From Microcella alkalica (GTDB taxonomy: Bacteria > Actinomycetota > Actinomycetes > Actinomycetales > Microbacteriaceae), in assembly GCF_014137945.1 (NCBI RefSeq), contig NZ_JACGWX010000001.1:620001-684000 (forward strand): a stretch of 64,000 nt of DNA. Reading direction: 5' to 3'. This document shows, piece by piece, positions 1 to 64,000 of the stretch. Positions within the stretch are counted from its first letter, which is position 1. Every line of letters starts with the position of its first letter. The position numbers were made by a program, and so were the translations under genes. Below the pieces are notes generated by a model. The model was not told the origin of the DNA. It did not search any database and worked only from the letters and a program-made list of their open reading frames with translations.

Positions 1-1
1 C

Positions 2-766
2 GCCTTCGACCAGGTGCTCATGGATGTCGCCCTCCACCGGGCGGGCGTCACGTTCGTGCTCGACCGCGCGGGCGTCACGGGGCCCGACGGCCCGAGCCAT
101 CACGGCATCTGGGATCTCGCGATCCTGCAGGTCGTTCCGAACATCCGTCTCGCCGCGCCGCGCGACGCCACGCGCCTGCGTGAGGAGCTAGCCGAGGCCG
201 TCGCGGTGCAGGACGCCCCCACCGTGCTCCGCTTCTCGAAGGGCTCGGTCGGCACGGAGTTCGACGCCGTCCGGCGCACCCACGACGGCGTCGACGTCCT
301 TCGCGAGGCGCCCCACAAGGACGTGCTCATCGTCACGGTCGGCCCGATGGCCAAGCTGGGTCTCGAGGTCGCGGACAGGCTCGCGGCGCAGGGCATCGGC
401 GCGACCGTCGTCGACCCACGCTGGGTCGTTCCGGTCGCCGGCAGCATCATCGACCTCGCCCGCGACCACCGCATCGTCGTCTCGATCGAGGACGGCATCC
501 GGGTCGGTGGCATCGGCACGCGCATCCGTCAGGAGCTGCGTGCCGCCGGCGTCGACACGGCCGTCGACGAGCTCGGCCTTCCCGATCAGTTCCTCGACCA
601 CGCGTCTCGCGACGAGATCCTGGACGAGGTGGGGCTCACGCCTCAGGCGATCGCCCGCGATCTGGTCGCTCAGGTGCTGGGACGACGCATCCCCGTCGCC
701 CGGCCTTTGCCGGAGGACGCGGTCGTCGATGCCTCAGCCGATCAGCCCTCCGACCGCCGCCGGTAG
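2..766 (+). CDS. dxs: 1-deoxy-D-xylulose-5-phosphate synthase, C-terminal part (left-truncated by window)
   Basis: Cytosolic thiamine-diphosphate enzyme that joins pyruvate and glyceraldehyde 3-phosphate to make DXP, the first step of the MEP isoprenoid pathway. The visible 254 codons hold the end of the transketolase pyrimidine-binding domain ([15 protein letters not shown], then FSKGS) and the whole C-terminal domain ([19 protein letters not shown]). Full Dxs is usually about 620-640 residues, so roughly the first 60 percent lies left of the window. The frame is open from base 2. The 3' end overlaps the convergent reductase gene by 25 bp. Confidence 0.95.
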
Positions 767-1206
767 CGCAGTTCCACCGCGCCGTTCTCGAAGGCAGTCG
801 TGCCCGTCATCTCCCGGACGAGCGGCTCGCCGGTCGTGGGCAGCAGGCGGGTCTCCGCGCCGAGCGTGAGCGGCATCGCCGTCATGCCCAGCTCGTCGAT
901 CTCGCCGATGGCCGCGAGCTGAGCGGCGGTCGAACCGCCGCCGACGAGCCATACCGATCGTTCGCCCGCGGCTGGCCGCGCCTCGCGCACCGCTCGTGAG
1001 GCGTCCCGGCTCACGACGCGGAGGTCTGCGCCCTCGATCTGCGGGACCTCGCCGTGCGTGAGGACCCACACCGGGAGACCGGGGTAGGCCCACTGGCCGC
1101 CCTCCTCGAGCAGGAACCGCAGGGTGCCCGCGCCCATGACGACCGCACCGACATCGGCGAAGAAGCCATCGAGGCTCTGGGCGACGTAGTACTGCACGGT
1201 GCTCAT
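742..1206 (-). CDS. dihydrofolate reductase / RibD C-terminal-domain family protein with apparent internal deletion
   Basis: A 154-residue protein of the RibD_C/DHFR-like family, NADPH-dependent reductases mostly without an assigned substrate. Visible hallmarks are the N-terminal strand [33 protein letters not shown], the glycine-rich [14 protein letters not shown], and a C-terminal [13 protein letters not shown]. Relatives are usually about 180-190 residues, with 25-30 residues between the SLDGF strand and the DVGAVVMG segment. Here SLDGFF runs straight into ADVGAVVMG, so an in-frame deletion is likely and activity is uncertain. The 3' end overlaps dxs on the other strand. Confidence 0.8.
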
Positions 1207-1322
1207 GCGCTCACGCTCGAGCGGACCGCCGTCATCGGGCGCGCGGGAGGGCGGTCGCCCGGAGCGGAACGGAGACGGCGACGGGCATCCGTCGAGGGAG
1301 CCCGGGGTCGTGACCGGTGAAT

Positions 1323-1393
1323 CGGTGCCGGCGGTCGGTGCCGGCGGTCGGTGCCGGCGGTCAGTGCCGGCGGTCAGTGCCGGCGGTCAGTGC
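1323..1393. repeat. 13-bp tandem repeat, about 5.5 copies
   Basis: Five consecutive 13-bp units (three CGGTGCCGGCGGT followed by two CAGTGCCGGCGGT) and a partial sixth, CAGTGC. The array begins in the 180-bp gap between two divergent genes and reaches into the last codons of the fadB-like gene, whose TGA stop (minus strand, 1387-1389) lies at the junction of the last full unit. Each unit contains the palindrome GCCGGC. Units are contiguous without spacers, so this is a minisatellite and not a CRISPR. No other feature is visible in the gap. Confidence 0.9.
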
Positions 1394-3546
1394 GAGCCGC
1401 GGATGGCCGGCGTGTGGAACGTGCCGCCGAACACGCGCTCGGAGGCGCCCACCCGGTCGAGGAACGGCGTGACGCCGCCCATCTGGAACGGCCAGCCGGC
1501 ACCGAGGATCATGCAGAGGTCGATGTCCTCCGGCGCCGAGACCACGCCCTCCTCGAGCATGCGGTGGATCTCGTCGGCGAGGCCATCCTCGAGGCGCCGC
1601 GTGAGCTCCTCGACGGTCGAGGGCGTGGAGCCCGCGGGGCGGTGCTTCGCGACGATCGCGACGGCCTTCTTGTCGATGCCCTTCGGGTTGCCCTTCGCAT
1701 CCTTCTCCAGGAGCACGCCCGCCTCAGCGAGCTCATGCAGCGCGGGCGACTCGAAGAAGCGCTCGGGGAAGGCCGCGTGGTGCGTGTCGAGCACGTGCGC
1801 GCCGACCTTGAGCCCCACGAGGTCCAGCAGCACGAACGGATCCATCGGCAGGCCGAAGTGGCGCTGGGCGGCGACGACGTCCTCGAACGGCGTTCCCGTC
1901 TCGACCGCGTGCATCGCCTCTCCGAGGAGCTTGGCGAGGATGCGGTTGACGACGAAGCCGGGGGAGTCGGCCGTGATGACGGCGTTCTTCTTCAGCGCAG
2001 CCGCCGTGACCATCGCGGTGGCGAGGGTTGCCTCGTTCGTCGCGGGCGCGTTCACGACCTCGATGAGCGGCATGACGGCGACCGGGTTGAAGAAGTGGAA
2101 GCCCACGACGCGCTCGGGATGCTCGAGCTTCTCGGCGATCCGCTCGACCGAGAGCGACGAGGTGTTGGTCGCGAGGACCGCGGTCGGCGAGACGTGCTTC
2201 TCGATCTCGGCGAACACCGACTGCTTGATGGCGAGCTCCTCGAAGACCGCCTCGATGACCCAGTCGCAGCCCGCGAAGTCGGCCTTGTCGGTCGTGCCCG
2301 TCACGAGCGAGCGCAGCCGGTTCGCGTCGTCGGCGTGCAGGCGGCCCTTCTGCTCGAGCGCGGAGATCTCGCCGTGGATGTAGGCGATCCCCTTGTCGAC
2401 GCGCTCCTGGTCGAGGTCGGTGATGATGACCGGCACCTGCAGGCGCCGCACGAACAGCAGCGCGAACTGGCTGGCCATGAGACCGGCGCCGAGGACGCCG
2501 ATGCGGGTGACCGGCGTGGCGAGGCGCTTGTCGGGCGCCCCCGCCGGCTTCTTCGCGCGCTTCTGCACGAGGTTGAAGGCGTAGATCGAGGCCCGGAACT
2601 GATCGCCCGAGATCAGGTCGGCGAGCGCGTCGTCCTCCGCCGCGAAGCCCGCCGCCTTGTCCGAGCTCTTGGCCGCCTTGAGGAGGTCGAGAGCGACGTA
2701 GGGGGAGCGGGCGACGGAGCCGATGCGCTTCTCGAGCATGCTGCGCGCGATGCCGATCGCGGCATCCCACTTCACGGCCCGCTCGATCTTGCCCGGCTGG
2801 CTCGGGCGCTTGACCTTGGTCCGCCCGGCGATGACGCCGTCCGCCCAGCGGATCGAGCTCTCGAGGAACGTCGCCGAGTCGAAGATCGCATCCGCCATGC
2901 CGAGCTCGAAGGCCTGCTCGGCCGTGAGCATGCGGTTGTTCTTCAGCGGGTTCTCGACGACGACCTTGAGTGCGTTCTCGATCCCGATGAGGTTCGGCAG
3001 CAGCCACGCGCCGCCCCAGCCGGGGATGATGCCGAGGAAGACCTCGGGCAGCGCGATGCCGGCGGCGCTGCGGTCGATCGTGCGGTAGTCGGCGTTGAGG
3101 GCGACCTCGACGCCGCCGCCGAGGGCGAGGCCGTTGATGAAGACGAACGACGGGACGCCGAGCTCGCCGAGCTTTCCGAGCGCGTAGTGCCCGAGCTGGG
3201 CCATGAGCTTGCCCGATGCGCGGTCGGGGATGCTCTCGACCTTGGACAAGTCGGCGCCGGCCGCGAGGATGAACGGTTTGCCGGTGACGGCGACGCCGCC
3301 GATCTCGCCGCGCGAGGCGCGAGCGGCCTGCGCGTCCATGACACGCGCGAACTCCAGGAGCCCCTGAGGGCCGAGCGTGCTCGGGCGGGTGTGATCGCGA
3401 CCGTTGTCGATCGTCACGAGCGCGAGCGTGCCGCCACTCGGGAGGGTCACGTCGCGCACGAACGAGTGCGTGACGACCTCGTCCTCCGCGAGCGCGAGGA
3501 GCGGCTCGAACTGCTCCGCCGAGTACTGTGCGATGGCGCTGGTCAT
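1387..3546 (-). CDS. fadB: multifunctional fatty-acid oxidation protein: enoyl-CoA hydratase / 3-hydroxyacyl-CoA dehydrogenase
   Basis: A 719-residue two-part beta-oxidation enzyme. Residues about 20-330 form the crotonase-type hydratase domain (LAAGADLSK, and the oxyanion-hole segment ALGGGVEVALNADYR). A Rossmann NAD domain starts near residue 345 (IGVLGAGLMASQFALL), with NTSSLSVERIA and FHFFNPVAVMPLIEVV typical of 3-hydroxyacyl-CoA dehydrogenase, followed by the C-terminal dehydrogenase domain (DSPGFVVNRIL). Its ATG directly abuts the stop codon of the upstream thiolase gene, so the two are cotranscribed. Together they complete the last three steps of each fatty-acid oxidation cycle. Confidence 0.93.
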   Translation of the reverse strand: MTSAIAQYSAEQFEPLLALAEDEVVTHSFVRDVTLPSGGTLALVTIDNGRDHTRPSTLGPQGLLEFARVMDAQAARASRGEIGGVAVTGKPFILAAGADLSKVESIPDRASGKLMAQLGHYALGKLGELGVPSFVFINGLALGGGVEVALNADYRTIDRSAAGIALPEVFLGIIPGWGGAWLLPNLIGIENALKVVVENPLKNNRMLTAEQAFELGMADAIFDSATFLESSIRWADGVIAGRTKVKRPSQPGKIERAVKWDAAIGIARSMLEKRIGSVARSPYVALDLLKAAKSSDKAAGFAAEDDALADLISGDQFRASIYAFNLVQKRAKKPAGAPDKRLATPVTRIGVLGAGLMASQFALLFVRRLQVPVIITDLDQERVDKGIAYIHGEISALEQKGRLHADDANRLRSLVTGTTDKADFAGCDWVIEAVFEELAIKQSVFAEIEKHVSPTAVLATNTSSLSVERIAEKLEHPERVVGFHFFNPVAVMPLIEVVNAPATNEATLATAMVTAAALKKNAVITADSPGFVVNRILAKLLGEAMHAVETGTPFEDVVAAQRHFGLPMDPFVLLDLVGLKVGAHVLDTHHAAFPERFFESPALHELAEAGVLLEKDAKGNPKGIDKKAVAIVAKHRPAGSTPSTVEELTRRLEDGLADEIHRMLEEGVVSAPEDIDLCMILGAGWPFQMGGVTPFLDRVGASERVFGGTFHTPAIRGSH

Positions 3547-4752
3547 CTACTTGCCCTTCCGTCCGCCGCGGTAGTGCGGGTTCTCCCAGATCATCGAGCC
3601 GCCCTGGCCGAGGCCGACGCACATCGCCGTGAGGCCGTAGCGCACCTCGGGGTGCTGCTCGAACTGGCGGGCGAGCTGGATCATGAGGCGCACGCCGGAG
3701 CTCGCGAGCGGATGCCCGATCGCGATCGCGCCGCCCCACGGGTTCACCCGCGGGTCGTCGTCGTCGAGGCCGAAGTGGTCGAGCAGGCTCAGGACCTGAA
3801 CGGCGAAGGCCTCGTTGAGCTCGAAGAGACCGATGTCCTCGATCGAGAGACCCGCCTTCTTGAGCGCCTTCTCCGTCGACGGGATGGGCCCGATGCCCAT
3901 GACCTCGGGCTGCACGCCGGCGAAGGCGAAGCTCACGAGTCGCATCTTGGTCGTCAGGCCGAGCTCCTTCGCGGCGTCCGCGCTCGCGAGGAGGCTCACG
4001 GTGGCGCCGTCGGTGAGCGGCGAGGCGTTGCCGGCCGTCACGCGCCCGTGCGGGCGGAAGGGGGTTTTGAGCGCGGCGAGGCCCTCCATCGTGGTCTCGG
4101 GGCGCATGCCCTCGTCCGCGGTCGCGAGGCCGTAGCCCTGCTCGCTGCGGAGGGCGACGGGGACGAGGTCGGGCTGGATATGGCCGGCGGCGTAGGCGGC
4201 GGCGACCTTCTGCTGGCTGCGCATGCCGAAGCGGTCGGCGCGCTCCTTCGTCAGCGAGGGGAAGCGGTCGTGCAGTCGCTCGGCGGTCATGCCCATGTTG
4301 AGGGCGTCGCCGCTCACGAGCTTCTCGGCGAGGAAGCGCGGGTTGGGGTCGGCGCTGCCGCCCATCGGGTGGCGGCCCATGTGCTCCACGCCGCCCGCGA
4401 TGGCCACGTCGTACGCGCCGAAGGCGATGCCGCCCGCGGTCGTCGCGACGGCGGTCATGGCGCCGGCGCACATGCGGTCGATCGCGTATCCGGGAACGGA
4501 CATCGGGAGACCTGCGAGGATCGCCGCAGTCCGGCCCAGGGTGAGCCCCTGGTCGCCCTCCTGCGTCGTCGCCGCGATCGCGACGTCGTCGACGCGCTCC
4601 TTCGGCAGCGACGGGTTCCGCTCCAGGAGCCCGATCATCGCCTTGACGATCAGATCGTCGGCTCGCGTGCCCCAGTACATCCCTTTTTCGCCCCCTCGTC
4701 CGAACGGAGTGCGAACTCCGTCGACGAACACGACTTCGGCTCGATCGGCCAC
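3547..4752 (-). CDS. fadA: acetyl-CoA C-acyltransferase (3-ketoacyl-CoA thiolase)
   Basis: A 401-residue thiolase that cleaves 3-ketoacyl-CoA with CoA to acetyl-CoA and a shortened acyl-CoA. All catalytic motifs are visible: the nucleophile Cys in DRMCAGAMTAV, NEAFAVQ, the His of GHPLASSGVR, and the second Cys in AMCVGLGQGGSMIWE. The GTG start at 4752 is chosen because AGGGAGG lies 5 bases upstream and the family N-terminus (VFVDGVRTPFGRGG) follows; the open frame extends further upstream but shows no homology there. It abuts fadB with no spacer and follows rnd after 76 bp. Confidence 0.94.
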   Translation of the reverse strand: MADRAEVVFVDGVRTPFGRGGEKGMYWGTRADDLIVKAMIGLLERNPSLPKERVDDVAIAATTQEGDQGLTLGRTAAILAGLPMSVPGYAIDRMCAGAMTAVATTAGGIAFGAYDVAIAGGVEHMGRHPMGGSADPNPRFLAEKLVSGDALNMGMTAERLHDRFPSLTKERADRFGMRSQQKVAAAYAAGHIQPDLVPVALRSEQGYGLATADEGMRPETTMEGLAALKTPFRPHGRVTAGNASPLTDGATVSLLASADAAKELGLTTKMRLVSFAFAGVQPEVMGIGPIPSTEKALKKAGLSIEDIGLFELNEAFAVQVLSLLDHFGLDDDDPRVNPWGGAIAIGHPLASSGVRLMIQLARQFEQHPEVRYGLTAMCVGLGQGGSMIWENPHYRGGRKGK

Positions 4753-4828
4753 AGTGCCTCCCTTGTCGGTGGTCAACTCCACCAACCTAGGAGCCCCGTG
4801 GCGAGCGCGGTGCTTCGACTGCGTGTTC

Positions 4829-6130
4829 CTACGAACCGCTCTCGTCGGCCTCGACCGGGCCTTGGCTGGCATCGACAAAGGCCTGGGCGATCGTCTGTGC
4901 TGTTGCGTCAATCTGCCAGGGCCGGGCGCCGAGCGCGCGCAGGGCATCCCCGATCGATTCGGGGGTCGTCTCGGCGGGAGGATTCCAGGCCAGCCGGCGC
5001 AGGTGCTCGGGGATCACGACGTTCTCGAGCGGGATGCGGCGCTCCTCCGCGATGCGCTGCACCGCGGGCTTCGCGGCCCTGAGACGTCGGTCGGCCTCCG
5101 GATTGCGATCCGCCCAGGAGCGGGGCGGCGGGATGACATCCTCCGTCGAGCGCAGGACGGGGAGATCCTCCGTCGTGCGCCCCGCCTCGATAGCCGCCCA
5201 CCAGCGGTCGATCTGCGAGCGGCTCGCTCGGCCGTGGAAGCCCTGCAGCGCCGCGAGCTCTCGCTTGGATGCCGGCAACGCGCGCGCGGCGACGATGAGG
5301 GAGGAGTCGGGCAGGAGGCGGCCAGGAGCGCTGTCGATCTCGCGCGCGTAGGCGTCTCTCGCCAGCCAGAGCTCGCGGGCGACGGCGAGCGAGCGCTGCC
5401 CGCGCACGGAGTGGAGGCCGGACAGTCGGCGCCACGGATCGGTGCGGGGCTCGGGGGTCTCCCGCTTCAGCACGGCGGCGAATTCCTGCTCGGCGAGCTC
5501 GAGCTTGTCGTCGGCGGCGAGGAGCGCGGCGATCTCGTCGCGGACGTCGACGAGCAGCTCGACGTCGAGCGCCGCGTAGGTGAGCCACGAGGCCGGCAGC
5601 GGTCTCGTCGACCAGTCGGCCGCCGAGTGCTCCTTCGCAAGATGCAGGCCGAGCGTGGACTCCACGACGGCGCCGAGACCCACGCGCGGCAGCCCGGCCA
5701 GTCGCGCGCCAAGCTCGGTGTCGAAGATCGTCACGGGGTCGAGGCCGACCTCGCGCAGGCAGAGGAGATCCTGACTCGCGGCGTGGAGAACCCACTCGAC
5801 CTCGCCGATCGCCTCCTGCAGCTCGGCGAACGAGCCGACGGCGGGCGGATCGAAGAGGAAGGTGCCAGCCCCACGGCGGAAGACCTGGATGAGATACGCG
5901 CGCTGCGAGTACCGGAAGCCGCTTGCGCGCTCGGCGTCGACGGCGACCGGGCCCTCGCCGCCGGCGAGCGCCTCCACGGCGGCGAGGTAGCGCTCGCGGT
6001 CGCCGATCACGACGGGGGTGACGACGGGGACGGCGGTCGGAAGCGGATCGGGCGCCGCCGGGACGGCCGTGCCCTGCGCCGTCTCGAGCGCGGGCTCCTC
6101 CTCGGGCTGCGCCGGCGTCGGATCAGACAC
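4829..6130 (-). CDS. rnd: ribonuclease D with HRDC domain
   Basis: A 433-residue 3'-5' exoribonuclease of the DEDDy class, active in tRNA and stable RNA 3' processing. A proline/alanine-rich N-terminal tail of about 40 residues precedes the exonuclease domain. ExoI is VAVDAERASGF, ExoII carries the Asp of HAASQDL with its FDTELGARL context, and ExoIII is TYAALDVELLVDV with the catalytic Tyr and Asp. An HRDC nucleic-acid-binding domain follows (roughly residues 240-320). The start overlaps the 3' end of the DUF3000 gene by 8 bp, the usual actinobacterial arrangement, which indicates translational coupling. Confidence 0.93.
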   Translation of the reverse strand: MSDPTPAQPEEEPALETAQGTAVPAAPDPLPTAVPVVTPVVIGDRERYLAAVEALAGGEGPVAVDAERASGFRYSQRAYLIQVFRRGAGTFLFDPPAVGSFAELQEAIGEVEWVLHAASQDLLCLREVGLDPVTIFDTELGARLAGLPRVGLGAVVESTLGLHLAKEHSAADWSTRPLPASWLTYAALDVELLVDVRDEIAALLAADDKLELAEQEFAAVLKRETPEPRTDPWRRLSGLHSVRGQRSLAVARELWLARDAYAREIDSAPGRLLPDSSLIVAARALPASKRELAALQGFHGRASRSQIDRWWAAIEAGRTTEDLPVLRSTEDVIPPPRSWADRNPEADRRLRAAKPAVQRIAEERRIPLENVVIPEHLRRLAWNPPAETTPESIGDALRALGARPWQIDATAQTIAQAFVDASQGPVEADESGS

Positions 6131-6713
6131 GGGGCAGCCGTCGAGTGGGAAGGACGGCGACGCCCTCGGGAGCCGGGGGAAAGCCCGCGATCATGCAGAG
6201 GAGCTCGGACCAGCCCTCCACGTGCGCGGCGAGGTCGTCGTCGAGCGGCGTCCACGACGCCCGCAGCTCGAGCTGCGCACCGCTGCCCTGCGCGGCGAGC
6301 TCGCCGTACCCGGTCGAGAGCACCTTCGTCGCCGTGCCGCTCGCAGCGGTGTAGGAGGCGCCGCGCGCCTCGAGCGCGTCGACGAGCCAGGCCCAGGTGA
6401 CGTCAGCCACGAAGGGGTCGAGTCCGATGTCGACCTCGAGAGGAGCCTGCACGAAGCACACGACGCGCACCGTCCCGTTCCAGCCGGCGGGTGCCTCCGG
6501 GTCGAAGAGCACCAGAATCCGACCCGTGCCGAGGTCGAAGTCGTCGACGTGACGCGCGGGGTTCACATCGGCCGTGAGCGCGTACGAGAAGGGTGCGAGC
6601 CCGCTCGGCGCCGCAATGCTGCGCACGTCGAGCTCGGGGCGGAGGACGGCCCGGTCGACGGAGGCGATCAGCGCGTCGAACACCTCCTGCGGCGATGCGG
6701 GAGAGAGGGGCAC
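6123..6713 (-). CDS. DUF3000 family protein
   Basis: A 196-residue protein of the actinobacterial DUF3000 family, which has no assigned function. It begins PASPQEVFDALIASVD; the central part (RILVLFDPEAPAGWNG, DPFVADVTWAWLVDAL) and the C-terminal ELRASWTP segment fit the family as I know it. No signal peptide or membrane segment is seen. It is first in the DUF3000-rnd-fadA-fadB run. The start at 6713 lies only 35 bp from the divergent hydrolase gene, so both promoters must overlap in that small space. Confidence 0.85.
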   Translation of the reverse strand: MPLSPASPQEVFDALIASVDRAVLRPELDVRSIAAPSGLAPFSYALTADVNPARHVDDFDLGTGRILVLFDPEAPAGWNGTVRVVCFVQAPLEVDIGLDPFVADVTWAWLVDALEARGASYTAASGTATKVLSTGYGELAAQGSGAQLELRASWTPLDDDLAAHVEGWSELLCMIAGFPPAPEGVAVLPTRRLPRV

Positions 6714-6748
6714 CCCTGCAGACTAGAAGCTGTTGCTACGTTCGTCGC

Positions 6749-8038
6749 GTGAGACGCGCCGACCTGGCGGGAGCGCCCCGCCCCCGAACGCGGGGGAGGG
6801 GCGCCCGTCGACGGCGCGGTCTCGTCCTCTCGATCGCGGGCGGCGCCGCCGGGGCGGGCATCGCGCTGGCGATCGCATCGGCGGCTGCGGTCATCACGAT
6901 GGCACGACGGGTGGTGATGCCCGTGCGCGACCGCCCTGAGGATGTCGACTTGCTGGCAGTGGACGAGCGTCGCTCGGTCATCCGCCTGGGTCGCACCCCC
7001 GATTCCGTCGTCCCCGGCCGCTACGGCTTCTGGTTCGCCGACGGACGCGGCCACGCCAGGATCGGCCGGATCCTGTTCGAGGATGCGCACTCGGTCACGC
7101 GCGTCCTCGATTCCGTGCAGCGCGGCACGATCGGCTCGGCCAGGACAGGTCGCTGGGGCGGGTGGTACTGGCTCGAGCCGCAGGACCTGGGCGTCGCCGC
7201 GGTCGAGACGAGCATCCGCACCCCCGTCGGAGACGCTCCCGCATGGTTCGTGCCCTCCGTCGACGGCGGCAGCGGCGCGGGCGACGACTGGATCATCCAC
7301 GTGCACGGTCGGGGCGCCACGCGAGCGGAAGGGCTCCGTGCCGTCCCGCTCGCGCGGGAGCTCGGCTGGGCGAGCCTTCTCATCAGCTACCGCAACGACG
7401 GCGTCGCCCCGGCGAGCGCCGACGGCCGCTATGCGCTCGGCGCGGCCGAGTGGCGCGACCTCGAGGCGGCCATCACCCACGCGCACGATGCCGGCGCGCG
7501 CCGCATCGTGATCATGGGGTGGTCCATGGGAGGCGCCGTCGCCATGCAGCTGCTCGTTCGATCAGACGCCGCCTCGCTCGTCAGCGGGGTCGTCCTCGAC
7601 TCGCCGGTCATCGACTGGGTGACGGTGCTGCGATTCCATGCGGCGCTCTCCGGGCTGCCGAGGGCGGTCGGCGAAGTCGCGATGGGTCTGCTCGGCACGC
7701 CGGCGGTCACGCCGCTCGTGGGCAGCGCAGGGCCGATCGATCTCTCGTCGCTCGACCTCGTCGCGCGCGCGGACGAGCTCGCGGTGCCGGTGCTCGTCCT
7801 GCACAGCGACGACGACGGCTACGTGCCGATCGACGCGTCTCTCGCCCTCGCCGACGCTCGCCCGGAGCTCGTCACTCTCGAGCGGTTCGCTCAGGCCCGC
7901 CACACGCGGCTCTGGAACCTCGACTCCGAACGGTGGAACGGCGTGATCCGCGCGTGGATCAGTCGACTCGACGCGCCCACCGGGCGTAGTGAACTCCATC
8001 GCCATCGAGGAGCAGCTGGCGAGGCGCCCACCGTGTGA
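6749..8038 (+). CDS. alpha/beta hydrolase with N-terminal membrane anchor
   Basis: About 429 residues from the GTG at 6749. An Arg-rich N-terminus is followed by one hydrophobic segment (GGAAGAGIALAIASAAAVI) that should act as an anchor. The hydrolase fold has the nucleophile elbow GWSMGG, an Asp in LHSDDDGYVP, and the His of QARHTRLW as probable catalytic triad. This resembles prolyl-oligopeptidase/dienelactone-type serine hydrolases; the substrate cannot be told. No Shine-Dalgarno is seen, but TACGTT lies 6 bases before the GTG, so the message may be leaderless. The last 26 codons overlap the convergent reductase gene by 80 bp. Confidence 0.85.
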   Translation: MRRADLAGAPRPRTRGRGARRRRGLVLSIAGGAAGAGIALAIASAAAVITMARRVVMPVRDRPEDVDLLAVDERRSVIRLGRTPDSVVPGRYGFWFADGRGHARIGRILFEDAHSVTRVLDSVQRGTIGSARTGRWGGWYWLEPQDLGVAAVETSIRTPVGDAPAWFVPSVDGGSGAGDDWIIHVHGRGATRAEGLRAVPLARELGWASLLISYRNDGVAPASADGRYALGAAEWRDLEAAITHAHDAGARRIVIMGWSMGGAVAMQLLVRSDAASLVSGVVLDSPVIDWVTVLRFHAALSGLPRAVGEVAMGLLGTPAVTPLVGSAGPIDLSSLDLVARADELAVPVLVLHSDDDGYVPIDASLALADARPELVTLERFAQARHTRLWNLDSERWNGVIRAWISRLDAPTGRSELHRHRGAAGEAPTV

Positions 8039-8690
8039 TCGCGCCGTCATCATCGGGCAGCAGGCTGATGCCCGACCCTCCCAGGCGCGGAACGGTCGTC
8101 AGGCACACCTCGTCGACGAGCCCGGCCGCGAGCAGCCGGCCGGCGAGGCCGGGGCCGCCCTCGCAGACCATCCGCTCGGCGCCGTGCGCGCGGAGCGCGC
8201 CGAGGATCTCGAGCGCCGTCGCCGGCTCGCTGCGATCGGGGAGGGGGAGGATCGTGTGCCGGATGCCGCGCAGGGAGCGGCGCACGGCATCCGTTGCCGA
8301 TCCTGGCGCGAGAACGAGGACGTCGGGCGCGTCCTCGCGGGGCTCGAATTCGTGCCCGCTCAGGTCGCCCGAGCTCGTCACGATCGCGAGCGGCGTCCGG
8401 CGCGGGAGTCGATATGACTCGGCCCGCACCGTGCTCGCCCCGACGAGGATCACGTCGGCGTGCTCGCGGATCACCCCGAGGATCATGCGGTCGGCCCCCG
8501 CCGTGAGCGAACCGGACGTGCCGTCCTCACCCGTCACGCGGCCGTCGAGCGTCGTCACGAAATTGAGGCGGATGCTCTCGCCCTCGCCCGGCGCGTACCA
8601 CTTCAGCAGTCGTTCGCGGGCTCCGGCGCCGTCGACGTCGAGCACGGCACCCTCGGCCGGCGCCGCGGGGTGGACGCGGCGGAGGATCAC
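7959..8690 (-). CDS. pyrimidine reductase family protein (RibD C-terminal domain)
   Basis: A 243-residue reductase related to the C-terminal half of RibD, which reduces the ribosyl side chain of the riboflavin precursor pyrimidine; here it stands alone and may act on another substrate. Motifs are IRLNFVTTLDGRV near residue 40, ADVILVGASTVRAE, and the NADPH-binding ERMVCEGGPGLAGRLLAAGLVDE. The GTG at 8690 is chosen because it forms a GTGA overlap with the sufE stop, implying translational coupling. The 3' end overlaps the convergent hydrolase gene by 80 bp. No other riboflavin gene is nearby. Confidence 0.88.
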   Translation of the reverse strand: MILRRVHPAAPAEGAVLDVDGAGARERLLKWYAPGEGESIRLNFVTTLDGRVTGEDGTSGSLTAGADRMILGVIREHADVILVGASTVRAESYRLPRRTPLAIVTSSGDLSGHEFEPREDAPDVLVLAPGSATDAVRRSLRGIRHTILPLPDRSEPATALEILGALRAHGAERMVCEGGPGLAGRLLAAGLVDEVCLTTVPRLGGSGISLLPDDDGAITRWAPRQLLLDGDGVHYARWARRVD

Positions 8691-9133
8691 GCCGCGTCCG
8701 CCTCGCGCACCTGACGCTTGATGCGCGCGAGCATCCCCGTCATGCCGCGCAGGCGCAGCGGGCTCACCGCGCGGGTGAGCCCGAGCGCGAACGGGAAGTC
8801 GTCGGGCGTCGCGAGCACCGTCGCGACCTCCAGGCCGCTCAGCCCCTGCGCGAGGATGGATGCGAACCCGCGGGTCGTGGGCGACTCGGCGGGCGCGGTC
8901 GCGTGCACGGCGACCGCGCCGCCGTCGACCTCCACGAGGATGAAGACGGGGGACTGGCACTCCTCGACGCGCTCGAGAAGCTCCGGGTGGTCGCGGAAGC
9001 GCTCCGGGAGCTCGGGGAGCGCCTCGGAGAACTCGAGCAGCAGCTGCAGCCGGTCGGACTCGCCGAGCTCGAGGAACTCGTCGCGGATCTCCGCGAGCGA
9101 GGGCGGGAGCGCGGAGGCGGCGGCGTCGGTCAT
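8687..9133 (-). CDS. sufE: SufE family Fe-S cluster assembly protein
   Basis: 148 residues. SufE proteins accept persulfide sulfur from the cysteine desulfurase SufS and activate it. The body matches the family: FLELGESDRLQLLLEFSEALP, the catalytic Cys in RVEECQSPVFILVEV, and a C-terminal arm SPLRLRGMTGMLARIKRQV. ATG 9133 is preferred to a GTG nine bases upstream because the usual MTD N-terminus follows. It lies 10 bp after the sulfurtransferase gene and overlaps the next gene by 4 bp. The three genes look like one sulfur-transfer operon, although the sufBCDS genes themselves are not here. Confidence 0.9.
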   Translation of the reverse strand: MTDAAASALPPSLAEIRDEFLELGESDRLQLLLEFSEALPELPERFRDHPELLERVEECQSPVFILVEVDGGAVAVHATAPAESPTTRGFASILAQGLSGLEVATVLATPDDFPFALGLTRAVSPLRLRGMTGMLARIKRQVREADAA

Positions 9134-9143
9134 CGCCGGCACG

Positions 9144-10043
9144 CTAGCGGACGGGCGCGTCGCCGGGTTCGGCGCCGGTCTGGATGGGGACTCGGACGGC
9201 GCTGCCCCACTCCGTCCACGACCCGTCGTAGTTGCGCACGCGCGGTACCCCGAGCAGGTGGGTCAGCACGAACCACGTGTGGCTCGATCGCTCGCCGATG
9301 CGGCAGTAGGCGACGACGTCGTCCGCGTCGCCGATCGCGGCATCCTCGCGGTAGATGGTCGCGAGCTCGTCGGCGCCGCGGAAGGTGCTGTCCTCGTTCG
9401 CCGCTCGCGCCCACGGCACGCTGCGGGCGGAGGGGATGTGCCCTCCGCGGAGCGCGCCCTCCTCGGGGTAGGCGGGCATGCTGGTGCGCTCGCCCGTGTA
9501 CTCCTCGGGGGAGCGCACGTCGATGATGGGCTTGCCGAAGTGGGCGATCACGTCCTCCTTGAAGGCGCGGATGGCGCTGTCGTCGCGTGCGACGACGGGG
9601 TACTCGCCGGCCGGGCGGCTCGGCCGCTCCTTCGTCATCGCACGGCCCTCGGCGACCCAGCGGTCGCGGCCGCCGTCCAGCAGCCGGACGTCCTCGTGAC
9701 CGAACAGAGTGAAGACCCAGAGGGCGTACGCGGCCCACCAGTTGCTCTTGTCGCCGTAGAGGACGATCGTGGTGTCGCGGGCGATGCCGTTGCGGCCCAT
9801 GAGCTCGGCGAAAGCCTCGCCCTCGATGTAGTCGCGTACGACGGGGTCGTTGAGGTCGGTGTGCCAGTCGATCTTCACGGCGCCCGGGATGTGCCCGGTC
9901 TCGTAGAGCAGCACGTCCTCGTCGGACTCGACGACCACGAGGCCCGGGTCGTCGAGGTGCTCCTCGAGCCACGCGGTCGAGACGAGCCGCTCGGGGTGGG
10001 CGTAGGTCTGGAACTTCTCGGACGGATCGGGGGAGACGGGCAT
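9144..10043 (-). CDS. sseA: sulfurtransferase (rhodanese-like, thiosulfate or 3-mercaptopyruvate type)
   Basis: A 299-residue protein with two rhodanese domains. The N-terminal domain ([33 protein letters not shown]) is the inactive partner. The C-terminal domain has [10 protein letters not shown] and the active loop [12 protein letters not shown], with the persulfide-carrying Cys. The loop CRIGERSS is common in actinobacterial thiosulfate sulfurtransferases (CysA/SseA class). The start at 10043 follows a plausible purine-rich stretch. It is cotranscribed with sufE, consistent with delivery of sulfane sulfur to cluster assembly; that link is inferred from context. Confidence 0.9.
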
Positions 10044-10254
10044 GGCGACCTCTCGGTGGGACGGGGCGGTTCCTGACGCGGCGTCGTGCGCCGCACTCCG
10101 GCTTAACGCGCGCCGGGCCGCCGGTATTCTGGGACACGCCGCGCGCGCTCGAATCTACGCACTCCGAGCGCGCCGCGCCCGTCGCTCTGCCCAGAGGCGC
10201 GATCGCGGGAGCGCCGCCGCGGCGAGTGCGACCATCGCGAGCGAACGGCCCCAC

Positions 10255-11283
10255 GTGAATCCTGCGCCGACGACACTGCGCCTGACCGAGCGTCAGCCCA
10301 CCCTCGCGGCCTCCGAGCTGCTCGGACACCTGGCCCCGCCTCCGCAGTTCGCGCACGCGAGCCTCCAGAACTATGTGCCCGACCCGGCGCACCCGTCGCA
10401 GGCCGAGGCGGTCGAGGCGATCCGGCGGTTCGCCGAGGGCGCCCCCGACGCCGCGCCGACCGGTCTCCGCGGACTCTTCGCGCGCCGCACGCCCGTCGTC
10501 GTGGAGAAGGCCGGTATCTATCTCGACGGCGGATTCGGCGTCGGCAAGACCCACCTGCTCGCCGCTCTCTGGCATCGCGTCGGCGGCCGCAAGTACTTCG
10601 GCACGTTCATCGAGTACACAGCACTCGTGGGCGCGCTCGGCTATCAGCAGGCGGTGCAGCAGTTCCGGGGTGCGCGCCTCATCGCGATCGACGAGTTCGA
10701 GCTCGACGACCCGGGCGACACCATGGTGATGTCGCGGCTGCTCGGCGAGCTCGTCGCGAGCGGATCGCGCATCGCCGCGACCTCGAACACTCCGCCGCAC
10801 GCCCTGGGCGAGGGGCGCTTCGCCGCGCAGGACTTCCTCCGCGAGATCAACGCCCTCGCCGACCGCTTCGACATCAGACGCATCGACGGCGAGGACTACC
10901 GCAAGCGCGACATCGAGGGCCACGCCGTCGCGCTCACCCCCGAGGAGCTCGACGCGCGCCTCGCCGCCGAGACCGGGCAGGTCACCGTCGACCGCTTCGA
11001 CGAGGTCCTCACGCACCTCTCGACCGTCCACCCGAGCCGCTACATCGGCCTCATCGAGGGACTCTCCGCGATCGCGCTCACCGAGGTGGCGCCGCTGCGC
11101 AATCAGACGGATGCCCTCCGCCTCGTCGCGCTCGTCGACCGGCTCTACGACGCGCAGATCCGCATCCTCGCCACGGGCACCCCCCTCGATCGGGTCTTCA
11201 CCGACGACATGCTCGCGGGCGGATACCGCAAGAAGTACCTGCGGGCCACGTCGCGCATGATCGCGCTGACCACGGCATCCTGA
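10255..11283 (+). CDS. zapE: cell division protein ZapE (AFG1-like ATPase)
   Basis: 342 residues from the GTG at 10255. AFG1/ZapE ATPases are P-loop proteins; E. coli ZapE associates with the Z-ring and destabilises FtsZ polymers under stress. Walker A is GGFGVGKTHLL near residue 95, Walker B is LIAIDEFELDDPGDT, and a sensor segment is ATSNTPPHALGEGRF. The frame is open upstream to 10042, but that part is Arg/Ala-rich without family similarity, so the GTG preceding NPAPTTLRLTERQP is taken as the start. It is divergent from the sulfurtransferase gene, with both promoters in about 210 bp. Confidence 0.92.
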   Translation: MNPAPTTLRLTERQPTLAASELLGHLAPPPQFAHASLQNYVPDPAHPSQAEAVEAIRRFAEGAPDAAPTGLRGLFARRTPVVVEKAGIYLDGGFGVGKTHLLAALWHRVGGRKYFGTFIEYTALVGALGYQQAVQQFRGARLIAIDEFELDDPGDTMVMSRLLGELVASGSRIAATSNTPPHALGEGRFAAQDFLREINALADRFDIRRIDGEDYRKRDIEGHAVALTPEELDARLAAETGQVTVDRFDEVLTHLSTVHPSRYIGLIEGLSAIALTEVAPLRNQTDALRLVALVDRLYDAQIRILATGTPLDRVFTDDMLAGGYRKKYLRATSRMIALTTAS

Positions 11284-11391
11284 TCACCACCGACCGGTAG
11301 GATCGTCAGCGGGAGTGCCGGGAAGTCTGGTCGGCCCGCGAGCCCCACGACGGCCGCGGAGTACACGATCGACGACCCGGACGGAGCACTC

Positions 11392-12744
11392 ATGAACGCT
11401 GGCACGCCCAGGCCCACGACGACCGACGCCGAGCGCTACCGGGAAAGCCTCTGGATCGGGCAGATCCTCCGCAAGGAGACCGTCGGCGGCATCCTGCTGC
11501 TCATCGCGACCGTGATCGCTGTCACGCTCGCGAACACAGCGGCCGCTGACGGCTACTTCGCGCTTCGGAACACATACCTCAGCCTCGGTTTCGGAGAGGC
11601 GGTCTTCGAAATCTCGGTCGGCAAGTTCGCCGCGGACGGGCTCCTCGCGATCTTCTTCTTCCTCGCCGGCCTGGAGCTCAAGCGCGAGTTCGTCGCGGGC
11701 GAGCTGCGCGACCCGAGGCGCGCCCTGGTTCCGGTGGCGGCGGCGTTCGGGGGGGCTGCTCTGCCCGCCGTGATCTTCGCCCTCGTGAACCTGACCCAGG
11801 GCCCCGAGGTGCTGCGGGGCTGGGCGATCCCTCTCGCGACGGACATCGCCTTCGCGCTCGCGGTACTCGCGGTCGTCGGCACCTCGCTGCCGATCGCGAT
11901 GCGCACCTTCCTGCTGACGCTCGCCGTCGTCGACGACTTGCTCGGCATCACCGTCATCGCGTTCTTCTACACCGACGACCTCCAGCCGGTGTACCTCCTG
12001 CTCGCAGGCCTCGCTCTCGCCGTGTTCGGGCTCATCGCGCAGAAGTATCAAGAGCTCTTCCGGCTGCGTTCGACGGCGGCACTGGTCATCCTCCTGCCGA
12101 TCGGCATCATCGTCTGGTTCCTGATGTACTCCTCCGGCGTGCACGCGACCGTCGCGGGCGTCCTGCTCGCGTTCACGGTTCCCGTCCTCGCCAGCGGCGG
12201 CGAGGAGGACGGATTCGGTGGCCAGGAGGGCCTCGCCGAGAAGTTCGAGCACGGCCTGCGACCCATCTCGGCCGGCTTCGCCGTGCCGGTCTTCGCGTTC
12301 TTCTCCTCCGGGGTCGCCGTCGGCGGCATCGACGGGCTCGTCGAGGCGGTCACCTCGCCCGTGTCGATCGGCATCGTGCTCGGTCTCGTGGTCGGCAAGA
12401 CGGTCGGCATCACCCTGGCCTCCTGGCTCGTCACGCGTCTACCGGGAGTCACGCTCCCGCGCGGCGTGCGCTGGGTCGACGTCATCGGCCTGGCGATCCT
12501 CTCCGGCATGGGCTTCACGGTCTCGCTGCTCATCAGCGAGCTCAGCTACGGCCAGGGCGACCCGCTCGATGACGTCGCCAAGGTCGGCATCCTGCTCGGA
12601 TCCCTCATCTCGGCGGTCGCCGCGAGCATCCTCCTCGGATCGCGCAACCGCCACTACAAGCGGCGCCGCGAGGAGGAGAAGCGCGATTCTGACGGTGACG
12701 GGATCCCCGACGCCTTCGACGACTCGGTACCCGCTCAGCCCTGA
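11392..12744 (+). CDS. nhaA: Na+/H+ antiporter NhaA
   Basis: A 450-residue inner-membrane antiporter exchanging Na+ for H+ in pH and salt homeostasis. The transport-site aspartates are visible in [15 protein letters not shown] and in the paired [10 protein letters not shown]; the typical segments [27 protein letters not shown] and [12 protein letters not shown] are also present. About 11-12 membrane segments are expected. The predicted cytoplasmic tail is Arg/Glu-rich ([11 protein letters not shown]) and ends with [13 protein letters not shown] at residues 432-444, which looks like a calcium-binding thrombospondin type 3 motif and is unusual for NhaA. A TAGGAT -10-like element lies at 11298. 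Confidence 0.95.
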
Positions 12745-12766
12745 CCGGGCGAACTCCATCGCCCGC

Positions 12767-12813
12767 GTAACGCGATGTTTACATCACGGGGTGGCGTGTA
12801 ACGCGCTGGAAAC
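12767..12813 (+). promoter_or_regulatory. probable GlnR-type nitrogen-control boxes upstream of amt
   Basis: Two similar 16-bp elements start 31 bp apart: GTAACGCGATGTTTAC at 12767-12782 and GTAACGCGCTGGAAAC at 12798-12813. The second fits the actinobacterial GlnR half-site pattern gTnAC-N6-GaAAC exactly and the first fits it partly. They lie about 130-180 bp upstream of the ammonium transporter gene, a usual GlnR target. The rest of the 200-bp intergenic stretch shows no gene. Confidence 0.6.
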
Positions 12814-12944
12814 TCGGCGACACCTCCTGCGAAACCTCGCGCGCCGACACTTCAAGAGCGCCCGGTCCTCGCCGGGGGGCCGGTGACCCTACATCCGAGC
12901 CCTCGAGTCGGGCGCCTCCTTCATCACGGCAAGAGAGGTTCCAC

Positions 12945-14213
12945 ATGGATCAGGGAAACACCACCTTCATCCTGGTCGCCGCCGCACTCGTCCTGCTCAT
13001 GACTCCCGGCCTGGCGTTCTTCTACGGAGGACTCGTCAAGGCCAAGAGCGTCATCAGCATGATGATGCTGAGCTTCGGCGCGATCGGGCTCATCGGCGTC
13101 CTCTGGGTGCTCTACGGCTACGCGATCGCGTTCGCCAACAACGTCGGCATCGACGGCGTCATCGGCATCGACACGGGCGCGATCGGTCTCATGAGCCTCC
13201 TCGAGGTTCCCGAGGGTGCCGCGTTCCCGCCGCTCGCCTTCGCCGCCTTCCAGGCGACCTTCGCGATCATCACCGTCGCGCTCATCTCGGGCGCGATCGC
13301 CGACCGCGCGAAGTTCGGCGCGTGGATGGTCTTCGCCGGAATCTGGGCGACGGTGGTCTACTTCCCCGTCGCGAGCTGGGTGTTCAACTTCACCCTCGAC
13401 CCCGAGACGCTCGCCTTCACCGACGGCGGCTGGATCACGTACGGCATGCAGCAGACCTTCGGCGTCGGCGCGATCGACTTCGCCGGCGGCACGGCGGTCC
13501 ACATCAACGCCGGCGCTGCGGCACTCGCCCTCGCGCTGGTCCTCGGCAAGCGCATCGGCTTCGCCAAGGGCGCCCACGTGCCTCACAACCCGCCGTTCGT
13601 GCTCCTGGGTGCTGGCCTGCTGTGGTTCGGCTGGTTCGGCTTCAACGCCGGATCGGAGCTCGCCGCCGACGGCGTGGCCGCTCTCGCCTTCATCAACACG
13701 ATCGCCGCTCCGGCCGCAGCCCTGCTCGCCTGGCTCGTCGTCGAGAAGATCAAGGACGGCAAGCCGACCTCGGTCGGTGCCGCCTCGGGCGCCGTCTCCG
13801 GCCTCGTCGCCATCACCCCCGCGTGCGCCTCGCTCACGCCGGTCTGGGCGATCGTGCTGGGCATCGTGGCTGGCGCGGTCTGCGCCCTCGCGGTCGACCT
13901 GAAGTTCCGCCTCGGCTTCGACGACTCTCTCGACGTCGTGGGAATCCACCTCGTCGGCGGTCTCGTCGGAACCCTCTACCTGGGCTTCTTCGCCAACGGC
14001 ACCGGCCTCATCTACAGCGGTGAGCTCACGCAACTCATGGTGCAGGCCATCGCCGCCTTCGCGGTCATGATCTACTCGTTCACCCTCGCCTTCATCATCG
14101 GCCTGGCGATCGAGAAGACCATGGGCTTCCGCGTCACGGAGGAGGACGAGCTCGCGGGCATCGATCCGATCGTGCACGGCGAGGAGGGCTACGTCCTCGA
14201 GGCCACGCGCTGA
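12945..14213 (+). CDS. amt: ammonium transporter Amt
   Basis: A 422-residue membrane channel for ammonium. The twin pore histidines are His186 in GGTAVHINAGAAALALAL and His335 in VVGIHLVGGLVGTLY. MTPGLAFFYGGLVKAKS is the family signature in the first helices. WFGWFGFNAGSELA and the C-terminal regulatory tail after the last helix (EKTMGFRVTEEDELAGIDP) are intact. The start follows AAGAGAGGTTCCAC. GlnR-like boxes upstream suggest induction under nitrogen limitation. No glnK/glnD follows; instead a decayed Amt-like gene lies downstream after a strong hairpin. Confidence 0.96.
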   Translation: MDQGNTTFILVAAALVLLMTPGLAFFYGGLVKAKSVISMMMLSFGAIGLIGVLWVLYGYAIAFANNVGIDGVIGIDTGAIGLMSLLEVPEGAAFPPLAFAAFQATFAIITVALISGAIADRAKFGAWMVFAGIWATVVYFPVASWVFNFTLDPETLAFTDGGWITYGMQQTFGVGAIDFAGGTAVHINAGAAALALALVLGKRIGFAKGAHVPHNPPFVLLGAGLLWFGWFGFNAGSELAADGVAALAFINTIAAPAAALLAWLVVEKIKDGKPTSVGAASGAVSGLVAITPACASLTPVWAIVLGIVAGAVCALAVDLKFRLGFDDSLDVVGIHLVGGLVGTLYLGFFANGTGLIYSGELTQLMVQAIAAFAVMIYSFTLAFIIGLAIEKTMGFRVTEEDELAGIDPIVHGEEGYVLEATR

Positions 14214-14243
14214 TCGACTGAACCATCGCCTCCGGGCGCGCGC

Positions 14244-14274
14244 GGGGCGCTACTCTTCCATCGAGTAGCGCCCC
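14244..14274 (+). terminator. strong hairpin between amt and the Amt-like gene
   Basis: A 12-bp perfect stem (GGGGCGCTACTC / GAGTAGCGCCCC) with the 7-base loop TTCCATC, 30 bp after the amt stop. No U-tract follows, so it may be a rho-independent-like terminator of the GC-rich actinobacterial type or an attenuator reducing read-through into the next gene. Confidence 0.65.
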
Positions 14275-14316
14275 GTCGTCGTTCCCGCGGGGGGATCCGA
14301 CGCGAGGAGGCGGCAC

Positions 14317-15381
14317 GTGACGAGCGACCCCCTGCTGCAGCTCGCCGCCGCGCTCCTCGTGCTCGCAACCCCGGTCGGAGTGCTTCTCGGCACCGGGCGC
14401 CTCGATCGCGGTCGCGTGCTCGCGGCGCTCGTCGCCGGCGCGGGCGGCGCCGTCGCATCGATCGCGGGGGATGCCCTGACCGGGCCGATCACGGATGTCC
14501 CCGCGCGCATCCTCGACGCCGCGATCGCGGCCACCGTCACCGCGATCGTGGCGACCCTCGCCGCCCGCCGGCTCGGATCCGTCGGCGGTGTCGTCTTCGC
14601 CGGCTCGTGGTCGGCGCTCGTCTTCCAGCCCGTCGTGGGAGCCGTAGTGGGGGAGTTCCCCCCGCTCATGCAGTCGCTCATCGGCGCGGTCGACTTCGCC
14701 GGAGTGCTCGCGACGCACGTCGCCGCCGGGGCCGCTCTGCTCGTCGTGCACCTGCTCCCTGCACCGCGCCGCGCCCGCTCGTTCGCCCTCGTGGCGGGGT
14801 CGGTGGGCTGGCCGCGGGCCGTGATCGCCGCCGTGCTCGTCACCCTCGGCGGCACCGCCTGGCTCGTGGGCGTCGAGCGGGTCGTCGACGAGGCGACCGG
14901 GCGGATCGTCGCGAACGCGGTCGTCGGCATCGCCGTCGCGGCGGTCACGTGGTCGCTCATCGAGAAGGTCGGCTGGAACCGACTGACACCCGCGGTGCTC
15001 GTGGCCGGGGCCTGGGGCGGCTGGGCGGCGATCGGAATCGGGGCGCCCTTCCTCGCGCCGCCCGCGCTCGGGGCTGCGGCCGTGATCGGCGGCGCCGTCG
15101 GTTCAGCTCTGAGCGGCGCGGGAGCCCGCGACGACGACGAATCGGCGCCCAGACGATCGTGGACTCTCGGTGCCATCGGCGCGACCGCGACGGGCGGGAT
15201 CATCGTCGCGCTCCTGGCCGACGGGTTCGGCCTCGCCGCAACGGGCACGCTCGTCCTCGCGGCCGCGCAGCTCGGGGCCGTGCTCGCCGTCGTCGTCATC
15301 GCTGCGCTCGGCGGGCTCGTCTGCTGGGCGATCGCGTGGGTCGCCCAGACGGGGGCAGCGGGAGGCTCGCGGAGCCGCTGA
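14317..15381 (+). CDS. membrane protein, probable degenerate ammonium transporter paralogue
   Basis: A 354-residue, very hydrophobic Ala/Val-rich protein preceded by GAGGAGG and a GTG start. Block by block it follows Amt: AAALLVLATPVGVLLGTG against VAAALVLLMTPGLAFFYGG; FAGSWSALVFQPVVG against FAGIWATVVYFPVA; VDFAGVLATHVAAGAALLVV against IDFAGGTAVHINAGAAALAL. It keeps the first pore histidine (His134). The block equivalent to the second (GAIGATATGGIIVALLADGFG) has no His, and a large part of the front third is missing. Function is unknown; ammonium conduction looks unlikely. A regulatory or sensor role is possible but not shown. Confidence 0.7.
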   Translation: MTSDPLLQLAAALLVLATPVGVLLGTGRLDRGRVLAALVAGAGGAVASIAGDALTGPITDVPARILDAAIAATVTAIVATLAARRLGSVGGVVFAGSWSALVFQPVVGAVVGEFPPLMQSLIGAVDFAGVLATHVAAGAALLVVHLLPAPRRARSFALVAGSVGWPRAVIAAVLVTLGGTAWLVGVERVVDEATGRIVANAVVGIAVAAVTWSLIEKVGWNRLTPAVLVAGAWGGWAAIGIGAPFLAPPALGAAAVIGGAVGSALSGAGARDDDESAPRRSWTLGAIGATATGGIIVALLADGFGLAATGTLVLAAAQLGAVLAVVVIAALGGLVCWAIAWVAQTGAAGGSRSR

Positions 15382-15391
15382 GAGGGGGGAG

Positions 15392-15467
15392 TGGTGGGCG
15401 ATACCAGACTCGAACTGATGACCTCTTCCGTGTGAAGGAAGCGCGCTACCAACTGCGCCAATCGCCC
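15392..15467 (-). tRNA. tRNA-Val(CAC)
   Basis: On the minus strand the acceptor GGGCGAT pairs with ATCGCCC, the anticodon loop is TTCACAC (anticodon CAC, reading GUG), and the T arm has GTTCGAGTC. The 3' CCA is encoded (15392-15394). It ends 10 bp from the convergent Amt-like gene. It is a close relative of tRNA-Val(GAC) at 15852, in inverted orientation. Confidence 0.95.
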
Positions 15468-15619
15468 GTGCGCGTCCATCTTGCCACAACTCATATGGCC
15501 GTTGCGCACCGCTCAAGGTCGCCGATCGCGCGGGGTGACACGCCCGGTCCGCCCGGTTTGGCATCCCCCCGAGAGGTCGGCTATGGTTTCCATGCACGCC
15601 GGAAGCGGTGGGCGAAAAT

Positions 15620-15691
15620 GCGGATGTGGCGCAGTGGTAGCGCATCACCTTGCCAAGGTGAGGGTCGCGAGTTCGAATCTCGTCATCCGCT
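15620..15691 (+). tRNA. tRNA-Gly(GCC)
   Basis: Cloverleaf with acceptor GCGGATG / CATCCGC, anticodon stem CACCT / AGGTG with loop TGCCA giving anticodon GCC, and T loop GTTCGAATC. Discriminator T; no encoded CCA. First of a group of three tRNA genes on the plus strand. Confidence 0.95.
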
Positions 15692-15727
15692 CGAGTACGA
15701 CCCCTCGGTAGTGGGGGGAAGCACCAC

Positions 15728-15798
15728 GGTGGCGTGGCCGAGAGGCGAGGCAGCGGCCTGCAAAGCCGTGCACACGGGTTCGAATCCCGTCGCCACCT
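15728..15798 (+). tRNA. tRNA-Cys(GCA)
   Basis: Acceptor GGTGGCG / CGCCACC, anticodon stem GCGGC / GCCGT with loop CTGCAAA giving GCA, T arm GTTCGAATC, and discriminator T as expected for tRNA-Cys. No encoded CCA. Confidence 0.95.
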
Positions 15799-15851
15799 CG
15801 CAACTACCACCGGAGAATCGAGGCGGTAGCACCACCAGCAGCACGACCTTG

Positions 15852-15922
15852 GGCGATTGGCGCAGCGGTAGCGCGCTTCCCTGACACGGAAGAGGTCACT
15901 GGTTCGATCCCAGTATCGCCCA
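15852..15922 (+). tRNA. tRNA-Val(GAC), integration site of the island
   Basis: Acceptor GGGCGAT / ATCGCCC, anticodon loop CTGACAC (GAC), T arm GGTTCGATCC. The 3' end, from the T arm on, is duplicated at 25373-25393, showing that a mobile element integrated here and restored the gene end. The base after the discriminator region reads ACGA and not ACCA, so CCA is no longer encoded; the displaced original end at 25393 still reads ACCA. Confidence 0.95.
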
Positions 15923-15923
15923 C
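15903..15923 (+). other. attL core of the island
   Basis: A 21-bp sequence covering the 3' end of tRNA-Val(GAC), repeated perfectly and in the same orientation at 25373-25393. The pair bounds about 9.5 kb that contains an integrase gene next to the right copy, so these are read as attL and attR of a tRNA-targeting mobile element. Confidence 0.93.
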
Positions 15924-15927
15924 GAAG

Positions 15928-15953
15928 AAACCCCCGGAAATCCGGGGGTTTTC
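15928..15953 (+). terminator. rho-independent terminator after the tRNA genes
   Basis: Stem CCCCCGGA / TCCGGGGG with a 2-base AA loop centre, preceded by AAA and followed by TTTT. It lies just inside the island end and would stop transcripts leaving the tRNA cluster. Confidence 0.85.
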
Positions 15954-15970
15954 TGCTTGAACGGGGGCGG

Positions 15971-15990
15971 CGTGCAACATCCGTGCAATA
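15971..15990 (+). repeat. tandem CGTGCAA motifs near attL, candidate integrase arm sites
   Basis: CGTGCAACAT at 15971 and CGTGCAATA at 15982 form a direct repeat with 11-bp spacing. The same motif pair occurs at the other end (25222 and 25232, 10-bp spacing). Paired short direct repeats flanking the core site are typical of tyrosine-integrase arm-type binding sites. The rest of 15954-16092 shows no gene. Confidence 0.55.
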
Positions 15991-16092
15991 CCGGATGAGG
16001 ACTCACCGCACTCCCATGCCAAGTAGGGGAACTTGGTCGTATAGTTAGTAACGGTTACAGCAAGGGTTTGAGCATGGGGGAAGGTGAAGACA

Positions 16093-16284
16093 ATGGCATC
16101 GGAAGCACTCGGAGGCTCTTATGTCCTCACCAATGAGGGCGCAGAGCAGCTAGCAGCGCTGGCCGCAGAGTCGAGCGCGCCTGTCTCTTCCCCCGGTTTC
16201 GCTTCTCGGAGCTATGACTCACTTTCGGTGGGCACCCGGTTGAGCGTGCTTGAGTCCCTGGTTCGTCACCGCACCGCTTCCTGA
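16093..16284 (+). CDS. small protein, 63 residues, partner of the GNAT-like gene
   Basis: I do not recognise the family. The ATG at 16093 is chosen because GGGGGAAGG lies 8 bases upstream; a GTG at 16084 falls on that ribosome site. It begins MASEALGGSYVLTNEGAEQL, is hydrophilic, and ends in a short basic helix (RLSVLESLVRHRTAS). It lies 3 bp upstream of the GNAT-like gene on the same strand, so the two are probably cotranslated. Position and size would suit an antitoxin or an accessory subunit; nothing in the sequence proves either. It is the first gene inside attL, a common cargo position. Confidence 0.6.
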   Translation: MASEALGGSYVLTNEGAEQLAALAAESSAPVSSPGFASRSYDSLSVGTRLSVLESLVRHRTAS

Positions 16285-16287
16285 TCC

Positions 16288-16893
16288 TTGGCAGAGGACC
16301 GAAGCGGGTTGCTTCCGTATGAAGTGTTCGCGCTCGGTGACATTGACCCGGAACAGTTTCCGGTCACTCGCGGGCTGATCGATCAGAGCCTCGCCAACTT
16401 CGCATGCGAACGGTCAGAGCACCTTCAACGCTTCGCGCGCGAAACCGTGACCCGATTCGAGAAGCATGGGCACAGCAGAACTTACGTCCTGTCAACTCCG
16501 ACAGAGGACGGCGGGCTCGACGTCGCCGGGTTCTTCACAATCGGCATGACTTCGCTCGACCTTTCCCAGGCAAGTAAGTCGACGAGGGCGAAGCTGATGG
16601 GCGATGTGACTATGGACGTTACGGGCGCCTACTGCATCGCGGAGCTCGCACGTTCGGATAAGTACGACTCCGCTCAATTGCCTGGGTCGATCATCCTGGA
16701 CGAGGCAAAGCAGGTCATTCGACGAGCTCGTGCCCTGGTTGCCGGAAGGTTCCTAGTCGTGGACGCGCAAGAGGTCGTGTTCACGCAGCTTTACGAACCG
16801 AACGGCTTCAGACGAATCGCTGTTGCTCAGCCGCCGCGCGGCATGGAGGATCGTGACTTCGTCACGGCCTGCGCAGTGATCCGCGACTGGTAA
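16288..16893 (+). CDS. GNAT-like acetyltransferase-fold protein
   Basis: 201 residues from a TTG start 3 bp after the preceding stop; no ribosome site is seen, which points to coupling. The order of elements suggests a Gcn5-related N-acetyltransferase fold: a central strand LDVAGFFTIGMTSLDL (about 78-93), a strand GAYCIAELARSDKYDSAQ (113-130), an acyl-CoA-loop-like PGSIILDEAKQVIRRARAL helix, and the C-terminal FLVVDAQEVVFTQLYEPNGFRRI (155-177), like the usual family motif B. Substrate unknown. With the small upstream gene it could be a toxin-antitoxin or defence cargo of the island; that is inference. Confidence 0.6.
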   Translation: MAEDRSGLLPYEVFALGDIDPEQFPVTRGLIDQSLANFACERSEHLQRFARETVTRFEKHGHSRTYVLSTPTEDGGLDVAGFFTIGMTSLDLSQASKSTRAKLMGDVTMDVTGAYCIAELARSDKYDSAQLPGSIILDEAKQVIRRARALVAGRFLVVDAQEVVFTQLYEPNGFRRIAVAQPPRGMEDRDFVTACAVIRDW

Positions 16894-17005
16894 CGCAGAA
16901 AAGCGGGCGAGCTGATCCGAAAACCGACCCGAACCGGCGCTTCCGCCCCCTTTCGCTGCGAGCACCACTCGCGACCATGGAGGTCAACCGGATGTAGACA
17001 GCCAC

Positions 17006-17391
17006 CTACATCCGCGCAAGAAGCTCGGTCTTCTTCGCGGCGAACTCCTCTTCCGTGAGGACACCAGCATCCCGAAGACTCGCAAGCTTTTCTAGTTGAG
17101 CTGCCACGTCGACGAGCGGCGCAGCTACCGCAGCTACCACTGGCTCCGCCGGCGCAAGCTGGCCGTCCAAGGGCCGACCCAAAATCAGCCGAGTGAGAGT
17201 GTCCTGCACGGTCTTCGCTTCAGCGTGCGAAACGCGGAAATCGACTGTGTTGCCCGCCGTGATGACCGACACACGAGAATTGAGCATCCCATCCCGCGCG
17301 GTCGTCACCGACGTAATCGACTTGATTGGGATCATCTCGGAGCCCGCCTTGCCGTTCTTCACGCCGGTGGCAAGCATTGAGAGCCCCACGG
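17006..17391 (-). pseudogene. SHOCT-domain protein, 5' end replaced by an IS21-type end
   Basis: The remaining frame encodes a PH-like domain (GSEMIPIKSITSVTTARDG, SVITAGNTVDFRV) followed by a C-terminal SHOCT motif (LEKLASLRDAGVLTEEEFAAKKTELLARM). SHOCT motifs are short oligomerisation modules in many bacterial proteins of unknown role. The normal N-terminus stops at about 17391, where the left end of an IS21-like element begins. The open frame continues through the element end to a GTG at 17464, so a hybrid protein of 152 residues could still be made. The 112 bp between this gene and the GNAT-like gene hold nothing recognised. Confidence 0.75.
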
Positions 17392-17602
17392 TGTCGACGA
17401 CGCTCGAAAACTGGACAGTAACGACGCTCGAAAAGTGAACACTCAACGATTGGAGAGTGATCACTTTGGAAGACTGGGCATTGATCAGGAGGCTCGCTGC
17501 GGAGGGCGTGCCTAAGGCGCGGATTGCCGAGCGGTTGGCGGTGTCGCGGACGACGGTGGTGAAGGCGGTGAACTCGGACGCGCCGCCACGGTATGTTCGG
17601 GC
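17392..17602 (+). mobile_element. IS21-family left-end remnant
   Basis: Begins TGTCGACGACGCTCG, with a 14-bp direct repeat ACGACGCTCGAAAA at 17397-17410 and 17421-17434, like the multiple terminal repeats of IS21-type elements, followed by the start of an istA gene at 17457. The element is cut at 17602/17603 by the IS3-like element, and no istA remainder or istB is found on the far side, so the rest has been lost. Confidence 0.75.
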
Positions 17603-17632
17603 TGTCGCGCGTCAGAATGTTTGGCAGGGGTA
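17457..17632 (+). pseudogene. istA: istA transposase fragment (IS21 family), truncated by IS insertion
   Basis: Starts GTG and encodes about 58 codons: EDWALIRRLAAEGVPKARIA, then AERLAVSRTTVVKAVNSDAP and PPRYVR, the helix-turn-helix N-terminus of IstA. Codons after about 17602 belong to the invading element and run to a TAG at 17632. The full protein would be about 400-500 residues, with a DDE domain that is absent here. Its start codon is part of the palindrome GTGATCAC (17457-17464), which also supplies the start of the hybrid SHOCT frame on the other strand. Confidence 0.8.
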
Positions 17633-17675
17633 GTTAGTTGCTGATGCAACGCCCCAGCTGAAAGGTCTGAATGTC

Positions 17676-17993
17676 ATGAGTCGTCCCCCCACGATCCCCG
17701 CGGAGAAGAAGCTCCGCATCGTGTTGTCCGTGCTGCAGGGCGAGATCACGATCGCCGAGGCAGCCCGCCGCGAGAAGGTCTCCGAGCAAGCGATCGGGAA
17801 CTGGAAGCGCCAGTTCCTCGAGGGCGGCAAGGCTGGGATCGAGGCGGGCAAGTCCAAGCCCTCGACCCGGGAGCAGCAACTCGAGGACGAGGTCGCCGAG
17901 CTCACCCAGGCTCTGGGTGAGGCAGCGGTTGAGATCCGCGTCTGGAAGAAGAGCGCCGAGGGCCGCTTGGGCCCTTCGAGGACCTCGAGGTGA
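17676..17993 (+). CDS. IS3-type transposase OrfA (helix-turn-helix subunit)
   Basis: 105 residues. The N-terminal half is a transposase helix-turn-helix (EKKLRIVLSVLQGEITIAEA, EKVSEQAIGNWKRQFLEGG) that binds the element ends; the C-terminal half is a leucine-zipper-like coil (QLEDEVAELTQALGEAAVEI) used for multimerisation. The stop overlaps the start of orfB as GTGA, so OrfB is made by coupled reinitiation or a frameshift fusion. The ATG at 17676 is preceded by AAAGG. Confidence 0.88.
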   Translation: MSRPPTIPAEKKLRIVLSVLQGEITIAEAARREKVSEQAIGNWKRQFLEGGKAGIEAGKSKPSTREQQLEDEVAELTQALGEAAVEIRVWKKSAEGRLGPSRTSR

Positions 17994-18940
17994 TCCGCGT
18001 CGAGGCGGGCATGTCGACTTCGAGGTTCTGCCAGCTGATCGACATGCCCGAACGCACCTGGCGGCGCTGGCAGGCCAAAGCGAAGCAGTCCCGACCGCCG
18101 AAGGGCCCGTGGCCGCAGCCGGCGAGGGAGGCGGCCCGCGAGCTCGCCACGAAACACGCCTTGGCGCATCCGGCGTGGGGTCATCGGAAGATCTGGGCGA
18201 TGACGCGGCATGACGGTCATAAGGTGTCGCAGGCGACTGTGCTGCGGCTGCTGCGCGATGACGGGCTGATCCTGCCGTCCGAGTACCAGAGGCAGCGCCG
18301 CCAGCTCGCGGCGGATCGCAAGGCCGCGTTCGCGAGGAACCCGACGGGGCCCAATCAGGTGTGGCAGCTGGACTTCAGCGAGTTCGAGACCACGACCGGT
18401 GGCACCTGGCGGATCGCCGGGTGCCGGGACTGGTTCTCCAAGGTCGAGCATCCGTTCCACGTGTCGCCGACAGCGAATCAGCACGACGCGATCGCGGCGA
18501 TAGAGCTCGCCTTGGTCGATTACGAAGCGATGTTCGGGCACCCGCTCGTCGACACCTGCCCTATCGATCCCGAGACCGGTGAGCTGCTGCCGGTGGTGAC
18601 GATCGTGACGGACAACGGCGGCCCGTTCCGGTCGCTGAATTTCGAGCTGTTCATCATGCGCCACCCCGAGCTACGTCACGTCCGCACCCGAGTGAGATCA
18701 CCGGGTCAGAACGGGTCACGCGAACGCGGATTCGGAACATTGAAATACGAGCGGCTGTTCCTCGACGACATCCCCGACGCGCTCACCCTCGTCGAACGCG
18801 CAGAGGACTACCGCATCGAGTACAACACCGAACGTCCTCACGAAGCGATCGCCTGGAACCGGCCGATCGACGTGCACCTCGGCCTGGCCGACCCCACCAT
18901 CCCCAACTTCGAAATCGAAGAAACCCTGCCAACTACTTGA
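17990..18940 (+). CDS. IS3-type transposase OrfB (DDE integrase catalytic subunit)
   Basis: 316 residues with an rve-type DDE catalytic core. The acidic residues are Asp in WQLDFSEFETTTGG, Asp in TIVTDNGGPFRS, and Glu in NGSRERGFGTLKYERLF. An HTH_21-like segment (HPAWGHRKIWAMTRHDGHKV) precedes the core, as in IS3 OrfB. The C-terminal YNTERPHEAIAWNRP matches the family. The frame is intact, so the element may still be active. The gene overlaps the right inverted repeat at its stop. Confidence 0.9.
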   Translation: MIRVEAGMSTSRFCQLIDMPERTWRRWQAKAKQSRPPKGPWPQPAREAARELATKHALAHPAWGHRKIWAMTRHDGHKVSQATVLRLLRDDGLILPSEYQRQRRQLAADRKAAFARNPTGPNQVWQLDFSEFETTTGGTWRIAGCRDWFSKVEHPFHVSPTANQHDAIAAIELALVDYEAMFGHPLVDTCPIDPETGELLPVVTIVTDNGGPFRSLNFELFIMRHPELRHVRTRVRSPGQNGSRERGFGTLKYERLFLDDIPDALTLVERAEDYRIEYNTERPHEAIAWNRPIDVHLGLADPTIPNFEIEETLPTT

Positions 18941-18949
18941 CGCGGGACA

Positions 18950-19147
18950 ACGCAGTGCGATCGCCAAATGCGTTTGATAGCCGAGCGCGTAGCTGAGGAT
19001 CGCGACCGCATCGGGTCGGTTCGTCAGGTGAAATACGGCGATGTTCTCGGCGTCCTCGGGATGCTCGAGGAGCTGCACGACCATCGCGGCGGCAATCGCG
19101 TATGCGTCGCGCGCATCCGGTTTCCGGTGGAACAGGTGCCGGATCAC
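18950..19147 (-). pseudogene. island gene truncated at its 3' end by the IS3-like element
   Basis: Starts with GTG in a GTGA overlap with the stop of the upstream gene, so it was the next cistron of the leftward island operon. Sixty-six codons remain (MIRHLFHRKPDARDAYAIAA, then VVQLLEHPEDAENIAVFHLT and NRPDAVAILSYALG) before the sequence enters the insertion element. The frame continues into the element to 18716, giving an artificial tail. Family not recognised. Confidence 0.7.
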
Positions 19148-19686
19148 TGCGGCGGCTGATACGCGAGCTCGCGCGTCAGATCGAACGGGGTATCCCGGAA
19201 CGCCGTCAGCGCGGTGAGGTCCCGCAACGCTTCCGCCTTGCTCGGATCGGACTTCTCGAACGCCTCGAGAGTTCCGAGGAACCGCATCGCCACTGCTCGA
19301 CGCACCACCGCTGTTGCGAGCCCCTCATCGCGGGTCACCTTCGCCCGCTCGAACAAGCGCAGAGCCTCAGCATCCGACTCGAGCTGTTCGGCACGGTCCG
19401 CAGCGTCGCGAATCGCGATCACATCACTGCTGGAGGACACTTCACCGAACACGCGTCGCTCCAGCGACAGGATCCGTTCGTCGACGATCTTCTCCTCCTG
19501 GGCGCGGAGAGCTTTGATCGCGGCTATCGCCTTCTCGCGGTCGCCGCGAATCTGGTCATCCTGCCCCTCGACGCTCAGCAGAGCATTCGCGCGAACCGCG
19601 TTCAACAGCGTCCAAACGTTGTCTCGATGTTTCTGCGCCTGACTCCGCAACGCGTCGAGCTGCTTATCAATATCTGTGAGTGCCAT
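19144..19686 (-). CDS. coiled-coil hypothetical protein of the island operon
   Basis: 180 residues from the ATG at 19686, chosen because AAGGAGA lies 7 bases upstream; the frame is open further but the gene before it ends at 19688. The product is almost entirely alpha-helical and charged (MALTDIDKQLDALRSQAQKH, KALRAQEEKIVDERILSLER, SDAEALRLFERAKVTRD), with heptad-like spacing and no membrane segment. Family not recognised; such proteins are common in phage and satellite operons. It is coupled to its neighbours on both sides. Confidence 0.7.
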   Translation of the reverse strand: MALTDIDKQLDALRSQAQKHRDNVWTLLNAVRANALLSVEGQDDQIRGDREKAIAAIKALRAQEEKIVDERILSLERRVFGEVSSSSDVIAIRDAADRAEQLESDAEALRLFERAKVTRDEGLATAVVRRAVAMRFLGTLEAFEKSDPSKAEALRDLTALTAFRDTPFDLTRELAYQPPQ

Positions 19687-19687
19687 A

Positions 19688-20086
19688 TCATTGTCTCCTT
19701 GACCGCCAGTGGGCGAGTTGTTCCCGCGAAATCCGATAACGTCCGTCCGGGCATTCCGCAACCAGATCGCCGCGCCCAATTGCTGCGCGGACTCCTCGGT
19801 CTGTGATTCCCGTTATGGCTGCCACTTGTGTGGTTGACAGCCGGTTCAATTGTGGGTCGAGTTCCGGTTTAGCCGCTTCACTGGTTCCTGTTACGGAAAC
19901 ACGCCACTGTAAATCTGCTCTCCGCATGGCAAGCAGCACCGCGTCAACCTCGGGGTCAAATCCGCGATGCGCTAAACGGAATTCGTCCAATTTGGCGTGA
20001 CGGTTCAGCACGGCGGCGACTCTCGCCGGCATGATGACGACCATCCCGTCGGCGTGCACGTAATGCTCCGGGGTGCGGTTCACCAT
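19688..20086 (-). CDS. HTH-domain protein of the island operon
   Basis: 132 residues. The C-terminal half carries a MerR/excisionase-like helix-turn-helix (LSTTQVAAITGITDRGVRAA, IGRGDLVAECPDGRYRISRE), so DNA binding is expected; the N-terminal half (EHYVHADGMVVIMPARVAAVLN) is not recognised. The start overlaps the preceding small gene by 7 bp, and only one base separates its stop from the next ATG. It may regulate the island or act in excision; a second excisionase-like gene lies at 22855. Confidence 0.72.
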   Translation of the reverse strand: MVNRTPEHYVHADGMVVIMPARVAAVLNRHAKLDEFRLAHRGFDPEVDAVLLAMRRADLQWRVSVTGTSEAAKPELDPQLNRLSTTQVAAITGITDRGVRAAIGRGDLVAECPDGRYRISREQLAHWRSRRQ

Positions 20087-20271
20087 GAGCGCACCGCATA
20101 CGTTGCGCGGAACTGGTCGATCTTTCGAGCCTGCTCACGCTCCCGCCTACGCTCCTCGTCCCGGTTGCGCCACTTCGCCCACTGCTGGTGAAGATCCGCC
20201 GCCATCGCATCGAACGAGCTCCGCTCGAACCTCACTGCCCGCGTTTGTTCCGAATGGGTTCTACGAGGCAT
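20080..20271 (-). CDS. small charged hypothetical protein, 63 residues
   Basis: The ATG at 20271 has AGGAG 7 bases upstream and overlaps the preceding mini-gene by 11 bp. The protein is rich in Arg, Glu and aromatic residues (FDAMAADLHQQWAKWRNRDE, then ERRREREQARKIDQFRATYA) and probably forms one long helix. Family not recognised. Base composition here is clearly less GC-rich than the chromosome. Confidence 0.62.
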   Translation of the reverse strand: MPRRTHSEQTRAVRFERSSFDAMAADLHQQWAKWRNRDEERRREREQARKIDQFRATYAVRSW

Positions 20272-20401
20272 TGGGCGGCTCCTCAATGTGCAGGAGGCTG
20301 TATTCACGATTCAATCCCTCACAAGCAACACAGCGCGGCAAGAAAACTTCGCCATAATGCCGATAACAGAGAGCACCTTTGTCATTGTGTCCACCAAGCA
20401 T
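20261..20401 (-). CDS. 46-residue CxxC mini-protein, putative zinc-binding
   Basis: A short frame with a textbook ribosome site: GGAGGG five bases before an ATG that overlaps the previous stop as TGATG. The sequence MLGGHNDKGALCYRHYGEVF continues with LPRCVACEGLN, giving Cys-x2-His followed by Cys-x2-Cys, a possible small zinc site. Its end overlaps the next ATG by 11 bp. The tight stop-start packing on both sides supports it as a real gene of the operon. No family recognised. Confidence 0.68.
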   Translation of the reverse strand: MLGGHNDKGALCYRHYGEVFLPRCVACEGLNREYSLLHIEEPPNAS

Positions 20402-20757
20402 CAGTGCCCTCCTCTCATGCGAAACTCGATACTCCGTAAATGGATGTCCAATAGGCGCGCCTGCGTTTGCAGGTTGCTTTGTTGCGCCTCTAAATCGCGT
20501 CCGCGTTGTTTCACGTAGGCGACTTCGATAGCGGCGCGTTCCTTTGCCGCTCTGAAACGAGACGAGTCGATAACGGCTTGCTGTTTGCGTTCCTCGATTG
20601 ATCCAGTTGCGCGCTTGTATGCGTTCGCGTACTCCGTGGCGAATGACTCCGCTTCGGTGACTGCCCGTAGCTCGAGCTCGCGAACCTCGGTCGCGTTCCG
20701 AGCAATCTGCACCCGTATGGCGTCGAGCTCAGTTATCAGGGCGTCAGGCGTCTTCAT
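20401..20757 (-). CDS. coiled-coil hypothetical protein, 118 residues
   Basis: The ATG at 20757 (MKTPDALITELDAIRVQIAR) overlaps the end of the WhiB-like gene by 14 bp. The product is strongly helical and charged (ATEVRELELRAVTEAESFAT, KQRGRDLEAQQSNLQTQARL) with coiled-coil character and no membrane segment. Its stop overlaps the ATG of the CxxC mini-gene. Family not recognised. Confidence 0.68.
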   Translation of the reverse strand: MKTPDALITELDAIRVQIARNATEVRELELRAVTEAESFATEYANAYKRATGSIEERKQQAVIDSSRFRAAKERAAIEVAYVKQRGRDLEAQQSNLQTQARLLDIHLRSIEFRMRGGH

Positions 20758-20989
20758 TCCCGCCCCTTCCGTTGCTCCGTTTCCCCGCCCACACACCCGC
20801 AGCAGGGCGCGCAACCTTCCGGTACTGCTGGCACTCCACGAACAGTGGGCACGGCTCGCACACGGCAGCACAGGCCCGCACGTCAGCGGGTGACAGATCA
20901 TCAGCGGTAAACAAATCGAGCCCTTCACATGCGGGCCGATGCATCTCCATCGCCTCGACGAGCAGCTCCCACGCTTCCGAGGCCCTCAC
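20744..20989 (-). CDS. WhiB-like iron-sulfur transcription factor
   Basis: 81 residues with the WhiB signature: Cys21, then Cys44-x2-Cys47-x5-Cys53 (CEPCPLFVEC) as [4Fe-4S] ligands, and a GVWAGK turn (65-70) matching the GVWGG motif, followed by a basic tail. Cys40 is an extra cysteine. Wbl proteins are actinobacterial regulators that usually act through the principal sigma factor; actinophages carry them too. The GTG start overlaps the ATPase stop as GTGA, so it is part of the same operon and is the most likely regulator of the island or of host genes after induction. Confidence 0.85.
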   Translation of the reverse strand: MRASEAWELLVEAMEMHRPACEGLDLFTADDLSPADVRACAAVCEPCPLFVECQQYRKVARPAAGVWAGKRSNGRGGNEDA

Positions 20990-22188
20990 GCGGCATCACA
21001 TCCGGGATGCACGAACCCATGAGGCTCGTTCGACGGATGAGACTCGAGCTTGCAGACCGGGCAGATACCCGAACGCAACGCCTTCGCAACAGCTACAGGG
21101 GGTGTTGTGTCTGTTATGTGTGTTGCAAACTCCGGAAACGCAACAGTCGCAACACTTGCCACAGGGGGTGTGCGCGTTGCGTTGCTGTTGCGAACTGGCC
21201 CATAGCGGCCACGCTCGAGCCGTTCCACCCGTCCGCTGCTCGCCAGACGGCTCAGATACGTGCGCGCCTGGTTGATCGGCAGTTCGAGAGCGTCGGACAC
21301 TTCCTCCGCGCGAACGCCTTCCGGGTGCCCCTTGATGAACTCGACGAGCTCCGCCGACCGTTCCCCGAGCACCGTCTGATCGCGCCGCAGCAGATCTTGA
21401 ACCGTCACGCTCGAGTCGCCCAGCATGATCGCCCGTCCGACGAGGGTGGACTCACCGTCAGTAGTCGGCATCTCGACCGAATCCACCTGAAACGCCACAG
21501 ACGGCTTCACGGCGGAGTAGTTCGACTTCTCGACCGTCAGGATGCGTTCGTCCGTCTCGTCGTCCACAGCGAGCAGCAGCAGGCTCCGAGTGATATCGCG
21601 GAATGCATGCGAACCCGACACCTTGTCTGACGCGTTGCCGCCGCCCTTGTTGAAGTGGGCCACGCACACCACAGCGACGCCGAGCTCTGCCGCCATCGAT
21701 GCGAGCGGGTCAAGGTTCTTCCGCACGTCATCTAGCCGGTGCGAGTCACCCCGCATAAGACTGATGATCGGATCGACGATGAGCACCTTCGCGCCCGTCT
21801 CGATGAGCTGTTCACGGATCGCCTGCAAGTCATCCGCCAGCGACGGCGACGTGATCCAGTCGGAGTCCTCGTCGCTCACCGCAACGGACGACATGGAGAC
21901 GACGTAATCGAGATTCGCGCCCGCAGCTTTCAGCCGTGGAACGAGGACCGTGGAAGTGTCGTCCTCACCATTGATGAGCGCGACCACGACGGGCTTCCCG
22001 AATAGGTCGCCCTCGAGCGTCCCCTGAGTCCACCGTGCGATGAACCAAGCGAGAATCGTTGACTTCGCGATGCCGGCCATTCCGGCGAGCATCGTGATCG
22101 TTCCGAGCGGCACCTGATTGCGTGCCGCCCAGAGTTGCCGTCGCACTTCCACGGTGGACAGCGGCGTGACCAATAGACGCCGACTCAT
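20986..22188 (-). CDS. RepA/DnaB-type AAA ATPase, putative replication protein
   Basis: 400 residues from the ATG at 22188, in an ATGA overlap with the preceding gene. RecA-like (AAA_25/RepA type) core: Walker A GMAGIAKST at 36-44, with Ala in place of the usual Gly before Lys; Walker B KVLIVDPIISLM; a KVSGSHAFRDITRSLL segment typical of RepA-like helicases. A winged helix follows (HPEGVRAEEVSDALELPINQ), then a C-terminal Cys/His cluster (CPVCKLESHPSNEPHGFVHP, GC) that could bind zinc. It is expected to be the helicase or loader at the DnaA-box region about 1 kb upstream. Confidence 0.82.
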   Translation of the reverse strand: MSRRLLVTPLSTVEVRRQLWAARNQVPLGTITMLAGMAGIAKSTILAWFIARWTQGTLEGDLFGKPVVVALINGEDDTSTVLVPRLKAAGANLDYVVSMSSVAVSDEDSDWITSPSLADDLQAIREQLIETGAKVLIVDPIISLMRGDSHRLDDVRKNLDPLASMAAELGVAVVCVAHFNKGGGNASDKVSGSHAFRDITRSLLLLAVDDETDERILTVEKSNYSAVKPSVAFQVDSVEMPTTDGESTLVGRAIMLGDSSVTVQDLLRRDQTVLGERSAELVEFIKGHPEGVRAEEVSDALELPINQARTYLSRLASSGRVERLERGRYGPVRNSNATRTPPVASVATVAFPEFATHITDTTPPVAVAKALRSGICPVCKLESHPSNEPHGFVHPGCDAA

Positions 22189-22544
22189 GAGGCCACCGCC
22201 AAACGCCACAGCGCGAGCTCGGCCTCTGTATGCCACGGCGCGCGCGGATTGTTAGCCCGGTGATACCAGTAGTCCGCGAGGAACTCCGCGCGTGCCTGAG
22301 CGCTCGAGGGCGACTTCTCGCCGTGCGCATAGCCGAGCAGATAAAGGGACGCGATTGGGAAAGGAAGCTGCCAGAGATCCAACCGCCCGGATGCGATACC
22401 GTCGCAAACACTGTCGAGGTACTTACCGGCGCGTTCGCCCAATTCCAGGCGGCGACGGGTGTTCTCTGCGATATCATTGAGAGAACTCAGGCTGCCAGGC
22501 CGTTCGATTGCCCCGTCTCGTACGGGGTTTTCGTATGTCGTCAT
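22185..22544 (-). CDS. hypothetical protein, 119 residues, island operon
   Basis: Begins MTTYENPVRDGAIERPGSLS. The C-terminal half is helical with many aromatic residues (PFPIASLYLLGYAHGEKSPS, EFLADYWYHRANNPRAPWHT). No membrane segment or known motif. Overlaps both neighbours by 4 bp (ATGA), so it is translated with the ATPase gene. Composition suggests a compact globular helper protein, but the family is not recognised. Confidence 0.68.
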   Translation of the reverse strand: MTTYENPVRDGAIERPGSLSSLNDIAENTRRRLELGERAGKYLDSVCDGIASGRLDLWQLPFPIASLYLLGYAHGEKSPSSAQARAEFLADYWYHRANNPRAPWHTEAELALWRLAVAS

Positions 22545-22858
22545 CGAGCGCTCACCCGCTTATGGGCGTTGTCAATGCGCACGGCGGCGAGGGCAGCTGT
22601 CGGGTCGGCGTATCCACAGTGCGCAAACAGCTCGAACCCCTCCCAGGTTGCGGAGGCGTCCGCCCGGTCGACCCATGCGTCAATGACGCGTCGCACGTCT
22701 ACATCGCCCGGGCGGAGTTCATTGCGGATGATCCGCGTCATCTTGTTGTGACGGAAAGGCAGGCGAGCCCGCTCGAACTGCGTTGCGGCATAGCGGAGTA
22801 GCTCTTCGACCGATTGCTTGGTGTTTCCGGTCTGCGTGGAGTAGGTCGAGGCATTCAA
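22541..22858 (-). CDS. hypothetical protein, 105 residues, island operon
   Basis: Begins MNASTYSTQTGNTKQSVEEL. The centre is basic and helical (FERARLPFRHNKMTRIIRNE) and the end carries WVDRADASATWEGFELFAHC. Four-base ATGA overlaps on both sides. No family recognised; similar size and position are typical of early-operon genes of actinophages and satellites. Confidence 0.66.
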   Translation of the reverse strand: MNASTYSTQTGNTKQSVEELLRYAATQFERARLPFRHNKMTRIIRNELRPGDVDVRRVIDAWVDRADASATWEGFELFAHCGYADPTAALAAVRIDNAHKRVSAR

Positions 22859-23067
22859 GCGGCATCACCGCCCGTATAGCGCAGCGGCGTGCCGAGGCTG
22901 TCGAGGCTGTCGAGGTTCACGCGGATCGCGCGGGGTCCTACGCGTCGCGCTTCGATCTGACCGGCTGCGATGTAGCGGCGGATCGTCTTGACCGACAGAT
23001 CCCAGTGCTCGGCGGCGTCCTGGAGCGATCCCCAGGATGCTCGGGCGATGGACTGATGTTCGGGCAT
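22855..23067 (-). CDS. xis: excisionase-family HTH protein
   Basis: 70 residues. The single recognisable domain is a MerR-like winged helix of the excisionase/AlpA type: WGSLQDAAEHWDLSVKTIRR followed by YIAAGQIEARRVGPRAIRVN. Such proteins bend DNA at att sites to direct integrase towards excision, or act as early activators. It is the first gene of the leftward operon, next to the non-coding region with DnaA boxes, and overlaps the next gene by 4 bp. The symbol is a functional guess from family and position. Confidence 0.75.
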   Translation of the reverse strand: MPEHQSIARASWGSLQDAAEHWDLSVKTIRRYIAAGQIEARRVGPRAIRVNLDSLDSLGTPLRYTGGDAA

Positions 23068-23166
23068 CGTCTTTCCGTTCCCTGCTATTCAATGCAGAGA
23101 CTTCGGGTAGGACGTACTAGCCTGAACGTGTCTGCATCTTGCTTGGTTGGTAGGGCGTGGACTCTG

Positions 23167-23202
23167 CCCGCAGGTCGCGCCAACGGCCTGCGGGCTTTCT
23201 TT
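23167..23202 (+). terminator. hairpin with T-rich tail
   Basis: Stem CCCGCAGG / CCTGCGGG with the 12-base loop TCGCGCCAACGG, followed by CTTTCTTT on the plus strand. It reads as a plus-strand terminator although no plus-strand gene precedes it, so it might end an unrecognised small transcript or shield the origin from read-through. Its loop resembles that of the hairpin at 24006. Confidence 0.55.
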
Positions 23203-23271
23203 CTGGAAATGGCTTTCGCTGTTTCCACTTATGAGTATGCCTGTCCCTAGCGACACGAAACACGCGACACG

Positions 23272-23292
23272 TGTGGATAACGTTGTGGATAA
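23272..23292 (+). other. two DnaA boxes
   Basis: TGTGGATAA, the reverse complement of the consensus DnaA box TTATCCACA, occurs twice without mismatch at 23272-23280 and 23284-23292, 12 bp apart start to start. Two perfect boxes this close are unlikely by chance in GC-rich DNA and suggest host DnaA loading at an element origin. Confidence 0.72.
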
Positions 23293-23408
23293 CGGAATCC
23301 GGTACATAATGTCCAGAAATCTGTGCAGAAGTCGGCGGTAGAAGCCATTGCACGGGGGTACGCGAAAGGGGGCACCCATTACGGATGCCCCCTGAACGGT
23401 GCGGTTAG

Positions 23409-23975
23409 TTAGTTGACGGGCCGCAGGGTCGGTCGTGCCGTCAGCGTCGCGTGGAACGCCTCAGCCGCCCGCAGCGCTCGCACAATCCGCGTCACGTCAC
23501 CAGGCGTGAGGTTGCTCTGCTCGGCGTTCACGGCCAAGTCGGGCGCCTCCCCGGTGTTGTGCCACACGTACACGCTCGCGCTTCCGGTCGGCATGGCGAA
23601 ACGGTGGCAGTCGTGGTTGTCCTCGTCGAACTTCGCGACGAGCGTGTCGGACTCGTCCGGCGTGACCGGGGTTCCCTGCTCCGCGTCGACGACGTAGGAC
23701 AGCTGGTACAGCTCGTCCGCGAGATCGCGCATCTCACTGCCGGTGGTGGGCTTCACGTCCGTCTGCACGGAGTCACCGCCGAAGCAGACGACTACCTCGA
23801 GCGGGCCGATCTGCACGCCTTCGGGCGTGATTGAGTCCGCTCGAACGAGGTACACATCGTCTCCGGCACCGAAGTAGTAGACGATCGGGTTGCCGTCCTT
23901 GTCGATGCTCGAGTCGTCGTCGACCTTGACGGCCCACGAGGGCATGTTCGGGCGCGTAGTCTGGATCTCGTTCAT
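23409..23975 (-). CDS. hypothetical protein, 188 residues, near integrase
   Basis: The ATG at 23975 is chosen for AAGGAAGG 6 bases upstream. An acidic, soluble protein (MNEIQTTRPNMPSWAVKVDD, VYYFGAGDDVYLVRADSITP) with a beta-rich front half and a helical C-terminus (TPGDVTRIVRALRAAEAFHA). No motif recognised. It lies alone between the integrase gene and the DnaA-box region, on the same strand as both. Confidence 0.68.
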   Translation of the reverse strand: MNEIQTTRPNMPSWAVKVDDDSSIDKDGNPIVYYFGAGDDVYLVRADSITPEGVQIGPLEVVVCFGGDSVQTDVKPTTGSEMRDLADELYQLSYVVDAEQGTPVTPDESDTLVAKFDEDNHDCHRFAMPTGSASVYVWHNTGEAPDLAVNAEQSNLTPGDVTRIVRALRAAEAFHATLTARPTLRPVN

Positions 23976-24005
23976 GATGTGCCTTCCTTGGTTTTTCATG
24001 GACTG

Positions 24006-24033
24006 CCCTCGAGCCGTTACAGCGACTCGGGGG
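24006..24033. terminator. hairpin between integrase gene and the 188-residue gene
   Basis: Stem CCCTCGAG / CTCGGGGG with the 12-base loop CCGTTACAGCGA, followed on the plus strand by CGTTTTC. On the minus strand it lies 25 bp after the integrase stop. The loop, read on the minus strand, matches that of the hairpin at 23167 at 9 of 12 positions although the stems differ. Confidence 0.5.
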
Positions 24034-24057
24034 CGTTTTCGTGCCGCCAGTTGACGG

Positions 24058-25209
24058 CTACGTGTTCGCCAGCTCGCTCATTCGCTTCGCTAGCTCCGCA
24101 TCACGGCCAGCCGTGTGCTGATACTTCATCGCCGCAGCGACAGTCGAGTGCCCCATGCGTTCCTGCAACTCGCGCAGCGTCGCGCCCGCCAGAGCCGCTT
24201 TTGTGGCCCCGTAGTGGCGGAGTGCGTGCCAGGGCATGTCGGGTCGCCCAGCCGCCTCACGTGCCGGGTAGAACGACTTTGCGAGGGTGGACTGCGCCAG
24301 GTGCGTAACCCCGTCAGATGCGGGGAACAGCAGAGCGCTGGGGGAGTCGGGAACGAACTTCGCCAGGTGAGCCATGACAGCCGCGTTCACGTGGGGAGGT
24401 AGGACAATCTGGCGTACGCCCGCGAGGGACTTGGTGCCGCCGACGACGAACCCCTGACCGGGCACATGCGTCACCGCGCGTGAGATGTTGACGATGATCG
24501 TTTCGCCGTCCTCGAGGATCGTCAGATCCTTCCGGCGCAGCTCTGTCAGTTCCCCGTACCGGCATCCCGCCCACGCCGCGATCAGAACCGCGGCTCGGTA
24601 CTTCTCAGCGATCCGCTCCACGATCGTCGCAAGCTCGAGGGCGGTCGGGGGGTCAACTTTCTTCCCCGTCGACGCCATGTGCCCGCCGCGTATCTGGCAC
24701 GGGTTCAAACCGATCCGCCCGTCCTCTACCGCGGTCGCCATGATCGCCTTGAGTAGTCCATAGGAGCGCGCGGCCTGAGTCTTCGTCCCGGCTTCTATCT
24801 GCTCGGAGTACCAGTCGCGAACCTTGGCGGGAGTGAGGGCACTCAACCGCATGTCTGTGAGCGGCGCGAGGGTGGTTCGGAGAAGCCGTTCGTACTCGGA
24901 GCGTGTGCGGGGGCGCAGGTGGTCGCCGTGACGGTTCGTGCGGGTGTTCAGCCATGTAGTCGCGTAGTCGCCGAGCGTGCCCTTGGACTTGCCCGCGACG
25001 ATGCGGGCGGCTTCGTGTGACTGCCACTTGCCCTCAACGATCTTGGAGCGCTGCGTCGACAGCCAGCCTCGAGCGTCCGTGAGGTTGTCGAACGTGTGGG
25101 GAGCCGTGTGACGTACTCCGTCCGGGCCGACGTAGGAGGCTTGCACGCGGCCGGAGGGGAGCCGGCGAACAGCACCGAACGACTCGCGCGCCTTCCGCTT
25201 CGCAGCCAT
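24058..25209 (-). CDS. int: tyrosine recombinase, site-specific integrase of the island
   Basis: 383 residues from the ATG at 25209 (GGGAG five bases upstream). The N-terminal arm-binding domain (SGRVQASYVGPDGVRHTAPH) and a SAM-like core-binding domain (about 75-165) precede the catalytic domain. Catalytic residues visible: Arg217 in GCRYGELTELRR, a likely Lys260 in the TK beta-turn, His328 and Arg331 in HALRHYGAT, His354 in RMGHSTV, and nucleophile Tyr363 in AAAMKYQH. It lies 160 bp from attR and should catalyse insertion at the tRNA-Val 3' end. The frame is intact. Confidence 0.95.
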   Translation of the reverse strand: MAAKRKARESFGAVRRLPSGRVQASYVGPDGVRHTAPHTFDNLTDARGWLSTQRSKIVEGKWQSHEAARIVAGKSKGTLGDYATTWLNTRTNRHGDHLRPRTRSEYERLLRTTLAPLTDMRLSALTPAKVRDWYSEQIEAGTKTQAARSYGLLKAIMATAVEDGRIGLNPCQIRGGHMASTGKKVDPPTALELATIVERIAEKYRAAVLIAAWAGCRYGELTELRRKDLTILEDGETIIVNISRAVTHVPGQGFVVGGTKSLAGVRQIVLPPHVNAAVMAHLAKFVPDSPSALLFPASDGVTHLAQSTLAKSFYPAREAAGRPDMPWHALRHYGATKAALAGATLRELQERMGHSTVAAAMKYQHTAGRDAELAKRMSELANT

Positions 25210-25221
25210 GTCGCTCCCGTC

Positions 25222-25240
25222 CGTGCAATATCGTGCAATA
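25222..25240 (+). repeat. tandem CGTGCAATA motifs near attR, candidate integrase arm sites
   Basis: CGTGCAATA at 25222-25230 and again at 25232-25240, directly upstream of the integrase gene. The same motif pair lies inside the left end at 15971-15990. The position could also let integrase autoregulate. Nothing else is seen in 25241-25372. Confidence 0.55.
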
Positions 25241-25372
25241 TCTGGTGTCCACTTGCGTCCATTCCTGAACAACAGTGACACTAGAGCACGCAGGCAGTTT
25301 CCGCTAGATGTAGGCTCACATCCGTACAGAACGTGCGGAATCGTGGACACCTACCAGTGACGCGAATACAGT

Positions 25373-25393
25373 TTCGATCCCAGTATCGCCCAC
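25373..25393 (+). other. attR core of the island (displaced tRNA-Val 3' end)
   Basis: Perfect 21-bp copy of 15903-15923. The sequence that follows (ACCACCAGA) still encodes a CCA after the discriminator base, so this is the original 3' end of the tRNA gene, pushed aside by integration. It is only a fragment and not a functional tRNA. Confidence 0.92.
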
Positions 25394-25427
25394 CACCAGA
25401 TCCACGCGAACGACCAGATACACGAGA

Positions 25428-25453
25428 ACAGCCCCCGCCCCGGCGGGGGTTGT
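25428..25453 (+). terminator. terminator upstream of thrS
   Basis: An 11-bp stem (ACAGCCCCCGC / GCGGGGGTTGT, with one G-U pair) around the loop CCCG. This is probably the original terminator of the tRNA-Val gene before the island separated them. Confidence 0.7.
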
Positions 25454-25470
25454 CGCGTTTTCGCCGCCGG

Positions 25471-25476
25471 TAGGCT
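25471..25476 (+). promoter_or_regulatory. probable -10 element of thrS
   Basis: TAGGCT, 35 bp before the GTG start of thrS, with a weak TTGTCG 15 bases upstream. The same TAG(A/G)CT form precedes many genes of this window. Confidence 0.45.
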
Positions 25477-25510
25477 GGTGCGGTCCCACACACCCCACCT
25501 GAGGAGCATC

Positions 25511-27523
25511 GTGTCCGAGCACGCCGCCGAGTCGTCCACCGCCGTTCCCGAGGCGGTCGTGGCCGAGACGACGACCGACGGATTCGGGCTCTTCACCGAC
25601 CGCTCCGTCGTCGCGATGCGCGTCGACGGCGAGCTGCGCGACCTCGCCCGCCGCGTCGAGGCCGGCACGCGCGTCGAGCCCGTCACGATCGGCAGCCCCG
25701 ACGGCCTCGCGATCCTCCGGCACTCGGCCGCGCACGTCCTCGCGCAGGCCGTGCAGTCGATCAACCCCGAGGCGAAGCTCGGAATCGGCCCGCCCGTGAC
25801 CGACGGCTTCTACTACGACTTCGACGTCGCATCCCCGTTCACGACCGACGACTTCGCCGCGTTAGCCAAGGCGATGGAGCGCATCGTCCGCCAGGGGCAG
25901 CGGTTCATCCGCCGCGTCGTCACCGAGGACGAGGCGCGCGCCGAGCTCGCGAACGAGCCGTACAAGCTCGAGCTCATCGGGCTCAAGGGCGCGGCCGCTG
26001 ACGGTGCCGACGGCGAGAGCGTCGAGGTCGGCGGCGCCGAGCTCACGATCTACGACAACGTCGACTCCAAGACTGGCGAGGTGCACTGGAAGGACCTCTG
26101 CCGCGGCCCGCACCTGCCCAACACGCGCATGATCGGCAACGGCTGGGCGCTCATGCGCGTCGCCGCCGCCTACTGGCGAGGGTCGGAGAAGAACCCGCAG
26201 CTGCAGCGCATCTACGGCACCGCGTGGCCGAGCAAGGACGAGCTGCGCGAGCACCGATCGCGCCTGGAGGAGGCCGCCAAGCGCGACCACCGCAAGCTCG
26301 GCGTCGAGCTCGACCTGTTCTCCTTCCCCGACGAGATCGGATCCGGGCTCTCGGTCTTCCACCCCAAGGGCGGCGTCATCCGCGCCGAGATCGAGAACTA
26401 CATGCGCCAGCGCCTGCTTCAGAACGGCTACGAGCTCGTCTACTCGCCCCACATCACCAAGGGGCAGCTGTTCGAGACGAGCGGCCACCTGCAGTGGTAC
26501 GAGGAGGGCATGTTCCCGGCGATGCACCTCGACGAGGAGCGCGACTCCGAGGGCACCATCACCAAGCAGGGGCAGAACTACTACCTCAAGCCCATGAACT
26601 GCCCCTTCCACAACCTGATCTTCCGCGCGCGCGGCCGCAGCTACCGCGAGCTGCCGCTTCGCCTCGCCGAGTTCGGCACCGTCTACCGCTATGAGAAGAG
26701 CGGCACGCTCTCGGGCCTCACGCGCGTGCGCGGCCTCACGCAGGACGACGCGCACATCTACGTCACGCCCGACCAGGTGAAGGCCGAGGTCGCGAGCCAG
26801 CTCGAATTCGTGCTCGAGACCCTGCGCGGGTACGGCCTCGACGACTTCTACGTCGAGCTGTCGACCAAGAACCCCGACAAGTACGTCGGCAGCGACGACG
26901 TCTGGGAGCAGGCGACCGAGACGCTCCGCGAGGTCGCCTCCGAGTCGGGCCTCGAGCTCGTCGCCGACCCGGGAGGCGCCGCGTTCTACGGGCCAAAGAT
27001 TTCCGTTCAGGCGCGCGACGCGATCGGCCGCACCTGGCAGCTCTCGACCGTGCAGCTGGACTTCAATCAGCCCGAGCGCTTCGATCTCGAGTACGCCGCC
27101 TCCGACGGCTCCCGCCAACGCCCGATCATGATCCACCGCGCGTTGCTGGGCTCCATCGAGCGCTTCTTCGCCATCCTCCTCGAGCACTACGCGGGCGCGT
27201 TCCCCGCCTGGCTCTCTCCCGTGCAGGTCGTCGGCATCCCCGTCGCGGAGGACTTCGCGCCCTACCTGCAGGAGGTCATCGATCGGTTGCGGGCGCAGGG
27301 AGTGCGCGCCGATCTCGACCGCACCGATGACCGAATGCAGAAGAAGATCCGCACGCACACGATGCAGAAGGTCCCGTACCTGCTCATCGCGGGCGAGGAG
27401 GACCGCGCGAAGGGTGCCGTGAGCTTCCGCTTCCGCGACGGCACGCAGGTCAACGGCGTCCCCGTCGACGAGGTCGTCGCGCGCATCACGGGCGCAATCA
27501 GCTCGCGATCGGCCGAGCTGTAG
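25511..27523 (+). CDS. thrS: threonyl-tRNA synthetase
   Basis: 670 residues. Class II synthetase that charges tRNA-Thr and edits mis-charged serine. Domains in order: a divergent N-terminal TGS domain, the editing domain with [12 protein letters not shown] and the later CRGPHLPNT zinc-like site, the catalytic core ([30 protein letters not shown] as motif 2, [19 protein letters not shown] as motif 3), and the anticodon-binding domain ([12 protein letters not shown]). The GTG at 25511 follows GAGGAG. It is the first chromosomal gene to the right of the island. Confidence 0.96.
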
Positions 27524-27537
27524 GCGAGCATCCTGTC

Positions 27538-28125
27538 ATGATCGGGAACGCAGGGGATGCCGTGGCCCCGTCGATCGACGGAGTCGCGGCCGAGTCATCG
27601 GCCGGGTTCGCCGCCGTGCCGGACTCGTTCCAGCGGCTCTGGACGCCGCACCGCCTCGTCTACATCGAGAACGGCCAGCAGCCCGACGGCGACGCGTGCC
27701 CGTTCTGCCGCGCTCCCGAGCTCGACGACGAGCAGGCGCTCATCGTCGCCCGGGGACGGACCGCCTACGTGCTGCTCAATTTGTACCCCTACAACAGCGG
27801 CCACCTGCTCGTCTGCCCGTACCGCCACATCGCGACGTACGACGAGGCGAGCCCCCAGGAGGTCGCCGAGATCGGCGAGCTCACGCAGACGGCGATGCGC
27901 GTGCTCACCTCGACGAGCGGCTGCCACGGCTTCAACATCGGCATGAACCAGGGCCGCATCGCGGGCGCCGGCATCGCCGCGCACCTGCACCAGCACGTCG
28001 TGCCGCGGTGGGCGCTGGACTCGAACTTCTTCCCGATCGTCGCGCAGACGAAGGCAGTCCCTCGGCTGCTGGGAGAGGTCCGCGACGAGATCGCTCGCGC
28101 GTGGCCCGCAGGTTCGCCCGAGTAG
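27538..28125 (+). CDS. HIT-family nucleotide hydrolase or phosphorylase
   Basis: 195 residues. Histidine-triad protein with the active-site motif HLHQHVVPRW and the upstream zinc-type CPFCRAPELDD. It resembles the actinobacterial AP4A phosphorylase/GalT-like HIT branch commonly found directly behind thrS, which suggests removal of Ap4A-type by-products of aminoacylation. It follows thrS by 14 bp and is probably cotranscribed. Exact substrate not determined. Confidence 0.88.
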   Translation: MIGNAGDAVAPSIDGVAAESSAGFAAVPDSFQRLWTPHRLVYIENGQQPDGDACPFCRAPELDDEQALIVARGRTAYVLLNLYPYNSGHLLVCPYRHIATYDEASPQEVAEIGELTQTAMRVLTSTSGCHGFNIGMNQGRIAGAGIAAHLHQHVVPRWALDSNFFPIVAQTKAVPRLLGEVRDEIARAWPAGSPE

Positions 28126-28203
28126 ACTCGACCCGCCGCCCACCACGACACCTTCGCGCGGTATCGCGCGCCTTCGATACGTTTCCAGAAAGGGAACACA
28201 GCA

Positions 28204-29106
28204 ATGAGCGAGACCTCTTCGACGAGCATCCACGGCACGAGCCGCGTCAAGCGCGGACTGGCCGAGATGCTCAAGGGCGGCGTCATCATGGACGTCATCG
28301 ACGCCGAGCAGGCGCGCATCGCGGAGGACGCGGGCGCTGTCGCCGTCATGGCCCTCGAGCGCGTCCCCGCGGACATCCGCGCCCAGGGCGGCGTCGCGCG
28401 CATGAGCGACCCCGACCTCATCGAGGAGATCATGGCGACGGTCTCGATCCCCGTCATGGCGAAAGCGCGCATCGGCCACTTCGTCGAGGCGCAGATCCTC
28501 CAGTCGCTCGGCGTCGACTACATCGACGAGTCCGAGGTCCTGAGCCCGGCCGACTACGTCAATCACATCGACAAGTTGCCCTTCACGGTGCCGTTCGTCT
28601 GCGGCGCGACCAACCTCGGCGAGGCGCTGCGCCGCATCAACGAGGGCGCGGCGATGATCCGCTCGAAGGGCGAGGCCGGCACGGGCGATGTCTCCGAGGC
28701 CACCAAGCACATCCGCACCATCTCGGCCGAGATCAACCGCCTGAAGTCGATGACGAAGGACGAGCTCTACGTCGCCGCGAAGGATCTCCAGGCCCCCTAC
28801 GACCTCGTCGTCGAGATCGCCGAGACCGGCAAGCTCCCCGTCGTGCTCTTCACCGCCGGCGGCGTCGCGACGCCCGCCGACGCCGCGCTCATGATGCAGC
28901 TCGGTGCCGACGGCGTGTTCGTCGGCTCGGGCGTGTTCAAGTCGGGCAACCCCGCCGCGCGTGCCGCCGCGATCGTCAAGGCGACGACCTTCTACGACGA
29001 CCCCGCGGTCGTCGCAGAGGCCTCGCGCGGTCTCGGCGAGGCCATGGTCGGCATCAACGTCGCCGACTTGCCCGCGCCGCACCGCCTCGCCGAGCGTGGC
29101 TGGTAG
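28204..29106 (+). CDS. pdxS: pyridoxal 5'-phosphate synthase lyase subunit PdxS
   Basis: 300 residues. A (beta/alpha)8 barrel that condenses ribose 5-phosphate, glyceraldehyde 3-phosphate and ammonia to PLP. Signature segments: [53 protein letters not shown] (with the Schiff-base Lys), [16 protein letters not shown], and [16 protein letters not shown]. Ribosome site GAAAGGGAAC precedes the ATG. A TAGACT element at 28123 may give it its own promoter. Its 3' end overlaps pdxT by 11 bp. Confidence 0.96.
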
Positions 29107-29710
29107 CGCACCGGTCGTCGGCGTCCTCGCCCTTCAGGGCGACGTCCGCGAGCACCTCGCGGTGCTGCGCGCACTGGGTGCCGACGCGCGCCCGGTGCGC
29201 CGGCCGGAGGAGATCTCCGCGATCGATGGTCTCGTGATCCCCGGCGGCGAGTCGAGCGTCATCGACAAGCTCGCCCGCGCCTTCGGCGTCCAGCAGTCGT
29301 TGCGCGACCGCATCGCCGACGGGATGCCCGTGTACGGCACGTGCGCCGGCCTCATCATGCTCGCCGACGAGATCCGCGACGCGATCGCCGGGCAGCAGTC
29401 GCTCGGCGGGCTCGACGTCGTCGTGCGCCGGAACGCCTTCGGCACGCAGCTCGACTCGTTCGAGACCGACATCGCGATGCCCGAGCTCGGCGACGAGCCC
29501 GTGCACGCGGTCTTCATCCGCGCTCCCGTGGTCGAGTCGGTCGGCGAGGGCGTGGAGGTGATCGGGCGCCTCGACGACGGCCGCATCGTCGCCGTCGAGC
29601 AGGGGCCGCTCATGGGCACGAGCTTCCACCCGGAGGTAACGGGCGAGCACCGCTTCCACGCCCGATTCCTGCAGAAGGTCGCCGACTCGGTCGCGTCGCA
29701 CGCCCGGTAG
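29096..29710 (+). CDS. pdxT: pyridoxal 5'-phosphate synthase glutaminase subunit PdxT
   Basis: 204 residues from a GTG inside the end of pdxS. Class I glutamine amidotransferase feeding ammonia to PdxS. Visible: [13 protein letters not shown], the GGESS oxyanion region, nucleophile Cys in [11 protein letters not shown], and the catalytic His-x-Glu in [14 protein letters not shown]. The start is set by homology and by the overlap; an upstream extension runs inside pdxS. PdxS and PdxT form the dodecameric synthase complex. Confidence 0.95.
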
Positions 29711-29735
29711 GGCTCCCGCCCGGCACCATGGGGGC

Positions 29736-30359
29736 ATGAACTGGTACTCGAGCTACCCGGCCCAGCGCACGCGGCAGATCATCGCCGACCTCGCCGGGCT
29801 CGCGGCGGTCATCCTCGTCATCGTCGCCGCGGCGAGCGTGACGACCGCGATCCGAGCGCTCAGCACCTTCGGGCGCGACCTCGAGGCGGCGGGGGAGTCC
29901 TTCGCGACGGGCCTGGGCGATGCGGGCGATCAGCTCGGGGCGATCCCGCTCGTGGGCGAGGGCATCCGCGCCCCGCTCGATGCGGCGGCCGGAGCGGGCG
30001 GCGCCGTCGCCGACGCCGGACGCGGTCAGCAGGAGCTCGTCGAGACGATCGCCGTCGGGGCGGGGTGGGCCGTCGCACTCGTGCCGCTGCTCGTGATCGG
30101 TCTCTTCTGGGTGCTGCCGCGGGTGCTGTTCGCGCGCAGATCCGGCCTCGTAAGACGGATGCTCCGCCAGGGTCTCACCGCAGAGACGCTCGCCGCGCGC
30201 GCCCTCGCGCGGCAGCCCCTGAGTGCACTCGAAAGCATCCACCCAGACCCGGGCGCCGCCTGGCGCGCGGGCGAGCCCGATGTCGTCCGCGCTCTCGCCG
30301 GTCTCGAGCTGCGCCGCGCGGGCGTCCTCCCGACCGCCCTCCCTGACGCCCTGCCCTAG
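29736..30359 (+). CDS. conserved membrane protein of unknown function
   Basis: 207 residues with two membrane segments: ADLAGLAAVILVIVAAASVT near the N-terminus and AVGAGWAVALVPLLVIGLFW near the middle, separated by a Gly/Ala/Asp-rich extracytoplasmic stretch. The C-terminal part is a basic/helical cytoplasmic domain (GLVRRMLRQGLTAETLAARA). No enzymatic motif. Lies between pdxT and yebC on the same strand. I know similar proteins only as actinobacterial hypotheticals. Confidence 0.75.
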   Translation: MNWYSSYPAQRTRQIIADLAGLAAVILVIVAAASVTTAIRALSTFGRDLEAAGESFATGLGDAGDQLGAIPLVGEGIRAPLDAAAGAGGAVADAGRGQQELVETIAVGAGWAVALVPLLVIGLFWVLPRVLFARRSGLVRRMLRQGLTAETLAARALARQPLSALESIHPDPGAAWRAGEPDVVRALAGLELRRAGVLPTALPDALP

Positions 30360-30395
30360 ACTGGAGTGCTGTCCCCGAGAGCGACGAGGAGCGAG

Positions 30396-31160
30396 ATGTC
30401 CGGCCATTCCAAGTGGGCGACGACCAAGCACAAGAAGGCGATCATCGACAGTCGCCGTGCCAAGTCGTTCGCGAAGCTCATCAAGAACATCGAGGTCGCA
30501 GCCAAGATCGGCGGGGCCGACATGAGCGGCAACCCGACCCTCGTCGACGCCGTGCAGAAGGCTAAGAAGACCTCCGTCCCCAACGACAACATCGACCGCG
30601 CCATCAAGCGCGGCGCCGGGCTCACGGGCGACGCCGTCGACTACCAGACGATCATGTACGAGGGCTACGGCGCCGGCGGCATCGCGCTGCTCATCGAGTG
30701 CCTCACCGACAACCGCAACCGCGCCGCCGCCGAGGTGCGCACCGGAATGACCCGCAACGGCGGCCAGATGGCCGACCCCGGCAGCGTCGCCTACAACTTC
30801 CACCGCAAGGGCGTCATCTCGATCACGAAGACCGACGGGCTCACGGAGGACGACATCCTCATGGCCGTGCTCGACGCGGGCGCCGAGGAGGTCATCGACC
30901 AGGGCGGCGGCTTCGAGGTCATCACCGACCCCTCTCAGCTGCTCGCCGCGCGTACCGCGCTCACCGAGGCCGGCATCGAGTACGACTCAGCCGAGGCCGA
31001 GTTCGTAGCGGGCGTGCAGATCGAGACCGACGCCGAGACGGCGCGGAAGGTCTTCCGCCTCGTCGACGCGCTCGACGAGCTCGACGACGTGCAGAACGTG
31101 TACACGAACATCTCGCTCACCGACGAGGTCCGCGCCGCGCTCGACGCCGACGACGAGTAG
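30396..31160 (+). CDS. yebC: YebC/PmpR family transcriptional regulator or ribosome-associated factor
   Basis: 254 residues. Begins with the universal [20 protein letters not shown], with [15 protein letters not shown] and [18 protein letters not shown] further on: all three YebC domains are present. Family members bind DNA or help translation of proline runs. GAGGAG lies 4 bases before the ATG; a TAGACT -10-like element is at 30357. It sits directly upstream of ruvCAB, the usual bacterial order. Confidence 0.94.
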
Positions 31161-31169
31161 CGCGCGCTC

Positions 31170-31748
31170 GTGCTGCGCGTGCTCGGCGTCGACCCCGGCC
31201 TCACGCGCTGCGGCATCGGCGTCGTCGACATCGACCCCACGCGCCGGGCGAGCCTCGTGCACGTCTCGGTCGTGCGCACGAATCCGGCGACGCCGCTCGA
31301 GCAGCGCGTCCTCGCGATCGCCGAGGGGGTCGCAGCGCTCCTCGACGAGCACCGGCCCGATGTCGTCGCCCTCGAGCGCGTGTTCGCGCAGCACAACGTG
31401 CGCACCGTCATGGGAACGGCGCAGGCGAGCGGCGTCGTGCTGCACGCCGCGGCGGCGCGCGGGCTCGGGGTCGCCCTCCACACTCCGAGCGAGGTCAAGG
31501 CGGCCGTCACCGGGCACGGCGCCGCCGACAAGAAGCAGGTCACCGCGATGGTGCAGCGCATCCTGCGGCTGGATGCCCCTCCCACTCCCGCGGACGCCGC
31601 CGACGCCCTCGCCCTCGCCATCTGCCACGGCTGGCGAAGGGGCGCGGTCTCGGCGCTGGAGCTCGGCGGGGGAGACGCGCTCACGCCGGCGCAGCGCGCG
31701 TGGCGCGCGGCCGAGAAGTCGGCGGCCACCCCTAGGCTCGACGGGTGA
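31170..31748 (+). CDS. ruvC: Holliday junction endonuclease RuvC
   Basis: 192 residues. Dimeric resolvase cutting Holliday junctions. Catalytic acidic residues are visible in [29 protein letters not shown], and the C-terminal [17 protein letters not shown] start 9 bp after yebC. Its stop overlaps the ruvA start as GTGA. Confidence 0.95.
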
Positions 31749-32389
31749 TCGCCTCTCTGCGCGGAACCGTCATCGCGCTCGGCCTCGGCCGTGCCGTGCT
31801 CGAGGTCTCCGGGGTCGGCTACGCGGTCGCCGTGACCGAGAGGTGCGCGCGCGAGCTGCGCGTCGATGACCGCGTGCTCCTGCATACCGCGATGGTCGTC
31901 CGCGAGGACGACGTGAGCCTCTTCGGCTTCGTCGACGAGGCCGAGCTGCACCTGTTCGATTTGCTGCGCACGGTCTCCGGCGTCGGCCCCAAGTCGGCGC
32001 TCGGCGTGCTCGGGCAGATGGAGCCCGTCGCGATCGCGCGCGCCATCCACGACGACGACGACGCGCCGTTCCGGAAGGTGAGCGGCATCGGACCGAAGAC
32101 CGCCAAGCTCATCGTCGTCTCGCTCGCGGGGAAGATCACGGCGCCCACGGGCGCGCCGGCCACCCGTGGGGCGACCGCGCCGACGGGCGACGACGCGACG
32201 ACGCTCGCGCTCGTCGAGGCGCTCACGGGGCTCGGCTGGCCCGAGCGCTCCGCCGTCGAGGCCGCCGAGGCCGTCATCGCGGCCGAGCCGTCGACCGAGC
32301 GCAGCCCCCTGCCCGTGCTGCTGCGCCGCGCGCTCGCGCAGCTCGGCCCGCGCGCCGCCCGGCCGGATGAGCGGGGGAGGAGCGCGTGA
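31745..32389 (+). CDS. ruvA: Holliday junction branch-migration subunit RuvA
   Basis: 214 residues. Tetrameric junction-binding protein that loads RuvB. Domain I ([20 protein letters not shown]), the helix-hairpin-helix pair ([17 protein letters not shown] and [20 protein letters not shown]), a Thr/Ala/Gly linker, and a C-terminal domain III ([20 protein letters not shown]). Overlaps ruvC and ruvB by 4 bp each. Confidence 0.95.
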
Positions 32390-33402
32390 GCGACGACATC
32401 CTGCGCGCCACGCCCGAGAGCGAATCCGAGCTCGCCTTCGAGGGCGCCCTGCGCCCGCAGAGCCTCGACGAGTTCGTCGGGCAGCAGAAGGTGCGTCGGC
32501 AGCTGCAGCTGCTGCTCGAGGCCGCGACCCTGCAGAACCGGGCGCCCGACCACATCCTGCTCGCCGGCCCTCCCGGGCTCGGCAAGACGACGCTCGCGAT
32601 GATCGTCGCGCACGAGGGCCAGCGCCCGCTTCGCATGACGAGCGGCCCTGCCATCCAGCACGCGGGCGATCTCGCCGCGGTGCTGTCGTCGCTGGTCCCC
32701 GGCGAGGTGCTGTTCATCGACGAGATCCACCGCATGGCCCGCTCGGCGGAGGAGATGCTCTATCTCGCGATGGAGGACTACCGCGTCGATATCATGGTCG
32801 GCAAGGGCGCAGGCGCCACGAGCATCCCGCTCGAGCTCGCCCCGTTCACGCTCGTGGGCGCGACGACCCGCTCGGGCCTGCTTCCCAACCCGCTGCGCGA
32901 CCGCTTCGGCTTCACCGCCCACCTCGAGTTCTACGAGCCCGCCGAGCTGCACCTCGTGCTGGAGCGCGCGGCCGTCCTCATCCGCCTCGATATCGACACG
33001 GATGCCCTGCGCGAGATCTCCGGGCGCAGCCGAGGCACCCCGCGCATCGCCAACCGGCTCCTGCGTCGCGTGCGCGACTTCGCCCTCGTCCACGGCGGAC
33101 GGGCGGACACGACCGCCGTGCGCGCTGCCCTCGACCTCTACGACGTCGACGAGCAGGGTCTCGACCGCCTCGACCGCGCCGTCCTCCAGGCGATCGTCGA
33201 GCGCTTCGACGGGGGACCCGTCGGGCTCTCGACGCTCGCCGTCTCCGTGGGAGAGGAGGCCGAGACGATCGAGGCCGTCGTCGAGCCGTTCCTCGTCAGG
33301 ACGGGGCTCATCGCGCGTACTCCGCGGGGGCGCGTCGCCACGGCTGAGGCCTGGCGGCACCTCGGGCGCCAGCCCCGGTCGGCCCCCGCGGATGACCTAT
33401 AG
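32386..33402 (+). CDS. ruvB: Holliday junction branch-migration helicase RuvB
   Basis: 338 residues. AAA+ motor: [14 protein letters not shown], Walker [15 protein letters not shown], Walker [21 protein letters not shown], sensor 1 [20 protein letters not shown] with the arginine finger, and a winged-helix C-terminal domain ([20 protein letters not shown]). The final residues pass a TATAGT element that probably belongs to the yajC promoter. Confidence 0.96.
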
Positions 33403-33490
33403 TTGTGCGAGGCTGCGCGGGAGCATCCTCTCGCCGCCGCATCTCTGACTCCGCGCTCGCGGCAGACGTCCCCGAAAGGCTCGACACCCC

Positions 33491-33847
33491 ATGGACCCGT
33501 TGACTCTCGTCATGCTGGCCGTTCTGGCCATGCTCATCTTCTTCATGTGGCGCAACTCGAAGAAGCGCAAGGAAGACCTCGCGAAGCTCCAGGAGTCGAT
33601 GGTGCCGGGCGCGGAGGTCATGACGAACTTCGGGCTCTTCGGCACCCTCGTGTCGATCGACGAGGAGAACAACATCGCCGTCATCGAGACGAGCCCGGGC
33701 AACACCGTCAAGGTGCACCGCCAGACGCTCGCACGAGTCGTCGACGAGACCGAGGAGTCGACCGACGACGAGGTCGAGGCCGAGCAGGGGGTCGTCGCCG
33801 ACGCCGACAGCACGCCAGACGCGCCCGGCACCGCGAAGAACGACTGA
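33491..33847 (+). CDS. yajC: preprotein translocase accessory subunit YajC
   Basis: 118 residues. One N-terminal membrane helix (TLVMLAVLAMLIFFMWRNSK) followed by the small YajC cytoplasmic domain (EDLAKLQESMVPGAEVMTNF, GLFGTLVSIDEENNIAVIE) and a disordered acidic tail. Works with SecDF in protein export. Ribosome site GAAAGG; a TATAGT element at 33398 is the likely promoter of yajC-secD-secF. Confidence 0.93.
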   Translation: MDPLTLVMLAVLAMLIFFMWRNSKKRKEDLAKLQESMVPGAEVMTNFGLFGTLVSIDEENNIAVIETSPGNTVKVHRQTLARVVDETEESTDDEVEAEQGVVADADSTPDAPGTAKND

Positions 33848-33924
33848 CCCGAACTCCCGCGTCGCATGCGCACCGCCCCATCGGGCGGTTGCGAGCGTGC
33901 GGCCAGCAGAAATGAGTACTTGAG

Positions 33925-35652
33925 GTGGCACGAAGCACACCCGAGCGCAAAGCGCTGCGCTCCCTCGCCTGGCTGCTCGTCATCATCGTCGCCCTCATCG
34001 GCGGCAATGCGGCGAGCGTGCTGTGGGACGAGGGCTCCTGGACCCCGCGACTGGCCCTCGACCTCGAAGGAGGCACGCAGCTCACCCTGACGCCCCAGCT
34101 CTCCTCGGGCCAGAGCGTGTCGCAGGAGCAGCTCGACCAGGCGGTCGGCATCATCCGCCAGCGCGTCGATGCCGCGGGCGTCAGCGAGTCGGAGATCAAC
34201 ACCCAGGGCGGCCAGAACATCGTCGTGTCGATCCCCGGCACGCCCGACGAGGCGACTCTCGAGCGCATCCGTTCCTCGGCGAAACTCGAGTTCCGTGCCG
34301 TCCTCACGGCCGATCTCGCGTCCTCGAGCACGATCGGCGAAGAGGGCGCGGAGGTCGACCCGAGCGCCAGCCCCAGCCCGAGCGCTCCCTCGGACGAGCC
34401 GAGCGCCGCCCCGAGTCCGTCCGCCTCGCCGACCGACGCGAGCGACCCCAACTGGATCACTCCCGACGTGCAGGAGGCGTTCGACGAGTTCGACTGCGCG
34501 ACGGTCTCCGACAGCGGCGCGAACGTCGCGCCGGAGGACGAGCCCCTCATCACGTGCGAGGCCGACTCCTCCCTGAAGTACATCCTCGGGCCGGTCGAGG
34601 TCACCGGTGCCCGAATCTCGGACGCGACCTCCGGGCTGATCCAGTCGGCGACGGGCGTGAGCACGAACGAGTGGGGTGTCTTCCTCGAGTTCGACGGCGA
34701 GGGCACCGCGCAGTTCCGCGAGGTCACGGAGCGGCTCGTCTCGCTGCAGGGAGTCCGCAACCAGTTCGCGATCGTCCTCGACGGTCAGGTCATCAGCGCC
34801 CCGCGCACCATCAGCGCGATCACCGACGGCCAGCCGCAGATCTCCGGCAACTTCACGCAGGAGAGCGCGGCGACGCTCGCCGATCAGTTGAAGTTCGGCG
34901 CCCTGCCGATCGGTTTCGAGCTGCAGTCGCAGGACCAGATCAGCGCAACTCTCGGCGTCTCGCAGCTGCAGAGCGGCATCATCGCCGGCCTCATCGGCCT
35001 CGTGCTCGTCGTTCTGTATTCGTTGCTGCAGTACCGCGCGCTCGGCGGCGTTGTCATCGCATCGCTCATCATCGCGGGCATCGTCACCTATCTGCTCATC
35101 ACCTACCTCTCCAACCAGCAGGGCTACCGGCTCTCGCTCGCCGGTGTCGCGGGCCTCATCATCGCGGTCGGTGTGATCGCCGACTCGTTCATCGTGTACT
35201 TCGAGCGCGTTCGCGATGAGCTCCGAGACGGCCGCAGCGTGACGGGCGCGGTCGAGGCGGGCTGGCGGCGAGCGTTCCGCACGATCGTGATCTCCGACGT
35301 CATCAACGTCATCGCGGCGGTCGTGCTCTTCGTGCTCGCGATCGGCAACGTGCGCGGCTTCGCGTTCACGCTCGGTCTCACGACGGTCGTCGACCTCCTG
35401 GTCGTCGCGCTGTTCACGCACCCGATGATGCAGTTGCTCGGTCGCACGTCGTTCTTCTCCGGCGGGCACCGCCTCAGCGGACTCGACCCGAAGGCGCTCG
35501 GCGCGGTCTACCGCGGTCGCGCGCAGTTCCGCCCCTCGGCGGCGGTGACGGCGAGCAAGCGCGCCTCATCGAGTCGCGAGGCCCAGCGCCGCCAGACCAT
35601 CGCCGAGCGAAAGGCCGCCGAGCAGAGCGGCGAGGGGAAGGACGCCCGATGA
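33925..35652 (+). CDS. secD: protein translocase subunit SecD
   Basis: 575 residues. RND-type membrane protein using the proton gradient to aid late export. N-terminal helix, a large extracytoplasmic domain starting PRLALDLEGGTQLTLTP, and five C-terminal helices (GIIAGLIGLVLVVLYSLLQY, RLSLAGVAGLIIAVGVIADS, FIVYFERVRDELRDGRS). A Ser/Pro/Ala/Asp low-complexity insert (about 146-175) interrupts the first extracytoplasmic subdomain and is not part of the core fold. GTG start, preceded by TTGAG. The stop overlaps secF as ATGA. Confidence 0.95.
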   Translation: MARSTPERKALRSLAWLLVIIVALIGGNAASVLWDEGSWTPRLALDLEGGTQLTLTPQLSSGQSVSQEQLDQAVGIIRQRVDAAGVSESEINTQGGQNIVVSIPGTPDEATLERIRSSAKLEFRAVLTADLASSSTIGEEGAEVDPSASPSPSAPSDEPSAAPSPSASPTDASDPNWITPDVQEAFDEFDCATVSDSGANVAPEDEPLITCEADSSLKYILGPVEVTGARISDATSGLIQSATGVSTNEWGVFLEFDGEGTAQFREVTERLVSLQGVRNQFAIVLDGQVISAPRTISAITDGQPQISGNFTQESAATLADQLKFGALPIGFELQSQDQISATLGVSQLQSGIIAGLIGLVLVVLYSLLQYRALGGVVIASLIIAGIVTYLLITYLSNQQGYRLSLAGVAGLIIAVGVIADSFIVYFERVRDELRDGRSVTGAVEAGWRRAFRTIVISDVINVIAAVVLFVLAIGNVRGFAFTLGLTTVVDLLVVALFTHPMMQLLGRTSFFSGGHRLSGLDPKALGAVYRGRAQFRPSAAVTASKRASSSREAQRRQTIAERKAAEQSGEGKDAR

Positions 35653-36659
35653 GCAACTTCACTGCGTTCGGCAACGATCTCTACACGGGCGCCCGCTCGT
35701 TCGACTTCGTAGGCCGCCGACGCACCTGGTACATCATCGCGGCCGTCGCCGTGATCATCGCGATCGGCCTCACGGCCCTGCGCGGCGGGTTCGTCTTCGG
35801 GATCGAGTTCCGCGGCGGCTCCGAGTTCCGGGTATCGCAGGTCGCGGAGGCGTCGGAGGACACCGCGGCGACGACCGAGACCGCCTCGGCGGCGGTCGGC
35901 GAGGTGGTGGCGGGCTCGAACCCCCGCGTGTCCGTCGTCGGCGGCGACTCTGTTCGCGTGCAGACCGAGCAGCTCACGCCCGAGGAGACGAACGACGTCG
36001 CCGAGCAGCTCGCTGAGGCCTTCGACGTCGAACCCGCGCAGATCAGCACGAGCTTCATCGGTGCCACCTGGGGCGGGGACATCACGCGCCAGGCGATCGT
36101 CGCGCTCGTTGTCTTCCTCGTGCTCGCGAGCCTTGTCATGGCGCTGTACTTCCGCACCTGGAAGATGGCTGTCGCGGCGATGGTGGCCCTCGTGCACGAC
36201 CTCGTGATCACGGCGGGCATCTACGGCATCTTCGGCTTCGAGATCACGCCGGCGGCCGTCATCGGCTTCCTCACGATCCTCGGGTACTCGCTCTACGACA
36301 CCGTCGTCGTCTTCGACAAGGTGCGTGAGAACACGGGGGAGGACGGTTTGGAGTCACGGCGCACCTTCGCCCAGTCGGTCAACCTCGCGGTCAACCAGAC
36401 ACTCGTGCGCTCGATCAACACCTCGATCGTCGCGACCCTCCCCGTGGCGTCGATCCTCCTCATCGGCGCGCTGCTCCTCGGTGCTGGCACCCTCTTCGAC
36501 ATCGCGCTCGCGCTCTTCGTGGGAACGATCGTCGGCACCTACTCCTCGATCTTCCTCGCCGCTCCGCTCTACGTGCACCTGCGGGAGAACGAGCCGGAGG
36601 TCAAGAAGCAGGGCGGCCGCGAGAAGCGCGTCGTGCCGGAGTCCGGCGCCGTCCGCTGA
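35649..36659 (+). CDS. secF: protein translocase subunit SecF
   Basis: 336 residues. Partner of SecD. N-terminal GARSFDFVGRRRTWYIIAAV, the FVFGIEFRGGSEF extracytoplasmic strand, then the export helices (VHDLVITAGIYGIFGFEITP, AAVIGFLTILGYSLYDTVVV, FDKVRENT, RSINTSIVATLPVASILLIG). All six membrane segments are expected. Overlaps secD by 4 bp. Confidence 0.95.
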   Translation: MSNFTAFGNDLYTGARSFDFVGRRRTWYIIAAVAVIIAIGLTALRGGFVFGIEFRGGSEFRVSQVAEASEDTAATTETASAAVGEVVAGSNPRVSVVGGDSVRVQTEQLTPEETNDVAEQLAEAFDVEPAQISTSFIGATWGGDITRQAIVALVVFLVLASLVMALYFRTWKMAVAAMVALVHDLVITAGIYGIFGFEITPAAVIGFLTILGYSLYDTVVVFDKVRENTGEDGLESRRTFAQSVNLAVNQTLVRSINTSIVATLPVASILLIGALLLGAGTLFDIALALFVGTIVGTYSSIFLAAPLYVHLRENEPEVKKQGGREKRVVPESGAVR

Positions 36660-36696
36660 GCCGCGCCCGCGTAGAATCGGCACGGGGAGGCCGCCG

Positions 36697-38946
36697 ATGA
36701 CGGACACGACGCAGAACACCGCGACGCTCCGCGCACTCCTCCCCCGGATCTTCTCCCGCGCGCAGCCCGTCGGCGGGTTCGAAGGGCTCGTCAAGACGGT
36801 CAGAGCCCAGCATCCGAAAGCCGACATCGCGCTGCTCGAGCGCGCGTACCAGAAGGCCGAGCAGGCGCACCGCGGGCAGACTCGCAAGAGCGGCGAGCCC
36901 TACATCACTCATCCCGTCGCGGTCACGCAGATCCTTGCCGACCTCGGCATCGGAGTGAAGACGCTCGCCGCGTCTCTGCTTCACGACACGGTGGAGGACA
37001 CCCCCTACACGCTCGATCAGCTGCGCGCCGATTTCGGCGATGAGATCGCGATGCTCGTCGACGGCGTGACCAAGCTCGACAAGGTCAAGTACGGCGACAG
37101 CGCGCAGGCCGAGACGGTGCGCAAGATGATCGTCGCGATGTCCAAAGACATCCGAGTGCTCATCATCAAGCTCGCCGACCGGCTGCACAATGCGCGCACC
37201 TGGGGCTTCGTGGAGAGCGACTCCGCTCGCCGGAAGGCGCAGGAGACCCTCGAGATCTACGCGCCGCTCGCGCACCGGCTCGGCATCTCGACGATCAAGT
37301 GGGAGCTGGAGGACCTCTCGTTCGCCGTGCTCCACCCGAAGATCTACGTAGAGATCGAGAGCCTGGTCAAGAATCGCACTCCCGAGCGCGAGGCGTTCGT
37401 GCAGCAGGTGATCGACGCCATCACGAGCGACCTGCGGCAGTCGAAGATCAAGTCGCAGATCATCGGGCGGCCGAAGCAGTACTACTCGATCTACCAGAAG
37501 ATGGTGAACCGGGGGCGCGACTTCGAGGAGATCTACGACCTCACCGGAATCCGGATCCTGGTCAACTCCATCCGCGACTGCTACGCCGTCCTCGGTGCCG
37601 TGCACGCACGGTGGAACCCCATGCCCGGACGGTTCAAGGACTACATCGCGACGCCGAAGTTCAATCTCTACCAGTCGCTGCACACGACTGTCTTCGGCCC
37701 GGGCGGGCGCCCGGTCGAGATCCAGATCCGCACGCATGAGATGCACCAGCGCGCCGAGTTCGGCGTCGCCGCGCACTGGAAGTACAAGGAGCGCATGAAC
37801 TCCGGCCGCGGCGCGGTCGAGCAGGGGCGCAGCGACACCGACATGGCGTGGCTCGCGCACATCTCCGACTGGCAGGCGGAGACGAGCGATCCCGGCGAGT
37901 TCCTTGACAACCTCCGTTACGAGATCGGCGCGAAGGAGGTCTACGTCTTCACGCCCCAGGGCAAGGTCATCGGCCTCCCTGCCGGCGCGACGCCCGTCGA
38001 CTTCGCCTACGCCGTGCACACCGAGATCGGCCACCGCACGATGGGCGCGAAGGTGAACGGCCGTCTCGTGCCGCTCGAGAGCGTACTGAGCTCGGGCGAC
38101 TCCGTCGAGGTGTTCACCTCCAAGAACCCCGACGCGGGGCCGAGCCAGGACTGGCTCAACTTCGTCACGAGCACGCGCGCGCGCTCGAAGATCCGGCAGT
38201 GGTTCACGAAGGAGCGCCGCGACGAGGCGATCGAGCAGGGCCGAGACGCCATCGCGCGGGCGATGCGCAAGCAGAACCTGCCGCTGCAGCGGCTCATGAC
38301 GCAGGATTCCGTCGCCGAGGTCGCATCCCAGCTCCGATACGAGACGGTCGACGCGCTGTACGCCGCGGTCGGCGAGGGGCACGTCTCGACGCAATCGGTG
38401 CTCGAGAAGATCGTCGCGGGCCTCCACGTCGACGCGGAGAGCGACGACGAGCCGTTCGTCGTCCCAACCCGAGGTCGCACGCCCGTGCGCACGAGCGACT
38501 CGGGCGTCCTCGTCCGCGGCGCCCCTGACATCCTCGTCAAGCTCGCCAAGTGCTGCACGCCCGTTCCCGGCGACGAGATAGTGGGCTTCGTCACGCGTGG
38601 AACGGGAGTGAGCGTGCACCGCGGCGACTGCACCAACGTGCGGTCGCTGCTCGCCGAGCCCGATCGCATGATCGACGTCGAGTGGGCGCCGACCTCCAAG
38701 AGCCTCTTCCTCGTCCAGATCCAGGTCGAGGCCCTCGACCGCAGTGGTCTGCTGTCCGACGTCACTCGCGTGCTCTCCGAGCATCACGTGAACATCCTGT
38801 CGGCGAGCGTCAACACCTCCCGCGACCGGCTCGCCCTCAGCCGCTTCGTGTTCGAGATGGGCGACGTCACGCATCTCGATCGTGTGCTCAACGCCGTCAG
38901 ACGCATCGACGCCGTGTACGACGTGTACCGCGTCAGTAACGGCTGA
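36697..38946 (+). CDS. rel: bifunctional (p)ppGpp synthetase/hydrolase Rel
   Basis: 749 residues from the ATG at 36697 (GGGGAGG 6 bases upstream; TAGAAT at 36672 as -10). Order: HD hydrolase domain with HDTVED at 96-101 and KLADRLHNARTW; synthetase domain with YDLTGIRILVNSIRDCYAVLG and PGRFKDYIATPKFNLYQSLH; TGS (VYVFTPQGKVIGLPAGATPVD); a zinc-finger-type segment LAKCCTPVPGDEIVGFVTRG; C-terminal ACT domain (VQIQVEALDRSGLLSDVTRV). Both activities look intact, so one enzyme makes and removes the stringent-response alarmone. Confidence 0.95.
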   Translation: MTDTTQNTATLRALLPRIFSRAQPVGGFEGLVKTVRAQHPKADIALLERAYQKAEQAHRGQTRKSGEPYITHPVAVTQILADLGIGVKTLAASLLHDTVEDTPYTLDQLRADFGDEIAMLVDGVTKLDKVKYGDSAQAETVRKMIVAMSKDIRVLIIKLADRLHNARTWGFVESDSARRKAQETLEIYAPLAHRLGISTIKWELEDLSFAVLHPKIYVEIESLVKNRTPEREAFVQQVIDAITSDLRQSKIKSQIIGRPKQYYSIYQKMVNRGRDFEEIYDLTGIRILVNSIRDCYAVLGAVHARWNPMPGRFKDYIATPKFNLYQSLHTTVFGPGGRPVEIQIRTHEMHQRAEFGVAAHWKYKERMNSGRGAVEQGRSDTDMAWLAHISDWQAETSDPGEFLDNLRYEIGAKEVYVFTPQGKVIGLPAGATPVDFAYAVHTEIGHRTMGAKVNGRLVPLESVLSSGDSVEVFTSKNPDAGPSQDWLNFVTSTRARSKIRQWFTKERRDEAIEQGRDAIARAMRKQNLPLQRLMTQDSVAEVASQLRYETVDALYAAVGEGHVSTQSVLEKIVAGLHVDAESDDEPFVVPTRGRTPVRTSDSGVLVRGAPDILVKLAKCCTPVPGDEIVGFVTRGTGVSVHRGDCTNVRSLLAEPDRMIDVEWAPTSKSLFLVQIQVEALDRSGLLSDVTRVLSEHHVNILSASVNTSRDRLALSRFVFEMGDVTHLDRVLNAVRRIDAVYDVYRVSNG

Positions 38947-39529
38947 CCGGGTCGGCGGAGGCGCTTCCTGGATCGAGCGCCTCCCGCGCGGCGCGGAGCC
39001 GCTGCCGCGCACGCCGTCGCCCCGCCGAGGCGGGTCGACGATCGAGAGCGGTCGAGACGACATCGTCGGTCATCCCCCCGACGGTGATGCCGGAGGCGAG
39101 CAGCGCGACGATGTCGGAGCGCTCGTCGAGCCGGGCGAGATCGATGAGAGTGCGTTCCGGGCTCGTGATCGACAGGCCCGCGATGAGCTGGATCTCGTCC
39201 GGCTCGATCGAGACCTCCCGCACGCTCAGGGATCGACGCAGCTCCGAGCCGATGCGGGCCCGGAGCGGGACGCAGAGCCGGAGGGCTCCGCACTCATGCG
39301 TCCACCCCCACACCCATGCTGCGCTGCGCCCCTCGAGGATCGTGCGAGCGGGGACGCGACACGCGAGGCTCGCCGCTCGTGCGGCTGGCGTGTCGGGGGA
39401 GTCGGTGACGAGGAACGCGTCACCGAGGGCCCCGAGCTCGCCGTCGAGCTGAGCTGCGCGCAGCTCGACGGAGGGCAGGTGGCGGTCATCGAGGACGAGA
39501 GGGAGGCGAGGAGTCATGCCGGGGAGCAT
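38933..39529 (-). CDS. hypothetical protein with AbiEi-antitoxin-like features
   Basis: 198 residues. The pattern GRSAAWVWGW near the middle, a beta-rich core, and SITSPERTLIDLARLDERSD followed by an Arg-rich C-terminal helix resemble the C-terminal domain of AbiEi-type proteins, widespread in actinobacteria without a partner toxin. No AbiEii-like nucleotidyltransferase lies next to it, so an antitoxin role is doubtful. A second possible start is the ATG at 39517. Overlaps the convergent rel gene by 14 bp. Confidence 0.6.
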   Translation of the reverse strand: MLPGMTPRLPLVLDDRHLPSVELRAAQLDGELGALGDAFLVTDSPDTPAARAASLACRVPARTILEGRSAAWVWGWTHECGALRLCVPLRARIGSELRRSLSVREVSIEPDEIQLIAGLSITSPERTLIDLARLDERSDIVALLASGITVGGMTDDVVSTALDRRPASAGRRRARQRLRAAREALDPGSASADPVSRY

Positions 39530-39607
39530 GCGCCGCTCTCGCCCTCGGCGAGCCTCGCAGCCGGAGACCGGTGGAGAACGCCGCGAACCGCTCAGCCTGG
39601 GGACAAC

Positions 39608-40843
39608 TCAGCGGTCGACGGCGGCGAGCCACGCCTTGCGCGCCTGAAGCGACTCCTCGAGCTCGGCGACCCGACCGGCATCCTTGCCGCTGCGCGCCTC
39701 AGCGAGCTCCGACTCGAGCGCGGCGATCGCGTCGTGCAGCTGGGCCGCGAGGCCCTGCGAGCGCGCCTTCTTCTCGGGGTCGTTCTTGTGCCAGTGCTCC
39801 TCCTCGAGCGCCTTGACAGCCTGCTCGATGCGGCGGAGGCGGTCCTCGACGACCTTGACCTGATCGCGCGGCACCTTGCCGATCGCATCCCACCGGCGCT
39901 GGATGTTCGTGAGCGTGTTGCGCGCGATGACCCGATCGGTCGCCTTCAGGAGCGGCTCCGCCTCGGTGAGAAGGGCGAGCTTGGCCTCGAGGTTCCCGGC
40001 GAACTCCTCGTTCTCCCGGGCGTCGACCTCGGCCTTCGCGGCGTAGAGGACATCGCCTGCGGCCTTGAACGACGCCCAGAGCGCATCGTCGACCTTCTTT
40101 CCGGCGCGGCCGGCGAGCTTCCACTCATCGAGAAGGCGCCGGTAGGCGGGGATGCCCGCCGTGCCCTGGCCCGCGAGCGCCTCCGCCTGCGCGACGAGCT
40201 GCTGCTTGCGGGTCTTCGCCTCCTTGTGCTCGGCGTCGAGACCGGCGAAGAACGCCCGTCGGTGGCTCTCGACCGTGCTCCGTGCCGTGCGGAAGCGCTT
40301 CCAGAGCTCGTCCGCCTCCTTCTTCGGCAGCCGAGGGCCGTTCTGCTGGTGGTCCTTCCACTGCGCGAACAGGTCGTCGAGCGTGGCGGACACCTGCTTC
40401 CACTGCAGCGTCGACGGGTCCTTCGCGGCGATGGCCTCGGCCGCGGTGACGATCGCGGTGCGCTGCTCGACGGCTGCGGCCACGGCCGCGCGCTGCTCGG
40501 CCTGCTGCTCCTCCGTGAGCTTCTCGACGGCGCCGCTGAGGGCGGCCAGTCTCGTGCGGAGAGCCTCGAGGTCGCCGACGGCGGCCGCATCCTCGAGGGT
40601 CTGGCTGAGGTGAGTGACGGTCTTGGCGACATCGGCAGCCGGTGCGCCGCCCTTCGCGCGCTGCTCGACGAGCCGGACCTGGCCCTCGAGCTCGGAGAAC
40701 TTGCGCGTGAAGTAGGCCAGAGCCTCCTCTGCCGACCCGTCGGGATACTGACCCACGGCGCGCTCGACGCCCCGATCGGTCACGAACACGGTGCCGGTCT
40801 CATCGACCCGACCCCACACGGTCGTCTGCTCATTCACTGCCAC
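39608..40843 (-). CDS. DUF349 domain-containing protein
   Basis: 411 residues, GTG start with GAGGATG upstream. A short N-terminal beta segment (TVWGRVDETGTVFVTDRGVE) is followed by long charged helices in repeated DUF349 units (LDDLFAQWKDHQQNGPRLPK, LDEWKLAGRAGKKVDDALWA, NIQRRWDAIGKVPRDQVKVV). No enzymatic motif; function unknown. The family is conserved in actinobacteria close to rel, as here. Cytoplasmic, probably an elongated helical bundle. Confidence 0.85.
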   Translation of the reverse strand: MAVNEQTTVWGRVDETGTVFVTDRGVERAVGQYPDGSAEEALAYFTRKFSELEGQVRLVEQRAKGGAPAADVAKTVTHLSQTLEDAAAVGDLEALRTRLAALSGAVEKLTEEQQAEQRAAVAAAVEQRTAIVTAAEAIAAKDPSTLQWKQVSATLDDLFAQWKDHQQNGPRLPKKEADELWKRFRTARSTVESHRRAFFAGLDAEHKEAKTRKQQLVAQAEALAGQGTAGIPAYRRLLDEWKLAGRAGKKVDDALWASFKAAGDVLYAAKAEVDARENEEFAGNLEAKLALLTEAEPLLKATDRVIARNTLTNIQRRWDAIGKVPRDQVKVVEDRLRRIEQAVKALEEEHWHKNDPEKKARSQGLAAQLHDAIAALESELAEARSGKDAGRVAELEESLQARKAWLAAVDR

Positions 40844-40954
40844 GGTGCATCATCCTCATCGACTGCGTCCGACGGCCTCGGAGGTCGGACGGCTGTTCAG
40901 CATATTGCACCGGGCCGACCGGCCATCAGGCGGGCCGACGCGGGCCCGTGATCC

Positions 40955-41740
40955 TTACTCGATCGTGATCGAGGTGATCGTCGCGGGGGTCGCGGGGGGG
41001 CCATCCGCCGCCCCGCCTTCGACGCCGCCCGAGACGACGCCCTCCACGAGAGCGTCGAGGCCGCCGATGATCTCGCCGAGCACGGTGTAGCCGCCGGCCG
41101 CGTCCGAGGGAATCGTCGACTCTTCGTACACGATGAAGAACTGGCTGCCCATGCTCGAGCCGTCGCCGCCCTGGCGCGCCATCGCGAGCGTGCCCGCCGG
41201 GTAGACGTCGTCGGCCGGCGCGTTCTCGATCGGTCCGTAGCGGTAGTCGGGCCCGCCCGTGCCGTCGCCGGCGGGGTCGCCGCACTGGAGCACGAAGATC
41301 CCGTCGGTCGTGAGCCTGTGGCAGGTCAGGCCGTCGTAGAAGCCGTCCTGCGTGAGCTGCACGAACGAGGCGACCGCCTGCGGCGCCGCCATGCCGTCGA
41401 GCGTGAGCTCGAGCGGGATGCTCTCGTTGATGGTCATCGTGCCCGACCACTCGCGGAACTCGCTCACCTCGGTCGACGGCGGCTGCGCGCCCTCCGTGTC
41501 GGCGCTCGCGCTGGGGGAGGGTGACGCGCTCGCGACGGGCTCGGGAGCACCGGGCCCGGCCGAGAAGTACGCGATCTGGGCGATCGTGGCGACCGCCGCG
41601 ACCACCACGAGGGCGATGACGGCGCCGACGTTGTCGCGCACGCGCCGAGCGGTCCGGGATTCGTGCAGGGTCTGCCGCGCCTGGTACCGGCGCAGGCGCT
41701 CGCGCGCCTCGCGCTCGCTCGTCGACGAACTGCGTGCCAC
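40955..41740 (-). CDS. cyclophilin-type peptidyl-prolyl isomerase, membrane-anchored
   Basis: 261 residues from the GTG at 41740 (GGAGG five bases upstream). A basic cytoplasmic N-terminus, one membrane segment (NVGAVIALVVVAAVATIAQI), a Ser/Pro/Ala linker, and an extracytoplasmic cyclophilin domain (FYDGLTCHRLTTDGIFVLQC, GDPAGDGTGGPDYRYG, TLAMARQGGDGSSMGSQFFI). Probably helps folding of exported proteins. Some catalytic positions differ from CypA (for example LTTDGIFVLQCGD for the FMxQGGD region), as is common in actinobacterial PpiA/PpiB relatives. Confidence 0.88.
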   Translation of the reverse strand: MARSSSTSEREARERLRRYQARQTLHESRTARRVRDNVGAVIALVVVAAVATIAQIAYFSAGPGAPEPVASASPSPSASADTEGAQPPSTEVSEFREWSGTMTINESIPLELTLDGMAAPQAVASFVQLTQDGFYDGLTCHRLTTDGIFVLQCGDPAGDGTGGPDYRYGPIENAPADDVYPAGTLAMARQGGDGSSMGSQFFIVYEESTIPSDAAGGYTVLGEIIGGLDALVEGVVSGGVEGGAADGPPATPATITSITIE

Positions 41741-41837
41741 GCGGGCCTCCTCGAGGTCGATTTCCGTGGGGAACTCTAGTCGAGCGCGACCCGCTCCCCG
41801 GAGGCCGTCGTCGGTGGGCGGCGCTAGTCTCCTTCGC

Positions 41838-43202
41838 ATGGATGCTCGCCCCGGGCTCGGCTCTGCCGCCGTCCCCCTCGCGGTGCGCATGCGCCCGACG
41901 CGCCTCGACGAGGTCGCGGGGCAGTCGCACCTCCTCGGGGCCGGGTCACCGCTCGTGAGCCTCGCGCGCGACGACGGCCGAGGTCCGAGCGCCGTCTCCG
42001 TGATCCTCTGGGGCCCGCCCGGCACCGGGAAGACGACGCTCGCCCAGGCGATCGCCCGGCAATCGGGCCGTCGCTTCGTGGAGCTGTCTGCGATCACCGC
42101 CGGCGTGCGCGACGTTCGCGAGGTCATGGAGCGCGCCCTGGCCGACCGCGACCTCTACGGCTCCTCGACGGTGCTCTTCCTCGATGAGATCCACCGCTTC
42201 ACCAAGGCCCAGCAGGACGCCCTGCTCCCCGGCGTCGAGAACGGGTGGGTCATCCTCATCGCCGCGACGACCGAGAACCCGTCCTTCTCGGTCATCGCAC
42301 CGCTGCTTAGCCGCTCGCTCCTGCTGACCCTCGAGCAGCTCTCGGACGACGACCTCGGCACGCTCGTCGACCGCGCCGTCGCCGATCAGCGCGGGCTCAA
42401 GGGCGCGGTCGTGCTCGATCCGACGGCGCGCGAGGCGATCATCCGACTGGCCTCGGGGGACGCCCGTCGAGCCCTCACCGCGCTCGAGGCCGCCGCGCAG
42501 TCGGCCGCGATCGAGCGCGACTCGAGCGACGACGACACCGCGGCGGAGCATCCCGTCATCACAGCGGAGATCGTCGCCGCGGCCGTCGACCGGGCCCTCC
42601 TGCGGTACGACAAGAACGGCGACGAGCACTACGACGTCATCAGCGCCTTCATCAAGTCGATCCGCGGCAGCGACCCCGACGCCGCGCTGCACTACCTCGC
42701 GCGCATGATCGAGGCGGGGGAGGATCCGCGCTTCATCGCCCGCCGCGTCATCATCTCGGCCTCGGAGGACATCGGGCTCGCCGACCCCCAGGCGCTGCCG
42801 ATCGCTGTCGCCGCCGCTCAGGCGGTCCAGCTCATCGGCATGCCGGAGGGTCGCATCCCTCTCGCCGAAGCGGTCGTCTACCTCGCGACCGCGCCGAAGT
42901 CGAACGCCGCGTACCGAGGCATCGACGAGGCGATCGCGGATGTCCGATCCGGCCGAATCGGACGCGTGCCGAAGCCCTTGCGCGACGCCCACTATCCCGG
43001 CGCGAAGCGCCTCGGCCACGGAAAGGGCTACGTCTACCCGCACGACGAGCCCGTCGGGGTCGTCGAGCAGCAGCATCTGCCCGACCCGCTCGTCAGCACC
43101 GAGTACTACCGGCCGACCGAGCGGGGGCACGAGCGCGAGATCTCGGCGCGACTGGAGAAGCTGCGCGCGATCGTGCGCGGGCGCCGCGGCTCGGGCGGCT
43201 GA
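41838..43202 (+). CDS. rarA: replication-associated recombination protein RarA (MgsA)
   Basis: 454 residues. AAA+ ATPase related to clamp loaders, acting at stalled forks. RPTRLDEVAGQSHLLG, Walker A WGPPGTGKTTLAQAIA, Walker B TVLFLDEIHRFTKAQQDALL, sensor 1 AATTENPSFSVIAPLLSRS, then the C-terminal tetramerisation part (DEHYDVISAFIKSIRGSDPD, EDPRFIARRVIISASEDIGL). TAGTCT ends 7 bases before the ATG with no ribosome site, so a leaderless message is likely. Confidence 0.95.
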   Translation: MDARPGLGSAAVPLAVRMRPTRLDEVAGQSHLLGAGSPLVSLARDDGRGPSAVSVILWGPPGTGKTTLAQAIARQSGRRFVELSAITAGVRDVREVMERALADRDLYGSSTVLFLDEIHRFTKAQQDALLPGVENGWVILIAATTENPSFSVIAPLLSRSLLLTLEQLSDDDLGTLVDRAVADQRGLKGAVVLDPTAREAIIRLASGDARRALTALEAAAQSAAIERDSSDDDTAAEHPVITAEIVAAAVDRALLRYDKNGDEHYDVISAFIKSIRGSDPDAALHYLARMIEAGEDPRFIARRVIISASEDIGLADPQALPIAVAAAQAVQLIGMPEGRIPLAEAVVYLATAPKSNAAYRGIDEAIADVRSGRIGRVPKPLRDAHYPGAKRLGHGKGYVYPHDEPVGVVEQQHLPDPLVSTEYYRPTERGHEREISARLEKLRAIVRGRRGSGG

Positions 43203-43214
43203 GCCCTCGTCTGC

Positions 43215-43354
43215 TAGGCTCTACCGGCCCGTCAGATATGGGCACACCCTCCCTCGCAGTCTCCACCGGAACGTCTCGACGTACGTCCGGAACGGACGGA
43301 GAGGTGTACGTCCGTGAGCCGTGAGAGTCGCGGCCACGAGCATGGAAGGAAATC
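43215..43354 (+). promoter_or_regulatory. rpsD promoter and structured leader candidate
   Basis: TAGGCT at 43215-43220 looks like a -10 element and leaves a leader of about 130 bases before the rpsD start. Around 43277-43316 the leader contains GTACGTCCG twice in direct orientation with GGACGG between them, so alternative pairings are possible. S4 represses its own operon through mRNA structures in other bacteria; a similar control is plausible here but no known class is recognised. Confidence 0.4.
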
Positions 43355-43984
43355 GTGTCCACCAAGTCACGTACCCGCAGCAAGACCCGCCTCTCCCGAG
43401 CGCTCGGCATCGCCCTCACCCCGAAGGCCGCCAAGTACCTCGAGAAGCGCCCCTACGCTCCGGGCGAGCACGGCCGCACCAAGCGCAAGGCGGACAGCGA
43501 CTACGCCGTCCGCCTGCGTGAGAAGCAACGCCTCCGCGCGCAGTACGGCATCCGCGAGGCCCAGCTCCGCATCATCTTCCAGGAGGCCCGCCGCACGGCA
43601 GGACTGACCGGTGAGAACCTCGTCGAGCTGCTCGAGATGCGTCTCGACGCTCTCGTCGTGCGCGCCGGCTTCGCCCGCACGACCGCGCAGGCCCGTCAGA
43701 TGGTCGTGCACCGCCACATCCTCGTCGACGGCAAGATCGTCGACCGCCCGTCCTTCCGCGTGAAGCCCGAGCAGCTCATCCACGTCAAGCCCAAGAGCGA
43801 GTCGATGGAGCCCTTCCAGGTCGCCGCGGCCGGCGGTCACGTCGACGTGCTCCCGAAGGTCCCGGCATACCTGGACGTCGAGCTCGACAAGCTGCAGGCC
43901 CGCCTCGTGCGACGCCCCAAGCGCGCCGAGGTCCCCGTGACCTGCGAGGTCCAGCTTGTCGTCGAGTACTACGCGGCTCGATAG
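43355..43984 (+). CDS. rpsD: 30S ribosomal protein S4
   Basis: 209 residues, GTG start behind GGAAGGAAATC. Primary 16S rRNA binder that nucleates 30S assembly. N-terminal KSRTRSKTRLSRALGIALTP, the S4 domain (ENLVELLEMRLDALVVRAGF, ARTTAQARQMVVHRHILVDG) and the C-terminal VPVTCEVQLVVEYYAAR are complete. The N-terminal region lacks the four zinc cysteines, so this is the zinc-independent form. It stands outside the S13-S11-alpha operon. Confidence 0.96.
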   Translation: MSTKSRTRSKTRLSRALGIALTPKAAKYLEKRPYAPGEHGRTKRKADSDYAVRLREKQRLRAQYGIREAQLRIIFQEARRTAGLTGENLVELLEMRLDALVVRAGFARTTAQARQMVVHRHILVDGKIVDRPSFRVKPEQLIHVKPKSESMEPFQVAAAGGHVDVLPKVPAYLDVELDKLQARLVRRPKRAEVPVTCEVQLVVEYYAAR

Positions 43985-44011
43985 AACCGTTCGCTCTCAC
44001 GAGAGCAGAGG

Positions 44012-44043
44012 AACGGGGGTCCGGCGCATGCCGGGCCCCCGTT
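44012..44043 (+). terminator. terminator after rpsD
   Basis: A 14-bp stem starting AACGGGGGTCCGGC, with loop GCAT and a complementary right arm (one T-G pair), 27 bp after the rpsD stop. Confidence 0.8.
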
Positions 44044-44124
44044 CGGCGTTCCGGCACCGGCGCTAAGGTGGAAGCACGTCCGGCACCCCGGGCATCGCCG
44101 CCGCCGCAGTTGAGGGAGACCCCC

Positions 44125-44352
44125 ATGAGAAACGCCGTCTGGCTCGTCATCGGCATCACCATCGGATTCTTCGCAGCGCACCGGGTCGAGAAGTCGCCCC
44201 AGGGCCGTCAGTTCCTCGACGACGTCGACGCGAAGGCCCGCGGCTTCGGTGAGGCCGTTCTCGACGGCTACCGGCAGCGCGAAGCCGAGCTCCGCGCGGC
44301 CGTCGCCGAGGCAGAGGCGACGATCGCCGACCTCACCGAGCGCCGCTCCTAG
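44125..44352 (+). CDS. small membrane-anchored protein between rpsD and alaS
   Basis: 75 residues from the ATG at 44125 (GAGGGAGA upstream). One N-terminal hydrophobic segment (NAVWLVIGITIGFFAAHRVE) followed by a charged helix (FGEAVLDGYRQREAELRAAV) with coiled-coil character. Position upstream of alaS is conserved in actinobacteria as I know them; function unknown. Confidence 0.75.
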   Translation: MRNAVWLVIGITIGFFAAHRVEKSPQGRQFLDDVDAKARGFGEAVLDGYRQREAELRAAVAEAEATIADLTERRS

Positions 44353-44445
44353 ACCCGCGCCGGGCATCCGCGCCCCCGAGATCGGGGCCGACGACCGTGC
44401 CCGCCGCTTCGACGCACCACTGATCACAGGACTCCTCGAACCTCC

Positions 44446-47103
44446 ATGCAGACCGCCGACATCCAGCGCCGGTGGCTCGACTTCTTCGGAACTCGCGGCC
44501 ACACCGTCGTCCCCTCCGCATCCCTCGTCAGCGACGACCCGACGCTGCTGTTCACGGTCGCGGGCATGGTGCCGTTCGTCCCGTACCTCACCGGTGTCGT
44601 CCCCGCGCCGTACCCCCGCGCGACGAGCGTGCAGAAGTGCATCCGCACGAACGACATCGAGGAGGTCGGCAAGACCCCCCGTCACGGCACGTTCTTCCAG
44701 ATGAACGGCAACTTCTCGTTCGGCGACTACTTCAAGGAGGGGGCGATCGGCTACGCCTGGGAGCTCCTGACGACCTCGCAGGGCGACGGCGGACTCGGCT
44801 TCGACGAGAAGGACCTCTGGGTCACAGTCTACAAGGACGACGACGAGGCGATCGCGCTATGGAAGAAGATCGCGGGCCTGCCGGAGGGTCGCATCCAGCG
44901 CCTCGACATGGACACCAACTACTGGTCGACCGGCCAGCCGGGCCCAGCCGGCCCGTGCTCGGAGATCTTTTTCGACCGCGGCCCCGCCTACGGCGCCGAC
45001 GGCGGTCCGGCGACCGACGACGACCGGTACGTCGAGATCTGGAATCTCGTCTTCATGCAGTACCTCCGCGGCGAGGGCACGGGGAAGAACGACTTCGAGA
45101 TCCTCGGCGAGCTGCCGGACAAGAACATCGACACCGGCATGGGCATGGAGCGAGTCGCATTCCTCACCCAGGACGTCGAGAACATGTACGAGATCGACCA
45201 GGTCAGGCCCGTCCTCGATGCCGCGTCCGCGATGTCCGGTCGCCGCTACGGCGCCGATCACGATGACGATGTGCGGATGCGCGTGATCGCCGACCACGTG
45301 CGCTCGAGCCTCATGCTCATGACCGACGGCGTCGCACCCGGCAACGAGGGCCGGGGGTACATCCTGCGCCGCCTGCTGCGGCGGAGCATCCGCGCCATGC
45401 GCCTCCTGGGCGTCGACGCGCCGAGCTTCGACGTGCTCTTCGCCGCCTCGCGCGACGCGATGAGCTCCGCCTACCCGGAGATCACCGAGCACTACGACCG
45501 CGTCTCGCGCCTCGCCCTCGGTGAGGAGGAGGCCTTCCTCCGCACGCTCGCGGCGGGCACGACGATCCTCGACCTCGCCGTCGCGCAGACGACCGTGACG
45601 GGCGGTCGCACCCTTCCGGGCGACACCGTCTTCCAGCTCCACGACACCTTCGGGTTCCCGCTCGACCTCACGCTCGAGATGGCGCAGGAGAACGGCCTCA
45701 CGGTCGATCGGGCCGAATTCGATCGGCTCATGACCGAGCAGCGCACGCGCGCGAAGCTCGACGCGAAGTCGAAGAAGGGCGCGCTGGCCGACCTCAGCGT
45801 GTACGGTGCGTTCCGCGCCGCGGGCGAGACCGAGTTCCTCGGCTACGACGCCCTCGAGACCGAGACCACCGTCCTCGGACTCCTCGTCGACGGCCGGAGC
45901 GTGCCCGTCGCGCAGGCGGGCGACATCGCCGAGGTCATCCTCGCCGAGACGACGCTATATGCCGAGTCGGGCGGCCAGGACAGCGACGAGGGGGCGATCG
46001 TCGGCAACGGCTTCGACCTCGAGGTGCTCGACGTGCAGAAGCCCGTGAAGGGCCTCATCAGCCACACCGTTCAGGTGCGCGCGGGGGAGGTGCACGTCGG
46101 CGATGCCGCGCGCACCCAGGTCGACCCCGTCTACCGGCGCTCCGCGACGCAGGCGCACTCGGCGACTCACGTCATCCACGCCGCCCTGCGTCAGACGCTC
46201 GGGCACGACGCGCACCAGTCCGGCTCGTACAACAAGGCCGGCTACATGCGCCTCGACTTCAGCTGGAACCAGGCGCTCAGCCCCGCGACGCGCAGCGAGA
46301 TCGAGGAGATCAGCAATCTCGCCGTGCGCGACAACCTGCCCGTTGACACCCGCATCATGGGGCTCGACGAGGCGAAGTCCCTCGGCGCGATGGCCCTGTT
46401 CGGCGAGAAGTACGGCGACACAGTGCGCGTCGTCGACATCGGCGGCCCGTGGTCGCGCGAGCTGTGCGCGGGAACCCACGTTGGCTCGTCTGCTGAGATC
46501 GGCCTGATCAGCGTCGTGAGCGAGTCGTCGGTGGGCTCGACCAACCGTCGGGTCGAGGCGCTCGTTGGCCTCGAGGCGTTCCGCGAGCTCGCCGCCGAGC
46601 GCGCGCTCGTGCAGCAGCTCACGAGCAGCCTCAAGACCCCGCGCGACCAGCTCGCCGACCGCATCGCCGACCTCAGCGCGCAGCTCAAGGCCGCCGAGAA
46701 GAAGGTCGCCCGGTTCGAGGCGAGCCGCCTCAGCGAGCGCGTCCCCTTTCTCGCGCAATCGGCCACGACCGTCGGCGACTTCACGGTCGTCGCCGAGCAT
46801 CTCGGCGCGCTCGGCTCGGCTGACGACGTCCGCTCGCTCGCGACGAGTGTGCGCGAGCGGCTCGCGGCGCAGCCCGCCGTCGTCGTGCTCGCGGCGGAGG
46901 TGGGGGGCAAGGCGACCGTCATCGTCGCGACCACGCCCGCCGCTCGGGACGCCGGTGCGAAGGCCGGCGCCCTCGCGCGCACCGCCTCCGGTGTGCTCGG
47001 TGGCGGAGGCGGCGGCAAGGACGACCTCGCTCAGGGCGGCGGCCCCGACCCGACCGCGATCCCGGCCGCGCTCGATGCCGTGCTGCGCGAGCTCCTCGAC
47101 TGA
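44446..47103 (+). CDS. alaS: alanyl-tRNA synthetase
   Basis: 885 residues. Class II synthetase: catalytic core (RRWLDFFGTRGHTVVPSASL, FTVAGMVPFVPYLTG, QKCIRTNDIEEVGKTPRHGT, FFQMNGNFSFGDYFKEGAI), the tRNA-recognition domain with YILRRLLRRSIRAMRLLG, the editing domain with the zinc ligands HSATHVIHA and CAGTHVGSS, and a C-terminal coiled-coil/DHHA1 part. A glycine run (GGGGGGKDD) lies near the C-terminus, as usual. Followed after 2 bp by ruvX. Confidence 0.96.
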   Translation: MQTADIQRRWLDFFGTRGHTVVPSASLVSDDPTLLFTVAGMVPFVPYLTGVVPAPYPRATSVQKCIRTNDIEEVGKTPRHGTFFQMNGNFSFGDYFKEGAIGYAWELLTTSQGDGGLGFDEKDLWVTVYKDDDEAIALWKKIAGLPEGRIQRLDMDTNYWSTGQPGPAGPCSEIFFDRGPAYGADGGPATDDDRYVEIWNLVFMQYLRGEGTGKNDFEILGELPDKNIDTGMGMERVAFLTQDVENMYEIDQVRPVLDAASAMSGRRYGADHDDDVRMRVIADHVRSSLMLMTDGVAPGNEGRGYILRRLLRRSIRAMRLLGVDAPSFDVLFAASRDAMSSAYPEITEHYDRVSRLALGEEEAFLRTLAAGTTILDLAVAQTTVTGGRTLPGDTVFQLHDTFGFPLDLTLEMAQENGLTVDRAEFDRLMTEQRTRAKLDAKSKKGALADLSVYGAFRAAGETEFLGYDALETETTVLGLLVDGRSVPVAQAGDIAEVILAETTLYAESGGQDSDEGAIVGNGFDLEVLDVQKPVKGLISHTVQVRAGEVHVGDAARTQVDPVYRRSATQAHSATHVIHAALRQTLGHDAHQSGSYNKAGYMRLDFSWNQALSPATRSEIEEISNLAVRDNLPVDTRIMGLDEAKSLGAMALFGEKYGDTVRVVDIGGPWSRELCAGTHVGSSAEIGLISVVSESSVGSTNRRVEALVGLEAFRELAAERALVQQLTSSLKTPRDQLADRIADLSAQLKAAEKKVARFEASRLSERVPFLAQSATTVGDFTVVAEHLGALGSADDVRSLATSVRERLAAQPAVVVLAAEVGGKATVIVATTPAARDAGAKAGALARTASGVLGGGGGGKDDLAQGGGPDPTAIPAALDAVLRELLD

Positions 47104-47105
47104 TC

Positions 47106-47579
47106 GTGCGAACGGGGGTGCGCCTCGGCGTCGACGTCGGGAAGGCGCGAGTGGGCGTCGCGCGAAGCGATCACCACGGGGTCCTTGCGACGCCGATCGA
47201 GACGCTCGCGCGCCGCGACGGCGTCGTGGAGGGAATCCGCCGCCTCGTCCAGGAGCACGAGGCGATCGAGATCGTCGTCGGCCTCCCGCTGTCGCTCAGC
47301 GGAGCGGACACGGCGTCGACTGAGGACTCGCGCCACGTCGCGGCGCAGCTCGCGACCGAGATGCCCGACATCCCCGTACGACTCGTCGACGAACGCCTCA
47401 CGACCGTCACGGCCGCACGAGCGCTCCGCGATTCGGGCAGGAACGCGAAGAGCTCGCGGTCCGTCGTCGACCAGGTCGCCGCTGTTATCCTGCTCCAGCA
47501 CGCGCTCGACCACGAGAAGTCGCGGGGCGAGGCTCCCGGCGTCATCGTGGATCCCGACGGAGGTACCCCCGCACCGTGA
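47106..47579 (+). CDS. ruvX: RuvX/YqgF family nuclease (putative pre-16S rRNA nuclease or Holliday resolvase)
   Basis: 157 residues from a GTG start. RNase H fold: RLGVDVGKARVGVARSDHHG, IEIVVGLPLSLSGADTAS, VRLVDERLTTVTAARAL, and the final Asp in SRSVVDQVAAVILLQHAL. Essential in many bacteria for 16S rRNA 5' maturation. Lies between alaS and mltG in the usual order; stop overlaps mltG as GTGA. Confidence 0.92.
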   Translation: MRTGVRLGVDVGKARVGVARSDHHGVLATPIETLARRDGVVEGIRRLVQEHEAIEIVVGLPLSLSGADTASTEDSRHVAAQLATEMPDIPVRLVDERLTTVTAARALRDSGRNAKSSRSVVDQVAAVILLQHALDHEKSRGEAPGVIVDPDGGTPAP

Positions 47580-48808
47580 CGAACAACGACGACGACACCT
47601 GGGCAGAGATCTTCGCCACCCAGCCGGATCCCCATCGCCCACGCGACCGCTCGGGTAGCGCGCCCGAACCCGACGCCGCCGCCTCGCGCCGCGCCAGACG
47701 ATCCGGCTTCGATCGTCCTGCACGACGCCGCGGCGGACGCGCTCCCGTCGTGATCGGCGTGATCGCACTCCTGCTCGGCCTCGGTGCCGGTGCCGCATGG
47801 TTCGCGTGGACGAACTTCGAGCCGCAGATCCGAGAGGTGCTCGGCATCGAGCTGCCCAACGACTACGAGGGCGACGGCAATGGCGAAGAGGTCCTCGTCA
47901 CGATCGTGCCGGGCGACATCGGCGAGGACGTCGCGCTCACCCTCCAGCAATCGGGCGTCACGATGAGCTTCAGCGCCTTCTACGACCTCCTGCTCGCCGA
48001 CTCGTCGCTGTCGTTCCAGCCGGGCACGTACGCGCTCCAGGGCGAGATGTCGGCGCGCGCGGCGCTCGACGCTCTCCTCGACCCGGCCAACCGCGTCGAG
48101 AGCCGCGTCACCATTCCCGAGGGCACGGTGCTGAGCGACACGCTCGAGCTCCTCGCGCTCGGAACCGACCTGCCCATCGAGGACTTCCAGGCGGCCATCG
48201 CCGACCCGACGCGCTACGGGGTTCCCGCCGAGGCCCCCTCGATCGAGGGCTACCTCTTCCCCGCCACGTACACCTTCGAGCCGGGCACGACCGCCGAGCA
48301 GGTCATCGAGCGCCTCGCGTCCGAGATGATCTCGCGCCTGGACGCGCTCGGCGTGGCTCCGGAGGACCGCTACCGCGTGCTCACGCTCGCCTCGCTCGTG
48401 CAGCGCGAGGCCGGCAGCGACCTGGAGGACTTCGGGCGGGTCGCGCGCGTGTTCGTCAACCGCATCGACGAGGGGATGCTCCTCCAGAGCGATGCGACCG
48501 TCCACTACGGCACCGGGAAGTTCGACTCCGTCTTCACGACCGATGCCGAGCGAGGCGACGCCTCGAACCCCTACAACACGTACGCGAATCCCGGTCTGCC
48601 GGTCGGCCCGATCGGACTGCCTGGGCAGGTGGCCATCGAGGCCGCCGTCGCTCCGCCCGAGGGCGAGTGGCTCTACTTCGTGACCGTGAACCTCGCCACC
48701 GGCGAGACCGTGTTCTCCGAGACGCTCGCGCAGCATGAGGCCGGCGTGCGGCAGCTGCAGGAGTGGTGCAACGCCTCGGAGGAGAACCGCACCGTGTACT
48801 GCGGCTGA
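47576..48808 (+). CDS. mltG: endolytic transglycosylase MltG
   Basis: 410 residues. Cleaves nascent peptidoglycan strands and sets glycan length. A long basic, disordered cytoplasmic N-terminus (about 60 residues) precedes one membrane helix (VVIGVIALLLGLGAGAAWFA), a LysM-like subdomain (EVLVTIVPGDIGEDVALTLQ) and the YceG catalytic domain with Glu in LASLVQREAGS, ATVHYGTGKF, and the final NPYNTYANPGLPVGPI. GTG start overlapping ruvX. Confidence 0.94.
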   Translation: MTNNDDDTWAEIFATQPDPHRPRDRSGSAPEPDAAASRRARRSGFDRPARRRGGRAPVVIGVIALLLGLGAGAAWFAWTNFEPQIREVLGIELPNDYEGDGNGEEVLVTIVPGDIGEDVALTLQQSGVTMSFSAFYDLLLADSSLSFQPGTYALQGEMSARAALDALLDPANRVESRVTIPEGTVLSDTLELLALGTDLPIEDFQAAIADPTRYGVPAEAPSIEGYLFPATYTFEPGTTAEQVIERLASEMISRLDALGVAPEDRYRVLTLASLVQREAGSDLEDFGRVARVFVNRIDEGMLLQSDATVHYGTGKFDSVFTTDAERGDASNPYNTYANPGLPVGPIGLPGQVAIEAAVAPPEGEWLYFVTVNLATGETVFSETLAQHEAGVRQLQEWCNASEENRTVYCG

Positions 48809-48810
48809 CC

Positions 48811-49644
48811 ATGAGCATCCGCCGTCTCGCGGTCGTCGGCTCGCCGATCGCGCACTCGCTGTCGCCGACTCTGCACGCCGCCGCCTACGTCGCGCTCGGC
48901 CTGGACTGGGTCTACGAGCGTCACGAGGTGCGCGAGCACGAGCTGCGCGCCTTCGTCGATGGTCTCGACCGCTCCTGGCGCGGACTGTCGGCGACGATGC
49001 CACTCAAGGAGGAGCTCCTCCGCCTCGCCGATGACTCCGATCGGACGGTGGCGCTGACAGGCGCGGCGAACACCCTCCTGCTCGCCGACGATGGCCGGCG
49101 AGTGGTGCGCAACACCGACGTGGCCGGGGTGGAGCGGGCACTGAGGGACGCGGGCCTCGACCGCGCCGATCACGCAGTGCTCGCGGGGGCGGGCGCGACA
49201 GCGCGATCCGTGCTCGTCGCGCTCGACGGCCTCGGACTGCGCTCGGTCATCGTCGCCGTCAGGGACAGCACGCGCACGGCAGGCCTGGTCGCGCTCGCCG
49301 ACGAGCTGCTGCTCGAGGTCGATCTCGTCTCGCTCGACGACCTCGCCGACGTCGTCGACGGCGCGGACGTCGTTGCCTGGACGCTTCCGAACGGAGTCGA
49401 GCTCGATCGCGAGATCCCGGCGGATGCCCGGCGCGCGTCCGTCGCGCTCGACGTGACCTACCACCCGTGGCCAGGACCGCTCGCGGCACAGTGGCTCGCG
49501 GTCGGCGGCCGCGTCGCCTCCGGGCGAGACATGCTGCTGCACCAGGCCGTTCGGCAGGTGCGGTTCTTCGTCTCCGGTCAGACCGATCAGCCGCTCGACC
49601 GTGAGGCGGAGGTCGAGGCCGCCATGGCGGCCGCGCTCGCGTGA
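48811..49644 (+). CDS. aroE: shikimate dehydrogenase
   Basis: 277 residues. Reduces 3-dehydroshikimate to shikimate with NADPH. Substrate-site [16 protein letters not shown], the catalytic Lys in [13 protein letters not shown], Asn-Thr-Asp in [15 protein letters not shown], and a nucleotide-binding [13 protein letters not shown]. Begins 2 bp after mltG. First of five shikimate genes in a row. Confidence 0.92.
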
Positions 49645-49678
49645 CCGAACCCCATCCGCTGCGTGGGAGGATGGAGCC

Positions 49679-50881
49679 ATGCTGCGCTGGTTGACCGCCG
49701 GAGAATCCCACGGACCCGAGCTCATCGCCGTCATCGAGGGCATGCCCGCCGACGTCCCGGTGACGCGTGAGGCCATTCAGGCCGACCTTCAGCGCCGCAA
49801 GCTCGGCTACGGCCGCGGCGCGCGCATGAAGTTCGAGCAGGACGAGCTCTCGATCTCCGGCGGCGTGCGCCACGGGCGCACGATGGGGAGCCCTGTCGCG
49901 CTCCGCATCGGCAACACGGAATGGCCCAAGTGGACGACCGTCATGAGTCCCGACCCCGTCGACCCCGCCGAGCTCTCCGGCGGGCGCGGCGCGCCGCTCA
50001 CCCGGCCGCGCCCCGGTCACGCGGACCTCGTCGGGATGCAGAAGTACGGCTTCGACGAGGCGCGTCCCGTCCTCGAGCGCGCGAGCGCTCGCGAGACCGC
50101 GGCGCGCGTCGCGCTCGGCGCCGTCGCCCGGGCCTTCCTCGGCGAGCTCGGCATCCGGCTCGTGAGCCACACCCTCTCGATCGGCCCCGTACGCGTCCCG
50201 GAGGATGCGCCGCTGCCGCGCCCCGACGACGTCGAGCGCCTGGACGCCGACCCGTTGCGCTGCCTCCACGCCGAGACGAGTGAGCGGATGGTCGCGGAGG
50301 TGGATGACGCGCACAAGACCGGAGACACGCTCGGCGGCGTCGTCGAGGTGCTCGCCTACGGTATCCCGCCGGGGCTCGGCTCTTACGTGCACTCGGATCG
50401 CCGTCTCGACGCCAAGCTCGCCGCCGCGCTCATGGGCATCCAGGCGATCAAGGGCGTCGAGGTCGGTGACGGCTTCGAGACGACCCGCCGCCGCGGATCG
50501 GCCGCGCACGACGAGCTCGTCGTCGACGACGGGGTCATCGAGCGCGTGAGCGACCGCGCGGGCGGCACCGAGGGCGGGATGTCGACGGGCACCGTCCTGC
50601 GCGTCCGGGCCGGGATGAAGCCCATCGCGACGGTGCCCCACGCGCTGCGTACGATCGACGTCGCGACGGGCGACGCCGCTCCCGCCCACCACCAGCGCTC
50701 GGACGTGTGCGCCGTCCCCGCCGCGGGCGTCGTCGCCGAGGCCATGGTCGCGCTCGTGGTCGCCGAGGCGATGCTCGAGAAGTTCGGCGGCGACTCGGTC
50801 GCCGAGACGCGCCGCAACCTCGAGGGCTACCTCGCCGCGATGCCCGCGAACCTCGCGACCGCGGTAAGCACGGGTGAGTGA
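49679..50881 (+). CDS. aroC: chorismate synthase
   Basis: 400 residues from the ATG at 49679, with GGGAGG upstream. FMN-dependent enzyme for the last common step to aromatic amino acids. [57 protein letters not shown], and [20 protein letters not shown] are family signatures. Confidence 0.95.
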
Positions 50882-50887
50882 GCACGA

Positions 50888-51442
50888 GTGAGTGAGATCG
50901 ACGGCGGGGCCTCCGGCACGCCCGCCGTCGTCCTCATCGGTCCGCCGGCCGCCGGGAAGTCGCGCGTCGGCCGGCGCGTCGCGCGCATTCTCGATCTGCC
51001 CGTGATCGACACCGACAAGGTCGTCGCCGCTGAGCACGGTCCCATCCCCGAGATCTTCGCCTTTCACGGCGAGCCGCACTTCCGCGCTCTCGAGCGGGCC
51101 GCCGTGGCCGACGCGCTTCGGCATCGGGCCGTCGTGTCGCTCGGGGGAGGAGCGGTGCTCGACCCCGAGACGCAGCAGCAACTCGCCGGAATGCCCGTGG
51201 TGCTCCTGACCGCGAGCGCCGACGCCGTCGCCGAGCGGCTCGAGAAGGGCGCACGCCCACTGAGCGCGAGCGTCGACGCCTGGGTGGCGCTCGTCGCGCA
51301 GCGGCGACCGGTCTACGAGCGGCTCGCCGCCGCGGTCTGGGACACCTCCGCCCGCCCCATCGACCGCATCGCCGCCGAGATCGCCGAATGGGCGACCGAC
51401 CGCGAGGCCCCCGCCAGCCCCACCGAAGGAGACCGCGCATGA
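50888..51442 (+). CDS. aroK: shikimate kinase
   Basis: 184 residues from GTG 50888. P-loop kinase: Walker A IGPPAAGKSRVG, shikimate-binding DTD at the next strand, FRALERAAV, the glycine motif VVSLGGGAV, and the arginine lid segment RRPVYERLA. The lid region KGARPLSAS has the usual RPL. Stop overlaps aroB as ATGA. Confidence 0.92.
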   Translation: MSEIDGGASGTPAVVLIGPPAAGKSRVGRRVARILDLPVIDTDKVVAAEHGPIPEIFAFHGEPHFRALERAAVADALRHRAVVSLGGGAVLDPETQQQLAGMPVVLLTASADAVAERLEKGARPLSASVDAWVALVAQRRPVYERLAAAVWDTSARPIDRIAAEIAEWATDREAPASPTEGDRA

Positions 51443-52524
51443 GCGACTCGACCGCCCCGACCGTCATCGAGGTCACGGGCGCCGACCCCTACGCGATCAC
51501 CGTCGGCCGCGGCCTGATCGCGTCGATCGACGCTCACCTGCCGCCGACCGTCGCGAAGATGCTCGTCGTGCACGCTCCTCCGCTCGCGCCCGTCGCCGAG
51601 CGCCTGCGCGAGCAGCTCGCCGGTCGCATCGAGGTCCTGCTCGCCGAGGTCCCCGATGCCGAGGGCGCCAAGCGCGTCGAGGTCGCCGCCTTCTGCTGGC
51701 AGATCATGGGCCAGACCGACTTCACGAGAACGGATGCCGTGCTCGGGCTCGGCGGCGGCGCGACGACCGACCTCGCCGGGTTCGTCGCCGCCACCTGGCT
51801 GCGCGGCATCCCGCTCATCCAGGTCCCGACGACCGTGCTCGGCATGGTCGACGCCGCGGTCGGCGGAAAGACCGGCATCAACACCGCCGAGGGCAAGAAC
51901 CTCGTTGGCGCCTTCTACGCGCCGAAGGCGGTCATCGTCGACCTCGACCTGCTCGACGGGCTCCCGCAGAACGAGATCCTCGCCGGATTCGCCGAGGTCG
52001 TGAAGGCCGGCTTCATCGCCGATCCCGTCATCCTCGATCTGCTCGAGGCCGACGTCACGATCGCGACCGACCCGACGACGCCCGTGTTCCGCGAGCTCAT
52101 CGAGCGCAGCATCCGCGTCAAGGCGCACGTCGTGAGCGACGACTTCACCGAGCAGGGCCTGCGCGAGATCCTCAACTATGGCCACACGCTCGGCCACGCG
52201 ATCGAGCACGCCGAGCGCTACCGCTGGCGCCATGGGGCCGCGATCTCGATCGGCATGGTTTTCGCCGCCGAGCTCTCGCACCTCGCCGGCTCCCTCCCGG
52301 CCGATGCGGTCGACCGCACCCGCCGCATCCTCGCCTCGCTCACCCTGCCGACCGGGTACCCGCTCGGGCGCTGGAAGACGCTGCTCGCGACCATGCAGCG
52401 CGACAAGAAGGCGCGCGCCGGCATGCTGCGATTCATCATCCTCGACGGCATCGGGCGGCCGCGCGTGCTCAACGGCACCGACGAGTCGATGCTCTTCGCC
52501 GCCTACCAGGAGGTGGGGGAGTGA
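51439..52524 (+). CDS. aroB: 3-dehydroquinate synthase
   Basis: 361 residues. Converts DAHP to 3-dehydroquinate using NAD and a metal. DAVLGLGGGATTDLAGFVAA, PTTVLGMVDAAVGGKTGINT, and the metal-binding ILNYGHTLGHAIEHAERYRW are all present. Overlaps aroK by 4 bp. Confidence 0.95.
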   Translation: MSDSTAPTVIEVTGADPYAITVGRGLIASIDAHLPPTVAKMLVVHAPPLAPVAERLREQLAGRIEVLLAEVPDAEGAKRVEVAAFCWQIMGQTDFTRTDAVLGLGGGATTDLAGFVAATWLRGIPLIQVPTTVLGMVDAAVGGKTGINTAEGKNLVGAFYAPKAVIVDLDLLDGLPQNEILAGFAEVVKAGFIADPVILDLLEADVTIATDPTTPVFRELIERSIRVKAHVVSDDFTEQGLREILNYGHTLGHAIEHAERYRWRHGAAISIGMVFAAELSHLAGSLPADAVDRTRRILASLTLPTGYPLGRWKTLLATMQRDKKARAGMLRFIILDGIGRPRVLNGTDESMLFAAYQEVGE

Positions 52525-52564
52525 CCTCCGTCTGCGGGCGCGAATGCCTCGCTACAGTGAGCGC

Positions 52565-53023
52565 ATGACCGACTCCGCCCCCCGCCCCGGTCGCGTGCTC
52601 GTGCTCAACGGCCCGAACCTCAACCGGCTCGGCACGCGCGAGCCCGACGTGTACGGGACAGGAACCCTCGACGACCTGCGCGCCGAGCTCGCGACGGCCG
52701 CGCCCGCTGGGGTCGTGCTCGAGCTGCGCCAGACGAACGACGAGGCCGAGCTCATCGCCTGGCTGCACGAGGCGGTCGACACCGGCAGCGCCGTCATCCT
52801 CAACCCCGCCGCCTTCACGCACTACTCGTACGCCCTGCGCGATGCCGCCGCGCTGGTGACCACGGTGGGGCTGACGCTCATCGAGGTGCACCTGTCGAAC
52901 CCGCACTCCCGCGAGGAGTTCCGGCACACGAGCGTGATCTCGGGGATCGCGACGGGCGTCATCGCCGGCTTCGGCTTCGGGTCGTACCGTCTCGCGCTCG
53001 CCCGCATCACCGGCGCCCTCTAG
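52565..53023 (+). CDS. aroQ: 3-dehydroquinate dehydratase, type II
   Basis: 152 residues. VLVLNGPNLNRLGTREPDVY carries the catalytic Tyr, ELRQTNDEAELIAWLHEA, AVILNPAAFTHYSYALRDA, and the His-containing EVHLSNPHSREEFRHTSVIS. An in-frame ATG at 52544 is a less likely start because the sequence before MTDS is poor. With aroE, aroC, aroK and aroB it covers all shikimate steps except the DAHP and EPSP synthases. Confidence 0.94.
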   Translation: MTDSAPRPGRVLVLNGPNLNRLGTREPDVYGTGTLDDLRAELATAAPAGVVLELRQTNDEAELIAWLHEAVDTGSAVILNPAAFTHYSYALRDAAALVTTVGLTLIEVHLSNPHSREEFRHTSVISGIATGVIAGFGFGSYRLALARITGAL

Positions 53024-53094
53024 CTCTCGACTAGACTTCCACGTCGGCGTGCACCCACGTCGAGACCAGCACGGAAACGGATACCCCAACGCTC

Positions 53095-53658
53095 ATGGCC
53101 ACGACGAACGACATCAAGAACGGCAGCGTTCTCAGCATCGACGGGCAGCTCTGGAACGTGGTCGAGTTCCAGCACGTCAAGCCGGGCAAGGGCGGTGCGT
53201 TCGTGCGCACCAAGATCCGCAACGTGCGCTCGGGCAAGCTCGTGGACAAGACGTTCAACGCCGGTCTCAAGATCGACTTCGCGACCGTCGACCGCGGCGA
53301 CTACCAGTACCTGTACCAGGACGGCGCCGACTTCGTGTTCATGGACACCACCGACTACGACCAGGTGACCGTGCCTGCCGCGGTCGTCGGCGACGCCAAG
53401 AACTTCATGCTCGAGAACCAGATGGTCACGATCGCGATGCACGAGGGCGAGGCGCTCTACGTCGAGCTCCCCGCCTCGGTCGTGCTCGAGGTGACCTACA
53501 CCGAGCCGGGCCTCCAGGGCGACCGCTCGACCGGCGGCACCAAACCCGCGACCGTCGAGACCGGCTATGAGATCCAGGTGCCGCTCTTCCTCGAGACCGG
53601 CACCAGGGTCAAGGTCGACACGCGCTCCGGGGACTACCTCGGCCGCGTCACCGAGTAG
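53095..53658 (+). CDS. efp: translation elongation factor P
   Basis: 187 residues. Relieves ribosomes stalled at proline runs. Domain I ends in the loop [20 protein letters not shown] with the conserved Lys at the tip; domains II-III are complete ([20 protein letters not shown], then [13 protein letters not shown]). TAGACT at 53032 is a probable -10 element. Confidence 0.96.
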
Positions 53659-54084
53659 GTGGGCGCCCGCACGAAGGCCCGCAAGCGGGCCCTCGACATG
53701 CTCTTCATCGCCGACGTGCGGCAGTCCGTGCTCGACGAGATCCTCCGCGAGGAGGGCGAGCGCGCCGCCGCGCAGCCGCAACGCTCCTCGAGCTGGCCGT
53801 ACGCGCACGACATCGTCCGCGGCGTCGCCGACAACGCGGGCGCGATCGACCGGCTGATCGAGTCGCACGCCGTCGGCTGGAGCCTCGCCCGCATGCCCGC
53901 TGTTGACCGCGCCATCCTCCGCGTCGCGGTGTGGGAGCTCGTCCACAACCCCGACGTTCCCGCCGCCGTCGCGATCGACGAGGCTGTCGAGTTCGCGACC
54001 GTCCTCTCGACCGACGAGTCCTCGGGCTTCGTCAACGGCGTGCTCGGCGCGATCGCCGACGACCTGCACCGCTCCGCCCCGTAG
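53659..54084 (+). CDS. nusB: transcription antitermination factor NusB
   Basis: 141 residues from a GTG directly after the efp stop. RNA-binding helical protein that joins NusE at boxA of rRNA operons. GARTKARKRALDMLFIADVR and the C-terminal VPAAVAIDEAVEFATVLST, SGFVNGVLGAIADDLH are typical. Confidence 0.93.
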   Translation: MGARTKARKRALDMLFIADVRQSVLDEILREEGERAAAQPQRSSSWPYAHDIVRGVADNAGAIDRLIESHAVGWSLARMPAVDRAILRVAVWELVHNPDVPAAVAIDEAVEFATVLSTDESSGFVNGVLGAIADDLHRSAP

Positions 54085-54148
54085 AAGCCGCGCCGCCCTC
54101 GGCTCGATCCCTCTGGGAGATGCCGCGGGTGGGCGCACGATCCAATAT

Positions 54149-54164
54149 GACGACATGTGTCGTC
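54149..54164. promoter_or_regulatory. inverted repeat, candidate operator of the ABC cassette
   Basis: Perfect palindrome GACGAC-ATGT-GTCGTC 26 bp upstream of the proposed -35 box of the ABC transporter operon. Spacing fits a dimeric regulator. No regulator gene is adjacent, so the protein is unknown. Confidence 0.45.
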
Positions 54165-54189
54165 GCGTTTCGTCGCGTTGCGCGGACTT

Positions 54190-54218
54190 TTGGCACTGCT
54201 CCAATCGTTCCGTACCGT
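54190..54218 (+). promoter_or_regulatory. promoter of the sulfonate-type ABC cassette, leaderless
   Basis: TTGGCA at 54190-54195 and TACCGT at 54213-54218 are separated by exactly 17 bp. The ATG at 54225 is 7 bases after the -10 box, where transcription would start, and no ribosome site is present, so the message should be leaderless. Confidence 0.6.
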
Positions 54219-54224
54219 CGGAGC

Positions 54225-55040
54225 ATGACCTCGAACGCGACGGCTCCGACGCAGACGACCTCGGCGCTGCCGGTGTCGCTCAATGGCGTCGGGCGCGCCT
54301 TCCCCGGGGCTCCCCGCGAACTCGAGCGCCTCGTCCTCCGCGACGTGGAGCTCAAGATCGCCCCGGGCGAGATCGTCGCCCTGCTCGGCCCCTCAGGGTG
54401 CGGCAAGTCGACGCTCCTGCGTCAGATCTCGGGCCTCGATCGCCCGACCTCCGGTAGCCTGACGATCGACGGCACGCGCATCGCAGCCGCCGATCAGCGC
54501 TGCGCTGTCGCCTTCCAGGAGCCGCGTCTCCTGCCGTGGCGCACAGTGGCCCGCAACATCGAGCTCGGCCTCCCGCGCGGCACCGACCGCGCCGCGGGGC
54601 GTGTGCGCGTCGGAGAGTTGCTCGAACTCGTGCAGCTGACCCACGCGGCCGACCTCAAGCCGCGCCAGATCTCCGGCGGGATGGCCCAGCGCGTATCTCT
54701 TGCACGCGCCCTCGCTCGCGGGCCGGGCGTGCTCCTGCTCGACGAGCCGTTCGGCGCCCTCGACGCTCTCACGCGGCTGACGATGCAGGACCTCCTCGTT
54801 GACATCCACCGCGCCGAGCCGGCCACGATCGTGCTCGTCACGCACGACGTCGACGAGGCTCTCGCCCTCGCCGACCGGATCGTGCTGCTCGGCACGAGAT
54901 TCGACCGCCCCGGCGCGACCATCAGCCGCATCCTGGAGGTGCCGGGGACGCGCCCGCGCGACCGCGCCTCGACCGTCCTCGCCCGCCTCCGCGCTCAGCT
55001 GCTGGACGCCCTCGGGGTTCCGAGCCACCACGGCCGCTAG
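54225..55040 (+). CDS. ssuB: ABC transporter ATP-binding protein, sulfonate/nitrate/taurine type
   Basis: 271 residues. Walker A LGPSGCGKSTLL, Q-loop FQEPRLLPWRTV, signature ISGGMAQRVSLARALA, Walker B VLLLDEPFGALDALTR and H-loop LVTHDVDEA. EPRLLPW is characteristic of the SsuB/TauB/NrtD branch. First gene of an ATPase-binding protein-permease operon; the substrate is most likely an organosulfonate, inferred from family only. Confidence 0.85.
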   Translation: MTSNATAPTQTTSALPVSLNGVGRAFPGAPRELERLVLRDVELKIAPGEIVALLGPSGCGKSTLLRQISGLDRPTSGSLTIDGTRIAAADQRCAVAFQEPRLLPWRTVARNIELGLPRGTDRAAGRVRVGELLELVQLTHAADLKPRQISGGMAQRVSLARALARGPGVLLLDEPFGALDALTRLTMQDLLVDIHRAEPATIVLVTHDVDEALALADRIVLLGTRFDRPGATISRILEVPGTRPRDRASTVLARLRAQLLDALGVPSHHGR

Positions 55041-55124
55041 ACCGCTCCACCAGCACGACCGCCACCGCACCATCTCCACCCCACTACAGCCGGTCGCTCC
55101 GACCGACAACCGAAAGGCACCACG

Positions 55125-56153
55125 ATGACCTCCCGCCCCCGTCTGACCCTGCTCACCGCGACGCTCGCCGCGGCGGCCATGGCCATGACCGGCTGCGTCG
55201 CGGGAGAGGGCGCCGCCGCTCCTGAGCCCACCGACGGCGCCGAGTGGTCGTCGACCGACCTCACGCTCGACTTCGCCACCTACAACCCGCTCAGCCTGAT
55301 CATCAAGGAGCAGGGCTGGCTGGAGGATGAGCTCGGCGACGACGTCACCGTCACCTGGGTGCAGTCGGCCGGCTCGAACAAGGCCAACGAGGCGCTTCGT
55401 GCCGGGGCGATCGACGTCGGCTCGACGGCCGGCTCGGCCGCGCTCCTCGCGCGCTCCAACGGCAGCCCCATCCAGGTGATCGACATCTACACGCAGCCCA
55501 ACTGGGCCGCGATCCTCGTCCCGACCGGCTCCGACATCGACTCCGTGGAGGACCTCAAGGGCCGCACGGTCGCCGCGACCAAGGGCACCGATCCCTACTT
55601 CTTCCTCCTCCAGGCGCTGCAGGAGGCCGGGCTCTCGCTCTCCGACATCAACCTGCAGAACCTGCAGCACGCCGACGGCAAGACGGCCCTCGAGACGGGC
55701 GCCGTCGAGGCGTGGTCGGGCCTCGACCCGCTGCTGTCGACGTCGGTCGCGAACGGCGCCGCGGAGATCATCTACGACAACGTCGACTTCAACTCGTACG
55801 GCTTCCTCAACGCCACCGAGGACTTCATCGAGAACCACCCCGACCTCGCGCAGCTCGTCGTGAACGCATACGAGAAGGCTCGTGCGTGGGCCCTGGAGAA
55901 TCCGGAGGAGACCGCGGCCATCCTCGCCGAAGTTGCGGGCATCGACATCGCGGTCGCCGAGGCCACGATCGAGCGCACCGTCATCGACATCGACAATGTG
56001 CCGGGAGATGCGCAGCGCGACGTGCTCGAGATCATCGGCCCGATCTTCGTCGAGAGCGGCGACGTGCCCGGCCAGGAGCAGATCGACGCAGCGCTCGACT
56101 CGCTCTTCAACGACGAGTTCGCCACGGCAGCCGACCCGGATGAGGTCGGCTGA
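55125..56153 (+). CDS. ssuA: ABC transporter substrate-binding lipoprotein, sulfonate/taurine type
   Basis: 342 residues. Lipoprotein signal with lipobox MTGCVAG (Cys near residue 24). Type II periplasmic binding fold of the NMT1/SsuA kind: TYNPLSLIIKEQGWLEDEL, NEALRAGAIDVGSTAGSAAL, DLKGRTVAATKGTDPYFFLL, ALETGAVEAWSGLDPLL. Ribosome site GAAAGGC. It captures the substrate outside the membrane for SsuC-SsuB. Confidence 0.87.
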   Translation: MTSRPRLTLLTATLAAAAMAMTGCVAGEGAAAPEPTDGAEWSSTDLTLDFATYNPLSLIIKEQGWLEDELGDDVTVTWVQSAGSNKANEALRAGAIDVGSTAGSAALLARSNGSPIQVIDIYTQPNWAAILVPTGSDIDSVEDLKGRTVAATKGTDPYFFLLQALQEAGLSLSDINLQNLQHADGKTALETGAVEAWSGLDPLLSTSVANGAAEIIYDNVDFNSYGFLNATEDFIENHPDLAQLVVNAYEKARAWALENPEETAAILAEVAGIDIAVAEATIERTVIDIDNVPGDAQRDVLEIIGPIFVESGDVPGQEQIDAALDSLFNDEFATAADPDEVG

Positions 56154-56155
56154 GC

Positions 56156-57037
56156 ATGAGTTTCGACGAGCGCGGCGGCGCTCCGGTCCTGCGCCCCTCC
56201 GACACCACGGAGGGGCGCAGTCCCGCGTCGCGGAACGGTCGGAGGGACCCGTCGACGGTCGAGCGGTCCGGCCGCGGACGACGGCGGCTCACCGGCAGCA
56301 CCGTGCTTCTCGGCGCCGTCGTTCCCGCGCTTCTGCTGACGATCTGGCTCGTCGCGTCGGAGGCGACGCAGATTCCCGACTACCTCCTGCCCTCACCGGC
56401 GCAGGTCGTCGGCGCGGGCGTCGAGCTCGCGAACCAGGGGCTGCTGGGCACGTACATCCTGATCTCGCTCCAGCGCGTGCTCACCGGTTTCGCCATCGGC
56501 GCCGCCATCGGCCTCGTGCTCGGTGCCGTCGTCGGGCTGTCGGACGTCGGGTCGAAGCTGCTCTCGCCCATCCTCGGCGCCATTCGCGCGGTGCCCTCGC
56601 TCGCCTGGGTGCCCCTGCTCACGATCTACCTCGGCATCTACGAGGTCCCCAAGATCACGCTCATCGCTATCGGCGCGGCGTTCCCGGTGTTCACCACCGT
56701 GGCCGGCGCCCTCCGGCACGTCGACCCCCAGCTCGTCGAGGCCGGGAGGGCGTTCGGGCTCGGCCGACTGCCGCTGCTGACGACGGTCCAGCTGCCCGCC
56801 GTCGTGCCCGCGGTGGTCTCGGGGCTCCGCCTCGCTCTCGCGCAGGCCTGGCTGTTCCTCGTCGCCGCCGAGCTCATCGCGTCCTCGATGGGTCTCGGGT
56901 TCCTGCTGGTCGACTCGCAGAACAACGGCAGAACGGATCGCCTGTTCCTCGCGATCCTCCTGCTCGGCGTCCTCGGCAAGGCCACCGACGCCCTCGTCGG
57001 CGTGGGGGAGAGAGCCCTGCTCAAGCGCTGGAGCTGA
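56156..57037 (+). CDS. ssuC: ABC transporter permease, sulfonate/taurine type
   Basis: 293 residues. After a disordered basic N-terminus (about 45 residues) come six membrane segments (STVLLGAVVPALLLTIWLVA, GFAIGAAIGLVLGAVVGLSD, and others). The EAA loop that contacts the ATPase is EAGRAFGLGRLPLLTTVQLP. AIRAVPSLAWVPLLTIYLGI is typical of SsuC. Starts 2 bp after ssuA. Confidence 0.87.
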   Translation: MSFDERGGAPVLRPSDTTEGRSPASRNGRRDPSTVERSGRGRRRLTGSTVLLGAVVPALLLTIWLVASEATQIPDYLLPSPAQVVGAGVELANQGLLGTYILISLQRVLTGFAIGAAIGLVLGAVVGLSDVGSKLLSPILGAIRAVPSLAWVPLLTIYLGIYEVPKITLIAIGAAFPVFTTVAGALRHVDPQLVEAGRAFGLGRLPLLTTVQLPAVVPAVVSGLRLALAQAWLFLVAAELIASSMGLGFLLVDSQNNGRTDRLFLAILLLGVLGKATDALVGVGERALLKRWS

Positions 57038-57042
57038 CCCGC

Positions 57043-57048
57043 TAGACT
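57043..57048 (+). promoter_or_regulatory. probable -10 element of the pyr operon
   Basis: TAGACT just downstream of the ssuC stop and about 57 bases before pyrR. It would place transcription start shortly before the PyrR-binding hairpin. Confidence 0.45.
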
Positions 57049-57059
57049 GACTTCGTTCG

Positions 57060-57099
57060 ACGTCCTTTAAGCACCGTCCTGTGAGGCGGGGAAGGAGGT
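57060..57099 (+). promoter_or_regulatory. PyrR-binding RNA element in the pyrR leader
   Basis: The leader contains a hairpin CCG-U-CC / GG-CGG with loop UGUGA (57074-57089). The core UCCUGUGAGG matches the known PyrR recognition loop UCCnGnGAGG. It ends a few bases before the GGAGG ribosome site of pyrR at 57094, so bound PyrR-UMP should block translation initiation, as described for mycobacteria, and not act by attenuation; no terminator is seen. Confidence 0.8.
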
Positions 57100-57104
57100 C
57101 AGAA

Positions 57105-57635
57105 GTGTCAGCACGCACCGTGCTCCACGACTCTGACATCACGCGCGCTCTGCGCCGCATCGCCCACGAAGTGCTGGAATCCCGGCGCGGCGATGGCCGA
57201 CTCGTCTTCCTCGGGATCCCGACCAGGGGAACCGTCCTGGCCGAGCGGATCCAGCGGGTCGTCGACGAGATCGAGCCCGGCACCTCGAGCGTCGGCTCGC
57301 TCGACATCACGCTCTACCGCGATGACCTCGCCCGCACGCCGACACGCGCGCCGGCACCGACGCGCATCCCTGACGAGGGAATCGACGACGCGATCGTCGT
57401 GCTCGTCGATGACGTCCTGTACTCGGGCCGCACCGTGCGCGCGGCCCTCGACGCCCTCGCCGACCACGGCCGGCCCCGTGCGGTGCGCCTCGCGGTGCTC
57501 GTCGACCGCGGCCACCGCGAGCTGCCCATCCGCGCCGACTTCGTCGGCAAGAACCTGCCGAGCTCGACGAGCGAGCGCGTGAGCGTGCGGCTCGCGGACG
57601 TCGACGGCGTCGAGGAGGTGACGATCGAGCCGTGA
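57105..57635 (+). CDS. pyrR: bifunctional pyr operon regulator / uracil phosphoribosyltransferase PyrR
   Basis: 176 residues from GTG 57105 with GGAGG seven bases upstream. Type I phosphoribosyltransferase fold: [17 protein letters not shown], the PRPP loop [18 protein letters not shown], and ITLYRDDL. Binds UMP and the leader hairpin to repress the operon. Stop overlaps pyrB as GTGA. Confidence 0.94.
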
Positions 57636-58585
57636 AGCACCTTCTCAGCACGCGCGACCTCGACCGCGCAACGGCCGTGGGCATCCTCGACATCGCAGAA
57701 GACATGGCGCGGACCGCCGATCGCGAGGTCCGGAAGCTCCCGACCCTGCGCGGCAGGACCGTCGTCAACCTGTTCTTCGAGGACTCCACGCGCACGCGTC
57801 TGTCCTTCGAGTCGGCAGCCAAACGGCTGAGCGCCGACGTCATCACCTTCAGCGCGAAGGGCTCTAGCGTCTCCAAGGGCGAGAGCCTCAAGGACACCGC
57901 CCAGACGCTGCAGGCGATGGGCGCCGACGCGATCGTCGTCCGCCACCACGGCTCGGGCGCCGCCCACATGCTCGCGCACGCGGGCTGGATCGACGCGCAC
58001 GTGCTCAACGCCGGCGACGGCACGCACGAGCACCCGACGCAGGCCCTCCTCGACGCCTTCACGATGCGGCAGCGGCGCTACGGGGCCGACTCCCGCGGGC
58101 GCGACCTCGAGGGGATGCGCGTCGTCATCGTCGGCGACGTCGTGCACTCGCGGGTCGCGCGCTCGAACGTGTGGCTGCTGTCGACGCTCGGTGCGGACGT
58201 GCACCTCGTCGCCCCGCGCACGCTCCTGCCGAGCGGCGTCGAGACGTGGCCGGTGACCGTGCACGAGCACCTGGAGCCCGCGCTCGCGCTCGACCCGGAC
58301 GTCGTCATGATGCTGCGCATCCAGCAGGAGCGCATGCACGCCGCCTTCTTCCCCTCCGCGCGCGAGTACGCGCGCGAGTGGGGCCTCACGGCCGAGAGGT
58401 TCGCCGCGCTCGGCCCCGATACGATGGTCATGCACCCCGGCCCGATGAATCGGGGGCTGGAGATCTCGTCCGCGGCCGCCGACTCTTCGGCGTCGACGGT
58501 GCTCGCTCAAGTCACGAACGGGGTGTTCATCCGCATGGCAGTGCTCTACCTCCTCGTCGCCGGATCGTCGGAGGAGAGCGCGTGA
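57632..58585 (+). CDS. pyrB: aspartate carbamoyltransferase catalytic subunit
   Basis: 317 residues. Second step of pyrimidine synthesis. Carbamoyl-phosphate site [19 protein letters not shown], then [32 protein letters not shown], and the closing [12 protein letters not shown]. No pyrI regulatory gene is present, so control relies on PyrR. Confidence 0.96.
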
Positions 58586-59922
58586 CCGGCGTGCTCATCC
58601 GCGGCGCGACCCTCCTCGGAGAGACGCGCGAGGACATCCGGATCCGCGGCGGGCGCATCGCCGCGACCGGGCGGCTGACCGCCGAGCTCGACGAGCGCGT
58701 CATCGATGCCGACGGCCTCGTCGCCCTCCCCGGCCTCGTCGACCTCCACACCCACCTCCGCGAGCCGGGCGCCGAGGCCAGTGAGACCGTGCTCACGGGC
58801 ACGCGCGCCGCCGCGTCCGGCGGCTACACGACCGTGTTCGCGATGGCGAACACCTCGCCCGTCGCCGACACCGCGGGCGTCGTCGAGCAGGTCCACGCGC
58901 TCGGCATCCAGCACGGCTACGCGACCGTCCGTCCGATCGGCGCCGTCACCGTGGGTCTCGACGGCGAGCGGCTGAGCGAGATCGGCGCGATGGCGAGGTC
59001 GCGCGCGAACGTGCGCGTCTTCAGCGACGACGGCACGTGCATCCACGACGCGCTGCTCATGCGCCGCGCCCTCGAGTACGTCGCGACCTTCGACGGCGTG
59101 ATCGCGCAGCATGCGCAGGAGCCCCGCCTCACCGAGGGCGCCCAGATGAACGAGGGCGCGCTCTCCGGCGAGCTCGGGCTCTCGGGCTGGCCCGCCGTCG
59201 CCGAGGAGGCGATCATCGCCCGCGACGTCCTCCTCGCCCAGCACACCGGGGCGCGCCTGCACGTCTGCCACGTCTCCACCGCCGGCAGCGTCGAGGTCAT
59301 CCGCTGGGCGAAGGCCCGCGGCATCGCCGTCACGGCCGAGGTCACGCCCCACCACCTGCTGCTGACGGAGGAGCTCGTGCGCGGCTACGACGCCCGCTTC
59401 AAAGTCAACCCGCCCCTGCGCCGCGACGACGACGTGCGCGCCCTGCGCGAAGCCCTCGCCGACGGGACGATCGACATCGTCGCGACGGACCACGCCCCGC
59501 ACCCCGCCGAGGCGAAGGAGTGCACGTGGGCCGAGGCGGCCTTCGGCATGGTCGGCCTCGAGTCGGCTCTGCCCGTCCTGCAGACGACGATGATCGAGAC
59601 CGGGATGCTCGACTGGGAGGATCTCGCGCGCGTCATGTCGAGCGCGCCCGCGGCCATCGGGCGACTCGACGGCTACGCCGACCCGCTCACCGAGGGCGCT
59701 CCGGCCAACGTGACTCTCGTCGACCCGGCCGCGCGCCGCTTCTGGTCGAGGAACGACCTGCGCGGCCGCTCGACCAACACCCCGTACACGGGAGTCGAGC
59801 TCACCGGGGCCATTATCGCGACCGTTCACGGGGGAGTCCCCACCGTTCTGGACGGCGAGCTCCGCCCCGCAGACGAGGTCGCCGCTGCCGCCGCACGACT
59901 CCGGGAGGCCGCTCGTGGATAG
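58582..59922 (+). CDS. pyrC: dihydroorotase
   Basis: 446 residues from GTG 58582, overlapping pyrB as GTGA. Zinc amidohydrolase, class [16 protein letters not shown] with the HxH pair, HICH-type [32 protein letters not shown], and the catalytic Asp in [14 protein letters not shown]. Closes carbamoyl aspartate to dihydroorotate. Confidence 0.95.
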
Positions 59923-60466
59923 GACCGTCTCGACGACGATCATCATCGCCGTCATCCTCCTGTCGCTGTCGCTCATGCTCGTGGGCTGGCGGCGCCGCGT
60001 AGGCAGGCAGTCCGACATCGGCGCACCGCAGCCCGTTCCCGTCTCGATGGGCGAGGCGAGCATCCGCGTGCCCGTCCTCTACGTCGCGACGACGCGCGCC
60101 GGGGCTCCGCTCGACCGCGTCGCCGTCCACGGCCTCGGGTTCCGCGCCCGGGGGGAGATCGCCGTGCACCCGGAGGGTGCCGTCATCGCGGTCGACGGAC
60201 GCGAGCCGTGGCTCGTGGCGCGCGAGCACGTCCGCGGCTCCGGCCGCGCCACCTGGACCATCGACCGCGTCGTGGAGGAGGGCGGGCTCATCATGCTCGC
60301 CTGGACCCTCGACGGAGCCGAGGTCGACAGCTACTTCCGCGTCACCGACGCCTCGGCCATCGATGCGACGGCCGAGCTGCTCGCCGCCCTCGCGACGCTC
60401 GCTCCGAGCATCCCGACCGGTGACGAGCCGGCGACGCCCGCCCCGACAGAAAGGGACCCCTCGTGA
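59915..60466 (+). CDS. PH-like-domain membrane protein of the pyr operon
   Basis: 183 residues. One N-terminal membrane helix ([20 protein letters not shown]) and a PH-like beta domain ([40 protein letters not shown]). This actinobacterial family is regularly found between pyrC and carA. Its role in pyrimidine metabolism is not known; membrane location suggests a link to uptake or envelope. Overlaps pyrC by 8 bp and carA by 4 bp. Confidence 0.82.
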
Positions 60467-61626
60467 CACACGCCCCCGCATACCTCGTACTCGAGGACGG
60501 CACCCGCTACCGGGGCCGCGCGTACGGCGCTCGAGGCCGCGCACTCGGCGAGGCCGTCTTCGCGACGGCCATGAGCGGGTACCAGGAGACCCTGACCGAC
60601 CCGAGCTACGCCGGTCAGATCGTCGTGCAGACCGCCCCGCACATCGGCAACACCGGCATGAACGACGAGGACCCGGAGAGCCGCCGCATCTGGGTCGACG
60701 GCTACGTCGTGCGCGACCCCTCTCGCATCGTCTCGAACCACCGCGCCGTGCGGAGCCTCGACGACGAGCTCGAGGCCCAGGGCATCATCGGCATCAGCAA
60801 CATCGACACGCGCGCGCTCACGCGCCGGCTGCGGGATGCGGGCGTCATGCGCGCCGGAATCTTCTCGGGCGACGACGCGGCCCTCGATCCCGACACGCAG
60901 CTCGCGGAGGTCCGCGCGAGCGCGGGGATGAGCGGCCGCAACCTGTCCGCCGAGGTCTCGGTCTCCGAGACCCAGGTGGTCCCGGCCGTCGGCGAGAGCA
61001 TCGGGCGCCTCGCGGTCCTCGACCTCGGCGTGAAGGCATCGACGCTGCGCCACCTCGCCGAGCGGGGCTTCGAGGTGCACGTGCTGCCCCAGTCGACAAC
61101 GATCGACGAGCTGCGCGCGCTCGACCCGGTCGCGGTGTTCTACTCCAACGGTCCGGGCGACCCGGCCGCGAGCGACGCCCACGTCAGCCTGCTCCAGGAC
61201 GTCCTGAAGGACGGCACGCCCTTCTTCGGCATCTGCTTCGGCAACCAGCTCCTGGGGCGCGCGCTCGGCTTCGGCACCTACAAGCTGCCCTTCGGCCACC
61301 GCGGGATCAACCAGCCGGTGCTCGACAAGCTGACGGGTCGCGTCGAGATCACCGCCCAGAACCACGGTTTCGCCGTCGACGCGCCCGTCGAGGGAGTCAT
61401 CGACAGCCCCGCGGGGTTCGGCCGTGTCGAGGTCAGCCACGTCGGCCTCAACGACCAGGTCGTCGAGGGCCTGCGAGCGCTCGACATCCCCGCCTTCTCG
61501 GTGCAGTACCACCCCGAGGCGGCCGCCGGCCCGCACGACTCCACCTACCTCTTCGACCGCTTCCGCGAGGTCGTGCTCGAGCACGTCGGCCGCACGGCGG
61601 AGCGCGACGACCAGAAGGACGCCTGA
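60463..61626 (+). CDS. carA: carbamoyl-phosphate synthase small (glutaminase) subunit
   Basis: 387 residues. Class I amidotransferase: N-terminal [20 protein letters not shown], nucleophile Cys in [16 protein letters not shown], and His-x-Glu in [11 protein letters not shown]. Supplies ammonia to CarB. GTG start overlapping the previous gene by 4 bp. Confidence 0.96.
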
Positions 61627-61629
61627 CCC

Positions 61630-64000
61630 ATGCCCAAGCGCGACGACATCAACTCCGTGCTCGTGATCGGCTCAGGGCCGATCGTCATCGGCCAGGCGGC
61701 CGAGTTCGACTACTCCGGAACCCAGGCCTGCCGCGTGCTGCGCGCCGAGGGCATCCGCGTCATCCTCGTCAACTCCAACCCGGCGACGATCATGACCGAT
61801 CCGGACTTCGCCGACGCGACCTACATCGAGCCGATCACGCCCGAGGTCATCGAGGCGATCATCGTGAAGGAGAAGCCCGATGCGGTGTTGCCGACCCTCG
61901 GCGGCCAGACGGCCCTCAACGCCGCGATCGCTCTCCACGACCGCGGGATCCTGGAGAAGTACGGCGTCGAACTCATCGGCGCCTCGTTCGACGCCATCCA
62001 CAAGGCGGAGGACCGCCAGCTCTTCAAGCAGCTCGTCCTCGACGCGGGGGCGGATGTCGCCCGCAGCCACATCGCGCACACCGTCCAGGAGGCCGTCGGC
62101 TTCGCCGAGGACCTAGGCTACCCGCTCGTGATCCGCCCCTCCTTCACGATGGGCGGGCTCGGCTCGGGCTTCGCATACGACCGCGAGCAGCTCGAGCGGA
62201 TGGTCGCCGACGGGCTCCACCAGTCGCCGACGACCGAGGTCCTCCTCGAGGAGTCGATCCTGGGCTGGAAGGAGTACGAGCTCGAGCTCATGCGCGACCA
62301 TGCCGACAACACCGTCGTCGTCTGCTCGATCGAGAACGTCGACCCGGTCGGGGTGCACACGGGCGACTCGATCACCGTCGCCCCCGCGCTGACGCTCACC
62401 GACCGCGAGTACCAGAAGCTCCGCGACATCGGCATCCGCATCATCCGCGACGTCGGCGTCGACACCGGCGGCTGCAACGTGCAGTTCGCCGTCGACCCCG
62501 CGACCGGGCGGGTCATCGTCATCGAGATGAACCCGCGCGTGTCGCGGTCGAGCGCGCTCGCCTCGAAGGCGACGGGGTTCCCGATCGCGAAGATCGCCGC
62601 GAAGCTCGCGATCGGCTACCGCCTCGACGAGATCCCCAACGACATCACGAAGGTCACCCCGGCGAGCTTCGAGCCGACGCTCGACTACGTCGTGGTGAAG
62701 GTTCCGCGCTTCGCGTTCGAGAAGTTCCCGGGCGCCGATGCGGGCCTCACGACGACCATGAAGTCGGTCGGCGAGGCCATGGCGATCGGCCGCAACTACG
62801 CGACCGCCCTCCAAAAGGCGCTCCGCTCGCTCGAGAAGCGCGGAAGCAGCTTCCACTGGGCGGGCGAGCCCGGAGACAAGGACGAGCTGCTCGCGATCGC
62901 CGCGACGCCGACCGATGGCCGAATCGTCACGGTTCAGCAGGCGCTACGCGCCGGAGCGACCATCGACGAGGTGTTCCAGGCGACCGGCATCGACCCGTGG
63001 TTCGTCGACCAGATCGTCGCGATCAACGAGCTCGCCGACGTGGTCCGCACCGCCGACGCCCTCGACCCCGAGCTCATGCGCGAGGCCAAGGAGCAGGGCT
63101 TCAGCGACGCCCAGCTCGCCGAGCTGCGCGGGCTGACGGAGCGCGACATCCGCGCCATCCGGCACGCGAGCGGGCTGCGCCCCGTGTTCAAGACGGTCGA
63201 CACCTGCGCGGGCGAGTTTCCCGCCCTCACGCCGTACCACTACTCGAGCTACGACGAGGAGACCGAGGTCGCGCCGAGCGACGCCCGCAAGGTCGTCATC
63301 CTCGGCTCAGGCCCAAACCGCATCGGTCAGGGCATCGAGTTCGACTACTCGTGCGTGCACGCGAGCTTCGCGCTGCGCGACGCGGGCTTCGAGACGATCA
63401 TGATCAACTGCAACCCCGAGACCGTCTCGACCGACTACGACACCTCCGACCGCCTCTACTTCGAGCCGCTCGCGCTCGAGGACGTCCTCGAGGTCATCCA
63501 CGCGGAATCGCAGAGCGGCGAGCTCGTCGGCGTCATCGTCCAGCTCGGGGGCCAGACGGCTCTCGGCCTCGCGCACGGCCTCGCCGACGCGGGCATCCCG
63601 ATCCTCGGCACGAGCCCCGACGCGATCGACCTCGCGGAGGAGCGCGGAGCCTTCTCGCGCATCCTCGACGAGGCGGGGCTCATCGCGCCCCGCAACGGCA
63701 CGGCGATCGACGTCGACTCCGCCGTCGCGGTCGCCGAGCAGATCGGCTACCCCGTGCTCGTCCGCCCGAGCTTCGTGCTGGGAGGCCGCGGCATGGAGAT
63801 CGTGTACGACAGCGGGTCGCTCGTCGACTACTTCGATCGCGTGAGGGATCAGGCCATCATCGGCCCCGGGATGCCCCTGCTCGTCGACCGCTTCCTGGAC
63901 GACGCAGTCGAGATCGACGTCGACGCGATCTTCGACGGCGAGCGGCTCTACGTGGGCGGGGTCATGGAGCACATCGAGGAGGCCGGCGTGCACTCCGGCG
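61630..64000 (+). CDS. carB: carbamoyl-phosphate synthase large subunit (right-truncated by window)
   Basis: The first 790 codons of an expected 1,080-1,110. [20 protein letters not shown] opens the first preATP-grasp domain, followed by the first ATP-grasp ([40 protein letters not shown]), the oligomerisation domain, and the second copy ([38 protein letters not shown]). The frame is open to the window end, without a stop. Starts 3 bp after carA. Confidence 0.96.

What the first reader, a model, noticed from the sequence alone, without database searches (positions are those of the whole stretch)
15903..25393. A 9.5-kb integrative island with its own replication module but no visible transfer or virion genes
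A 21-bp direct repeat of the tRNA-Val 3' end brackets an integrase, an excisionase-like gene, a RepA-type ATPase, perfect DnaA boxes, a WhiB-like regulator and many tiny overlapping genes. No capsid, terminase, relaxase or FtsK-like gene is seen. This combination is what a phage satellite or a mobilisable replicating island looks like. Actinobacterial satellites are poorly catalogued, so this may be an undescribed family. A decayed prophage is the main alternative.
Basis: partly seen in the sequence, partly recalled or inferred. Interest (0 to 1): 0.85.

Follow-up and report, generated by a model that had tools for sequence, protein, structure and literature searches.

The report
Broken phage satellite with tail-gene sibling
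This stretch of bacterial DNA is most likely a small parasite of bacterial viruses that has lost part of itself, and a close relative in the same genome carries an unusual gene that in viruses sets tail length, so such parasites may shape the tails as well as the shells of the virus particles they steal.

Summary
The island is real: an exact 21-bp repeat of the tRNA-Val 3' end (15903-15923, 25373-25393), integrase, Xis-like gene, RepA-type ATPase, two DnaA boxes, a WhiB-like gene; the site looks empty in three genomes of the genus. A second island in this genome (tRNA-Leu, 11,977 bp) is 99-100% identical next to both sides of that insertion and holds 3,242 bp there that the window lacks: a tape measure protein (TMP, 662 aa) and a small terminase (TerS). 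So the window island is best read as a phage satellite that lost packaging and tail genes.

Of 55 loci with a profile hit, window and sibling included, 23 carry TMP, 7 capsid, 25 neither, none both. TMP and TerS of IMG/VR relatives show purifying selection; two such contigs wrap at about 10.2 kb, as circles or concatemers would. One TerS and one slot protein searched found nothing in 50,697 phage records; distant TerS relatives do occur in phage-like regions.

Satellites, including capsid-bearing actinobacterial candidates, are known; ones with their own TMP were not found in seven literature searches. Packaging, helper and any tail effect are untested.

The parts
15851..15923 (+). tRNA-Val (gac), attachment gene
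   Evidence: ARAGORN; Rfam tRNA
15903..15923 (+). att repeat, tRNA side (21 bp)
   Evidence: exact repeat; the same 21-mer is the att repeat of L148 in a genome of the same genus
16288..16893 (+). acetyltransferase-like gene, probable cargo
   Evidence: phrog_1758 acetyltransferase 1.4e-19; no Pfam match
17006..17392 (-). SHOCT-domain gene, 5' end cut off at about 17392
   Evidence: PF09851 2.5e-10; longer copy L051:6241-6879; 99% nt identity ends at 17392
17393..17601 (.). fragment of an insertion sequence end (IS21-like; family name recalled, not tested)
   Evidence: matches C12:3197-3411 and C2:422632-422843
17602..18949 (+). complete IS3-like insertion sequence (family name inferred from its domains), two transposase ORFs
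   Evidence: HTH_Tnp_1 and rve/rve_3 domains; three further full-length copies and one interrupted copy in the genome
18950..19147 (-). 90-aa gene of the sibling, 3' end cut off at 18950; 3,242 bp with TMP and TerS missing here relative to the sibling
19144..19686 (-). slot protein cc180, predicted all-helical
   Evidence: 23 profile hits in the pool, 20 distinct loci; no PHROGs match better than E 0.03 among 16 members; one member searched in phage records, no match; AlphaFold pLDDT 91.6
19688..20086 (-). HTH protein (132 aa)
   Evidence: PF12728 1.5e-6
20080..20307 (-). small ORF (75 aa)
   Evidence: nearly identical region in sibling
20261..20401 (-). small ORF (46 aa)
   Evidence: homologues in L054 and L068, 53%
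20401..20757 (-). small ORF (118 aa); identity with the sibling drops from about here on
20744..20989 (-). WhiB-like regulator
   Evidence: PF02467 1.4e-5; phrog_9926 1.2e-7
20986..22188 (-). RepA-type AAA ATPase (helicase-like); no primase domain matched in Pfam
   Evidence: PF13481 2.3e-20, phrog_10729 4e-31; 36% to the C-terminal part of the Squash DNA primase
22185..22544 (-). small ORF (119 aa)
   Evidence: 29% to ORFs in L055 and L057
22541..22858 (-). small ORF (105 aa)
   Evidence: relative in L068, 43%
22855..23067 (-). Xis-like HTH
   Evidence: PF12728 8e-8; phrog_66 excisionase 4e-5
23230..23330 (.). candidate origin: two DnaA boxes at 23272-23280 and 23284-23292
23409..23975 (-). 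unknown gene (188 aa)
   Evidence: no Pfam or PADLOC match
24058..25209 (-). tyrosine integrase
   Evidence: 61% and 67% to the integrases of L053 and L054 at the same tRNA
25373..25393 (+). att repeat, distal side

Best explanation
The island is an integrated phage satellite of a modular actinobacterial family, crippled by insertion sequences. Inferred cycle of intact members: a helper phage infects; Int and Xis excise the element; the RepA-type ATPase starts replication at the DnaA-box origin; the satellite's own TerS turns the helper's large terminase onto satellite concatemers; a slot protein (cc180 here) adapts the helper capsid, or the satellite brings capsid plus scaffold instead; and in many members a satellite tape measure protein enters the tails. 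Shown from sequence: site, repeat, empty sites, gene content, sibling, collinear difference from the sibling, purifying selection on TMP and TerS in a group of IMG/VR relatives, wrapped contigs. Inferred: that the window ancestor had TMP and TerS, helper dependence, packaging, the roles of cc180 and TMP. The window copy, lacking TerS and TMP, may still integrate, excise and replicate, but would need its sibling or a permissive helper to be packaged.
For: Sibling with TMP (phrog_10780 2.7e-53, TMP_3 7e-17, tape_meas_nterm 2e-8) and TerS (phrog_1496 2e-17; NCBIfam sm_term_P27 only 0.009, under its cut-off); 99-100% identity over window 18950-20350 and 99% over 16899-17392, on both sides of the missing block. 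Int 61-67%, RepA 50-67% and Xis 47-55% to L052-L054. A TMP-type element beside the same tRNA-Val, same orientation (L145). TerS relatives at 24 genome loci and 11 IMG/VR loci. att repeats define 7.6-12.0 kb elements at 17 loci including the window; with two wrapped contigs 19 sizes, mean 9,475, SD 1,035 (eight rows left out are named in the report). IMG/VR wraps of 10,178 bp (3,400 bp exact repeat) and 10,239 bp (100 bp). dN/dS in IMG/VR pairs: TMP 0.11 and 0.20, TerS 0.06, RepA 0.04. AbiD-like genes in or beside two relatives.
Against: No induction, particle or transfer data. No helper found: no PF04860 portal in the own genome, and phrog_2 gave only E 3.6e-5 in a search that also rang in 11 of 14 control genomes. 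The window island itself has no TerS or virion gene, and no repressor was recognised in it. 25 of the 55 counted loci have neither TMP nor capsid, and five annotated loci, among them L148 at the same tRNA-Val site, had no profile hit at all. cc180 has no structural match that supports a capsid role (Foldseek best E 0.32 in PDB, 0.24 in BFVD). Distant TerS relatives sit in phage-like regions (L105, L147).
Confidence: 0.8

Rival explanations
1. Decayed prophage: remnants of an ordinary temperate phage that by chance kept integration and replication genes.
For: TMP, TerS, capsid and scaffold are phage genes; the window copy is broken by insertion sequences; two distant TerS relatives lie in phage-like regions (L105, L147).
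Against: Similar short gene sets recur in many loci, with att repeats where found; TMP and TerS in IMG/VR relatives are under purifying selection (dN/dS 0.06-0.20); the sibling's TerS and one cc180 member have no match in 50,697 phage records; three elements with repeats at the same tRNA-Val site are 7.6-10.1 kb.
Confidence: 0.1
2. Integrative mobilisable element or small integrating plasmid that moves by conjugation.
For: Own replication ATPase and DnaA boxes; weak ATPase relatives on 6 of 72,556 plasmid records, none covering 80% of the query.
Against: No relaxase or FtsK-type family in 18 ORFs of the interval; relatives carry packaging and virion genes.
Confidence: 0.04
3. The family is a satellite group, but the satellite TMP is a weapon that jams helper tail assembly, not a part of satellite virions.
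For: In the listed rows the N-terminal 37-48% of two satellite TMPs is close to phage TMPs (45-59% identity) while no phage record is matched over 80% of the length, as a decoy might be; interference with tail assembly is a known defence (PMC11364771, abstract start in listings only).
Against: Lengths of 573-1293 aa (one TMP split in two ORFs aside), comparable with four phage TMPs of 931-2012 aa; purifying selection over the whole aligned protein in two pairs.
Confidence: 0.25

Closest known systems
Phage-inducible chromosomal islands (PICIs; PMC6092414, passages read)
   Same: Integrase, replication module, no lytic genes recognised, small size; some members carry TerS or a capsid homologue.
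   Different: Accepted sizes 7.6-12.0 kb here; TMP in 23 of 55 counted loci; no Stl-like repressor recognised in the window island; induction and packaging untested.
Capsid-forming PICIs (as described in PMC10690885, passages read)
   Same: Own capsid in 7 of 55 loci, 6 of these 7 with the scaffold family.
   Different: cf-PICIs are described there as encoding portal, protease, connectors and both terminase subunits; I recognised no such genes beside capsid and scaffold in the gene lists of L057, L077, L087 and L092. L067 (capsid, scaffold, and a weakly terminase-like ORF, NCBIfam 4e-4) comes nearest. The window island has none.
Candidate PICIs of Mycobacterium (PMC10654092, section 9 read)
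   Same: Integrase at tRNA genes, helicase, terminase, scaffold and capsid in an actinobacterial host; mobilisation not shown.
   Different: They were found by integrase plus major capsid protein, a rule that TMP-type elements would fail; 'tape measure' has 0 occurrences in that paper's main text.
Streptomyces satellites MulchRoom and MiniFlayer (PMC10690885, passages read)
   Same: Actinobacterial satellites of tailed phages.
   Different: Full capsid and packaging set, no obvious replicase; here a replication ATPase, TerS and few or no capsid genes. 'Tape measure' has 0 occurrences in that paper.

Membership tests
PICI | Integrase plus replication module plus master regulator | tested here: inconclusive
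   Integrase and ATPase met; no XRE-type master repressor recognised in the window island, a repressor-like gene present in the sibling
PICI | No phage structural or lytic genes | tested here: inconclusive
   Met by the broken window copy (18 ORFs), not by the sibling, which has a TMP
PICI | att site never occupied by prophages | tested here: inconclusive
   Other elements seen at the tRNA-Val site are small, but prophages were not searched for systematically
PICI | Size about 12-15 kb | tested here: not met
   9,470 bp here; about 11.2 kb before the loss by my arithmetic; 19 accepted sizes 7.6-12.0 kb, eight left-out repeat pairs up to 15.9 kb
PICI | Induced by helper phage and packaged in particles | not testable with these tools
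   -
cf-PICI | Capsid, portal, protease, connectors, TerL and TerS | tested here: not met
   None in the window island (18 ORFs)
Mycobacterium candidate PICI | Integrase and major capsid protein in one region | tested here: not met
   No capsid in the window island; the capsid profile does not hit the sibling. Met by L057, L077, L087, L092
Phage satellite (broad: not a phage, with genes or signals favouring packaging in phage particles; PMC11389934, passages) | Packaging-directing gene | tested here: inconclusive
   TerS profile in 42 of the 55 counted loci, the sibling included, 44 with L074 and L077 found by tblastn; absent from the window copy
Conjugative or mobilisable element | Relaxase or FtsK-type translocase | tested here: not met
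   18 ORFs of the interval, Pfam

The most novel reading that the evidence does not exclude
A modular family of actinobacterial satellites chooses which half of the helper particle to take over: one class brings its own capsid and scaffold, the other its own tape measure protein, so that satellite virions carry tails whose length or injection property the satellite dictates. The helical slot proteins (cc180 and unrelated ones) would be capsid-resizing factors replacing capsid plus scaffold. The window island would then be a second-order parasite, depending on its sibling's TerS and TMP as well as on a helper phage.
Probability: 0.35. Interest if true: 0.82.

Novelty: new variant of a known kind. 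Interest (0 to 1): 0.62.

Why it matters
The satellites described in the passages I read resize or replace the capsid or redirect packaging. A satellite that supplies the tail ruler would extend that piracy to the tail, and would make it testable whether a foreign tape measure alone sets tail length or DNA delivery of a chimeric particle. Searches keyed on capsid genes would miss the TMP class, so actinobacterial satellites may be undercounted. The window also shows how a satellite can decay: insertion sequences sit where the packaging genes are in a sibling of almost identical neighbouring sequence.

Tried and rejected
Portal and large-terminase searches for a resident helper: PF04860 no match; phrog_2 only E 3.6e-5, judged non-specific because it rang in 11 of 14 controls. 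Other portal families were not tried.

tblastn of 31 virion proteins from five phages against 58 loci plus the window island hit only L105, but it also missed L147, where large ORFs and a capsid-profile hit follow TerS, the large terminase of L058 (PF03237) and the capsids found by profile; it is a weak negative, and I rely on gene lists and ORF sizes instead.

Fold searches with the cc180 model (PDB and BFVD) and with a second slot protein (ccB, pLDDT 76, PDB only) gave nothing at E <= 0.001. hhalign found no relation between cc180 and the other slot proteins, scaffold or capsid, so 'one slot, unrelated proteins' rests on position only.

An early profile for the sibling's TMP found only itself; the TMP count comes from two profiles (TMPa, TMPb). 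L078's 769-aa protein resembles the sibling's TMP only over 75 residues and was not counted. RNA families: only the tRNA above the family threshold, plus one sub-threshold match. The 12-kb record MT836167 with a TMP at its end was fetched and not analysed further.
Full report
WHAT IS THERE. The window lies at G000:C1:620001-684000 of an unnamed 2.74-Mb genome. A tRNA-Val(gac) gene at 15851-15923 ends in a 21-bp sequence repeated exactly at 25373-25393. Between the copies GC is 62.4% against 70.7% outside. The joined flanks match in one piece over bases 4-399 in G318 (87%) and G074 (86%) and over 14-351 in G137 (77%), which is the empty site in 3 of 25 other genomes of the genus; most of the others matched on the tRNA side only. 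G309, of the same genus, has a 7,640-bp element with the same 21-bp repeat in the same tRNA (L148).

GENES. Integrase, Xis-like HTH, RepA-type AAA ATPase, WhiB-like protein and a second HTH protein are supported by Pfam and PHROGs. In phages the ATPase matches 83 of 50,697 records, best the primase/helicases of Microbacterium phages such as Squash (36%), a protein of 660 aa of which the island protein matches the C-terminal part. Two exact DnaA boxes 12 bp apart lie between 23068 and 23408. An acetyltransferase-like gene lies near the tRNA. Integrase boxes and the ATPase Walker A motif are present (motifs recalled).

THE MISSED INSERTION. 17602-18949 is a complete IS3-like element with three further full-length copies in this genome and one interrupted copy; about 17393-17601 is the end of another element (IS21-like, name recalled), also found elsewhere. 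Island genes are cut on both sides: a SHOCT-domain gene at 17392 and a small gene at 18950.

THE SIBLING. The same genome holds a second island at tRNA-Leu with a 31-bp repeat and 11,977 bp (L051). Its integrase and ATPase differ from the window's, but it is 99% identical to window 16899-17392 and 99-100% to window 18950-20350 (bins of 200 bp), after which identity falls. Between these two blocks it has 3,242 bp that the window lacks. They hold a 662-aa tape measure protein (phrog_10780 2.7e-53; Pfam TMP_3 7e-17; NCBIfam tape_meas_nterm 2e-8) and a 114-aa small terminase (phrog_1496 2e-17; no Pfam match; NCBIfam P27 model only E 0.009, under its cut-off). No other TerS of this family was found in the genome. 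The simplest history is that the two islands shared this block recently and the window copy then lost it when insertion sequences arrived. That the window ancestor held TMP and TerS is inferred from collinearity.

RELATIVES. The ATPase has relatives in 19 of 299 genomes of the family at E <= 0.001, our own included. TerS has relatives in 43 of 396 genomes of the order (at least one of the weaker ones, L147, is phage-like) and cc180 in only 7 of 396. A TerS scan returned 24 loci from the genome collection and 11 from IMG/VR. In one search profile models were run on the proteins of the annotated loci. I dropped eight loci as duplicates or chimeric (L073, L081, L093, L099, L130, L131, L137, L143) and six as phages, remnants or too distant (L083, L084, L088, L094, L105, L147). 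Five further annotated loci had no profile hit and are not in the count (L060, L062, L063, L064, L148). Among the remaining 55, window and sibling included (9 of the 55 are IMG/VR contigs of unknown host), TMP occurs in 23, capsid in 7, neither in 25; TerS in 42 by profile, 44 with L074 and L077 (tblastn). TMP and capsid never occur together (Fisher p 0.034), nor do a slot-protein family and capsid (0 of 27 against 7 of 28, p 0.010). These tests ignore relatedness, the sample mixes loci found by ATPase and by TerS, and my simple gene caller missed genes, so they are suggestive only. TMP and slot families are not associated (p 0.79).

EXAMPLES. L145 is a TMP-type element beside the same tRNA-Val, in the orientation of the window, cut by its contig end. 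L053 and L054 use that tRNA too (9,526 and 10,120 bp); L054 has a TMP but no TerS by profile, L053 a TerS but no TMP. L077, L087 and L092 have scaffold, capsid and TerS (L087 capsid NCBIfam 3e-26). L058 has a large terminase (PF03237 3e-10) and a TMP; L067 a capsid, scaffold and a weakly terminase-like ORF. L054 and L055 have AbiD-like genes in or beside them (PADLOC 4e-42 and 8e-47), which fits anti-phage cargo.

SIZES. Nineteen sizes (17 from att repeats, the window included, and two wrapped contigs) run from 7,640 to 11,977 bp, mean 9,475, SD 1,035. I left out eight further repeat pairs: L094 10,093 (distant host), L134 12,117, L091 12,504 and L093 13,826 (15 bp only), L073 15,264, L089 15,394, L085 15,821 and L079 15,897. 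Three of these (L073, L079, L085) start in tRNA 3' ends and may be true, larger or tandem elements, so the tight size range is not proved. For L052, L055, L056, L058 and L145 no repeat was found with the ranges used; L081, L082, L084 and L090 gave none, and L078 gave only unknown bases.

ACTIVITY. Two IMG/VR contigs repeat their own start: one at 10,178 bp over 3,400 identical bases, one at 10,239 bp over 100 bases, as expected of circles or head-to-tail concatemers; tandem copies in a chromosome or assembly effects are possible. In pairs of these IMG/VR contigs (L099-L103) dN/dS is 0.11 and 0.20 for TMP, 0.06 for TerS (two pairs), 0.04 for the ATPase and 0.19 for a slot protein. Window and sibling are too similar to test: cc180 has no synonymous difference, the HTH gene gives 0.67 on very few changes.

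TMP AND cc180. Satellite TMPs are 573-1293 aa (L082's split pieces aside), four phage TMPs 931, 1034, 1206 and 2012 aa. For the two satellite TMPs searched, the N-terminal 37-48% resembles phage TMPs (45-59% identity in the listed rows, among 1,245 and 372 matching records) and no phage record matches over 80% of the length. cc180 is predicted all-helical with high confidence (pLDDT 91.6), has no PHROGs match better than E 0.03 in 16 members, no match in 50,697 phage records (one member searched), and no significant fold match. Its position upstream of TerS, where other members carry scaffold and capsid, suggests a capsid-redirecting role; this is inference. The sibling's TerS has no match in the phage records at 1e-5, although its PHROG is a phage TerS family; the one capsid searched (L057) has a single weak match (28.8%).

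MECHANISM. See Best explanation. Shown: integration anatomy, gene content, difference from the sibling, conservation, selection in relatives. Inferred: loss, excision, replication, packaging by a helper's large terminase, roles of cc180 and TMP. The window copy is probably defective for packaging on its own.

LITERATURE. Seven searches of the held library. Read in part: PMC10654092 (passages and section 9), PMC10690885, PMC11389934, PMC10023795 and PMC6092414 (passages). PMC10023795 states that small actinobacterial prophage-like elements could be satellites and that experiments lag. I saw no description of a satellite with its own tape measure gene in those listings and passages; I did not open most listed papers, and subscription journals and preprints outside the library were not covered.

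VERDICT. An insertion-broken member of a modular actinobacterial phage-satellite family; new variant of a known kind. The interest lies in the TMP class revealed by the sibling more than in the window island itself.

Noticed in passing
L071:10807-13089: A satellite-like island of Arthrobacter cheniae carries a 760-aa protein with a polysaccharide lyase domain (PF14099 8.5e-18), perhaps a tail-borne depolymerase.
   Followed up: no
L055:7467-7730, L080:10321-10548, L078:10330-10548, L096:7698-7913 and others: A small basic protein starting MRRRR or similar (about 70-114 aa) follows or overlaps TerS in several relatives, by eye; a profile unites only some of them (5 hits incl. a duplicate). Possible packaging partner.
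   Followed up: partly
G311:C113:1-175, G313:C1:956244-956352, G235, G312: Several genomes of the genus show extra short copies of the tRNA-Val 3' end just after the tRNA, as if repeated integrations had left att scars.
   Followed up: no
L083:4662-4949: A TerS-like ORF in Mycobacterium sp. Marseille-P9652 on a stretch that also holds the tRNA-Gly/Cys/Val cluster, apparently a remnant.
   Followed up: no
L094:9962-11665: A Dehalococcoidia MAG has a related TerS next to a ClpP-like head maturation protease (NF045542 1.3e-50) in a 10.1-kb tRNA-bounded island: the plan may reach beyond Actinomycetota.
   Followed up: partly
L099, L101: IMG/VR contigs with two related but different element copies in tandem (89-95% identity), either tandem elements or assembly mixing.
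   Followed up: partly
L067:7513-8951: Two adjacent ORFs, one weakly like a large terminase (NCBIfam 4e-4), beside capsid and scaffold in a tRNA-Pro island.
   Followed up: no
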